From an uncultured Mollicutes bacterium (GTDB lineage: Bacteria; Bacillota_I; Bacilli_A; Acholeplasmatales; Anaeroplasmataceae): 37,108 nt of DNA. The notes beneath the pieces were generated by a model, which saw only the letters and a list, made by a program, of their open reading frames with translations, did no database searches and was not told where the DNA came from. Positions 1 through 37,108 of the stretch are shown here, piece after piece. The position numbers were made by a program, and so were the translations under genes. How positions within the stretch are numbered: position 1 is the first letter of the stretch; every line of letters starts with the position of its first letter. The stretch lies in assembly GCA_945923475.1 (NCBI GenBank), contig CAMELE010000020.1, positions 1-37,108 on the forward strand. The letters are read 5' to 3'.

Positions 1-56
1 GAAAGTATAATTTAGAGGAAGTTGCAAATCGTATCAAAGCGCAAATTAACGAATAA
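1..56 (+). CDS. C-terminal end of an unidentified gene
   Basis: The reading frame beginning at base 3 encodes 17 residues ending in the sequence KAQINE and a TAA stop at 54-56, and it is followed at once by a terminator hairpin. Its start lies outside the window. The helical, charged end is too short to assign to a family. It is read as a gene end because the stop sits nine bases before a good terminator. Confidence 0.5.
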   Translation, partial: KYNLEEVANRIKAQINE

Positions 57-64
57 TAAAAGAA

Positions 65-95
65 TGTTTTACCAAATCGGTAAAACACTTTTTTT
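65..95 (+). terminator. Rho-independent terminator, probably bidirectional
   Basis: A nine-pair stem (TGTTTTACC with GGTAAAACA, loop AAATC) is followed by seven T on the plus strand. It ends the partial gene. On the minus strand the same stem is followed by ATTCTTTTATT, so it can also end the cysteine synthase transcript, whose stop lies at 112. Confidence 0.8.
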
Positions 96-111
96 ATATT
101 CATACTTAAAG

Positions 112-1062
112 TTAAATTACTTCAAAGTCGATTAATTCAATAGAATCTACCAATTCTGATTTTAATGTATCATCACATAAATCGGTTGATAAATATTTTT
201 TGTTATCATCAGAAAATACAGATACTATATTCTTCTCACCCGATAAGACACAGCCTAAAAAATTAGCGCCAGATGATATTCCAACACCTAATGAGAGCTC
301 TTTACATAGCTTTTGAGCCATTACAATTGAATCAATATCATCAACTCTAATTATATCTTTTATTAGACTCGGATTGTATAATTTAGGAATTAAATCATCT
401 GATAGACCTTGAATCTTATGAGGTCCATTAGATTTACCGCAAGTAAGGATAGATGATTGAATTGGTTCTAATGCATATATGCTAGAATTATATTTTTCCT
501 TTAAATAGCTTCCACACCCAGTAAGTGTACCAGATGTCCCTACGCCTGCGATAAATGCGGGCACTTCATTGAGTTTACTAGCAATTTCCTTGGCAGTTGT
601 TTCGTAGTGAGCAAGGGCATTATACTCATTTTCAAATTGATGAGGAATAAAATATCCTTCTGCTTCAAACTTATTAGTAATCTCAAAAGCTTCCTTAAAA
701 TCATTAGTTAATATAACATTAGCTCCATAGCTTTTGATAATCTTTATTCTTTCTTCTGACATTGTTTTAGGAATACATATTGTAACACTATTACCCAAAT
801 AATGGCCAAGTGCTGCAAAGGATATTCCCATATTACCACTTGAGACCTCACAAATTTTAGTATCATCTTTAATTAAGCCATTTTCATAAGCATGTAATAG
901 TATATAATAAGCCACTCTATCCTTAATTGATCCTGTTAAATTATACCATTCAGCCTTCATATATGCACATCTGTAGATGCCATTGTATTTATAATTTATT
1001 TTAATTAATGGAGTATTACCTATTAGCTGTTTTAAATTTAATAGTTTTTCTTTATATGTCAT
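112..1062 (-). CDS. cysK: Cysteine synthase family PLP enzyme
   Basis: This 316-aa protein belongs to the fold-type II pyridoxal phosphate enzymes that make cysteine from O-acetylserine and sulfide. The N-terminal IGNTPLI motif (14-20) is present, followed by NLTGSIKDR, whose Lys47 is the expected PLP Schiff-base lysine. The substrate loop reads EVSSGNMGIS (72-81), where most CysK proteins have TSGNTG. GVGTSGT at 173-179 is the phosphate-binding loop. The length is normal. The Met for Thr change in the SSGNMG loop leaves open a related activity, such as a CysM- or cystathionine synthase-like enzyme. It lies 66 bp downstream of the flotillin gene on the same strand, with a possible terminator between them, so cotranscription is uncertain. 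Confidence 0.88.
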   Translation of the reverse strand: MTYKEKLLNLKQLIGNTPLIKINYKYNGIYRCAYMKAEWYNLTGSIKDRVAYYILLHAYENGLIKDDTKICEVSSGNMGISFAALGHYLGNSVTICIPKTMSEERIKIIKSYGANVILTNDFKEAFEITNKFEAEGYFIPHQFENEYNALAHYETTAKEIASKLNEVPAFIAGVGTSGTLTGCGSYLKEKYNSSIYALEPIQSSILTCGKSNGPHKIQGLSDDLIPKLYNPSLIKDIIRVDDIDSIVMAQKLCKELSLGVGISSGANFLGCVLSGEKNIVSVFSDDNKKYLSTDLCDDTLKSELVDSIELIDFEVI

Positions 1063-1086
1063 TATTCCACCTTACTTATTATATGA

Positions 1087-1122
1087 AAATAGATGATATG
1101 ATTTTACTCATACCATCTATTT
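1087..1122 (-). terminator. Weak terminator hairpin after the flotillin gene
   Basis: On the minus strand a long AT-rich stem with one A-C mismatch (arms 1087-1101 and 1108-1122) is followed by TT then C. It lies between the flotillin stop and the cysteine synthase start. The short T-run suggests partial termination, so some reads may continue into cysK. Confidence 0.45.
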
Positions 1123-1128
1123 CATTAA

Positions 1129-2670
1129 TTAATTTTCGTTTTTGTCTTCTTTTGGTTGACTCTTTGTTGCAAGCTTTCCACCAAGATATCCAGCAAGTAA
1201 GCTCTTAACATCTAAGCCAGTAGCCTTCTGTAAGCCATCAAAAATTTGAGTACCACCCTTACTTATTTCTTCAGTAAGCTTAGCAGTATTTCCTTCACCA
1301 TACATAGTGATAGAATCAATCTTTGACATAGCCTCTGCCATTGGTTGTGAGTACGCAGAAACAATTTGTGGTAATACATTAGAATCTAGAATTAATTGTA
1401 ATGTAGCGGCCTCGCCATATTGCTTCATCGCTTCGGCTTTTGCTCTAATTGCGTCTGCCTCCGCCTTACCTTTAGCTTCAATTCCTTGAGCTTCAGCAAG
1501 TGCAGCCTCCTTAGCAGCGTTTGCTCTTGCAATCTGTGCAGCAGCTTCTGCTTCGGCTTGAATCTGTAATGCTTCTGCTTGCTTCTGACGTGCAACCTTA
1601 TCAGCTTCTGCCTTAATCTTTTGCATTTCAGCCTCTTGCTCAAGTTCATATTTCTTAGCTTCTGCAGCCTTTTGACGAGTAAATAAATCCGCTTCTGCTT
1701 CCTTTTGGGCAGCATACTTTTTAGCCTCAGCTACCTTATTAACCTCAGCAGATAGTTGCTTTTCCTTAAGTTCAACTTCCTTATTTCCAAGTTCTACCTC
1801 ACGCTCACGTTTTGCAATGTTTGCATTAACCTCAGCAACGTTAATTTCCTCAAGTCTCTTTTGACGCTCAATGTCATATGCAGCATCTGCTACAGCCTTT
1901 GCAGTATCAGTTTTTTGCTTTAATGCAGCAGCTTGTAATTCATATTCTGTATTTTGTTGAACAATTTTTGTATTAGATTCAACACGAGCTTTATTTGCTA
2001 CCTCAGCAGCCGCACTTGATGCAATTGCCACATCGCGCTCAGCATTTGCTTTAGCTATAGCTGCGTCCTTTGAAATTTGAGAAATATTATCAATACCTAA
2101 ATTTTCAATAACCTTGTTATCATCAGAGAATGATTGAATATTGAAATTTACAACCTCAATACCAAGCTTTGCCATATCAGGTACTACATTTTCCTTAACC
2201 TTATTCGCAACACCTTGACGATCACGTACTAATTCTTTAATTTCAACAGTACCAACAATTTCACGCATGTTACCTTGCAATACTTGTTGAAGCTGATTAA
2301 TTAGTTCATTTGATGACATGTTTAGAATTGACTCAAATGCTTTTTCAAGTAATTCTGGATCAGATGAAACCTTTAAATTAGCTACTCCATCTACATTAAT
2401 ATTAATAAATTCTGTTGTAGGGATTGCCTCCTCAGTTTTAATATCAACTTGAAATGCTTTTAAAGATAATTTATCAGTTCTTTGTAAGAAAGGAATTCTA
2501 AATCCTGCCTTACCAATTAAGATTTTTTTCTTTCCAGCTCCTGAAACCATTATTGCTGTATCTGGTCCAGCTTTTACATAACTTAATATGAATAAAACTA
2601 GTAAGAGAAATACTCCTCCAATAATACCAAGTACAAGACCAACATTAGCTAAAATAATTAAAATATTCAT
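1129..2670 (-). CDS. floT: Flotillin-like SPFH membrane protein
   Basis: This 513-aa protein has one hydrophobic segment at residues 5-30 and then an SPFH (stomatin/prohibitin/flotillin) domain to about 200. A long Ala/Glu/Lys-rich coiled coil runs to about 420, with many AEA and KAEA repeats. A small C-terminal domain follows. This order and length match bacterial flotillins (FloT/YuaG), which form membrane scaffolds in fluid microdomains. The start is supported by AAAGGAGG eight to nine bases upstream of the ATG at 2670. No NfeD-type partner (YuaF in Bacillus subtilis) is encoded next to it, which is unusual for this family. The Glu- and Lys-rich repeats also give a spurious open frame on the same strand. 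Confidence 0.92.
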   Translation of the reverse strand: MNILIILANVGLVLGIIGGVFLLLVLFILSYVKAGPDTAIMVSGAGKKKILIGKAGFRIPFLQRTDKLSLKAFQVDIKTEEAIPTTEFININVDGVANLKVSSDPELLEKAFESILNMSSNELINQLQQVLQGNMREIVGTVEIKELVRDRQGVANKVKENVVPDMAKLGIEVVNFNIQSFSDDNKVIENLGIDNISQISKDAAIAKANAERDVAIASSAAAEVANKARVESNTKIVQQNTEYELQAAALKQKTDTAKAVADAAYDIERQKRLEEINVAEVNANIAKREREVELGNKEVELKEKQLSAEVNKVAEAKKYAAQKEAEADLFTRQKAAEAKKYELEQEAEMQKIKAEADKVARQKQAEALQIQAEAEAAAQIARANAAKEAALAEAQGIEAKGKAEADAIRAKAEAMKQYGEAATLQLILDSNVLPQIVSAYSQPMAEAMSKIDSITMYGEGNTAKLTEEISKGGTQIFDGLQKATGLDVKSLLAGYLGGKLATKSQPKEDKNEN

Positions 2671-2730
2671 AGTTTTATACTACCTCCTTTTCACGATTAT
2701 ATTATAACATTTATGTAAACGAATTTAAAT

Positions 2731-2759
2731 AAAAATCGTACCTTCCATGTACGATTTTT
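2731..2759 (-). terminator. Terminator of the helicase gene
   Basis: A perfect 11-bp stem (AAAAATCGTAC with GTACGATTTTT) has a seven-base loop. On the minus strand it follows the helicase stop at 2783 by about 24 bases and ends in a T-rich run. The symmetric A and T arms mean it could work in both directions. Confidence 0.85.
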
Positions 2760-2782
2760 GACTTTAATAATCTTAACTTATT

Positions 2783-5134
2783 CTAGTTAATATCATTACT
2801 ATCCATTTCATTATCTAAAAAGAATTCTTTTAACGTATAGCTAATCGTTTTATTACCATTCATCGTAATTCTATGACTCCAAGAATCAGGCATTAACGAT
2901 TTATATATAGCATATTTATATCTTTCATCAAGTAATATAACTGCACCTCTATCAGTTTCTGTTCTTATTACTCTACCCGCAGCCTGAACCACCTTGTTAA
3001 AACCTGGATATGTATAAGCATAGTCAAAGCCTTGGCCATATTTTTCCTCAAAGAACTCCTTAAGTAAATTGTTTTCAACATTTACCATAGGTAATCCTAC
3101 TCCGACTATTACAACTCCATTAAGTAAATCTCCAACAAAATCTACTCCTTCTGAAAATGAACCACCAAGTACGAATAAACCTAGATGTGGTTTACTAGTA
3201 TCCTTAAACTTTTCAAATATCTTATTTCTTTCACTATCAGTCATAGAAGATTGTTGTAAAATTATTTCCGTTTGGTCTAAATCTAATTCCTTTAAAACCA
3301 TTTCTATATATTTATAGCTTGGAAAAAACGCAATATAATTGCCTTTTTTTGAATTTACTAAGGCTTCTATTACATCCTTAATATCCTTAACAGTGGCCTC
3401 TCTATCCTTATACCTTGTAGATATATCATCCTTCACAATTAGCTTTAAATTATCCTTAGGAAATGGCGATGGTAAATCAATATACTTACCCTTACCCTTA
3501 GTTAATAAATCCATATAATACTTGATTGGAAATAAGGTTGCACTAAAAAATACTATTCCTTTAGTATGATTTTTAATTGTATCATAAATGAAATCGGATG
3601 CATCACAGCATTTAACCTCAATCATATAATGATTTTCTTCTACTTTTTTAACAATAAACAAATGATCTGGTCCAAAATACTCACATGTATCTACAAAGTC
3701 CTTTAGTGCAAAATAATTATTTAAAATGATATCCTTATTTTTTATATCCTTCTTGTCCGCAAGTATTAATGCTGCCTTAGATACAATTTGATTTAAGCTT
3801 GATAGCATCACATCATCAAGTAAGGTTGAATAATAAAATAAATCCTCGTTTATTAAATCCTCATATCTTTTTATTGCCTTATAAAATGACTTAACATTTT
3901 TAGTTATACTCTCATCATACTCAGACAAATCCTCTTCTATTGCATATGGTAACATTGAATCAAAGGAGGCACTATACATATCTTTTGATCTTTCTACTAG
4001 ATTATGAGCTTCATCACATAATATTTTAGGTAAATATTCTGTATCATCAAAATATCTAATTAAATGCGCCTTTGGATCAAATACGTAATTGTAATCACAT
4101 ATTACAATATCACAAAAATAAGATAAATCTAATGAAAATTCAAATGGACAGATTTCATATTTTTTAGCATATTCAAATATTTTTTCAGGTGTATATAAAT
4201 TATCTGTCTTATATACCTCTTCTATGGCTTTTCTTAGTTTTGAAAAATAACCACTTGCAAAAGGACAATTATCAGGATCACAATGAGATAAGCCTTTTGC
4301 ACAGCTTTTTGCTTTGGCACTTATTACTATCGCATGGAGATTTAATCCCTTTTCCATCATCATTTTAACTGAATCAATAGCTACATTTCTGCCCATTGAT
4401 TTAGCTGTTAGATAAAATAGCTTTTCATTTTTCTTTGTCATCGACTTTAAGGTTGAAAACATAGTAGCCATTGTTTTTCCTATTCCTGTTGGAGCTATCG
4501 CATATAAAATACTATTAGTACTCATAGTTAGATAGCACGCCTTCATTAGCTCCTGTTGACCAGCTCTTTTCTTAGGGAAAGGGAATTCAATATTTTTAAG
4601 AGAATCTAGCTTTTTATCCTGTGCATCTGATAAAACCTCATGCCAAGATAAGTAATCCTCAATTGATTTAAAGAAAAATTCTTCTAAGGAAGCTGCAGAT
4701 TCCTCTAAATCAAATTTTTTTGTTTTATAATCATCTACGCTTATATATGTTAGCCTCATATTAATATAAGCTAAATTATTAATTTGGGCGTATAAATATG
4801 CATATAAACGAAGCTGAGCTAAATGCTCATGGTGATATTCTAAGTCTATTTTCTTTAATTCTTCCTTAGTTGATTTAATTTCCTCTAATATTATTTTACC
4901 CTTTTCATTTAGTACACCATCAATAAAGCCATGGATGGTTATTTCATCCTCTTTATATGGAAATGTATATTTAATATAATATTCCTTTTGAGATTCATCA
5001 TTATATTGGCGTTGAAGATAGCTATGGGCTTTTTTACCATCTAGTGAGGCGTGATTACTAAAAAGCTCTGCTGTAAGGTCACCAGATGAATATAAAAATG
5101 TAGCTATTTCTTTTACTGGAAATGTTTTTTTCAT
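2783..5134 (-). CDS. PD-(D/E)XK nuclease-DinG/XPD-type helicase fusion
   Basis: This 783-aa protein joins two parts. Residues 60-135 look like a Cas4/RecB-type PD-(D/E)XK nuclease domain, with Asp72 in GFIDGV and the E-I-K signature at Glu85/Lys87. Residues 185-783 are a superfamily 2 helicase of the XPD/DinG group: Walker A APTGIGKT (214-221), Cys278, Cys285, Cys290 and Cys329 in the positions of the 4Fe-4S cluster, DEAH (374-377), and motif VI QAAGRVIR from 717. Such enzymes unwind DNA 5' to 3' in repair. The nuclease-helicase arrangement is known in Firmicutes proteins annotated simply as DinG-like helicases. The start is supported by GGAGG just upstream. MgtC is upstream, with a terminator in the 43-bp gap, so this gene probably has its own promoter or relies on readthrough. 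Confidence 0.85.
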   Translation of the reverse strand: MKKTFPVKEIATFLYSSGDLTAELFSNHASLDGKKAHSYLQRQYNDESQKEYYIKYTFPYKEDEITIHGFIDGVLNEKGKIILEEIKSTKEELKKIDLEYHHEHLAQLRLYAYLYAQINNLAYINMRLTYISVDDYKTKKFDLEESAASLEEFFFKSIEDYLSWHEVLSDAQDKKLDSLKNIEFPFPKKRAGQQELMKACYLTMSTNSILYAIAPTGIGKTMATMFSTLKSMTKKNEKLFYLTAKSMGRNVAIDSVKMMMEKGLNLHAIVISAKAKSCAKGLSHCDPDNCPFASGYFSKLRKAIEEVYKTDNLYTPEKIFEYAKKYEICPFEFSLDLSYFCDIVICDYNYVFDPKAHLIRYFDDTEYLPKILCDEAHNLVERSKDMYSASFDSMLPYAIEEDLSEYDESITKNVKSFYKAIKRYEDLINEDLFYYSTLLDDVMLSSLNQIVSKAALILADKKDIKNKDIILNNYFALKDFVDTCEYFGPDHLFIVKKVEENHYMIEVKCCDASDFIYDTIKNHTKGIVFFSATLFPIKYYMDLLTKGKGKYIDLPSPFPKDNLKLIVKDDISTRYKDREATVKDIKDVIEALVNSKKGNYIAFFPSYKYIEMVLKELDLDQTEIILQQSSMTDSERNKIFEKFKDTSKPHLGLFVLGGSFSEGVDFVGDLLNGVVIVGVGLPMVNVENNLLKEFFEEKYGQGFDYAYTYPGFNKVVQAAGRVIRTETDRGAVILLDERYKYAIYKSLMPDSWSHRITMNGNKTISYTLKEFFLDNEMDSNDIN

Positions 5135-5153
5135 TGGTGATTCCTCCTTCTTT

Positions 5154-5178
5154 AAAAAAATGGTGACATAGCCACCAT
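5154..5178 (-). terminator. Terminator overlapping the mgtC-like stop
   Basis: On the minus strand ATGGTG pairs with CACCAT around a seven-base loop and is followed by seven T. The stem begins at the last base of the stop codon of the MgtC-like gene. The ribosome-binding site of the helicase follows at once. Confidence 0.8.
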
Positions 5179-5921
5179 TAATCCATTAACTCAACAAAGT
5201 TAACATAATCTAAAGCCGATAAATCAGAAATTAAATCATCGTGCTTTATTTTTTTACCATTATCACCTTGAGCTAAATTTAGTGCAATAGAATAAACACT
5301 TAGTCCTGAATTTGCATAGGCAGGGTCATATGAGATTGATAAGACCTGAATATTACGAGCTCTAACGTAATCTAAAAAGCTTCTTAGATCTGGTCTTGAC
5401 AATAGCTCAATATGAATAAAAATACTTTTAGATCTTTTTTGTAGTCTTCCTTCAAATTTAGGTAACAATAATAATACAATAATTATAATTATTGCGGATG
5501 CAAGAGCAAGAGTATAAAATCCAATACCGATTGCAAGACCTACAGCTCCTGATGTCCATAATGCTGCGGCTGTAGTAAGACCTCTAACTCTATTTCTACT
5601 ATTTACCATTATTGAGCCTGCACCAAGGAATCCGATTCCTGTAATAACACCAGCACCTAGTCGAGATAAATCTGAAGAAGCTGACACGAATTGATTTGTC
5701 ATCATTGCAATACATGACCCTAAACATACAAGTGTATATGTTCTAAGTCCTGCAACATGATGCTTAATTGCACGCTCTGAACCAATAAGTCCACCAATTA
5801 AAATTGCAAGAACTACTCTTAAAATAATTGACCATATATTAATTCCTACTGACCAATCACCAAGTAAATTTGCAAGAGGATCTGTATATGTAGCTAGTGG
5901 ATTTCCATATGCTAGTACCAT
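5178..5921 (-). CDS. MgtC/SapB family membrane protein
   Basis: This 247-aa protein has four or five hydrophobic segments between residues 28 and 150. It carries the MgtC family signatures LIGSER (45-50) and HVAGLRTYTLV (55-65), with Cys66, followed by GVITGIGFLGAGSI and RGLTTAAALW. A soluble C-terminal domain of about 95 residues follows the membrane part, as in the longer MgtC/YhiD proteins. The family is linked to survival at low magnesium and to F-ATPase inhibition in Salmonella. In Firmicutes the role is not settled, so no gene name is given. A GGAGAGTGAG ribosome-binding site and an upstream promoter (TAGAAA, 17 bp, TATACT) support the start. Confidence 0.9.
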   Translation of the reverse strand: MVLAYGNPLATYTDPLANLLGDWSVGINIWSIILRVVLAILIGGLIGSERAIKHHVAGLRTYTLVCLGSCIAMMTNQFVSASSDLSRLGAGVITGIGFLGAGSIMVNSRNRVRGLTTAAALWTSGAVGLAIGIGFYTLALASAIIIIIVLLLLPKFEGRLQKRSKSIFIHIELLSRPDLRSFLDYVRARNIQVLSISYDPAYANSGLSVYSIALNLAQGDNGKKIKHDDLISDLSALDYVNFVELMD

Positions 5922-5958
5922 AATAACTCACTCTCCTTTCTTTTTCTTTTGTTAGAAT

Positions 5959-5987
5959 AGTATACCATATATTTTTATTTTTTTCTA
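5959..5987 (-). promoter_or_regulatory. Sigma-A type promoter of the mgtC-like gene
   Basis: On the minus strand TAGAAA and TATACT are separated by 17 bp, and TGG precedes the -10 box as an extended -10. The start of transcription would be about 30 bases upstream of the ATG at 5921. No magnesium riboswitch-like structure fits in this short leader. Confidence 0.55.
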
Positions 5988-6039
5988 TACATGCTATATG
6001 AATGTGCATCGATATTAATCTATTATGTCTATTTACATG

Positions 6040-6067
6040 AAAAAAGCTATGATTTCATCTCATAGCT
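6040..6067 (-). terminator. Terminator of the DUF11-like gene
   Basis: A perfect eight-pair stem (AGCTATGA with TCATAGCT) has a seven-base loop and a run of T on the minus strand. It lies 30 bases after the stop codon at 6098. Confidence 0.85.
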
Positions 6068-6097
6068 CTATTATACAAAAAATTATTATTAAAGCGA

Positions 6098-6526
6098 TTA
6101 AAATGTAATTTCTTCATCAGTAGTTTCTGAAGCTTCTAAAGGCCTAACAACACCTGTTACAGTTATTTCTAGCTCATCACCTGGTGCTAAGCTAATCCCT
6201 GATATTACAACCTCATCTAAAGTAAAGGATACCTCTCCATTTGTTGTTAAAACCTCATAATATCCATTTGGAAGTGGATCTATTTTGCTGACACAATCAT
6301 CTCTTAGAGTGAAGTCCTTAATGTTTTTGTCTCCAACATTCTTTAATTTAAAAATATAAGTAATCAAATCACCTGGAAAATAATAATCATCTGGTTTATC
6401 TACTGTTTTTGCAAGTGAAATAGTATCACTGGTAAAAACTGAAAAGGAAGCCTCTGTACTTTTTAGCACTTCTTTAGAATCTATACTTCTATGCATAGCT
6501 AGAATACTTCTTATTACATTATTCAC
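6098..6526 (-). CDS. Small DUF11-like beta-sandwich protein
   Basis: This 142-aa protein starts with GTG, preceded by GGAG eight bases upstream. Residues 38-130 resemble the DUF11/conserved-repeat domain of surface proteins: KTVDKPDDYYFPGDLITY, then FKLKNVGDKNIKDFTLRD, then LAPGDELEITVTGVV. These domains usually occur in tandem on exported, anchored proteins. Here there is one copy, no signal peptide, no membrane segment and no sorting motif, so the product looks cytoplasmic or is exported by another route. The first 25 residues are helical and basic. The function is unknown. A weak promoter-like stretch (TTGCGA, then TATACT after 15 bp) lies upstream, and a strong terminator follows. Confidence 0.7.
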   Translation of the reverse strand: MNNVIRSILAMHRSIDSKEVLKSTEASFSVFTSDTISLAKTVDKPDDYYFPGDLITYIFKLKNVGDKNIKDFTLRDDCVSKIDPLPNGYYEVLTTNGEVSFTLDEVVISGISLAPGDELEITVTGVVRPLEASETTDEEITF

Positions 6527-6606
6527 TTTATCATCTCCATAGAAGTATATGAAATATAAGTATATTTTAATACTATAATTCGCAAATCATTATGTACTCT
6601 TCTTCA

Positions 6607-6780
6607 TTATTTTGAGTTATTTTGAAGCTTTACAACTGTATGCATAAGGCTATTAAAGCTTGGCATGGCTTCAGTGATTCCATATTCTAATATCTCAAAG
6701 TGATTAGTATAATTTAAGTATGTATTTTTACAAAACATAATAGCCTCTTTAGATATATCGGTTGCTATTTGTTTTATCAT
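6607..6780 (-). CDS. Hypothetical 57-aa protein behind rloB
   Basis: The ORF starts with ATG at 6780 and is preceded by GAGG five bases upstream. It encodes 57 residues beginning MIKQIATDISKEAIMFCKNT and ending LQNNSK, with a TAA stop at 6607-6609. It is predicted to be soluble, mostly helical and roughly neutral, with one cysteine. I do not recognise the family. It lies 27 bp after the RloB-like gene with no terminator between them, so it is probably the third gene of that operon. A good ribosome-binding site and this spacing are the reasons to call it. Confidence 0.5.
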   Translation of the reverse strand: MIKQIATDISKEAIMFCKNTYLNYTNHFEILEYGITEAMPSFNSLMHTVVKLQNNSK

Positions 6781-6807
6781 AACGCCTCATTCTCAACTTA
6801 AATAATA

Positions 6808-7455
6808 TCACACATCAATCTTCTCTTTTATTTCTTCAACCAACTTATACACTGTTGTTGCAGGAACCATTTCAGATGGTACCATATTACAATTTCTAGA
6901 ATGCTCCTTCATCTTCTTATCAGCAATCTCAATTGCTTTTTCCTCATTACCATTTTCAACCAATTTAACATATAACTTATCATCAGTTTTATGATATTCT
7001 TGTCCTACATTCTTTTTATATTCATTACTGAATGTATTGCAACAAGATACTGAATCCTGACAATTTGGCATTTTACCAAAATATGCGTTAAACCATGTTT
7101 CAATACATGGATTAGACCATGCTACCTTAACACCTGAATTTTCAGCATCTTCAATAATCTTATCGAATTTGTTGTTTTTATCTTTGTCGAAAACAATCCA
7201 TGGTTCTGCATATTGTGGTAATTCAGCTAAAAATTCTTTAGCCTCTTTTATCATATTTCTATTTTTAGTTTCAACAACCTTAATGATAAGCTTATCTCCT
7301 ACTACATCTTTTATAGAATCTCTTAAACCATTAAAATATACTCTTTCAGTTCCTTCAGTGTCAGTTACAATAAGATAATATCCTAATTCAGGTTTTCTTC
7401 TATTAGTCAATTCACTTCTTAGTTTTCTTTTTCCATTTCTACTTTCAAAACCCAT
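6808..7455 (-). CDS. RloB-like TOPRIM protein of a defence-type operon
   Basis: This 215-aa protein matches the RloB family. It has a basic N-terminus, then TDTEGTERVYF with Glu34, then VFDKDKN with Asp90 and Asp92, and the family signature SNPCIETWFNAYF near 114-126. Glu34 and the DxD pair are the expected metal-binding residues of a TOPRIM nuclease fold. RloB genes were first seen inside type I restriction loci and pair with AAA/ABC ATPases. From memory, the AbiL abortive-infection system has this composition. The ATPase gene ends 3 bp upstream, and the AAGGAGG ribosome-binding site lies in its last codons, so the two are translationally coupled. An anti-phage role is inferred from this pairing. 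Confidence 0.82.
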   Translation of the reverse strand: MGFESRNGKRKLRSELTNRRKPELGYYLIVTDTEGTERVYFNGLRDSIKDVVGDKLIIKVVETKNRNMIKEAKEFLAELPQYAEPWIVFDKDKNNKFDKIIEDAENSGVKVAWSNPCIETWFNAYFGKMPNCQDSVSCCNTFSNEYKKNVGQEYHKTDDKLYVKLVENGNEEKAIEIADKKMKEHSRNCNMVPSEMVPATTVYKLVEEIKEKIDV

Positions 7456-7458
7456 TAA

Positions 7459-8727
7459 CTATTCCTCCTTAAATAAATCAAAATACTTTAAGGTAGGAAT
7501 AGCTCCATACTTTCCTAATAAATAATTTTTCTCGTAATTTTCATCTTTTCTTATCTTAGCACCATCTTCATCAACAAAATCAGCTAATGAATATAATTGA
7601 GATATACCATTATCTTGCTTTTCGGTAAACCAAATTTCATCTCTTCTCAATAAATTAGCATTTAATTGCCATGAATCGTGTGTAGTAAAAATTAATTGCG
7701 CATTATTAGGATTTAATTCTTTATTTAGAAATGTTTGTGTAAATAATCGTACTAATAATGGATGTAGCTTAGCGTTTAATTCATCAACTACTAATACACC
7801 TCCAGATTGTAATATGTCATTTACCCATTGGTATAATGCAAACATTTTAAGTGTACCAGCTGATTCTTGTTGTAATGGAATTGATGCAAAATCATTTCCA
7901 TCAACCATTTTGTGAACTGCATCTATTTTTAACTTCTCATCATCTTCAGTTTCACCTTTAATAACCTCAACCTTAAAATCTACTATTGAATTATCAAATG
8001 CAGATAAATAATCAACAACCTTTTTTCTAACATTTTCATCAGTCGCAAAATTTACAGGAACTACGTTAGATAAGAAGAAATTCTCGATTGGCTTACCAAA
8101 ATCAGTAAATTCATTTTTAATAAACCAATCTCTTATAAACTTAAGCTTATCAACCTTTAATTTAGATCCTAAAGATACTAACAATGTTTCCTTTTCTAAG
8201 GCTATAGCTAAATTATCCTTTACCTTATTAGTAAAACCTGACAAATCTAATTCATCAGTTTTTCTATTTCTATAAAATACTTTAGTAGATGCCTTAGCCG
8301 TTTTAGCCTTTACATTTAGCCATTCTTCTATTACACCTTCTGAATCAATTGTAAATCCATAATTATATGTCTTTTCTTTTGTATCTGTTTCATCAGTAAA
8401 ATAAACTTCAAAGAATGATTCGGCATCCTTCGAATTAGAATCAAAAATAAATGGTGTTGGTCTTACAAAACCATCTCTTTCCTTTTTAGGTGCATCACCA
8501 CCATAATTTAAAGAAAAAATTACATACTCATGCATATATCTAAATGCTTCTATTACGTTTGACTTACCAGAAGCATTAGCACCAAAAATAGCAGCAATTG
8601 GTAATACTTGCTCACCACCAATACGAACAACATGCTTTTCATATTCACTTATTTTAGTAGCTGTCATATCCAAAGTTGTATCATCTCTAAATGATTTAAA
8701 ATTCTTAAAATTAAATTGTAATAACAT
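7459..8727 (-). CDS. RloA-like AAA/ABC ATPase of a defence-type operon
   Basis: The protein has 422 residues when started at the ATG at 8727, which begins MLLQFNFKNFKSF, the usual start of this family. An ATG four codons upstream (8739) has almost no leader. The P-loop is GANASGKS (49-56), the signature-like region is QQESAGTLKMFAL, the Walker B is VLVVDELNAKLHP (Asp315-Glu316), and the switch histidine is in IFTTHD (His350). These mark an AAA_15/AAA_21 ATPase related to OLD and SMC-like proteins. Together with the downstream RloB it forms a two-gene ATPase/TOPRIM module, a layout shared by several abortive-infection and OLD-like systems. The strong promoter at 8754-8781 gives a leader of about 20 bases. 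Confidence 0.85.
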   Translation of the reverse strand: MLLQFNFKNFKSFRDDTTLDMTATKISEYEKHVVRIGGEQVLPIAAIFGANASGKSNVIEAFRYMHEYVIFSLNYGGDAPKKERDGFVRPTPFIFDSNSKDAESFFEVYFTDETDTKEKTYNYGFTIDSEGVIEEWLNVKAKTAKASTKVFYRNRKTDELDLSGFTNKVKDNLAIALEKETLLVSLGSKLKVDKLKFIRDWFIKNEFTDFGKPIENFFLSNVVPVNFATDENVRKKVVDYLSAFDNSIVDFKVEVIKGETEDDEKLKIDAVHKMVDGNDFASIPLQQESAGTLKMFALYQWVNDILQSGGVLVVDELNAKLHPLLVRLFTQTFLNKELNPNNAQLIFTTHDSWQLNANLLRRDEIWFTEKQDNGISQLYSLADFVDEDGAKIRKDENYEKNYLLGKYGAIPTLKYFDLFKEE

Positions 8728-8753
8728 ATGTATCACCATTACCCTTCAATCAT

Positions 8754-8781
8754 ATTATATTCCAAAAAATAAAAAAATCAA
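8754..8781 (-). promoter_or_regulatory. Promoter of the ATPase-RloB operon
   Basis: On the minus strand TTGATT and TATAAT are separated by 16 bp of T-rich sequence. Transcription would start near 8747, which favours the ATG at 8727 over the one at 8739. The promoter begins about 40 bases after the 3' end of the intron remnant and is independent of gyrA transcription. Confidence 0.7.
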
Positions 8782-8821
8782 CTTTCAAACGAGATTTTTT
8801 CTCATTTAACTGTATTTTTTA

Positions 8822-8894
8822 ATAGGGTAGAGGAAAGAAAATAATTCTTTGCCCCTCCCATTGCACCGTACGTACGAATCTCGTATACGGCGCT
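8822..8894 (-). ncRNA. Group II intron domains V and VI
   Basis: On the minus strand 8894-8862 gives the domain V hairpin. The AGC triad is followed by a seven-pair basal helix (GCGCCGT with ACGGTGC), a two-base bulge in the right arm and a short upper stem with a GATT-type loop. Then a purine-rich stem (GGGAGG with CCTCTACCC, 8858-8825) matches domain VI, and the intron would end in TAT at about 8822. The catalytic core hairpins appear intact, although almost everything upstream has been lost. Confidence 0.75.
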
Positions 8895-9027
8895 AATGAT
8901 TTCTTTCTTATGCTCATAAAAGTATGCATCTAATTGATTAATTGTCATTTTATCAATACCACTTGATTTCCTCATATATTTTGTTTTCGGTTGCCAGACC
9001 AATTACATTATATAGGAGTTTTTTCAT
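8895..9027 (-). pseudogene. Remnant of the intron reverse transcriptase N-terminus
   Basis: From the ATG at 9027 the first frame reads MKKLLYNVIGLATENKIYEE. A frameshift then moves to the frame that reads SSGIDKMTINQLDAYF followed by YEHKKEIISAV, which matches the GIDGMTVEELxxYL segment at the N-terminus of group II intron RTs. The coding similarity stops where domain V begins, so about 350 residues, including all catalytic RT motifs and the maturase domain, have been deleted. Confidence 0.75.
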
Positions 9028-9099
9028 TTGCTCAACGCTACCGCTTTTCAGTTCTCACCTGCATAGCAGGCGGTTTTTATGTGAGGCATTCGCCTAACA

Positions 9100-9135
9100 T
9101 AATAAAATCCTGCAAAGCTTTAAGCCTTACAGGAT
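9100..9135 (-). terminator. Probable terminator of the gyrA transcript
   Basis: On the minus strand ATCCTG (9135-9130) pairs with CAGGAT (9112-9107) around a self-complementary loop and is followed by TTTATT. It is the first hairpin after gyrA. The stop codon of the tiny ORF at 9127-9171 lies in its loop. Confidence 0.6.
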
Positions 9136-9171
9136 CATTGTTATATTAAATTGGGCATATTGTAATATCAT
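9127..9171 (-). CDS. Possible 14-residue leader-type ORF
   Basis: An ATG at 9171 is preceded by AAGGAG at nine bases and encodes the hydrophobic peptide MILQYAQFNITMIL. The stop falls inside the terminator hairpin, the layout of an attenuator leader or a tiny regulatory peptide. No intact gene follows for which it could be a leader except the ATPase-RloB operon 400 bp on. It may be chance. Confidence 0.2.
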   Translation of the reverse strand: MILQYAQFNITMIL

Positions 9172-9197
9172 AATTACCAGCTCCTTAAGTTGGTCTT

Positions 9198-9226
9198 ATT
9201 GTATCACATTTTCCATTTTATTACTA
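9198..9226 (-). promoter_or_regulatory. Extended -10 promoter between gyrA and the intron
   Basis: On the minus strand TGATACAAT is an extended -10 box, with a weak -35 (TAGTAA) 17 bp upstream. It would start a short RNA near 9191 that ends at the terminator at 9100-9135, about 90 bases long. The same TGATACAAT core precedes the fumarase operon and the YiiX-like gene in this window. Confidence 0.35.
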
Positions 9227-9265
9227 GATTGCAAGTTTATTTCTTTGGGATTATTTTAGTTAAAA

Positions 9266-11878
9266 TTAAAAATCCGATTCTACTGCATCTTCTACCACTT
9301 GCTCAGGAGTTTGAGAAACAACACTTTCTATCTCATCCTCTTCACGAGCCACAAGTGCAATTGATGATACTGATTGATCATCTCTTAAACGAATTAATCT
9401 AACACCTTGAGCAGCACGACCTGTTTGAGATATATCACTACAATGCATTCTAATTGTCATACCCTTATTTGTTGTAGCGACTAAATCTAGGTCATCATTA
9501 ACAGCTCTAAGTGCAGCTAAACGTCCATTTTTCTCTGTAATATTTAAAGTTTTAACTCCCATACCACCACGAGATTGTAAACGATATTCAGACGCATCAG
9601 TACGCTTTCCGTATCCCTTCTCAGTTACTACAAGGATATCATTATTATCTTCAGTTACAACAGCCATACCAACACATTTTTCGCCCTCTGGTATTCTCAT
9701 ACCACGAACACCTGTTGCACTACGGCCAATTTCTCTTACTGATTCTTCGTTAAATCTAATAGCCTTACCATTTGAAGCACCGATAATAATTTCACGATGT
9801 CCATCAGTAACCTCTACCTGAAGTAATTGATCTCCTTCGGCTAAATTTATAGCATTAATACCATTAGTTCTAATGTTTTGGAACATTGAAACACTTGTAC
9901 GTTTAATTGTACCATTCTTTGTTACGAAGAAAATTGATTGTTCCTTATCTGCTAAATCAGAGATATTTGTAACTGCGGCTAGCTTTTCTCCTTCTTGGAA
10001 ATTAATCATATTTACAAGTGGAATTCCCTTTGCAGTCTTTGATCCTTCTGGGATTTGATATCCCTTTAGCTTATAAACTCTACCTAAATTAGTAAAGAAT
10101 AATAAGAAATCATGAGATGATGTTGATACAACATGCTCAACGATATCATTTTCCTTTGTCTTGATTCCTGTTACACCAACTCCACCACGGCTTTGGCTCT
10201 TATATTCAGAAACCTTCATTCTCTTAGCATATCCACCACGAGTAATTGTAATAAGTACATCCTCACGTGGAATTAAATCTTCATTTTCAATATTTAAATC
10301 TAAATGAAGTGCCATTTCTGACTTACGCTTATCTGAATACTTAGATTTAATTTCAAGAAGCTCTTGCTTGATGATTTCTTCTTTATTTTCTTTTGATTCA
10401 AGAATATGACGTAATCTCTTTACATCCTCTTCTAGGAAGTGATATTCATCCTCTGTCTTTTGTCTAGATAAACCAGATAATCTTCTTAATTGCATATCAA
10501 GAATAGCTTGGGCTTGGATTTGAGATAAATTGAATCTTTGAATTAATAAATCCTTTTCCTCACCATTCATTGAGTTTCTAATAATTTTAATTATTTCATC
10601 GATATGATCTGTAGCTATAATGAAACCTTCTAAAATATGCATACGCTTTAGGTCTTCATCAAGCTCAAAATTAGTACGTCTTGTAATAACATCTAATTGA
10701 TGAGCAATGTAAACCTCTAAAGCCTTTTTAAGTGATAATGCCTCAGGACGTCCATCCACAAGCGCAATATTATTAATACCAAAGCTTGATTGAAGCTGAG
10801 TATACTTATATAAATTATTTAAAAGAACATGAGGGTTAACGTCATTTCTAACCTCAATAACGATTCTCATACCTTTCATACTTGATTCATCACGTAAATC
10901 AGTAATACCATCAACAATATGCTCCTTAGCAACCTCACCAATACGCTCAAGAAGTGTTGATTTTCTTAAGCCATAAGGAATTTCCGTTACAATAATTTCT
11001 GAATGGCCTTTCTTTGTTTTAGGTTCAACGATTTCACATTTTGATCTTACAACGATTGAACCAACACCAGTATTGTAAGCTTGACGAAGTCCGTCTGCAC
11101 CCATAATAATACCACCAGTAGGGAAATCCGGACCTGGGATAAAATGCATCAAATCCTCACTTGTTAAATCAGGATTTTCCATTAATGCAATAGTACCATC
11201 AATAACCTCTCCTAAATTATGAGGAGGTATATTTGTAGCCATACCTACAGCAATACCTGTCGCGCCATTTACTAATAAATTTGGGATTCTAGAAGGTAAT
11301 ACAGATGGCTCTTGTTCAGTTCCATCATAATTTGGTTGGAAATCAACTGTATTCTTTCTTAAATCTCTTAGCATTTCAGCTGAAATCTTTGACATACGTG
11401 CTTCTGTATAACGCATTGCGGCTGCGCCATCACCATCGACAGAACCAAAGTTTCCATGTCCATCAACAAGTGGGTATCTGTAGCTGAAATCCTGAGCCAT
11501 ACGTACTAAAGCTTCATAAATAGATGAGTCACCATGAGGGTGATACTTACCCATTACGTCACCGACAATACGCGCAGACTTTTTATGTGCTGAGCTATAG
11601 GTAACCTTAAGCTCGTCCATTCCATATAAAATACGACGTTGAACTGGCTTTAAACCATCTCTTGCATCAGGAAGAGCACGATCAACAATAACACTCATCG
11701 CATAGTTAAGGAATGATTGCTTAAGCTTACCTGATAACATTACAGAATCAATGTTACCATGGTTATATTCAACATTTGAAGATAATTCACCTACTTGAAG
11801 TTCCTCTTCATCAGTGTTTTCTAAAGCCTCTTCTTCAGAATTTACTGAATCATTTTTTAATTCATCATCTTTTTCCAT
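9266..11878 (-). CDS. gyrA: DNA gyrase subunit A
   Basis: This 870-aa protein is the cleavage-rejoining subunit of gyrase. Tyr157 in [10 protein letters not shown] is the catalytic tyrosine. In the quinolone region GDSSIYE (116-122), Ser118 and Glu122 correspond to E. coli Ser83 and Asp87, the susceptible type. An acidic extension of about 35 residues precedes the conserved start. The C-terminal beta-pinwheel begins near 540. Its GyrA-box is QSRGGVG (562-568) instead of Q(R/K)RGG(R/K)G, and a second QSRGGMG occurs at 768-774. The gene starts 11 bp after gyrB with a GAGGTAG ribosome-binding site, so the two subunits are cotranscribed. Adjacency to gyrB near oriC favours GyrA over ParC despite the weak box. 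Confidence 0.95.
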
Positions 11879-11889
11879 AAGCTACCTCA

Positions 11890-13851
11890 TTATGCATCTA
11901 TTTGGGCGTATTTAGCGTTATCCTTGATAAACTCTTTACGAGGCTCTACCTCATCACCCATTAGCATTGTAAAATATTTTTCTGCAGTTTCTGCATCATC
12001 CATTGTAACACGAGTTAATGTACGACGCTCTGGGTCCATTGTTGTTTCCCAAAGCTGAGAAGCGTCCATTTCTCCAAGACCCTTATATCTTTGAATAGAT
12101 GATCTTTCACCCATTTCTTTAATAAGATTATCCTTTTCCTCATCAGAATAAGCATATTCAACACGTTTACCGTTTTGAATCTTATATAGAGGTGGTTTAG
12201 CAATATAAATATATCCTGCATCAATAAGTCCTGGCATAAAGCGGAAGAAATATGTTAGTAACAAAATACAAATATGATCGCCATCGACATCGGCATCGGT
12301 CATAATTACAATTTTATGATAACGAGCCTTTTCTAGATTAAATGTATCAATTATACTGCCATTTTCATCACGAGCCTTAAAGCCTGTACCGATACATGAT
12401 AACATTGTTTGAATTTCATTATTTTGAATTGCTCTTTCATAAGTAGCCTTTTCAACGTTTAAAACCTTACCACGAAGTGGTAAAATTGCTTGATACATTG
12501 AATTTCTACCTTGCTTAGCAGAACCACCGGCTGAATCTCCCTCGACAAGATATAATTCGCACTTGTCTGCTTCCTTACTACGACAATCCGCAAGCTTAGA
12601 TGCAATACCTAAAGAATCGATTGGTGACTTTCTTCTTGTCATTACACGAGCCTTTTCAGCTGCAACTCTAGCCTTTCTTGCCATATCACATTTGGCTACA
12701 ATAGCCTTACCTGCATCAGGATTTTCAAGTAAATATTCTGCAAGAGATGCGCCAAATAGACGGTTTACAATACCTCTAACTTCACTATTTCCTAGCTTTG
12801 TCTTAGTTTGTCCCTCAAATTCAGGATTTGGATGCTTAACTGAAATAACCGCAGTTAATCCTTCCTTAAAATCATCATTCTTTAAATCCTCATCATCAGG
12901 CTTAAAAATTTTAGCATCATGAGCATATTTATTAATTTCACGACGTAGTGCTAAATAGAAGCCTTCCTCGTGAGTACCACCTTCATGAGTATGAATATTA
13001 TTTGTAAAAGATAGAATGTTTGATGAATAGCCATCATTATAATGAACTGCTATCTCAACTGAAATATTAGTTTTATCATCTACACCATCTACATAAATTA
13101 CATTTTGACCAATGCCATTAATCTCAGCCTTTTTTTCATCTAAGAAATGAGCATATTCAACAATACCACCTTCATAACAATATGAATATTCTATAGGCTC
13201 ATCAGGTCTTGAATCCTTTAATGATATTCTTAAGCCTTTATTTAAGAAAGCTAGCTGTTGAATACGACTTCTAAGTGTTTCAAGATCATATACAGTAGTT
13301 TCAGTAAATATCTGAGCATCAGCTTTAAATGTTACCTTTGAGCCTGTGTCAAGAGCATCACAATCACCTAATATCTCAAGGTCTTTAGCTACAATACCAC
13401 GCTCAAATCTTTCCTCATATATATGTCCATTACGTCTTACACGAACCTCAAGCCACTCAGATAAAGCATTAACTACAGAAGCACCTACACCATGAAGACC
13501 TCCTGATACCTTATATGATTTACCATCAAATTTACCACCAGCATGAAGTACTGTAAAAATTGTTTCAACTGCTGGACGCTTAGTTTTTGGATGTAGATCA
13601 ACTGGCATACCACGACCATTATCAGTTACAGATATAACATCACCTGGTAGAATTTCTACCTCAATATGAGTACAAAATCCTGCTAAGGCCTCATCAATTG
13701 AGTTATCTACAATTTCCCAAACTAGGTGATGAAGACCACGAGCAGATTTTGATCCTATATACATACCAGGTCTTTTTCTTACTGGTTCAAGTCCTTCTAA
13801 GACCTGAATACTAGAGGCACCATATTTTTCCTCTTCTTCTAAATTTGCCAT
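11890..13851 (-). CDS. gyrB: DNA gyrase subunit B
   Basis: Started at the ATG at 13851 the protein has 653 residues. The GTG at 13860 overlaps the ribosome-binding site GGAG, so the ATG eight bases after it is preferred. The N-terminal GHKL ATPase domain shows Glu46 and Asn50, DNGRGMPV and GGLHGVG (117-123). The TOPRIM domain shows YLVEGDSAGGSAKQGRN and TDADVDGDH, and QRYKGLGEMD is the C-terminal signature. Length and motifs are those of a Gram-positive GyrB without the long insert of E. coli. It follows recF, whose TGA stop is inside the gyrB leader, and precedes gyrA, all in one operon with yaaA. Confidence 0.97.
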   Translation of the reverse strand: MANLEEEEKYGASSIQVLEGLEPVRKRPGMYIGSKSARGLHHLVWEIVDNSIDEALAGFCTHIEVEILPGDVISVTDNGRGMPVDLHPKTKRPAVETIFTVLHAGGKFDGKSYKVSGGLHGVGASVVNALSEWLEVRVRRNGHIYEERFERGIVAKDLEILGDCDALDTGSKVTFKADAQIFTETTVYDLETLRSRIQQLAFLNKGLRISLKDSRPDEPIEYSYCYEGGIVEYAHFLDEKKAEINGIGQNVIYVDGVDDKTNISVEIAVHYNDGYSSNILSFTNNIHTHEGGTHEEGFYLALRREINKYAHDAKIFKPDDEDLKNDDFKEGLTAVISVKHPNPEFEGQTKTKLGNSEVRGIVNRLFGASLAEYLLENPDAGKAIVAKCDMARKARVAAEKARVMTRRKSPIDSLGIASKLADCRSKEADKCELYLVEGDSAGGSAKQGRNSMYQAILPLRGKVLNVEKATYERAIQNNEIQTMLSCIGTGFKARDENGSIIDTFNLEKARYHKIVIMTDADVDGDHICILLLTYFFRFMPGLIDAGYIYIAKPPLYKIQNGKRVEYAYSDEEKDNLIKEMGERSSIQRYKGLGEMDASQLWETTMDPERRTLTRVTMDDAETAEKYFTMLMGDEVEPRKEFIKDNAKYAQIDA

Positions 13852-13856
13852 TTTAT

Positions 13857-14900
13857 TCACTCCTTTAAATTAATAATATATGCTCTTTCCTTCAAATATG
13901 TAGGAATATTTTCTACAGTTGTTGTAGTTATAAAAGTCTGATTTTCTCCACTTAAAAATGCAATTAATGATCTACATCTAACATCATCAAGCTCAGAAAA
14001 AACATCATCCAATAATAAAATGGGTTTGCACCCTGTTGTTCGTAAGGTTAAATTACATAAAGCTATTTTTAATAATAATGCAATACTTCTTTGTTGTCCC
14101 TGAGAAGCGTATTTTGATGCTTCGTAACCATTTAAATAAAAAATGTAATTATCACGATGAATACCATAATTAGTAATTTTATTTAATCGGTCTTGGGTTA
14201 GATTATTATTATAAAATTTATTTAAGTCAACTATGCTTTCATTAAGAGATGGCTTATATAAAATGCTAACTAGCTCATCATATCCTAAGCTATTCCTAAG
14301 CTTATTCAATTCTTCATTTAAGGAAGCTATGAATTTACGACGATAAATCATTATTTTTTCTTGTCTTAGATTCATTTCAGCTGTTATTGCATCAAGTAAA
14401 GCATTATCCTCACAGTTAGCTTTCAGTAGCTCATTTCTTTTTCTAAGAATTATCCTAAAATTTTGGACCATTGAAAGATATTCCTTAGAACGTAAGGATA
14501 TCTCTAAATCAAAAAAAGATCTTCTTAAGCCTTTATCACCATTAATTAGATTAATATCCTGAGGAGAAAAAATAATAGCTTGTAATCTTCCAATAAAATC
14601 AGATAATTTTAAAATAGGATTATTATTAATCATCATTTTTCTTCCCTTTTGACTAATCACTACATCAAAGGTATTGGTTGTTGTATTTAAATGTATTTTA
14701 GCATATGGATCATTATATTTTATTAAATCCTTAATTTCCTTTGTTTTATGTGAGCTACCCGTAGAACAAGCATAAATAGCTTCTAAAATAGTAGTCTTTC
14801 CTATCGCATTTTGTCCACATAAAATTATAAGATTATGATTTGTCTCTAAATTAAAGCTAGAAAAACGCCGAAATGACTTTAAAGTAATATTTTTTATCAT
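13857..14900 (-). CDS. recF: DNA replication and repair protein RecF
   Basis: This 347-aa protein is an SMC-like ATPase that helps load RecA at gaps together with RecO and RecR; recR is also in this window. The P-loop is GQNAIGKT (29-36), the ABC signature is SQGQQRSIALLLKIA, and the Walker B is ILLLDDVFSELD. The ATG overlaps the yaaA stop by four bases (ATGA), showing translational coupling. Its TGA stop lies inside the gyrB ribosome-binding region. Confidence 0.96.
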   Translation of the reverse strand: MIKNITLKSFRRFSSFNLETNHNLIILCGQNAIGKTTILEAIYACSTGSSHKTKEIKDLIKYNDPYAKIHLNTTTNTFDVVISQKGRKMMINNNPILKLSDFIGRLQAIIFSPQDINLINGDKGLRRSFFDLEISLRSKEYLSMVQNFRIILRKRNELLKANCEDNALLDAITAEMNLRQEKIMIYRRKFIASLNEELNKLRNSLGYDELVSILYKPSLNESIVDLNKFYNNNLTQDRLNKITNYGIHRDNYIFYLNGYEASKYASQGQQRSIALLLKIALCNLTLRTTGCKPILLLDDVFSELDDVRCRSLIAFLSGENQTFITTTTVENIPTYLKERAYIINLKE

Positions 14901-15103
14901 ATAATTTGATATTCCTTGTTTAAGACCTTAACAATCATATCCTTATAAAGCTTTCTACCTCTTCTTGTTTCTAATTCATTATCTACTAAAACAGCATTTT
15001 CTGCTAGAAACCACTTAGCCTCTCCACCTGAAGATATAATGTTTACCATCTTCAAAAGCTGTCCTAAAGTAATAAACTCAGTGTCAATCTTAATTTTTTC
15101 CAT
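14897..15103 (-). CDS. yaaA: S4-domain RNA-binding protein YaaA
   Basis: This 68-aa protein is a single S4 RNA-binding domain: ITLGQLLKMVNIISSGGEAKWFL is its core, split here as ITLGQLLKMV and GGEAKWFL, and RRGRKLY is near the C-terminus. It is the conserved small gene between dnaN and recF in Bacilli, thought to act on ribosomes. GGTGATTTT precedes its ATG. A strong extended -10 promoter lies 22 bases upstream of the start, so it opens the yaaA-recF-gyrB-gyrA operon. Confidence 0.93.
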   Translation of the reverse strand: MEKIKIDTEFITLGQLLKMVNIISSGGEAKWFLAENAVLVDNELETRRGRKLYKDMIVKVLNKEYQII

Positions 15104-15125
15104 AAAATCACCACATTCCTTATCT

Positions 15126-15154
15126 ATTATAGCATAAAATGCTTAAAATTGCTA
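15126..15154 (-). promoter_or_regulatory. Promoter of the yaaA-recF-gyrB-gyrA operon
   Basis: On the minus strand TAGCAA and TATAAT are 17 bp apart, with TGC before the -10 (extended -10). Two terminators lie upstream, between this promoter and dnaN, so the gyrase operon is expressed independently of dnaN. Confidence 0.7.
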
Positions 15155-15194
15155 GTATTTTAAAGTTTTATATTAAAATGATAAAAATGTATTT

Positions 15195-15231
15195 TTTAAG
15201 AAAAAAAGCCTTAAAACGAAAATTTTAGGCT
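15195..15231 (-). terminator. Second terminator in the dnaN-yaaA gap
   Basis: On the minus strand AGCC TAAAA pairs with TTTTA and GGCT with one bulged T, and seven T follow directly. It lies about 100 bases beyond the dnaN terminator, giving two in tandem. It may catch readthrough or end a short unidentified transcript from 15232-15330, where I see no gene. Confidence 0.7.
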
Positions 15232-15330
15232 ATTTAAAAATTATTTTTTATAAATTAAGCATTATATTTTAAAGAAATTACTATTTAAATTAATAATACA
15301 TAAAAAAATAAATACCAACCTTAAAACATA

Positions 15331-15359
15331 ATAAAAGTTGACCAAACTATAGTCAACTT
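15331..15359 (-). terminator. Terminator of dnaN
   Basis: A perfect eight-pair stem (AAGTTGAC with GTCAACTT) with a nine-base loop follows the dnaN stop by 17 bases and ends in TTATTAT on the minus strand. Confidence 0.8.
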
Positions 15360-15376
15360 CTAAAGCTATTATATTA

Positions 15377-16516
15377 TTAATCCATTCTTACTGGTAATAT
15401 TAATTGTCTAATATTAGGTTCAGCATCAGCTGAAATAACAAATGGATTGATTGGACCAGAGAAATTAAGTGTTATTTCTTGGCATGTAAAGCTTCTTAAG
15501 GCTTCTACTAAATAACGAGATGAGAAACCAATTAATAATGTGTCAGAACAATTTATTCCAGTTGGAATAATTTCTTCCTTTGCATCTCCTACTTGGGTAT
15601 TTTCAGTTGAAATTTCAATAGAATTATCTTGCATTATTACCAATTTTATAATTGAATAGGTAATCTCTCTATCTTTTTCCTTATCACGTGGTGAAAGTAA
15701 GCTAACACGTTCAACTGCATCAAGTAATTCAGCCTTGTTAAATTTAACATTAATTGGGAATGAAGGTGGTAAAATTCTTGATGTATCAGGATAATTTCCA
15801 TCTAATAATCGAGTTTGGAATAATACGTTTTTAAATCTAAATAATAAGCAATTATTATCATGATATATTTCTAAACAGTCTTCAAATCCATCTAATGATT
15901 TTGCAAGCTCATCTAATGATTTGTTAGGAATAGTAACATTTAAATCATATGAACCATTAATTGGTTGAATAACCTTTGATAAACGATAAGAATCTGTTGC
16001 AATTGCAGTTAATGTATTTTCTTTAATTCCAATATTAACACCTGTTAAAATTGGCTTCTTTTCAAGCTGAGATGTTGCAAAGCAGGTTTGTCTTATTATA
16101 TTCTTCAGAATATTAGCTTCAATAGTAATAGGATTAGTTAATGAGACAAATTCAATTGTAGGATAATCGACATAATCCATTACGTGTAGTTTATATTCTG
16201 CTCTATCAGCTTTAATAACTAAAACACGATCTTCGATTAAGGTTAAAGTAATTGATTTTGAGGAAACCTTACGAATAATATCAATAAAGAAACGACCAGG
16301 AATAACTGCTTTTCCTTGCTCCTTAATTTCTAAAGATTTATCAGAAATAATAACCTGAACAGAAAGATCAATATTAGATGAAGTCATAAATAAATCATTA
16401 CTTGTAGCTTCCATTCTAATTCCTGTTAAAATAGGCATTGGACTTTTTTGAGGTAATCCTCTTGATATTGTATTTAAATTTTCTAGTAATACATCACGAT
16501 CAATTGTTAAATTCAT
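15377..16516 (-). CDS. dnaN: DNA polymerase III sliding clamp (beta subunit)
   Basis: This 379-aa protein is the ring-shaped processivity clamp. It has three repeated clamp domains. Recognisable parts are LPQKSPMPILTGI near the start, LLDGNYPDTSRILP in the middle and the C-terminal FVISADAEPNIRQLILPVR, which forms part of the partner-binding pocket. The length is normal. AAGGAGC is seven bases before the ATG. It has its own promoter in the dnaA-dnaN gap and a terminator of its own, so it is a single-gene unit. Confidence 0.96.
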   Translation of the reverse strand: MNLTIDRDVLLENLNTISRGLPQKSPMPILTGIRMEATSNDLFMTSSNIDLSVQVIISDKSLEIKEQGKAVIPGRFFIDIIRKVSSKSITLTLIEDRVLVIKADRAEYKLHVMDYVDYPTIEFVSLTNPITIEANILKNIIRQTCFATSQLEKKPILTGVNIGIKENTLTAIATDSYRLSKVIQPINGSYDLNVTIPNKSLDELAKSLDGFEDCLEIYHDNNCLLFRFKNVLFQTRLLDGNYPDTSRILPPSFPINVKFNKAELLDAVERVSLLSPRDKEKDREITYSIIKLVIMQDNSIEISTENTQVGDAKEEIIPTGINCSDTLLIGFSSRYLVEALRSFTCQEITLNFSGPINPFVISADAEPNIRQLILPVRMD

Positions 16517-16576
16517 AATAATGCTCCTTATATAATTTTATGTTTTGTATGTTTTATTTATAATTAATATAATGAT

Positions 16577-16669
16577 TGTGGATATGTGGAAAACTCAAAA
16601 AATGGCTTAACCACTATATTTTTATTATATCATATTTTGTTTATAAATGGTAGAATAAATTGTGGATTT
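16577..16669 (-). promoter_or_regulatory. dnaN promoter with three DnaA-box-like sites
   Basis: The -10 box TATAAT, preceded by TGA, is at 16629-16624 on the minus strand. Three sites resembling the DnaA box are TGTGGATAT (16577-16585), TGTGGAAAA (16585-16593) and TGTGGATTT (16661-16669). The first two are contiguous in the dnaN leader and the third lies upstream of the promoter. They form the second, downstream box cluster typical of a bipartite Gram-positive origin and may also regulate dnaN. Confidence 0.6.
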
Positions 16670-16675
16670 TTACAA

Positions 16676-18052
16676 TTAATCTACTTTTTTCATAATGTAG
16701 TCAATTGCCATTTTTGTTTTTTCATCTCGCTCAACATTATGACTAACCTTAGCAACTGCTGTAATAATTGTTGTATGGTCACGACCACCAAACATACCTC
16801 CTATTTTTTTATAAGGTAGGTTATATTTAGTTTTAAGTATATACATGCATATATGTCTTGCGTCGACATAAAGAGCCTGACGCTTTGGTCCTATTAAATC
16901 ATCAACTGAAATTTTATAAAAATCCGCAACGATTGACATTAGATTTTCATATTGGTCCTTATTTCCTGAATTTTTTCTGCTTTGAATTAAAGGTTCAACT
17001 GCTTTTTTAGCAAAATCAATTGTAATTTCCTCTTCTTCAACTACGGACATACTGATAATTCTATTTAAGGTAGATTCAAGCTCACGAATGTTATTTGAAA
17101 AATTGGACGCAATAAAGCTTAATACATCATCACCAACAACCTTTTCGTAGGTATCAGAAAGCTTTCGCTTTAAAATTTTAACTCTATGCTCCAAATCTGG
17201 TACCTTAATATCTACAGGAAGTCCCCAATTGAATCTACTGGTTAAACGATCCATAATATCCTTTAATTGATCAGCGGGCTTATCAGATGTAATTACAATT
17301 AATTTATTATTATCATGCATTTTATTAAATAGATTAAAAAATTCCATCTGGGATTTTAAAGCACCCTGTAGGGATTGAATATCATCTACTAATAATGCAT
17401 CTAAATCATCATATTTTTTGTGAAATAATTCGAATGCAGAATACCCAGTTTCTTCATCAATACGGCTATGCTTATTGTCATGACATGCTTTCGAATAATC
17501 GTTAACAAATGTAGCTGCAGGTATATATAAGACTTTTTTAGTTGGATCATTATCCAAAATAGCATTACCAATGGCCTGCATAAGGTGAGTTTTACCAAGT
17601 CCTACACCACCAAAAATATATAAGGGATTAGCGATATATACACCCTGGTCAGGATTTGAAACCTGAGTTGCAATTCTAAAGGCATATTTATTGGATTCGC
17701 CAACAACAAAGGAGTCAAAAGAATATGAAGCATTTAAATTAGATTTAAAAACATCATTATCGTTAGTTGGCTTTTGCTCAATTATGGGTTGTTCAGCAAC
17801 TTGATCGGCAGTTACAAATTTAAATCTAAGCTTTTCATTTGTTAATGTCGATAAAATATTTTGAAGTTGATTAGAATAAAATTTTTCAATTTTTGTTTTG
17901 ACAAGTGAAGATGGGCACAATAAATAAATTGTACCATTTGTAACCTTTAAAACTGTTGAAACTTCTTTAAAGTTTTGGTTATATACTTCCTCATCATAGG
18001 TATCCTTAATTTTTTCTTTGGTTTGATTCCAAATTAATGTATATTTATCCAT
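16676..18052 (-). CDS. dnaA: Chromosomal replication initiator DnaA
   Basis: This 458-aa protein binds and melts oriC. Domain I covers residues 1-80. A short linker of about 30 residues is followed by the AAA+ domain, with Walker A GGVGLGKT (148-155), Walker B LLVDDIQSL and sensor region ITSDKPADQLKDIMDRLTSR (split across the arginine). Domain IV has GGRDHTTI from 422, which reads the DnaA box. All motifs are standard. Its promoter contains a DnaA box in the spacer, which suggests self-repression. Confidence 0.97.
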   Translation of the reverse strand: MDKYTLIWNQTKEKIKDTYDEEVYNQNFKEVSTVLKVTNGTIYLLCPSSLVKTKIEKFYSNQLQNILSTLTNEKLRFKFVTADQVAEQPIIEQKPTNDNDVFKSNLNASYSFDSFVVGESNKYAFRIATQVSNPDQGVYIANPLYIFGGVGLGKTHLMQAIGNAILDNDPTKKVLYIPAATFVNDYSKACHDNKHSRIDEETGYSAFELFHKKYDDLDALLVDDIQSLQGALKSQMEFFNLFNKMHDNNKLIVITSDKPADQLKDIMDRLTSRFNWGLPVDIKVPDLEHRVKILKRKLSDTYEKVVGDDVLSFIASNFSNNIRELESTLNRIISMSVVEEEEITIDFAKKAVEPLIQSRKNSGNKDQYENLMSIVADFYKISVDDLIGPKRQALYVDARHICMYILKTKYNLPYKKIGGMFGGRDHTTIITAVAKVSHNVERDEKTKMAIDYIMKKVD

Positions 18053-18084
18053 AATCTAACAACTTCTTTCCTAATAGTAATTAA

Positions 18085-18112
18085 ATGATACCACTTTATC
18101 CACTTTTTACAA
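18085..18112 (-). promoter_or_regulatory. dnaA promoter with a DnaA box in its spacer
   Basis: On the minus strand TTGTAA and TATCAT are 16 bp apart, with TGG before the -10. The near-perfect DnaA box TTATCCACT (18096-18104) lies entirely within the spacer. Bound DnaA would block the polymerase, which is the usual autoregulation of dnaA. Confidence 0.6.
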
Positions 18113-18480
18113 CAAGAAGTTTTCCACCAAAAATGTGGATAACTTTGGGGATATAATTTATAAATTTTATTTTATTAACAGAAAAATGTGGATAAAAATT
18201 AATAATATTTGGCTTAAATAAAAGAAATATAGAGTTTTCCACATTTCCACAATTTGAGGTTTTGTTAATAAAAAGTTATCCACATTTTATGACAAAAAAG
18301 CGTGTAAAATTATGTTGTTAAGTACTGATTATTGTTTTATTTTTTTATAAAGCATAAAAATAAAATCACTTATTTATATCAAGAAGTAATATTTATATAA
18401 AAAAAGATTTCTAAAGCGATTAAATTATATTGCGTAATATAAATATATATAATATATAAGGATGGAAACAAAAAGTAAAA
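18093..18480. other. oriC: Replication origin oriC
   Basis: Between dnaA and rpmH there are three perfect DnaA boxes: TGTGGATAA at 18134-18142 and 18187-18195, and TTATCCACA at 18276-18284. Four near matches are at 18096-18104, 18120-18128, 18235-18243 and 18243-18251. After them 18300-18480 is almost pure A and T and is the likely unwinding region. No gene lies in this stretch. With the boxes behind dnaA this makes a bipartite origin, and transcription diverges from it on both sides. Confidence 0.9.
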
Positions 18481-18499
18481 AGAAAATTTAAACTAAGTG

Positions 18500-18528
18500 T
18501 TGACAAAGAAAGATGTTTTTTGTATAAT
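18500..18528 (+). promoter_or_regulatory. Consensus promoter of rpmH
   Basis: TTGACA and TATAAT match the sigma-A consensus at all twelve positions and are separated by 17 bp. Transcription should start near 18535, giving a leader of about 35 bases before rpmH. Confidence 0.9.
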
Positions 18529-18568
18529 GTCTATCGCATGGTTTCGTAAGAAAGGCAGGCTGTTAAGT

Positions 18569-18703
18569 ATGAAAAGAACATATCAACCAAACAAGCACAA
18601 GAGAAAAGTAACTCATGGTTTCCGTGCTAGAATGTCAAGTGTTGGTGGACGTTTAGTTATTAAGCGTCGTCGTCAAAAGGGTCGTAAGCGCCTATCAAAG
18701 TAA
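18569..18703 (+). CDS. rpmH: 50S ribosomal protein L34
   Basis: The 44-aa protein begins [20 protein letters not shown] and ends RKRLSK, the full-length conserved L34. A longer frame reaches back to 18497, but that start lies upstream of the promoter -35 box and cannot be translated from this transcript. The ATG at 18569 is therefore the start. It opens the conserved rpmH-rnpA-yidC-jag cluster. Confidence 0.97.
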
Positions 18704-18725
18704 TTTAATAAAAATGATAAATACT

Positions 18726-18775
18726 AGAACTACCAGAATCATTTATAATTTTTTTTGGTGGTTCTTTTATTTTTT
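18726..18775 (+). terminator. Hairpin with T-run between rpmH and rnpA
   Basis: A nine-pair stem (AGAACTACC with GGTGGTTCT, one G-U pair) with a long loop is followed by TTTATTTTTT. It lies just before the rnpA ribosome-binding site. It probably ends part of the rpmH transcripts, so L34 is made in excess of RNase P protein. Confidence 0.6.
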
Positions 18776-18786
18776 AGGAGATATTC

Positions 18787-19131
18787 ATGAATAAACAATA
18801 TCGCGTTAAAAGAAATGAAGACATTGAAGCTATTTTAAAAAATAAAGATTCATATTCTAATAAATATTTTGTAGTATATAAAAAATCAAATTGCGAAGCC
18901 AAGAATTTTAGATATGCGATTAGTGTTGGACGCAAAATAGGAATAGCTGTAAAAAGAAATTTGATTAAACGCCGAGTAAGAGCGGCAATTGATCAAATAT
19001 TAATTCCAACATGTGAAATGGATGTTTTCGTTGTTGTTAAAAGTAGTGTATGGGATTTATCATATGCTATGATGGTTAAACAACTAGTTTATTTGTTTAA
19101 CAAACTTAATATAGAAAATAAAGGAGCATAA
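18787..19131 (+). CDS. rnpA: Ribonuclease P protein component
   Basis: This 114-aa basic protein helps the RNase P RNA bind pre-tRNA leaders. The RNR signature region reads GRKIGIAVKRNLIKRRVR (about 48-65), where GNAVKRNRIKR is usual. TAGGAG is seven to eight bases before the ATG. It ends two bases before yidC. Confidence 0.95.
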   Translation: MNKQYRVKRNEDIEAILKNKDSYSNKYFVVYKKSNCEAKNFRYAISVGRKIGIAVKRNLIKRRVRAAIDQILIPTCEMDVFVVVKSSVWDLSYAMMVKQLVYLFNKLNIENKGA

Positions 19132-19133
19132 TT

Positions 19134-20117
19134 GTGAAAAGTTTTTTTACAAGAAATATTAATAAAATTGCTTTAATTGCTATTTTATTTGTTGTAGTAG
19201 GTGCTCTTACTAGCTGTAGACAAGGTTCATGGCCTAATACTCCTTATACGAGCTGGGGTTCTGAATGGAAATTCAGTGGCTTTTGGCAAGGATTATGGGG
19301 ATGGCCTGTCGCAATTCTTTCATATCCATTTGCTTGGATAATGGGTACTATTGGTGGAGCGCTTGGTGATTCTTATTTCTGGGGTATTATTTTTACAACC
19401 ATTATTGTAAGAACTATTGCGTGGCCAATTTATGCTAAGCAAAATAGTACATCATTAAAAATGACTCTTATCCAACCAGAAATGGAAAAAATTCAAAGAA
19501 AATATGCAAATCGTAAGGATCCTGAATCTCAACAACGTATGTCACAGGAGACAATGGCACTTTATAAAAAGTACAAAATGAATCCTCTTGGTTGTGGTTT
19601 TACAATGCTATTGCAATTCCCAATATTCATGGCAATGTATGAATGCGTTAGACGTATTCAGCTTCCACAATATGTTGATGGAGTAGTTCAAGCTCCAGGT
19701 AGATTTACACTATCAAATACAAAATTATTTGGATTCTTTGATATTAATACAGCTGTAATGGCTTCTAATGATGGTATTTTAAAAGCTACTGCTTGGCAAG
19801 ATATCTTCTTTGGAATTTTAATTGCCGTTTTATTTGCGGCAGTTACATTATTAAGTCAAAAATTAGCAAGTCGTCCTCCTAAGTATCAAAAAAAGCGTAA
19901 TACTGTTAAGACTGCACAACAGGAACAACAAGCAAAAACTATGAAATTTATGAATTATTTTATGATTGTAATGTTCTTCTTTATGTCACTTAACTCAACT
20001 GCTTTATCTTTATACTGGTTAGTCGGTGGAATTTATCAATTATTCCAATCTCAAATTGGACGTATGCTAAATGAAAGAGCTTATAAAAAGGCACAACAAA
20101 AAAACAATATAATTTAA
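19134..20117 (+). CDS. yidC: Membrane protein insertase YidC/OxaA
   Basis: This 327-aa protein inserts and folds membrane proteins with or without SecYEG. The GTG start follows AAGGAGC by seven bases. Residues 11-27 form a signal segment ending in the lipobox LTSC, so Cys28 should carry the lipid, as in Bacillus YidC1. Hydrophobic segments follow near 55-75, 85-100, 175-190, 220-240 and 270-300. Arg93 in IIVRTIAWPIY is the conserved groove arginine. The C-terminal tail is basic. Confidence 0.95.
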   Translation: MKSFFTRNINKIALIAILFVVVGALTSCRQGSWPNTPYTSWGSEWKFSGFWQGLWGWPVAILSYPFAWIMGTIGGALGDSYFWGIIFTTIIVRTIAWPIYAKQNSTSLKMTLIQPEMEKIQRKYANRKDPESQQRMSQETMALYKKYKMNPLGCGFTMLLQFPIFMAMYECVRRIQLPQYVDGVVQAPGRFTLSNTKLFGFFDINTAVMASNDGILKATAWQDIFFGILIAVLFAAVTLLSQKLASRPPKYQKKRNTVKTAQQEQQAKTMKFMNYFMIVMFFFMSLNSTALSLYWLVGGIYQLFQSQIGRMLNERAYKKAQQKNNII

Positions 20118-20133
20118 TTTAAGTGGTGGTAAA

Positions 20134-20727
20134 ATGCAGAAAAAATTAGAAATTCAAGCATCATCATTAGAGGAAGCTACAAATGTAGCTGTTTCAAAGT
20201 TACATGTATCAGAAGATAAGCTTTTCTTAAATGAAATTGGTGAAAATCAATATGAAGCATTGCTAGATGTAAGTTTAGCTTTAGAAGGAAGAAAGTTTTT
20301 AGATGGTATTTTAAAAGGTATCGGTATTACTGAGTATAATATTGAGGTTAGAACAGTTGGAGCTGAAGAGGAGCTTCATTATGTAATTGATTCAAATGAA
20401 AATCCTTTGTTAATTGGTACAAAAGGACATACATTAGAATCTATACAAATTTTGTTGAAAACTTTAATTGGTACGTATACAAAGGATCGTATTGTAGTTA
20501 CATTGGATATCGGTTCATATCGTGCGAATAGAATTCACCAATTAGAGGTATTAGCTACTAAAACTGCTAAGTCTGTTGCTAAAACTAAGATTGAAGTAAA
20601 ATTAGATCCAATGAATTCTTTTGAACGTCGTGTAATTCATGAAAAATTAGCCGATTGGCGTGATGTATATACAGAATCTGAAGGCGAAGGCGAAGAAAGA
20701 GCTATCGTTATAAAACCAAAAAAATAA
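20134..20727 (+). CDS. jag: RNA-binding protein Jag (KhpB)
   Basis: This 197-aa protein has the Jag-N domain (1-55), a type II KH domain with GTKGHT near 95-100, and an R3H domain with Arg165 and His169 in ERRVIHEKL. It is the partner of KhpA in Gram-positive cells and binds many RNAs. It is 16 bp behind yidC, with GGTGG as ribosome-binding site, in the conserved order. The transcript ends at the hairpin at 20739-20763. Confidence 0.94.
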   Translation: MQKKLEIQASSLEEATNVAVSKLHVSEDKLFLNEIGENQYEALLDVSLALEGRKFLDGILKGIGITEYNIEVRTVGAEEELHYVIDSNENPLLIGTKGHTLESIQILLKTLIGTYTKDRIVVTLDIGSYRANRIHQLEVLATKTAKSVAKTKIEVKLDPMNSFERRVIHEKLADWRDVYTESEGEGEERAIVIKPKK

Positions 20728-20738
20728 AATGAAAAATG

Positions 20739-20763
20739 GAGGTTTCACGTGAAACCTTTTTTT
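20739..20763 (+). terminator. Terminator of the rpmH-jag operon
   Basis: The palindrome AGGTTTCACGTGAAACCT can fold as a seven-pair stem with the loop ACGT and is followed by seven T. It lies about 12 bases after the jag stop. The same bases make up a parS-like site. Confidence 0.8.
20741..20756. promoter_or_regulatory. parS-like centromere site 1
   Basis: GGTTTCACGTGAAACC matches the bacterial parS palindrome TGTTTCACGTGAAACA at the inner 14 of 16 positions. ParB (Spo0J) sites of this type cluster around oriC. The site overlaps the jag terminator. parB itself is not in the window. Confidence 0.75.
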
Positions 20764-20816
20764 ATGTTTAAATAATTTATTTTTGTGATACAATACTATT
20801 GACAGGAGGTTAAATT

Positions 20817-21593
20817 GTGAAAAAGAGATTTAAATTTTTACATAAGATAATTCTAACTATGATATTATCTACAGCGATATATTTTATTATCTTTGCATTA
20901 GTCGAAAATGCTAGTACCTCTTGTATGATAAAAAGTTTTAAAAATGAATGTACTGAATATGTTGAAGAAATGTCCAATGACAAACAAAAATTTTATACAG
21001 TTTCACGTGGAACTAATCGTCCATCATTCACAAAAAATTCAGTAGGTGCTGTAAATCCTGGTGCTCCTCTTGATGTTATAGTTAAGCTAGAGTCAACATA
21101 TGATATTCCATTTGTAACACAATTCATTAATTTTTTTATCGGTGGTCATGCAGCCTTATGCTGTGATACATATAATAAAGATGGCTTAGTTTTAAATAAT
21201 AATTATTTGATTGAAGCTACATATAATTCTGCTCACGACGATGTTTTTGTTTGTTCAAAAGCTTATTGGGAGTATATCTCGTTTACAGAAAGATATTTAG
21301 TTTTAAGAGTTAAGAATTTAACTGATGATGATAGAGCTAAGGTATTAGAAAAGGCTGTATCAATGATTGGTGATAAATACAACTTAAGCTTTATATTTAA
21401 TACACATAAATATCATTATTGTTCCGATCTTATTACTAAATGCTTTAGGGTTGTAAAGCGTAATACGAACTACGATGGTTTTGCGACTACAATTTTTGAT
21501 TTAGTTATGTCTGGTGATGTTGAGATTGTTGGATATAAGGAATATGATAGAGAAACTAAAATTTCATCATATTATGGCGTGGATTTAATTTAA
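20817..21593 (+). CDS. YiiX-like permuted NlpC/P60 cysteine hydrolase
   Basis: This 258-aa protein has one membrane segment (9-30) and a domain resembling the circularly permuted NlpC/P60 (YiiX/YebB) hydrolases. In these the histidine comes first and the cysteine last. His111 is in FIGGHAALCC, Glu133 is in YLIEATYNS, and Cys202 is in YHYCSDLI. YiiX relatives cleave amide or ester bonds, possibly in cell wall or lipid substrates; the substrate here is unknown. The GTG start has AGGAGG seven bases upstream and an extended -10 (TGATACAAT) before that. The coding region contains a parS-like site at 20999-21014. It overlaps the convergent tspO by nine bases. Confidence 0.75.
   Translation: MKKRFKFLHKIILTMILSTAIYFIIFALVENASTSCMIKSFKNECTEYVEEMSNDKQKFYTVSRGTNRPSFTKNSVGAVNPGAPLDVIVKLESTYDIPFVTQFINFFIGGHAALCCDTYNKDGLVLNNNYLIEATYNSAHDDVFVCSKAYWEYISFTERYLVLRVKNLTDDDRAKVLEKAVSMIGDKYNLSFIFNTHKYHYCSDLITKCFRVVKRNTNYDGFATTIFDLVMSGDVEIVGYKEYDRETKISSYYGVDLI
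20999..21014. promoter_or_regulatory. parS-like centromere site 2
   Basis: AGTTTCACGTGGAACT matches the Bacillus subtilis parS sequence (TGTTTCACGTGGAACA on this strand) at the inner 14 of 16 positions. It lies inside the YiiX-like coding region, across codons for Val, Ser, Arg, Gly and Thr, 258 bp from the first site. Confidence 0.75.
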
Positions 21594-22043
21594 AAAGAAT
21601 ATGTGGCACATTAGCACAGATGCGAATGCAGTCCACATTAAATAAGGTGTAATGATTAAAGCATTATACCTATTTTTTTTGAATAAAATTAGGAATATTA
21701 ATAACCCTGATGAAAATGACAAAAATGTGTCAGAAAAGCTTAAAAATAGGTTATTTTTTTTAAAAAAGAAATAATTGAAAAAAAAGCTAATAACGTAGTT
21801 AAGAACAAAGGCTACTATTGTTTCCCTTTCAAGTTTTCTTTCAATTAGATTATGACTTAAAAATAAAGAAAAAATAATATATAGGATACTCCACGCTATC
21901 TTAAATATATATGGCTTGGGAGCATACACGGGCTTAACAATATTATAATAATAATCAAGGTTTGGCCTAAATATAATCGTTGGTAAAAAATATAGGCCTA
22001 ATAACATTAAAAAGATTAATACTTTTTTTAAAATTTTTTTCAT
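21585..22043 (-). CDS. tspO: TspO/MBR family protein
   Basis: This 152-aa protein is hydrophobic, with five membrane segments. It has the family signatures VKPVYAPKPYIFKIAWSILY (37-56) and the C-terminal ITPYLMWTAFASVL followed by a terminal Asn. TspO proteins bind porphyrins and related ligands in the membrane. The gene is convergent with the YiiX-like gene, with overlapping 3' ends. Its ATG at 22043 is preceded by GGAAGATGAA. Confidence 0.88.
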   Translation of the reverse strand: MKKILKKVLIFLMLLGLYFLPTIIFRPNLDYYYNIVKPVYAPKPYIFKIAWSILYIIFSLFLSHNLIERKLERETIVAFVLNYVISFFFNYFFFKKNNLFLSFSDTFLSFSSGLLIFLILFKKNRYNALIITPYLMWTAFASVLMCHIFFLN

Positions 22044-22184
22044 TTCATCTTCCTATAATTAATTGTATGTTAAATAAAATAAATTATACAAAAAAAATAG
22101 TTATACCAAGTAAAAAAATAAAATATTTTACAAAATAATAGTATAATAAATATAAAAATATTAAGATAAAATATCATTAGATTC

Positions 22185-22213
22185 TAGAATAAAAATATGG
22201 ACTATGTTATAAT
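22185..22213 (+). promoter_or_regulatory. Promoter of the dnaX operon
   Basis: TAGAAT and TATAAT are 17 bp apart, with TGT before the -10 box. Transcription would start near 22220, just upstream of the ribosome-binding site GAAGGGA. No SRP RNA gene, often found before dnaX in Bacilli, is seen in the 190-bp gap. Confidence 0.65.
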
Positions 22214-22236
22214 AGAAAAAGAAGGGAATGATTTAG

Positions 22237-23988
22237 ATGGCATATCAAGCTTTATATCGAGCATATCGACCACAGGATTTTAAATCTGTTGCAGGTCAGA
22301 AGCATGTAGTTGTAACACTACAAAATGCAATAAAATTGAATAAGGTTGCACATGCATATCTATTTTCCGGTCCTCGTGGTACAGGAAAGACTACTATGGC
22401 AAAGATTATGGCTAAGGCCTTAAACTGTGTTCATGGTCCTACAACTGAGCCATGTAATGAATGTGAAATTTGTAAAGGAATCTCCAAGGGAATTATTTCG
22501 GATATAGTAGAAATAGATGCCGCATCTAATAATGGTGTAGATGAGATTAGAGAGCTAAGGGATAAGGTAAAGTTTTTACCTTCTGAATGTAAATATAAGG
22601 TCTATATAATAGATGAGGTTCATATGCTATCGCAAGGAGCCTTTAATGCATTATTAAAGACACTAGAGGAGCCACCAGCTCACGTCATATTTATATTAGC
22701 TACAACTGAACCTCATAAAATTCCGGCAACGATATTATCTCGTTGTCAAAGATTTGATTTCCAATCACTTGATAAGGAAGATATTGTACAGCGGCTAAAA
22801 TATGTAATTGAGCAGGAAAAAATTAACGTATCTCTAGAGGCCATTGATTTAATATCTGAATTTTGTGAGGGCGGAATGCGTGATGCGCTTAGCCTACTAG
22901 ATCAATCAATTTCTTATTCTACTGATGATATTGTAGACGCTAACGATGTTCTTGCGGTTTCAGGTAATACCTCAAGTGCTGATATTTTAAAGCTTTTAAG
23001 TCAAGCCTATGAAGGTAATGGAGCAAAGGTATTGGAATATCTAAATGATATTATTGGTAAGGGAAAGGAAATTCCAAGAATAATAAATGATTTAATAATA
23101 TTTTTAAGAGATACTTTATTATTTAAAATCGGGAAAAACGATTCTTTAAAAAGTGCATATCAAACCAATGAGTACAAGGATTTTGCAAATAAATTGCCAA
23201 ATAATATCACTTTTAGTTGGCTAGATATTTTAAATGAAACATTAAATAATATTAAATTTACAACTCAAAAAAGAGCATTTTTAGAGCTTGGGCTATTAAA
23301 AATGACAGAGGCAAAAGAAAATGATATTTCTAAATTAATAAAAAGAATTGAAAGGCTTGAACGTCAAGTTCAGGAAGGTACCTTTAAAGCAATACCTAAA
23401 GAGACTAGTGAGCAAATGGAAATCAATTTTTCCGATTCCGCTCAAGCAATTACTCCTTATGAAAAGCTTGTAGGGGCTTCTCCTTCAATACCAGAGGATG
23501 AAATTCTAGACGACAGCTATATTAGCTCAAAGGATATTGGCTTGATTCTTAACAATGGAGATAAGGCTTTAAAAAAGGAGCTAGAGGCTATTTTGCTAGA
23601 TCCTGAGCAAAATAAAAACGCAAGTCAATATTTGAAAAATGCCAAAATAGCAGCATGCGGACTTAATAAGGCTATTTTAGTACTTGAGGATATAGCTTCT
23701 TCAAATAGGCTAATGCGTGAGCAATATTATCAAAATGCAATGTCAGTATTTAATTATGATAAAAAAAGAATTGAAGAAATCTATTGTATTCCATCAGACA
23801 AATGGAATATAATACTTAATGACTTTTCATCAAAGCATAAACAAAATATTAAGGATGAAAATGGAAATATAATTCTTAATCCTGTATCAATACTAGTAAA
23901 AAAGCATGTAAATGTTGAGATTAAGGATGATTTAGAGGATAAGATAATAGAAATGTTTGATAAAAATATAATAAAGGTGGAGGAATAA
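22237..23988 (+). CDS. dnaX: DNA polymerase III gamma/tau subunit
   Basis: This 583-aa protein is the motor of the clamp loader. Walker A is GPRGTGKT (45-52). The zinc module has Cys64, Cys73, Cys76 and Cys79. DEVH is at 126-129, and TTEPHKIPATILSRCQRFDF holds sensor 1 and the SRC arginine finger. The collar domain runs to about 360, followed by the tau-type C-terminal part. At codons 445-447 the message reads TTA AAA AAG, identical in frame to the E. coli dnaX slippery heptamer. It heads the operon with ybaB, recR, bofA and DUF1934. Confidence 0.96.
   Translation: MAYQALYRAYRPQDFKSVAGQKHVVVTLQNAIKLNKVAHAYLFSGPRGTGKTTMAKIMAKALNCVHGPTTEPCNECEICKGISKGIISDIVEIDAASNNGVDEIRELRDKVKFLPSECKYKVYIIDEVHMLSQGAFNALLKTLEEPPAHVIFILATTEPHKIPATILSRCQRFDFQSLDKEDIVQRLKYVIEQEKINVSLEAIDLISEFCEGGMRDALSLLDQSISYSTDDIVDANDVLAVSGNTSSADILKLLSQAYEGNGAKVLEYLNDIIGKGKEIPRIINDLIIFLRDTLLFKIGKNDSLKSAYQTNEYKDFANKLPNNITFSWLDILNETLNNIKFTTQKRAFLELGLLKMTEAKENDISKLIKRIERLERQVQEGTFKAIPKETSEQMEINFSDSAQAITPYEKLVGASPSIPEDEILDDSYISSKDIGLILNNGDKALKKELEAILLDPEQNKNASQYLKNAKIAACGLNKAILVLEDIASSNRLMREQYYQNAMSVFNYDKKRIEEIYCIPSDKWNIILNDFSSKHKQNIKDENGNIILNPVSILVKKHVNVEIKDDLEDKIIEMFDKNIIKVEE
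23571..23577 (+). other. Candidate programmed -1 frameshift site in dnaX
   Basis: The heptamer A AAA AAG is in the zero frame, and the Shine-Dalgarno-like GGAG ends ten bases before it, the same layout as in E. coli dnaX. A -1 slip would add nine codons and stop at TGA 23604-23606, giving a gamma-like protein of about 456 residues. A downstream stem is only weak (CTAG with CTAG). Confidence 0.5.
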
Positions 23989-23991
23989 TAT

Positions 23992-24300
23992 ATGAATCAA
24001 AGAGCGATGATGCAGCTTAAAAAAATGCAAAAGGATATGATGGATGCTCAAAAGAGAATAGCTGAAACTGTATTCACTGGAACTGCAGGTGGTGGTATGG
24101 TTGAGGTAAAGATTACAGGAGAGCATGAGGTTAAAAGCGTTAAGATTGACCCAGAGGCATTTGAATCAAAGGAAGATATTGAAATGATAGAGGATACAAT
24201 CGTTGCGGCATTTAATGATGCGATTAAGCAAATTGAGGCTGAAACAGAAAAATCATTAGGTGGATTTAGCGGTATGCCTGGTCTTGGAGGATTATTCTAA
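23992..24300 (+). CDS. ybaB: Nucleoid-associated protein YbaB/EbfC
   Basis: This 102-aa protein is a YbaB/EbfC dimeric DNA-binding protein. It has an N-terminal helix rich in Met, Lys and Gln, then EVKITGEHEVKSVKIDPEAF and a C-terminal helix ending in the glycine- and methionine-rich GGFSGMPGLGGLF. It starts three bases after dnaX and precedes recR, the usual order dnaX-ybaB-recR. GGAGG lies before its ATG. Confidence 0.95.
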   Translation: MNQRAMMQLKKMQKDMMDAQKRIAETVFTGTAGGGMVEVKITGEHEVKSVKIDPEAFESKEDIEMIEDTIVAAFNDAIKQIEAETEKSLGGFSGMPGLGGLF

Positions 24301-24303
24301 AAA

Positions 24304-24909
24304 ATGGAATATCCTAAAGCTATAAATGACTTAGTTGAGTCATTTTCTTCTTTACCTGGTATAGGTAAAAAGACTGCCCTAAGACTAGCATTACATGTTT
24401 ATTCAAATATGAATAGTGAACAAACAGAATTATTTGCGAATAATTTAGTTAATGTTAAGAAAAATCTTCATCATTGTAAAATATGTTCAAATTTATCGGA
24501 AAGTGATATATGTCCTATTTGTAATGATAAGACAAGAGATACTTCAAAGGTTATGGTTGTAGAAAATGTTAAGGATTTGTTTGTGATTGAATCTCTTAAT
24601 GCTTACAAAGGCTTATATCATGTTTTAAATGGGGCCATTGACTTTTCAAGTGGCGTAGGTGTTGAGGATATTAATATAGCATCTTTAATTGAAAGAGTGA
24701 AATCAGGAACAATTAAGGAGCTTATATTAGCTTGTAACGCAACTCTTGAGGGTGAAACTACATCTAGATATATAAAAGCTTTACTTTCAGATTTTGATAT
24801 AAAAATAACAAGAATAGCCCATGGATTACCTGTAGGTGGAGATATATCATACGCTGATCAAGTAACAGTTTTAAAGGCTTTAGAAGGAAGAAGGAATTAT
24901 GACGAATAG
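24304..24909 (+). CDS. recR: Recombination protein RecR
   Basis: This 201-aa protein acts with RecF and RecO in gap repair. It has the helix-hairpin-helix LPGIGKKTALRLA (17-29), a zinc finger with Cys58, Cys61, Cys70 and Cys73, and a TOPRIM domain with Glu87 in VVENVKD. The C-terminal GLPVGGDISYADQVTVLKALEGR is typical, here given in part as GLPVGGDISYADQVT. It starts three bases after ybaB with no clear ribosome-binding site of its own other than GGAGG in the end of ybaB. Confidence 0.95.
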   Translation: MEYPKAINDLVESFSSLPGIGKKTALRLALHVYSNMNSEQTELFANNLVNVKKNLHHCKICSNLSESDICPICNDKTRDTSKVMVVENVKDLFVIESLNAYKGLYHVLNGAIDFSSGVGVEDINIASLIERVKSGTIKELILACNATLEGETTSRYIKALLSDFDIKITRIAHGLPVGGDISYADQVTVLKALEGRRNYDE

Positions 24910-24946
24910 GTGTCATAATTTTTTCATATAATTTTTTGGTGATATA

Positions 24947-25126
24947 TTGAAGCTTGTTAAATACATTATTAAATCGATATTAATTGGAGTTATTTCAATT
25001 TTGATTATAAATTTTATTGGTCAATTTTTTAATTTTACAATTCCCTTTAATTTTATAAATATTGCGTTGATAGGCTTTTTTTATCTTCCAGGATTGATCT
25101 TAGTATTATTAATATTAGTGTTATAG
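24947..25126 (+). CDS. bofA: BofA-like small membrane protein
   Basis: This 59-aa protein starts with TTG, five to six bases after GGTGA, and begins KLVKYIIKSILIG. It has two hydrophobic stretches and the BofA pattern IPFNFINIALIGFFYLPG near its C-terminus. BofA inhibits SpoIVFB-dependent processing of pro-sigma-K in spore formers, and bofA follows recR in Bacillus. Its presence in this order supports the call. Whether this organism makes spores cannot be told from the window. Confidence 0.75.
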   Translation: MKLVKYIIKSILIGVISILIINFIGQFFNFTIPFNFINIALIGFFYLPGLILVLLILVL

Positions 25127-25138
25127 TGTGGTGGTTTT

Positions 25139-25513
25139 ATGCATATAAAATTTTATAGCTTTATTGATGGCCAAAAGGTCTTTTTAGAGGGACAAGCAAT
25201 AAAAATTAATGACTTTATAGGAATTAAGGATGAAGAGAATAAAGGATATATATTATACAAAATTAATAATCATACCTGTCAGTTTAAAAGAACAGGTTTA
25301 GCTAATATGGAGCTAGAATTTGATTTAAGTAAGGATACTATTGGACACTATTGTAATAATTTGGGATTAGATTTTAATTTAGTTGTAAAAACTAAAAGAT
25401 TAGAGCTATCTGATGAGAAAATTATCATAGAATATGATTATTATTTGGATACTGAATACCAGCAAACGGTTAAACTATATTTAATCACCAAAAATGGACT
25501 TGAAAAAGTGTAA
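25139..25513 (+). CDS. DUF1934 family beta-barrel protein (YwiB-like)
   Basis: This 124-aa protein matches DUF1934 over its whole length. It has an FIDGQKV motif near the start, an FKRTGLANMELEFD segment in the middle, and a C-terminal LSDEKIIIEYDYYLD. The family adopts a lipocalin-like barrel of unknown role and lies near rpoE or argS in Firmicutes, as here. GGTGG is upstream of its ATG, 12 bp after bofA. A small AAAAAGT/ACTTTTT hairpin covers the stop codon and could be a weak terminator before rpoE. Confidence 0.85.
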   Translation: MHIKFYSFIDGQKVFLEGQAIKINDFIGIKDEENKGYILYKINNHTCQFKRTGLANMELEFDLSKDTIGHYCNNLGLDFNLVVKTKRLELSDEKIIIEYDYYLDTEYQQTVKLYLITKNGLEKV

Positions 25514-25558
25514 ACTTTTTAGTAAAATATATTATGCGTTCTTATGGAGGAATGAAAT

Positions 25559-26107
25559 ATGGAAAATATTCAACAAATGTCTATGCTTGAAGTAGCTGTA
25601 AAATTAATGAATGATAAGAAGACTCAGCAACCTATTTCTAAAATTATTAAAGAGGTTTTAGAAATGAAGGGTATTGATGATCCAAACGGAGATTATGCTA
25701 GTCAATTATACTTAGATATTACAACTAGTTCATTATTTGTATATATGGGTGATGACGAATGGAATCTTAAGAGTCGCGAATCTCTTGATGAATGGGATAA
25801 GGATGGTTCAGCATTTAATTCTGGTGACGTTGAGGAAGATGACGACGAGGATGATGTTGAGTCTGTAGATGATTACTATTCAATCGGAGATGACGAGGAC
25901 GAGGAATCTTCTTCAGATGATGATTCTGATGATATTAGCGAGGATAACTATGACGACGATGATGAGGAAGATGACACAGAGCTTGAATCAGATGATCTAG
26001 TTACCGAAACATATGATGAAGATGATGAGGATGAGGACGATTATATGGATGAAGACTCATACAATGACATCATGGATGATTACGAGGATATGTACGATAA
26101 AGACTAA
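25559..26107 (+). CDS. rpoE: DNA-directed RNA polymerase delta subunit
   Basis: This 182-aa protein has the HARE-HTH domain in its first 75 residues (MLEVAVKLMNDKKTQQPISK and DDEWNLKSRESLDEWDKDG). A tail of nearly 90 residues then consists mostly of Asp, Glu and Ser. The delta subunit is specific to Firmicutes; it recycles polymerase and reduces nonspecific RNA binding. GGAGG is eight bases before the ATG. A strong terminator follows the gene. Confidence 0.95.
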   Translation: MENIQQMSMLEVAVKLMNDKKTQQPISKIIKEVLEMKGIDDPNGDYASQLYLDITTSSLFVYMGDDEWNLKSRESLDEWDKDGSAFNSGDVEEDDDEDDVESVDDYYSIGDDEDEESSSDDDSDDISEDNYDDDDEEDDTELESDDLVTETYDEDDEDEDDYMDEDSYNDIMDDYEDMYDKD

Positions 26108-26111
26108 TTTT

Positions 26112-26151
26112 GAAGCGTATTATGGGTTTAAAATCCATAATATGCTTTTTT
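26112..26151 (+). terminator. Terminator of rpoE
   Basis: An 11-pair stem (GCGTATTATGG with CCATAATATGC, one G-U pair) is followed by six T. It lies eight bases after the rpoE stop. Confidence 0.9.
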
Positions 26152-26198
26152 CACATAATTTCACATTTTCAAAAGATAATTTTCCGATAATTATTTAG

Positions 26199-26335
26199 TA
26201 TACTATGGGTGTCTCGAAAGAGATGAAGTATTCTATCATAATTCTCCCTACACAAAGATAGAAATTTCATAACAAACTAACTCTCCCAATTTAGTACTTT
26301 GAAGAAGCTCCCTTTCGAGCTTCTTCTTAGTCTTT
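26199..26335 (+). ncRNA. Candidate small RNA with three CUCCC motifs
   Basis: A -10 box TATACT (26199-26204) precedes a likely start near 26208; the -35 is weak. The RNA would fold as TCTC-GAAA-GAGA (26212-26223), then a long hairpin with ATGAA/TTCAT and TTCTATC/GATAGAA stems (26223-26270). A single-stranded stretch and a ten-pair end hairpin (26301-26326) follow. CUCCC occurs three times: in the second hairpin loop (26244-26248), in the single-stranded part (26283-26287) and at the last loop (26308-26312). Such C-rich patches are how RsaE/RoxS-type RNAs mask Shine-Dalgarno sequences. The T-run after the last hairpin is poor, so the 3' end is less certain. Confidence 0.55.
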
Positions 26336-26357
26336 ATAAAGCAATTTTAAAAAAATA

Positions 26358-26386
26358 ATGATTTATTTTTTACTTTAATATATAAT
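26358..26386 (+). promoter_or_regulatory. Possible original promoter of the two-component operon
   Basis: TATAAT at 26381-26386 has only a weak -35 match (ATGATT at 17 bp) in a very AT-rich stretch. It points towards the response regulator, which is now 1.7 kb away because the IS110 element lies between them. Confidence 0.35.
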
Positions 26387-26422
26387 AAAAAAAAAGGGTG
26401 TGATTAGTCTGAAAATAAAATA

Positions 26423-26439
26423 GTTATAATCTAAGCACG
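26423..26439 (+). repeat. Inverted repeat at the transposase 3' side
   Basis: GTTATAATCTAAGCACG is the exact reverse complement of the copy at 27998-28014. Similarity continues imperfectly inward (GGGGA against AGGAG). Subterminal repeats are known from the IS1111 subgroup of IS110. Confidence 0.9.
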
Positions 26440-26443
26440 GGGA

Positions 26444-26467
26444 CAAAAAAAGGGCGTAATACCCCTT
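26444..26467 (-). terminator. Terminator of the transposase gene
   Basis: On the minus strand AAGGG pairs with CCCTT around an eight-base loop and is followed by a run of T. It is 29 bases after the transposase stop and inside the element. Confidence 0.65.
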
Positions 26468-26495
26468 ACCCCAAAATAAACCTAAAAATTAATAA

Positions 26496-27770
26496 TTATG
26501 TTTGTAAATATCCAGTGATATCTTCTATAGATATACCATTAGAAATTAATGTTTTAATAGCACGTTGTAAATCTGATTTAGCTAATTTAACTTTTACTTC
26601 TGTAGGCATTTCTTCAGTTTGTAAATCTGATGGATTCCATAATACACCTGTTTTTATAATGTGATATATAGCAATAAGGATCATTCTAGCAATGGCAATA
26701 ATGGCACGTTTCTTACCTCTACGTTTAGCAATTCTTTCGAATTTCTTAGCGTAGTAAGAATTAGTTTTGTCCTTAACTGCAGCGTGAGCGACTTGAACAA
26801 GACAAGGTTTAAGATAGACACCGGCACGAGAAATTTTTACTGATTTCTTTTTGCCAGCTGATTGATTGTTGGTTGGAGTTAATCCAGCCCAGGAACAAAG
26901 TCTTCGTTGTGAATCAAAATGAGACATATCACAACTGATTTCAGAGATAGTGATTATAGCAGATTTTCTATCCATACCTGGAATACCACATAATAAGTCA
27001 ATATACATATTATATGGTTCAACAAGAGAATCAATCTCTGATTCTAGTTTTGAGATAGAATTAGTGATATAATCAAGATGTTCCTTTACAATGGAAATGC
27101 GTGTTTTTTGAGCAGTTGTAAAGTTGGAATTTTTAACAGCGTTAAGGATTTCTTCGTTAGTTGATTTACGTTTACCTTTATTCGGAAGCAAAGATAAACA
27201 ATACTCATCATCGAAGTCCTTATCACATGTGGATAAGATATAATCGATAATAGCTTGTGAACCCTTACCGAAAATATCAGAAAATACATGGTCCACTGCA
27301 AGATTACCAACTGTTAAACAGTTATGATATCTATTCATTTCACCAGAACGAAGTCCGGTAAGCTTATATTTGTATCTTGTGAATTCACGAAGAATACGTA
27401 TTTCCTTGGAAGGAATGTAAGAACCCCTTACCATACCAAGACGAAATAAATCAGCAATCCATTTAGCATCTTTATTATCGTCTTTCTCACCTTGAATGGC
27501 TCTAACCCATTTAGGATTAGCGACAGTAACATTAATTTTGTCTTCTAATACATTAAAGACTGGAACCCAGTATTTACCTGTTGATTCCATACATAAAAAT
27601 AAACAATCATTAGCGATTAACCACTTTTTAAATTCAAGTAAATCTTTATTAAAAGTAGAAAATCGTTTCTTAATATATTGTGGTTTTGGTTGAGCATCCT
27701 TAATTATTACAGCAACTAAGAAAGTTTTGTGTACATCAACCCCACAACAAATCGGATATTTAACATCCAT
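26496..27770 (-). CDS. IS110-family DEDD transposase
   Basis: This 424-aa protein has both domains of IS110 recombinases. The N-terminal RuvC-like DEDD domain shows Asp11 in CCGVDVHK, a Glu in CMESTGKYW, and Asp residues in EKDDNKDAKWIADL. A coiled region spans about 200-265. The C-terminal Tnp domain shows LLCGIPGMDRKSA, CSWAGLTPTNNQSAGKKK with the serine of SAGKK as expected nucleophile, and RAGVYLKPCLVQVAHAA. The frame is intact, so the enzyme may be active. The Shine-Dalgarno AAGGAGG is paired in a leader hairpin (27781-27805), which should hold expression down. Confidence 0.95.
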   Translation of the reverse strand: MDVKYPICCGVDVHKTFLVAVIIKDAQPKPQYIKKRFSTFNKDLLEFKKWLIANDCLFLCMESTGKYWVPVFNVLEDKINVTVANPKWVRAIQGEKDDNKDAKWIADLFRLGMVRGSYIPSKEIRILREFTRYKYKLTGLRSGEMNRYHNCLTVGNLAVDHVFSDIFGKGSQAIIDYILSTCDKDFDDEYCLSLLPNKGKRKSTNEEILNAVKNSNFTTAQKTRISIVKEHLDYITNSISKLESEIDSLVEPYNMYIDLLCGIPGMDRKSAIITISEISCDMSHFDSQRRLCSWAGLTPTNNQSAGKKKSVKISRAGVYLKPCLVQVAHAAVKDKTNSYYAKKFERIAKRRGKKRAIIAIARMILIAIYHIIKTGVLWNPSDLQTEEMPTEVKVKLAKSDLQRAIKTLISNGISIEDITGYLQT

Positions 27771-27780
27771 AAATAAAAGC

Positions 27781-27805
27781 CTCCTTAAGAATTATTCGAG
27801 GAGGA
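27781..27805 (-). promoter_or_regulatory. Hairpin hiding the transposase Shine-Dalgarno
   Basis: On the minus strand CCTCCT (27805-27800) pairs with AGGAGG (27786-27781), and GAAT with ATTC inside. The AGGAGG is the ribosome-binding site of the transposase. The hairpin would limit translation and could also mark the 3' end of the guide RNA. Confidence 0.65.
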
Positions 27806-27998
27806 AGTTACATTGACTAAGTTATCACACACCTTAGAACGAACTAAACGTCATTGATTAGTCTTCGGACTCGAAGTCTTCACTTATGTGTGCATGAAAG
27901 GATAACTCTGTCACTGGTTTTTATACTGGTTTAATCTATACAAGCTGTAGAAGTCTACAACTCACCTCCACGTGATCTGTAGTGTATAACAGCTCCTC
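27787..27998 (-). ncRNA. Predicted bridge (seeker) RNA of the IS110 element
   Basis: This noncoding end lies upstream of the transposase, where IS110-type elements encode the RNA that pairs with target and donor. It is rich in small stems, such as TGTAG-ACTT-CTACA near 27940 and CTTCG-AGTC-CGAAG near 27870. TGATTAGTCT at 27855-27864 repeats the left host flank (26401-26410), and TATGTGTGC at 27885-27893 repeats the right host flank (28034-28042). These are the expected target guides. A TATAAT on the minus strand in the terminal repeat could be its -10 box. Ends are approximate. Confidence 0.7.
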
Positions 27999-28014
27999 GT
28001 GCTTAGATTATAAC
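27998..28014 (-). repeat. Inverted repeat at the transposase 5' side
   Basis: CGTGCTTAGATTATAAC on the plus strand is the exact reverse complement of 26423-26439. Read towards the transposase it carries TATAAT, which may be the -10 element of the guide RNA promoter. Confidence 0.9.
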
Positions 28015-28076
28015 AAAAAAATATTTTCATGACTATGTGTGCCTTTCGAGGTACGAGAAAGGAATGTGAGGTTTTT

Positions 28077-28742
28077 ATGTATAAAATAGCATATGTTGAG
28101 GATGAAAAGGATTTATCTAATTTAGTAGTGAAGTATTTACATAGTGAAGGCTTTGATGTTACTCACTTTACAACAGGTGAGGAAGCATTTATGCATATAA
28201 ATGAAGCCTATGACCTATGGATTTTAGATATAATGTTGCCAGGTGGTTTAAATGGGTATGACATAATCAAAAAAATTAGACAGGTATACCCAAAAATGCC
28301 GGTTGTATTTACTTCAGCTCGTGACCAAGATATTGATCGTATAATGGGTCTTGAGCTTGGGTCTGATGACTATATAGCTAAGCCATTTTCAATAAGAGAA
28401 CTAATGCTTAGAATCAAAAATCTATTAAATCGTGTATATGGTCAAGCAATAGAAAGTCAAAATACTCTTGAGTATGATAAATATTTAATTGATTTTGATA
28501 AGCGTGTCGTATTAGACAACAATGTTAATTTAAATTTGACTACAAAGGAATATGATTTATTATTGTTCTTGGTAAAAAATAAAGGTAAGGCTTTTTCTCG
28601 AGATCAAATTTTAGACGCGGTATGGGGAAGTGAATATTTTGGTTCTGATCGTGTTGTTGATGACCTAATGCGCCGTCTTCGTCAAAAAATGCCTGCACTT
28701 TCTGTTGAAACTATATATGGATTTGGATATAGATTGCTATGA
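28077..28742 (+). CDS. OmpR-family response regulator
   Basis: The protein has 221 residues from the ATG at 28077, which follows GTGAGG by five bases. A longer frame begins at 28029 but starts inside the former target region and lacks a ribosome-binding site. The receiver domain has acidic residues VEDE (7-10), Asp51 in LDIMLPG as phosphoacceptor, and Lys in YIAKPF. The C-terminal winged helix has LTTKEYDLLLFLVKNKGKAF and RVVDDLMRRLRQK. The kinase gene overlaps its stop by four bases (ATGA). Its leader is interrupted by the IS110 element, so expression may be altered. Confidence 0.93.
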   Translation: MYKIAYVEDEKDLSNLVVKYLHSEGFDVTHFTTGEEAFMHINEAYDLWILDIMLPGGLNGYDIIKKIRQVYPKMPVVFTSARDQDIDRIMGLELGSDDYIAKPFSIRELMLRIKNLLNRVYGQAIESQNTLEYDKYLIDFDKRVVLDNNVNLNLTTKEYDLLLFLVKNKGKAFSRDQILDAVWGSEYFGSDRVVDDLMRRLRQKMPALSVETIYGFGYRLL

Positions 28743-30085
28743 AAAGATTTAGTTTTACCGCCCAGCTTTTAATTTTATTCTTTATATTATTATTAATATC
28801 ATCTTGTTTGTTTGGTGGTATTGTAATTGGAAGAGTAAAAACAATATCCCAATCTGAAACATATGAGAGATTGGAAACCTATGTTGACTATACCAAGGAT
28901 GACTGGTCTATTGGAGAGCCTATCAAGGGTACAGATAAAAATATAAAGCTTGGAATAATCCAAGGTTATTATGATTTTAATGTATTATCTGGTATAATCA
29001 CATATAAATCTGATAATTTAGATAATATTTTAAACGGTGAGAATTTGATGAGAATTCTCGATTGTATTAAGTTAAAACCTAATTCTGCAAATCATGATTA
29101 TATTAATAGTGAATATGTAGAAAAGCTTTATTATGCTTACCAAATTGCAGAACTAAATGAAAATAATCATGCGTATTTTGTAGTAATAATCACAAATGAC
29201 CAATATGCTAGAAATTTTTCTACTAACATTAGTACTCAGGTTATTACTATATTTAGCGTAGTATTTGTTTTTTCTTTTATAATTTTAGGATTATGGGGAG
29301 GAGCATATGTTTCGAGGATTAATCGTCTTAAGAAGCATATTGCTAATCTACCAAGTTCTAATTATCAGGAGGAATATGAGGATGATGGAAGGGATGAACT
29401 GGCGGATTTATCTCGTTCTGTTGAATTGATGCGCAAAGAAATTTTACAAAATGAGCTAACTAAGCAAGAAATGCTTCAAAATATAAGCCATGATTTTAAA
29501 ACGCCAATTGCTGTAATAAAATCTTATGCTGAAGCTATTGAGGATGGTATGGCAGGGTCTGATGATGCGGCTATAATTCAAAATCAAGCATCAGTTTTAC
29601 AACATAAGGTTAATATTTTGTTACAATATAATAGATTATCATATTTAGAAAAAAGCGAGGCTTTTAAGGAATGCTCAATGAAAGAAATTATTGAGAATGT
29701 AATCAATACCTACCGTTACCAAACAAATGATATTGAGTTTGTTTTAGATTTAGATGAATCAAAATTTAAGGGATATGATGAAAATTATTATACGGTAATT
29801 GATAATATAGTAGATAATGCTAAGCGTTATGCCAAGTCAACAATAAAGCTTACATTACATAATGGGGTTTTAAGAATCTATAATGATGGTGAACATATAG
29901 ATGAGCAATTTTTAAGTGGATTTAAGGCCTATGAAAAGGGCTCAAAGGGACAATTTGGCCTTGGAATGTCTATTGTTAAAAAAACTTTAGATTTCTTTGG
30001 ATATGATTTAAATGTATATAATGAAGAGGTTGGAGTAACATTTGAGATAAAAAAGCATATTCAAGAAAACATTTATACTCAATAA
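28739..30085 (+). CDS. Sensor histidine kinase
   Basis: This 448-aa kinase has membrane segments at about 8-31 and 166-189 around an extracytoplasmic sensor of about 135 residues. A HAMP-like linker follows, then the H-box QNISHDFKTPIAVIKSYAEA with His251, the N-box DNIVDNAKRYA, and GLGMSIVKKTL of the ATP lid. It is the partner of the overlapping response regulator. The sensed signal is not evident; the neighbouring genes are not obvious targets. A bidirectional terminator follows. Confidence 0.93.
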   Translation: MKRFSFTAQLLILFFILLLISSCLFGGIVIGRVKTISQSETYERLETYVDYTKDDWSIGEPIKGTDKNIKLGIIQGYYDFNVLSGIITYKSDNLDNILNGENLMRILDCIKLKPNSANHDYINSEYVEKLYYAYQIAELNENNHAYFVVIITNDQYARNFSTNISTQVITIFSVVFVFSFIILGLWGGAYVSRINRLKKHIANLPSSNYQEEYEDDGRDELADLSRSVELMRKEILQNELTKQEMLQNISHDFKTPIAVIKSYAEAIEDGMAGSDDAAIIQNQASVLQHKVNILLQYNRLSYLEKSEAFKECSMKEIIENVINTYRYQTNDIEFVLDLDESKFKGYDENYYTVIDNIVDNAKRYAKSTIKLTLHNGVLRIYNDGEHIDEQFLSGFKAYEKGSKGQFGLGMSIVKKTLDFFGYDLNVYNEEVGVTFEIKKHIQENIYTQ

Positions 30086-30091
30086 AAAATA

Positions 30092-30132
30092 AGAGAGAAG
30101 GATATTATAATTAAAAAATTCTTCTCTCTTTT
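30092..30132. terminator. Bidirectional terminator between kinase and malic enzyme
   Basis: AGAGAGAAG pairs with CTTCTCTCT around a 20-base loop. On the plus strand TTTT follows, and on the minus strand ATTTTTT follows. It serves both convergent genes. Confidence 0.75.
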
Positions 30133-30146
30133 AAATTTATTTAATT

Positions 30147-31322
30147 TTATTTTCTGATTACGCCCTCTTTTAGAGCTTGTTCATAAACTGCATCTCTTAC
30201 AGCAGGAACAACTCTTTTGTCGAATGCATCTGGTAGGATGTATTCATTTGACAATTCTTCATCTGTAATTAGGTTTGCTAAAGCATATGCAGCTGCAAGC
30301 TTCATTCCTTCTGTAATCTTTGTAGCATGGGCATCAAGAGCCCCTCTAAATATTCCAGGGAAGGCAAGTAAATTGTTAACCTGATTAGGATAATCACTAC
30401 GGCCTGTACCTGCAACTATTGCTCCACCAGCTTTCGCATCCTCATAGGTTATTTCTGGTTCTGGATTAGCCATTGCAAATACAAAAGGATCTTTCATCTT
30501 TTTAACCATTTCCTTAGTTACAAGACGAGGTGCAGATACACCTATGAATACGTTAGCACCATCTAGTAAGGATTCTAGTGTATTGTTGTGATTCTCTTTA
30601 GTTGAAATTATTCCATCATCAATAAGCTCTTTGATTAAGAAGTCATAGCTATCATAATTCTTTTTATCAACAACGCCATCCTTGTTAGATGCGAATATTT
30701 GCTTAACCCCTATTCTCTTAAGCATTCTAGCAATATTAGAACCTGCAGCTCCTGTTCCAGACATTACAACAGTTAAATCGTTAATATTTTTATGGGTTAG
30801 TCGTGCACAGTTTAGTATAGCCGCAGCTACAACGATAGAAGTACCGTGCTGATCATCGTGCATTACCGGGATATTCATTTCTTTAATAAGCCTACGCTCA
30901 ATTTCAACGCAACGTGGTGCTGAAATATCCTCAAGATTAATTCCCCCAAGTGATGGCTCTAAAGCCTTACAAATCATTACAATTTCATCCACACTTTTTG
31001 TGTCTAAGCATAATGATATAGCATCTATATCGGCAAATTTTTTAAAAAGATTTGCCTTACCTTCCATTACCGGAATACCAGCTAAAGGACCGATATCACC
31101 AAGCCCTAAAACAGCAGTACCATCTGTAATTACAGCTACAATGTTTCCTTTAGATGTATATTTATATGCATCTTCAGGATTATCCTTAATTGCAAGGCAT
31201 GCACTGGCAACACCAGGTGTATAGGCAAGAGATAAATCCTCACGATTATTAATTTCATGCTTAAGAGTAGTACTAAACTTTCCTCCTTCATGAAATTTTA
31301 ATGCTTTTTCTTTTAGTTCCAT
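30147..31322 (-). CDS. Malic enzyme, NAD(P)-dependent
   Basis: This 391-aa enzyme oxidatively decarboxylates malate to pyruvate and carbon dioxide. Tyr34 in SLAYTPGVA and Lys89 in MEGKANLF are the catalytic pair. Glu131/Asp132 and Asp156/Asp157 (MHDDQHGT) are metal ligands. The nucleotide fold shows MSGTGAAGSNIAR (187-199). It is the short bacterial form, without the phosphotransacetylase-like extension of MaeB. Coenzyme preference cannot be read reliably. It starts one base after the fumarase beta stop, so it is cotranscribed with the fumarase. Confidence 0.94.
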   Translation of the reverse strand: MELKEKALKFHEGGKFSTTLKHEINNREDLSLAYTPGVASACLAIKDNPEDAYKYTSKGNIVAVITDGTAVLGLGDIGPLAGIPVMEGKANLFKKFADIDAISLCLDTKSVDEIVMICKALEPSLGGINLEDISAPRCVEIERRLIKEMNIPVMHDDQHGTSIVVAAAILNCARLTHKNINDLTVVMSGTGAAGSNIARMLKRIGVKQIFASNKDGVVDKKNYDSYDFLIKELIDDGIISTKENHNNTLESLLDGANVFIGVSAPRLVTKEMVKKMKDPFVFAMANPEPEITYEDAKAGGAIVAGTGRSDYPNQVNNLLAFPGIFRGALDAHATKITEGMKLAAAYALANLITDEELSNEYILPDAFDKRVVPAVRDAVYEQALKEGVIRK

Positions 31323-31323
31323 A

Positions 31324-31827
31324 TTATTTTAAATTCCTTTCAAATACATCATTACCGTAAATATCATAAGCTACAATCAATGGGAAATCCTTTACTATTA
31401 GCTTTTTTATTGACTCGCATCCCAAATCATTAAACATGACCTCTGTAGCCTCAATAACACATTTTGATAAAAGTGCACCAGCACCACCTGTAGTTATAAA
31501 GTATACAAGCTTATCGTTTTTACAAGCTTCCTTAACACTGTTATCTCTTGGTCCTTTACCAATCATTCCTTTTACTTTAAGAGGATTCATATAAGAGATG
31601 AACTTGTCCATTCTTGAGGATGTAGTAGGACCAATAGATCCAATTGCTTGACCAGGCCTTGTCGGAGTAGGTCCAGCATAATAGATAAGGCTATCCGTAA
31701 AATCTATATCAATTGGTACATTATTATCAATCATTTCTTTAAGCCTCAAATGAGCTTGATCTCTAGCTGTATAAATAACGCCTGAATATTTTATTATATC
31801 TCCAGCATGTAACTTAGTTATATCCAC
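31324..31827 (-). CDS. Class I fumarase, beta subunit
   Basis: This 167-aa protein matches the C-terminal domain of Fe-S hydro-lyases (fumarase/tartrate dehydratase beta). It shows YYAGPTPTRPGQAIGSIGPTT (split as YYAGPTPTRPG and GSIGPTT), MIGKGPRD and TTGGAGALLSKCV. The GTG start shares a base with the TAG stop of the alpha subunit (TAGTG), with AGGTGG seven bases upstream. The next gene, malic enzyme, uses malate, so fumarase is more likely than tartrate dehydratase. Confidence 0.9.
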   Translation of the reverse strand: MDITKLHAGDIIKYSGVIYTARDQAHLRLKEMIDNNVPIDIDFTDSLIYYAGPTPTRPGQAIGSIGPTTSSRMDKFISYMNPLKVKGMIGKGPRDNSVKEACKNDKLVYFITTGGAGALLSKCVIEATEVMFNDLGCESIKKLIVKDFPLIVAYDIYGNDVFERNLK

Positions 31828-32657
31828 TATAACACCACCTTTACATGTCTATTAGCATGACATTGAATGTTTATTGCAACTGGTAAGGATGCTATGTGAC
31901 ATGGAGAGGTTTTAATAAAAACATCTAAAGCAGTAGCCTTTCCACCTAAGCCCATAGGACCTACATATAATTTGTTTAATTCATCCTTGATCTTTAATTC
32001 TAAGCTTTTAATTTCTTCATTATCACTATTGTGCTCCTGCATCAAGGCTTCTTTTGCCAGTATAGGAGCCTTTTCAAAATCTCCACCTATGCCAATGCCG
32101 ATAAATAATGGAGGACAAGGTCTTCCACCTGCCTCTTTGACGGTATCAAGTACGAAATTAATAATTCCTTGAACACCATCAGTAGGATTTAGCATTTTAA
32201 GCTTAGACATATTTTCAGAGCCTGCTCCCTTAAGTGCTATGGTTAATTCTAAGCTATCTCCTTTAACCATTGTAACGTGAACAATCGCAGGGGTATTATC
32301 TAAAGTGTTTACTCTTGTTATAGGATCTGCAACACTTTTTCTTAAATAAAAGCTAGTATAGGCTTCACTTACAGCACTATTAATTGTATCATATAAATCG
32401 CATGTTAAGTGAGCATCATATCCAAGCTTAGCAAAAACTACTACAATTCCAGTATCCTGACACATTGGAATCATCTCATCCCTAGCTAGACAGCTATTTT
32501 TAATAATATCGCTTAATATAGATTTAGATAATGAGTCTGATTCATCTTCTAAAGCCTGCTTAAGCTTATTAAATGTAAAATCATTTAATTTGCAAGCGGC
32601 CTCATTGATTGCTTTTACGACAGCCTCATGAATTTGGCTTGCATTTATTTCTTTCAT
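31827..32657 (-). CDS. Class I fumarase, alpha subunit
   Basis: This 276-aa protein is the Fe-S cluster subunit. Cys66 in PMCQDTG, Cys181 in GRPCPPLFIG and Cys253 in TSPCHIASLPVA are the three cluster ligands. It also shows KGAGSENMSKL and GPMGLGGKATALDV. GGTGGTGGG precedes the ATG. With the beta subunit it should interconvert fumarate and malate, and with malic enzyme it gives a fumarate-to-pyruvate branch. The oxygen-sensitive cluster fits an anaerobic or microaerophilic life. Confidence 0.92.
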   Translation of the reverse strand: MKEINASQIHEAVVKAINEAACKLNDFTFNKLKQALEDESDSLSKSILSDIIKNSCLARDEMIPMCQDTGIVVVFAKLGYDAHLTCDLYDTINSAVSEAYTSFYLRKSVADPITRVNTLDNTPAIVHVTMVKGDSLELTIALKGAGSENMSKLKMLNPTDGVQGIINFVLDTVKEAGGRPCPPLFIGIGIGGDFEKAPILAKEALMQEHNSDNEEIKSLELKIKDELNKLYVGPMGLGGKATALDVFIKTSPCHIASLPVAINIQCHANRHVKVVL

Positions 32658-32681
32658 ATTCCCACCACCAATACTATAAAT

Positions 32682-32690
32682 ATTGTATCA
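32682..32690 (-). promoter_or_regulatory. Extended -10 promoter of the fumarase operon
   Basis: On the minus strand TGATACAAT is an extended -10 box. A -35 is not clear in the AT-rich stretch upstream. Transcription would start about 17 bases before the fumarase alpha ATG. Confidence 0.5.
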
Positions 32691-32895
32691 TAAAATTATT
32701 AAGTATAATAATAAATTATTAAAGTGAATTTATATAGAATATTGAATTTAAGTAATTTTGCAGGATTTATTTTTATAAAAAAGAAGTTTGCATTTGTTAT
32801 ATCAGTACTCTTTAAATATAATTTGCAATGTTCATAAGAATTATTTAATTGTACCATATATGATTAAATTCTTGTGTGGGTTTCAAATTTACCCG

Positions 32896-33013
32896 TTGAA
32901 TCGACCAATCAACTACTTTTTAGGTGAAATTTGTTTGAATCGACCGCTGAATCGACCAATCGACCACTTTTTAGGTGAAATTTGTTTGAATCGACCGGTC
33001 AATCGTCCGTTCT
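32896..33013 (+). repeat. Imperfect 51-bp tandem repeat
   Basis: Two full units and a partial third begin at about 32897, 32948 and 32986. Each has TGAATCGACCAATC, then ACTTTTTAGGTGAAATTTGT, ending in TTGAATCGACC. The CGACC motif recurs inside the units. The stretch is open in one plus-strand frame, giving repeated LNRP residues, but that frame lacks a ribosome-binding site and is not called as a gene. The rest of 32700-33050 is AT-rich with no gene. Confidence 0.75.
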
Positions 33014-33046
33014 TCCGGTTTTAGTATAAAAATAAACCACTTTGTT

Positions 33047-33081
33047 TTAAAAATCAATTAGGGAGGATAATCTCCTCCCTA
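33047..33081 (-). terminator. Strong hairpin, possible orphan terminator
   Basis: TAGGGAGGA pairs perfectly with TCCTCCCTA around a five-base loop (33059-33081). On the minus strand ATTGATTTTT follows. No intact minus-strand gene lies upstream, so it may be left from a deleted gene. Confidence 0.45.
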
Positions 33082-33129
33082 GTTAAAACTTAATAATAGT
33101 CATAGCTAGATTATTATTTTAATACCTAA

Positions 33130-33543
33130 AATGGACCTGAAGCTATTGCGTTTAGAGAAGTACTTAATGGATCAAAACCATCAAAACAATTTATGCCACA
33201 TTATATAGATGAAGAAGGCCATGAAATGGTATTAAGAGAAGTCGATGGGAAAGATGTATTGTGTAGAAAATATCAAAAGAGCTACCATATACCAAAAGAA
33301 CGTTCTCATCATTACAATCGTAAGCAAGCTACATATCAGCAAATTAAGGACTATATTATGAAGAAGTATGGTCTTAAGATTCATACTGTATATATCTCTG
33401 AAGTAAAGAGAATGCATGGTGTTGAGATGCAGGCTAATAGAAGAAAAACTGATCCCAAATATGAGTGTCCTCAGGATAAAGTAGCTGCAATAGAAGATGC
33501 ATTGAGATATTTTAACATTATTGTTTTATACGTAACAAATTAG
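33130..33543 (+). pseudogene. 5'-truncated gene with a small domain seen in mobile elements
   Basis: An open frame runs from after a TAA at 33127 to 33543. The first Met (33193) gives 116 residues, but the frame upstream also resembles the neighbouring decayed gene (IAFREV here, IPFREV there). The N-terminus has therefore probably been lost. The C-terminal part reads ATYQQIKDYIMKKYGLK, then VYISEVKRMHGVEMQANRRK and ALRYFNII. This resembles a short domain at the end of proteins annotated RlmD/RumA in Clostridia and also found alone. No methyltransferase motifs are present. Function unknown. Confidence 0.5.
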
Positions 33544-33566
33544 TTTTTTAAAATGGGGAAATTTGG

Positions 33567-33588
33567 TATAATGTACAACCCTATAGGG
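33567..33588 (+). promoter_or_regulatory. Promoter-like -10 with adjacent palindrome
   Basis: TGGTATAAT is an extended -10 box (TATAAT 33567-33572), and the perfect palindrome CCCTATAGGG (33579-33588) lies at the expected transcription start. It may have been an operator of the decayed gene that begins at 33773. The rest of 33589-33772 is AT-rich and holds an AAAAAGT/ACTTTTT hairpin (33704-33720). Confidence 0.35.
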
Positions 33589-33772
33589 AAATTAATAATA
33601 AATTTAATATTAACGACATAATGTAACAAAATAATTAAAATCGAAATTATATAATTATCGTGACATAACTATTATTGTATGTAGGATAGCATCTTTTTAC
33701 ACTAAAAAGTTTGACTTTTTACTTAAATCGATTTGCTTATAATCACATCTAATAATGATGCATGTTTAGTTG

Positions 33773-34697
33773 ATGGAACAAACATTAGTTGAACAAGTTC
33801 AAGAATCTATCTTACTTGAATACTTAGATTTTAAAGAAAAGGAATTACAGAAATCAAAAGAGGAAATCTTTAGAGATTATTATGAGATTCACTTCTATGA
33901 ATAACTTTCAAACTTCACCAGTTGTGGAGAAGATATCTTAGATGAAAAACACTTTAGATGTTTATCAAAAGAAAAGGATTTAATCATGAAAGAATTATTA
34001 GATGTTGTAGATAAGAAAGGTTACACATTTAGATATGCTACTGAAGAAGAATTAGGAAAAGGTTGCGAAGGATTGTGTAACTACAACACTAAAGAAATCT
34101 TAGTTAAAGAAGGCATAAGTGATTTACAAACGGTATCTGTTTTAGTTCATGAATATGGACATGAAGAACGTTGTAACCTTATTACATTAATTATTAAAGA
34201 AATTCATTTTAATGAAAATAATCAAATAGGCAAAATAATATTTAAATTTAATATACCTCAAGAAGAAGCAAATGTAATAAAAAATCAAAACAAAGTAGTT
34301 GATGATTCAGTAGTTATTGAAATGAATATTGACGGAGAAGCAGTTGGGGGGGGTAATACCTTTTAGAGAAGTTCCTAATCGACAAGTTAAACCTAAAACT
34401 ATTAAAGAAAAGGCAGCAAAAGAGAAAATACCAAAGTTAATTGAAAAGAAACCTAGACCAGAGCAGTACAAAAGAAAAACAGCTACATATAAACAAATTC
34501 AAGAATATATAAAATAAGAATTTGGACTTATTGCTCATTCAAGTTACATAGCTGAAATAAAAAGAAAGTACGGTGTTGGTATGCAATCAAATAGAAGAAA
34601 AGATGGAACTAAACAATCTGTTAACCATCCAACAAAAGAAATGACAAAAGCTATAGAAACAGCATTGCTTCATTTTAAAATTATTAATGAAAATTAA
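33773..34697 (+). pseudogene. Decayed gene with HExxH-type metallopeptidase and C-terminal domain
   Basis: One reading frame starts at ATG 33773, is stopped by TAA at 33902-33904, and continues in frame through the ATG at 33986 to a run of eight G at 34346-34353. There a one-base shift moves to the frame reading VIPFREVPNRQ. A second TAA interrupts at 34515-34517 before the natural end at 34697. The middle has KEILVKEGISDLQ and LVHEYGH, a zinc peptidase motif like that in ArdC/IrrE-type antirestriction proteins of plasmids and ICEs. The end (TATYKQIQEYI, then EIKRKYGVGMQSNRRK) is homologous to the truncated gene at 33130-33543. Three lesions show that it is dead. Confidence 0.65.
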
Positions 34698-34823
34698 ACA
34701 ATTTAAATAAAAATTTATTTTTTGAAATTATGAATATAAATAATAAAAAGTGAATAAAATAACATTGAAAAGCGAAAATATTTTCCATTTTTGTTCTAAA
34801 AAACTACAAAATTGATTATTCTC

Positions 34824-34852
34824 TTGAAAAAAAAGATTGGAGGTGGTAAAAT
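34824..34852 (+). promoter_or_regulatory. Promoter of the second ATPase-TOPRIM pair
   Basis: TTGAAA and TAAAAT are 17 bp apart, with TGG before the -10. The GGAGGTGG in the spacer is not a ribosome-binding site. Transcription from near 34859 gives a leader of about 25 bases to the ATG at 34886. Confidence 0.7.
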
Positions 34853-34885
34853 ATAAATACTACAAATCTAGTGAGGTACAATGAT

Positions 34886-36313
34886 ATGAATTTAGGTATT
34901 AGAATATTGAGTGTTCAAATCAAAAATATAAAAAATACCAAAAATGGTATTGTTGAGTTTGATTCAAAAAAGAAGATTGAAGAAGCTGATTTTAGACTTG
35001 ATAGTTCAGATGTTATTGGTATATATGGACCTAATGGTAGTTCAAAAACATCAATGGTAAATGCTATAGATATTTTAAAAAAAGTTATCATTAGTCAAAA
35101 CTCTAATAAAAATGTATTTACTAACAAGTTTAATAGTTTTGAATTTTTTGATATTATTACAAGTAATGAGCAAACTGCTTCAATAGAGATGTCGTTTTTC
35201 CACGATGGAGTTGATAAGAGAATATTTTTTTACGAAATTAAATTTATTAAAAACAATGAAGAAAAGAAGTCAGTAATTATTAATGAAAAGTTAACTTATA
35301 AACAATATGATTCTAAAAATCAAAAATGGAGTAAGGAATCAAAACTAATAGAAGTAGATTTTTCTAAAGATTTATCATCTTTTATTTCGCCATTAGCTTT
35401 TTTATCTTCTATGAAAAAAATAGATAAAAATATTCCTAATGAGTTAGTTTTATTAAGAGGAATTTCTAATTCGAAAGATTCTACATTTATTTTTTCTGAT
35501 GAATTGATAAATATTTTATTAAGAAATGATGAATACAAATCGATTGCCGTTGCTGTTCGAAATATGAAGATATTTGCAATTCATAATATGCATGTTTATA
35601 ATAATAAATCTATAAGCCAAATTGCAGCTAATGATGCAATTCCATTTTTCTATAAAAATGAAACTGAAAACTTAATTAATACTTTTGTTGGAAGATTCAA
35701 TATATTTGGAGAAAGCAAGTTACAAATAAGTTTGAAAAATGTAATTTATGAATATTTTCAGGAGATAGATATAGTTATCAATAAAATAATTCCTAATATG
35801 AGAGTTAAAGTAGTTGATTTAGGAAATACAATACTTGATGATGGTTCTGAAGGGTTTAAATGTGAAGTTGTTTCAATTAGAAACGATGTTCAAATTCCGT
35901 TAAGATTAGAGTCGGATGGTATAAAAAAAATAATATCATTAATTTCAGCTATGGTAGATGTTTTTAATAATAAATATTCTATATTAATTGTAGATGAATT
36001 TGATTCTGGAATATTTGAGTTTTTATTAGGAGAAATATTAATATCATTTAAGCAAAATGCTAAGGGGCAATTATTGTTTACATCACATAACCTTCGTGCA
36101 TTAGAAGTAATAAAAGAATCTATTATTTTTTCGTCAATTGATGAAAATGATAGATATATTAGTTATCCAAGAATTAGTGATACAGGAAACTTACGAAGTC
36201 AATATATTAAAAGATTATTTTTAGATGATAATAATAAGTTTGCAGAGCAAATCGATATTTACGATATATATCGTGCTTTTGTAAAGGCTGGTGAGCTTAT
36301 TAAACATGAGTAG
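34886..36313 (+). CDS. AAA/ABC-type ATPase of a second defence-like pair
   Basis: From the ATG at 34886 the protein has 475 residues; GAGG is nine bases before it. A GTG at 34871 would add five residues but overlaps that ribosome-binding site. The P-loop is GPNGSSKT (48-55), with Ser in place of the usual Gly before the Lys. The signature-like region is LESDGIKKIISLISAM, Walker B is YSILIVDEFDSGI, and the switch histidine is in LLFTSHNLRAL. It is an SMC/OLD-like ATPase, only distantly similar to the one at 7459-8727. The TOPRIM gene overlaps its end by eight bases, so the two are coupled. An abortive-infection role is inferred from this layout. Confidence 0.8.
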   Translation: MNLGIRILSVQIKNIKNTKNGIVEFDSKKKIEEADFRLDSSDVIGIYGPNGSSKTSMVNAIDILKKVIISQNSNKNVFTNKFNSFEFFDIITSNEQTASIEMSFFHDGVDKRIFFYEIKFIKNNEEKKSVIINEKLTYKQYDSKNQKWSKESKLIEVDFSKDLSSFISPLAFLSSMKKIDKNIPNELVLLRGISNSKDSTFIFSDELINILLRNDEYKSIAVAVRNMKIFAIHNMHVYNNKSISQIAANDAIPFFYKNETENLINTFVGRFNIFGESKLQISLKNVIYEYFQEIDIVINKIIPNMRVKVVDLGNTILDDGSEGFKCEVVSIRNDVQIPLRLESDGIKKIISLISAMVDVFNNKYSILIVDEFDSGIFEFLLGEILISFKQNAKGQLLFTSHNLRALEVIKESIIFSSIDENDRYISYPRISDTGNLRSQYIKRLFLDDNNKFAEQIDIYDIYRAFVKAGELIKHE

Positions 36314-36995
36314 AAAATTTTTGTTAATAATTTGTGAAGGACTTTCTGATCAAACGACTTTATATAAGCCAACTAAAAATTTCATTTCAAAAAAGAATAT
36401 TAATATAATGACTCGAATTACTGGTGGTGATATAAGTTTGAAAGCTGAGGCGACACTTGAAGGATGTATTTCTGAAATTCAAAGTATTATTAAGTTTTAT
36501 AAAGATAACTATAATTTGTTAACAACTGATTTTTTTGGTGTATATCATATTATTGATACAGATGGTGCATTGAGCCAAAATGATATTTATGTTCAGTGTG
36601 ATTCAGGTTATTACATAAAAGATGGTTTGATATATACTGAAGATATTGAAAAGTCAAAGAAGATAAATGATACTAAAAGAGAAATAATAACGAATTTAGC
36701 AAATATTAAGCAAATAAGTGATGTGAACTATAAAGTTTTATTTTTTTCTAGAAATTTAGAACATGACTTGTACAATAAGCCAGTATGTACTGTAAACGAG
36801 AAGATAAAATTATCTGATGATTTTGAGTTGAAGTATGCAGGTAATGCAGAACAGTTTTATAAAATAATTGGAACTTCGCAATTTTCTGTACCATCTAACT
36901 ATGATGAAAGTTGGGCATATATTCTTGATGAAACTAATTCATTAAATAGAGGAACTAACTATTTATATCTTCTTAACGAAATCAAAAAACAATAA
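36306..36995 (+). CDS. TOPRIM-like partner of the second ATPase
   Basis: From the ATG at 36306 the protein has 229 residues; a GTG at 36291 would add five. LLIICEGLSDQTTLY carries Glu11 and VYHIIDTDGAL carries Asp84 and Asp86, the Glu and DxD of a TOPRIM nuclease fold. A later SRNLEHDLYN resembles the conserved N/P-x-x-E segment of RloB-type proteins. It is not close to the RloB protein at 6808-7455 in sequence but has the same layout. The pair looks like an OLD or AbiL-type system split over two genes. A terminator follows. Confidence 0.7.
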   Translation: MSRKFLLIICEGLSDQTTLYKPTKNFISKKNINIMTRITGGDISLKAEATLEGCISEIQSIIKFYKDNYNLLTTDFFGVYHIIDTDGALSQNDIYVQCDSGYYIKDGLIYTEDIEKSKKINDTKREIITNLANIKQISDVNYKVLFFSRNLEHDLYNKPVCTVNEKIKLSDDFELKYAGNAEQFYKIIGTSQFSVPSNYDESWAYILDETNSLNRGTNYLYLLNEIKKQ

Positions 36996-37020
36996 AAATA
37001 ATTTTGAATATAACTCAATA

Positions 37021-37055
37021 AAAAAAGCTATTAGAGAATTTCTGATAGTTTTTTT
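37021..37055 (+). terminator. Terminator of the second ATPase-TOPRIM operon
   Basis: CTATTAGA pairs with TCTGATAG (one T-G pair) around a five-base loop and is followed by seven T. After it 37056-37108 holds a G-rich stretch and two copies of CACCAAATT, with no gene visible. Confidence 0.85.
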
Positions 37056-37108
37056 GGCACTCCACCAAATTAGGGGGGTGTGGGGGAAATCATAGTCACC
37101 AAATTCAG

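Follow-up and report, generated by a model that had tools for sequence, protein, structure and literature searches.

The distal end of the window, the 37,108-nucleotide stretch of low-GC bacterial DNA analysed here, carries, close to chromosome replication genes, two adjacent genes, one for an ATPase (A) and one for a TOPRIM protein (B), that occur as a strict pair, move between genomes and decay on one side only, through B. The pair probably constitutes a mobile sensor and effector module, most likely directed against phages by abortive infection, in which A would restrain the putative nuclease B until a trigger frees it. The assignment of roles follows the PARIS system, in which AriB is sequestered by AriA until a phage protein triggers its release, whereupon it cuts tRNA-Lys (PMC11455837, PMC12409363); because of this analogy, A is the probable sensor and inhibitor and B the probable killer. 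On the same grounds, A would assemble with B during their synthesis from a single coupled mRNA and would keep it inactive, a phage-related trigger would change the ATPase so that B is freed or activated, and B would act as a metal-dependent nuclease using residues E11, D84 and D86. The nucleic acid it cuts would be one needed by the cell; our first guess is tRNA, as for AriB, and the next is DNA nicking. P2 Old has been reported to cut a host tRNA, as cited in PMC13261556. A further precedent is the validation in E. coli of two TOPRIM_OLD toxins that partner ATPases neutralise (PMC10440598).

All features of the pair lie on the forward strand. Gene A runs from an ATG at position 34886 to a stop at 36313 and encodes an OLD/ABC-type ATPase of 475 aa; an in-frame GTG at 34871 offers an alternative start. 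Gene B (protein P0002, 229 aa), which the alignment and an AlphaFold2 model identify as a TOPRIM-fold nuclease-like protein, runs from an ATG at 36306 to a stop at 36995. Both genes are as the first-pass annotation had described them, including an overlap of 8 nt between the reading frames (36306–36313), which is likely to couple their translation. In closely related pairs the dN/dS ratio is 0.05–0.36 for both genes alike, which indicates purifying selection; the two reading frames are therefore not chance occurrences. GC content is 23% in the pair region (34501–36000) against about 30% in the whole window. The terminator proposed for the pair was recovered as a strong 15-bp A-tract/T-tract hairpin at 37021–37055, of the intrinsic type with a T-tract (−14.3 kcal/mol, z = −5.7), detected by folding energy after a GC-based scan had missed it. 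The proposed promoter fared less well: a promoter-like site, TTGAAA-17-TAAAAT, whose second hexamer is preceded by TG, is present at 34824–34852, but extended −10 matches turn up just as often after shuffling (21 observed, 21.4 expected), and the site stays tentative, marked by its position only. The contig and the window both end at 37108, and anything farther downstream lies outside the sequence.

Judged by its motif layout, A is an ABC-type, OLD-like ATPase, the "AAA" of its Pfam match (AAA_21, 8e-14) being a label only. An alignment of 44 homologues places a Walker A motif, GPNGSSKT, at residues 48–55 (35027–35050), with G48, N50, G51, S52, K54 and T55 invariant. It is followed by an ABC-signature-like motif, E342-S-D-G345 (35909–35920; E342, S343 and G345 invariant), by the Walker B pair D370-E371 with the D-loop residue D373 (35993–36004, invariant) and by the H-loop histidine H401 in FTSHN (36086–36088, invariant). 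The nearest defence models in PADLOC are AbiLi (2.1e-28) and AriA (2e-14), both of which are matched by all 44 homologues, and A appears to be a distant relative of these two proteins. Profile comparison with ATPases of RloB pairs, one of which forms another ATPase and TOPRIM module in the window, confirms that the catalytic parts are homologous (98%, 2.7e-14).

The evidence for the nature of B comes from conserved residues and a predicted structure. Glu11, Asp84 and Asp86, which had been named as its TOPRIM residues, are invariant in 63 homologues. In the model, the putative catalytic Glu11 (36336–36338) lies at the end of strand 1 (residues 4–10) and D84-T-D86 (36555–36563) at the end of strand 3 (76–84), the placement typical of TOPRIM domains. 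A third conserved motif, S148-x-N-L-E-H153 (36747–36764), follows the strand 140–147; its H153 is invariant and S148, N150 and L151 are conserved in at least 90% of the homologues. The full set of invariant residues comprises E11, G12, D42, D84, D86, G87, Y103, K124, H153, K166, W203 and N218. Structure prediction from the single sequence reached a pLDDT of 30, and the alignment of 63 homologues was needed to obtain a model with pLDDT 92.1 and pTM 0.89. The modelled topology (E4-10 H13-30 E32-38 H51-69 E76-84 ... H114-132 E140-147) forms an alternating strand-helix core, which together with the invariant E and DxD residues assigns B, as a prediction, to the TOPRIM fold.

P0002 itself has no match in Pfam or PADLOC (both up to E 1), NCBIfam or PHROGs, in keeping with the suggestion that the pair belongs to a less described family. 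Its homologues weakly match Toprim, OLD-like_TOPRIM, DUF4276 and DUF3226. A Foldseek search of the PDB with the B model returned a best E of 4.7e-3 and none below 1e-3, with the PARIS complex containing AriB (8ux9) at rank 12 (E 0.028); in the viral Foldseek library a phage RloB-like protein ranked fourth (E 0.009), and no match was confident. Sequence matches of B to an integrin I-domain and other Rossmann-like PDB entries were dismissed as chance matches. Identification of B as RloB was likewise rejected, with no RloB or AbiLii match in Pfam or PADLOC and an hhalign probability of 0.4% against a shallow alignment of six RloB sequences, a result that agrees with the distance from the RloB pair noted earlier.

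The two genes form a coherent, patchily distributed family. The pair is found in 6 of 100 relatives, in 20 of 392 Bacilli-level genomes sampled from the phylum group of the window, in 36 of 299 genomes of the [Clostridium] aerotolerans family (Lachnospiraceae-type) and in 11 of 391 genomes of the [Clostridium] aerotolerans class. It is accordingly neither a housekeeping family nor a locus belonging to the core of all relatives. It also resides on three Bacillota plasmids and, flanked by phage genes, on the C. difficile phage pCD1602_4. Peptide-pattern scanning was unsuccessful with the B sequence or alignment; with the ATPase alignment it confirmed 236 loci, some of them in spirochaete and Fibrobacter MAGs, 80 of which were kept together with seven viral contigs as the locus set. 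The immediate neighbours vary and are mostly housekeeping genes; known defence genes are few among them, association with defence islands is weak, and no third gene recurs beside the pair except in near-identical strains. The pair is mobile, because its distribution is patchy, it is carried by plasmids and the C. difficile phage, and its neighbours are not conserved.

Throughout the family the order is constant, A followed by B on the same strand, and the genes overlap by 1–17 nt in 75 or more of the 79 pairs measured, with start codons assigned by rule. Of the 299 genomes, 37 contain A and 36 contain B, almost entirely the same ones. Distances among the A proteins correlate with those among the B proteins (mirror-tree r = 0.81 over 76 pairs, against a maximum of 0.29 in 2000 permutations, relatedness inflating r), and the two genes are co-inherited. 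No fusion of A and B was found among the loci; frames of 463 and 475 aa in L280 and L281 proved to be read-through of the overlapping frame. A clade from one Bacilli family (L264, L267, L268, L280, L281) has a shortened ATPase of 341–380 aa in which the central part of the profile is missing.

In the loci collected, loss within the pair is confined to B. Among loci retrieved through B, each of the 47 intact B genes had an intact A directly upstream and no locus contained B only, the ATPases of 341–380 aa being counted as intact and a few loci recurring between samples. Collected by A, the 299-genome sample holds 27 intact pairs; six of 33 full-length A genes (about 18%) are accompanied by a broken B, whether through truncation, deletion or a stop, and the converse, a broken A with an intact B, was not observed in this sample. 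One further genome of the sample (G395) has A with no B detected. The first locus set adds 13 intact A genes without an intact B, a count that leaves out the contig ends L020 and L035 and includes one locus, L066, that belongs to both samples. B carries internal deletions in L044, L046 and L049, is truncated in L051, L055, L066 and L087, survives as a remnant of 32 aa in L032, and has left no trace beside the intact A of L026, L028, L029, L067 and L068. As B makes up about one third of the pair, six of six breaks falling in B by length alone has a probability of about 0.001. Assembly errors could account for part of the asymmetry, yet B has only half the length of A. Decay of B with retention of A fits a costly effector that is restrained by A. 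The solitary ATPases (L026, L028, L029, L032, L067, L068) are possibly decoys or regulators; in two of the genomes a complete pair is present as well (L018 with L026, L064 with L032).

The same asymmetry bears on the other ways in which an ATPase and a TOPRIM protein might cooperate. A stable A+B complex could work as a DNA nuclease in the manner of Gabija or OLD, with ATP or nucleotide levels gating DNA nicking and B never being released. In OLD and GajA the ATPase does control a TOPRIM domain that nicks or cuts DNA (PMC10568477), and the weak Toprim and OLD-like_TOPRIM matches of B members lend this arrangement some plausibility. We nevertheless consider it unlikely, as A and B are fused in no locus, neither a GajB-type helicase nor any other third gene is constant across loci, no such helicase lies upstream in the window (which ends at 37108), and frequent loss of B with retention of A suits a restrained toxin better.

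A restrained toxin might also serve the element that carries it. The pair would then be an addiction module, toxin B and antitoxin A, whose main role is to maintain the plasmid, integrative element or phage bearing it, phage defence being at most a secondary function. The toxins and neutralising ATPases validated in E. coli (PMC10440598) show that such pairs exist. The toxin-antitoxin-like asymmetry of decay and the copies on plasmids and a phage would be expected of an addiction module; most copies, however, stand alone among chromosomal housekeeping genes, and a simple neutraliser would hardly require an ATPase of 475 aa with every ATPase motif invariant, which makes this explanation rather improbable. 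A host function in DNA or RNA maintenance instead of defence is very improbable: although A is weakly similar to RecF/SMC and OLD-type proteins can be cellular, as PMC12796447 describes for Cran1, an archaeal OLD-like protein with a cell-cycle role, the pair sits on mobile elements, is often broken in B and is found in just 6 of 100 relatives and neither congener, and this patchy distribution makes a Cran1-like role unlikely.

Within the favoured reading, a module that restrains and releases its effector most likely works like PARIS or AbiL, as judged by analogy. With PARIS the pair shares an OLD/ABC-type ATPase and a TOPRIM protein on separate adjacent genes, the match of A to the AriA profile, and carriage on phages and other mobile elements. 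It differs in its effector: B matches neither DUF4435, the Pfam family of AriB, nor any PADLOC model, and has no confident structural match. AbiL resembles the pair in being bicistronic, with an ATPase and a TOPRIM-like protein of the same E and DxD layout, and its AbiLi profile is the closest to A. A scores only 97 bits on this profile, however, against 304 for the RloB-pair ATPase of the window, and B matches neither RloB nor AbiLii. By its effector, the pair is a member of neither PARIS nor AbiL, and the first-pass view of a split OLD-type ATPase and TOPRIM pair distinct from the RloB pair is supported.

Other known systems are more distant. OLD proteins of class 1, Gabija of class 2 and retrons of class 3 combine an ABC-type ATPase with a TOPRIM domain; the pair differs from all three in that A and B are always two proteins and never fused, and in having no helicase, reverse transcriptase or constant third gene. 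The ATPase/TOPRIM candidates HEC-01, PDC-M and MADS in PADLOC give weak matches to A and to some B members, whereas P0002 matches no B model and the best member reaches an E of about 1e-3. The NetFlax pairs of a TOPRIM_OLD toxin (D44, D60) and an AAA neutraliser (D29) have the same two-gene plan and were tested in E. coli (PMC10440598); D60 (S. agalactiae) is a candidate member of the family of B. We tentatively propose that the pair may represent a separate class of split OLD-type immunity, with a TOPRIM family that has no recognisable sequence relation to AriB or RloB and with a trigger and a substrate of its own. Such a class would be widespread among Bacillota of the gut, would extend to MAGs of spirochaetes and Fibrobacter and to plasmids and phages, and would so far have escaped the defence-system catalogues.

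Split ATPase/TOPRIM systems such as PARIS and AbiL are a growing part of bacterial immunity, and few of them have a known trigger or substrate. The present family is compact, reaches about 12% of the sampled genomes of one gut-dominated family, and rides plasmids and a phage while having no model in common annotation libraries. We know of no phage, toxicity or nuclease assay of this family. The one-sided loss of B predicts that B is toxic alone and harmless with A, and comparing intact ATPases with orphan ones could allow sensing to be told apart from killing. Should B prove to cut tRNA, the case for tRNA cleavage as a common output of TOPRIM defence proteins would be stronger.

In the congener G002 the mae-fum genes are 95–97% identical to those of the window, and the similarity ends at about 32790, with 298 comparable bases beyond. 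The interval up to the pair contains repeats, two copies of a short module that plasmids also carry, and a fragment whose HEYGHE motif resembles that of zinc metallopeptidases; this content suggests that the stretch is acquired and partly decayed. The fragment (33986–34366) has a weak DUF6782 match and is probably the remains of a mobile-element gene. The module copies (33327–33447 and 34481–34601) are 72% identical in DNA sequence, the second being interrupted by a stop, and the encoded protein has matches among hypothetical proteins of Enterococcus and further plasmids. The A+B pair was not found in either congener (91% and 77% complete); the RloB pair occupies the same gyrA-side site in G002, where it is 98–99% identical. 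The occurrence of two such systems in the window had been read as an accessory hotspot beside oriC. Comparison of dnaA, fumarase and the flanks in relatives does not bear this out: where a relative carries one of the two systems and its dnaA could be located, the system shares a contig with dnaA in G064 alone, at a distance of 58 kb. From the congener and dnaA-contig comparisons, the two pairs therefore look like independent acquisitions, and a general oriC hotspot is not supported.

Several further elements were noted. Between the RloB-pair ATPase and gyrA, on the minus strand at 8822–8895, Rfam recognises a group II intron catalytic domain (RF00029, 44 bits), possibly an intron remnant beside the RloB pair. 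A gene at 26496–27770, between rpoE and a two-component system, resembles an IS110-type transposase by eye and has no match in the syntenic stretch of the congener G001. Four loci in relatives (L105, L106, L107, L108) combine another ATPase with a TOPRIM-like protein of 242–260 aa that weakly matches RloB (E about 1e-4), and appear by sequence to be yet another split family.
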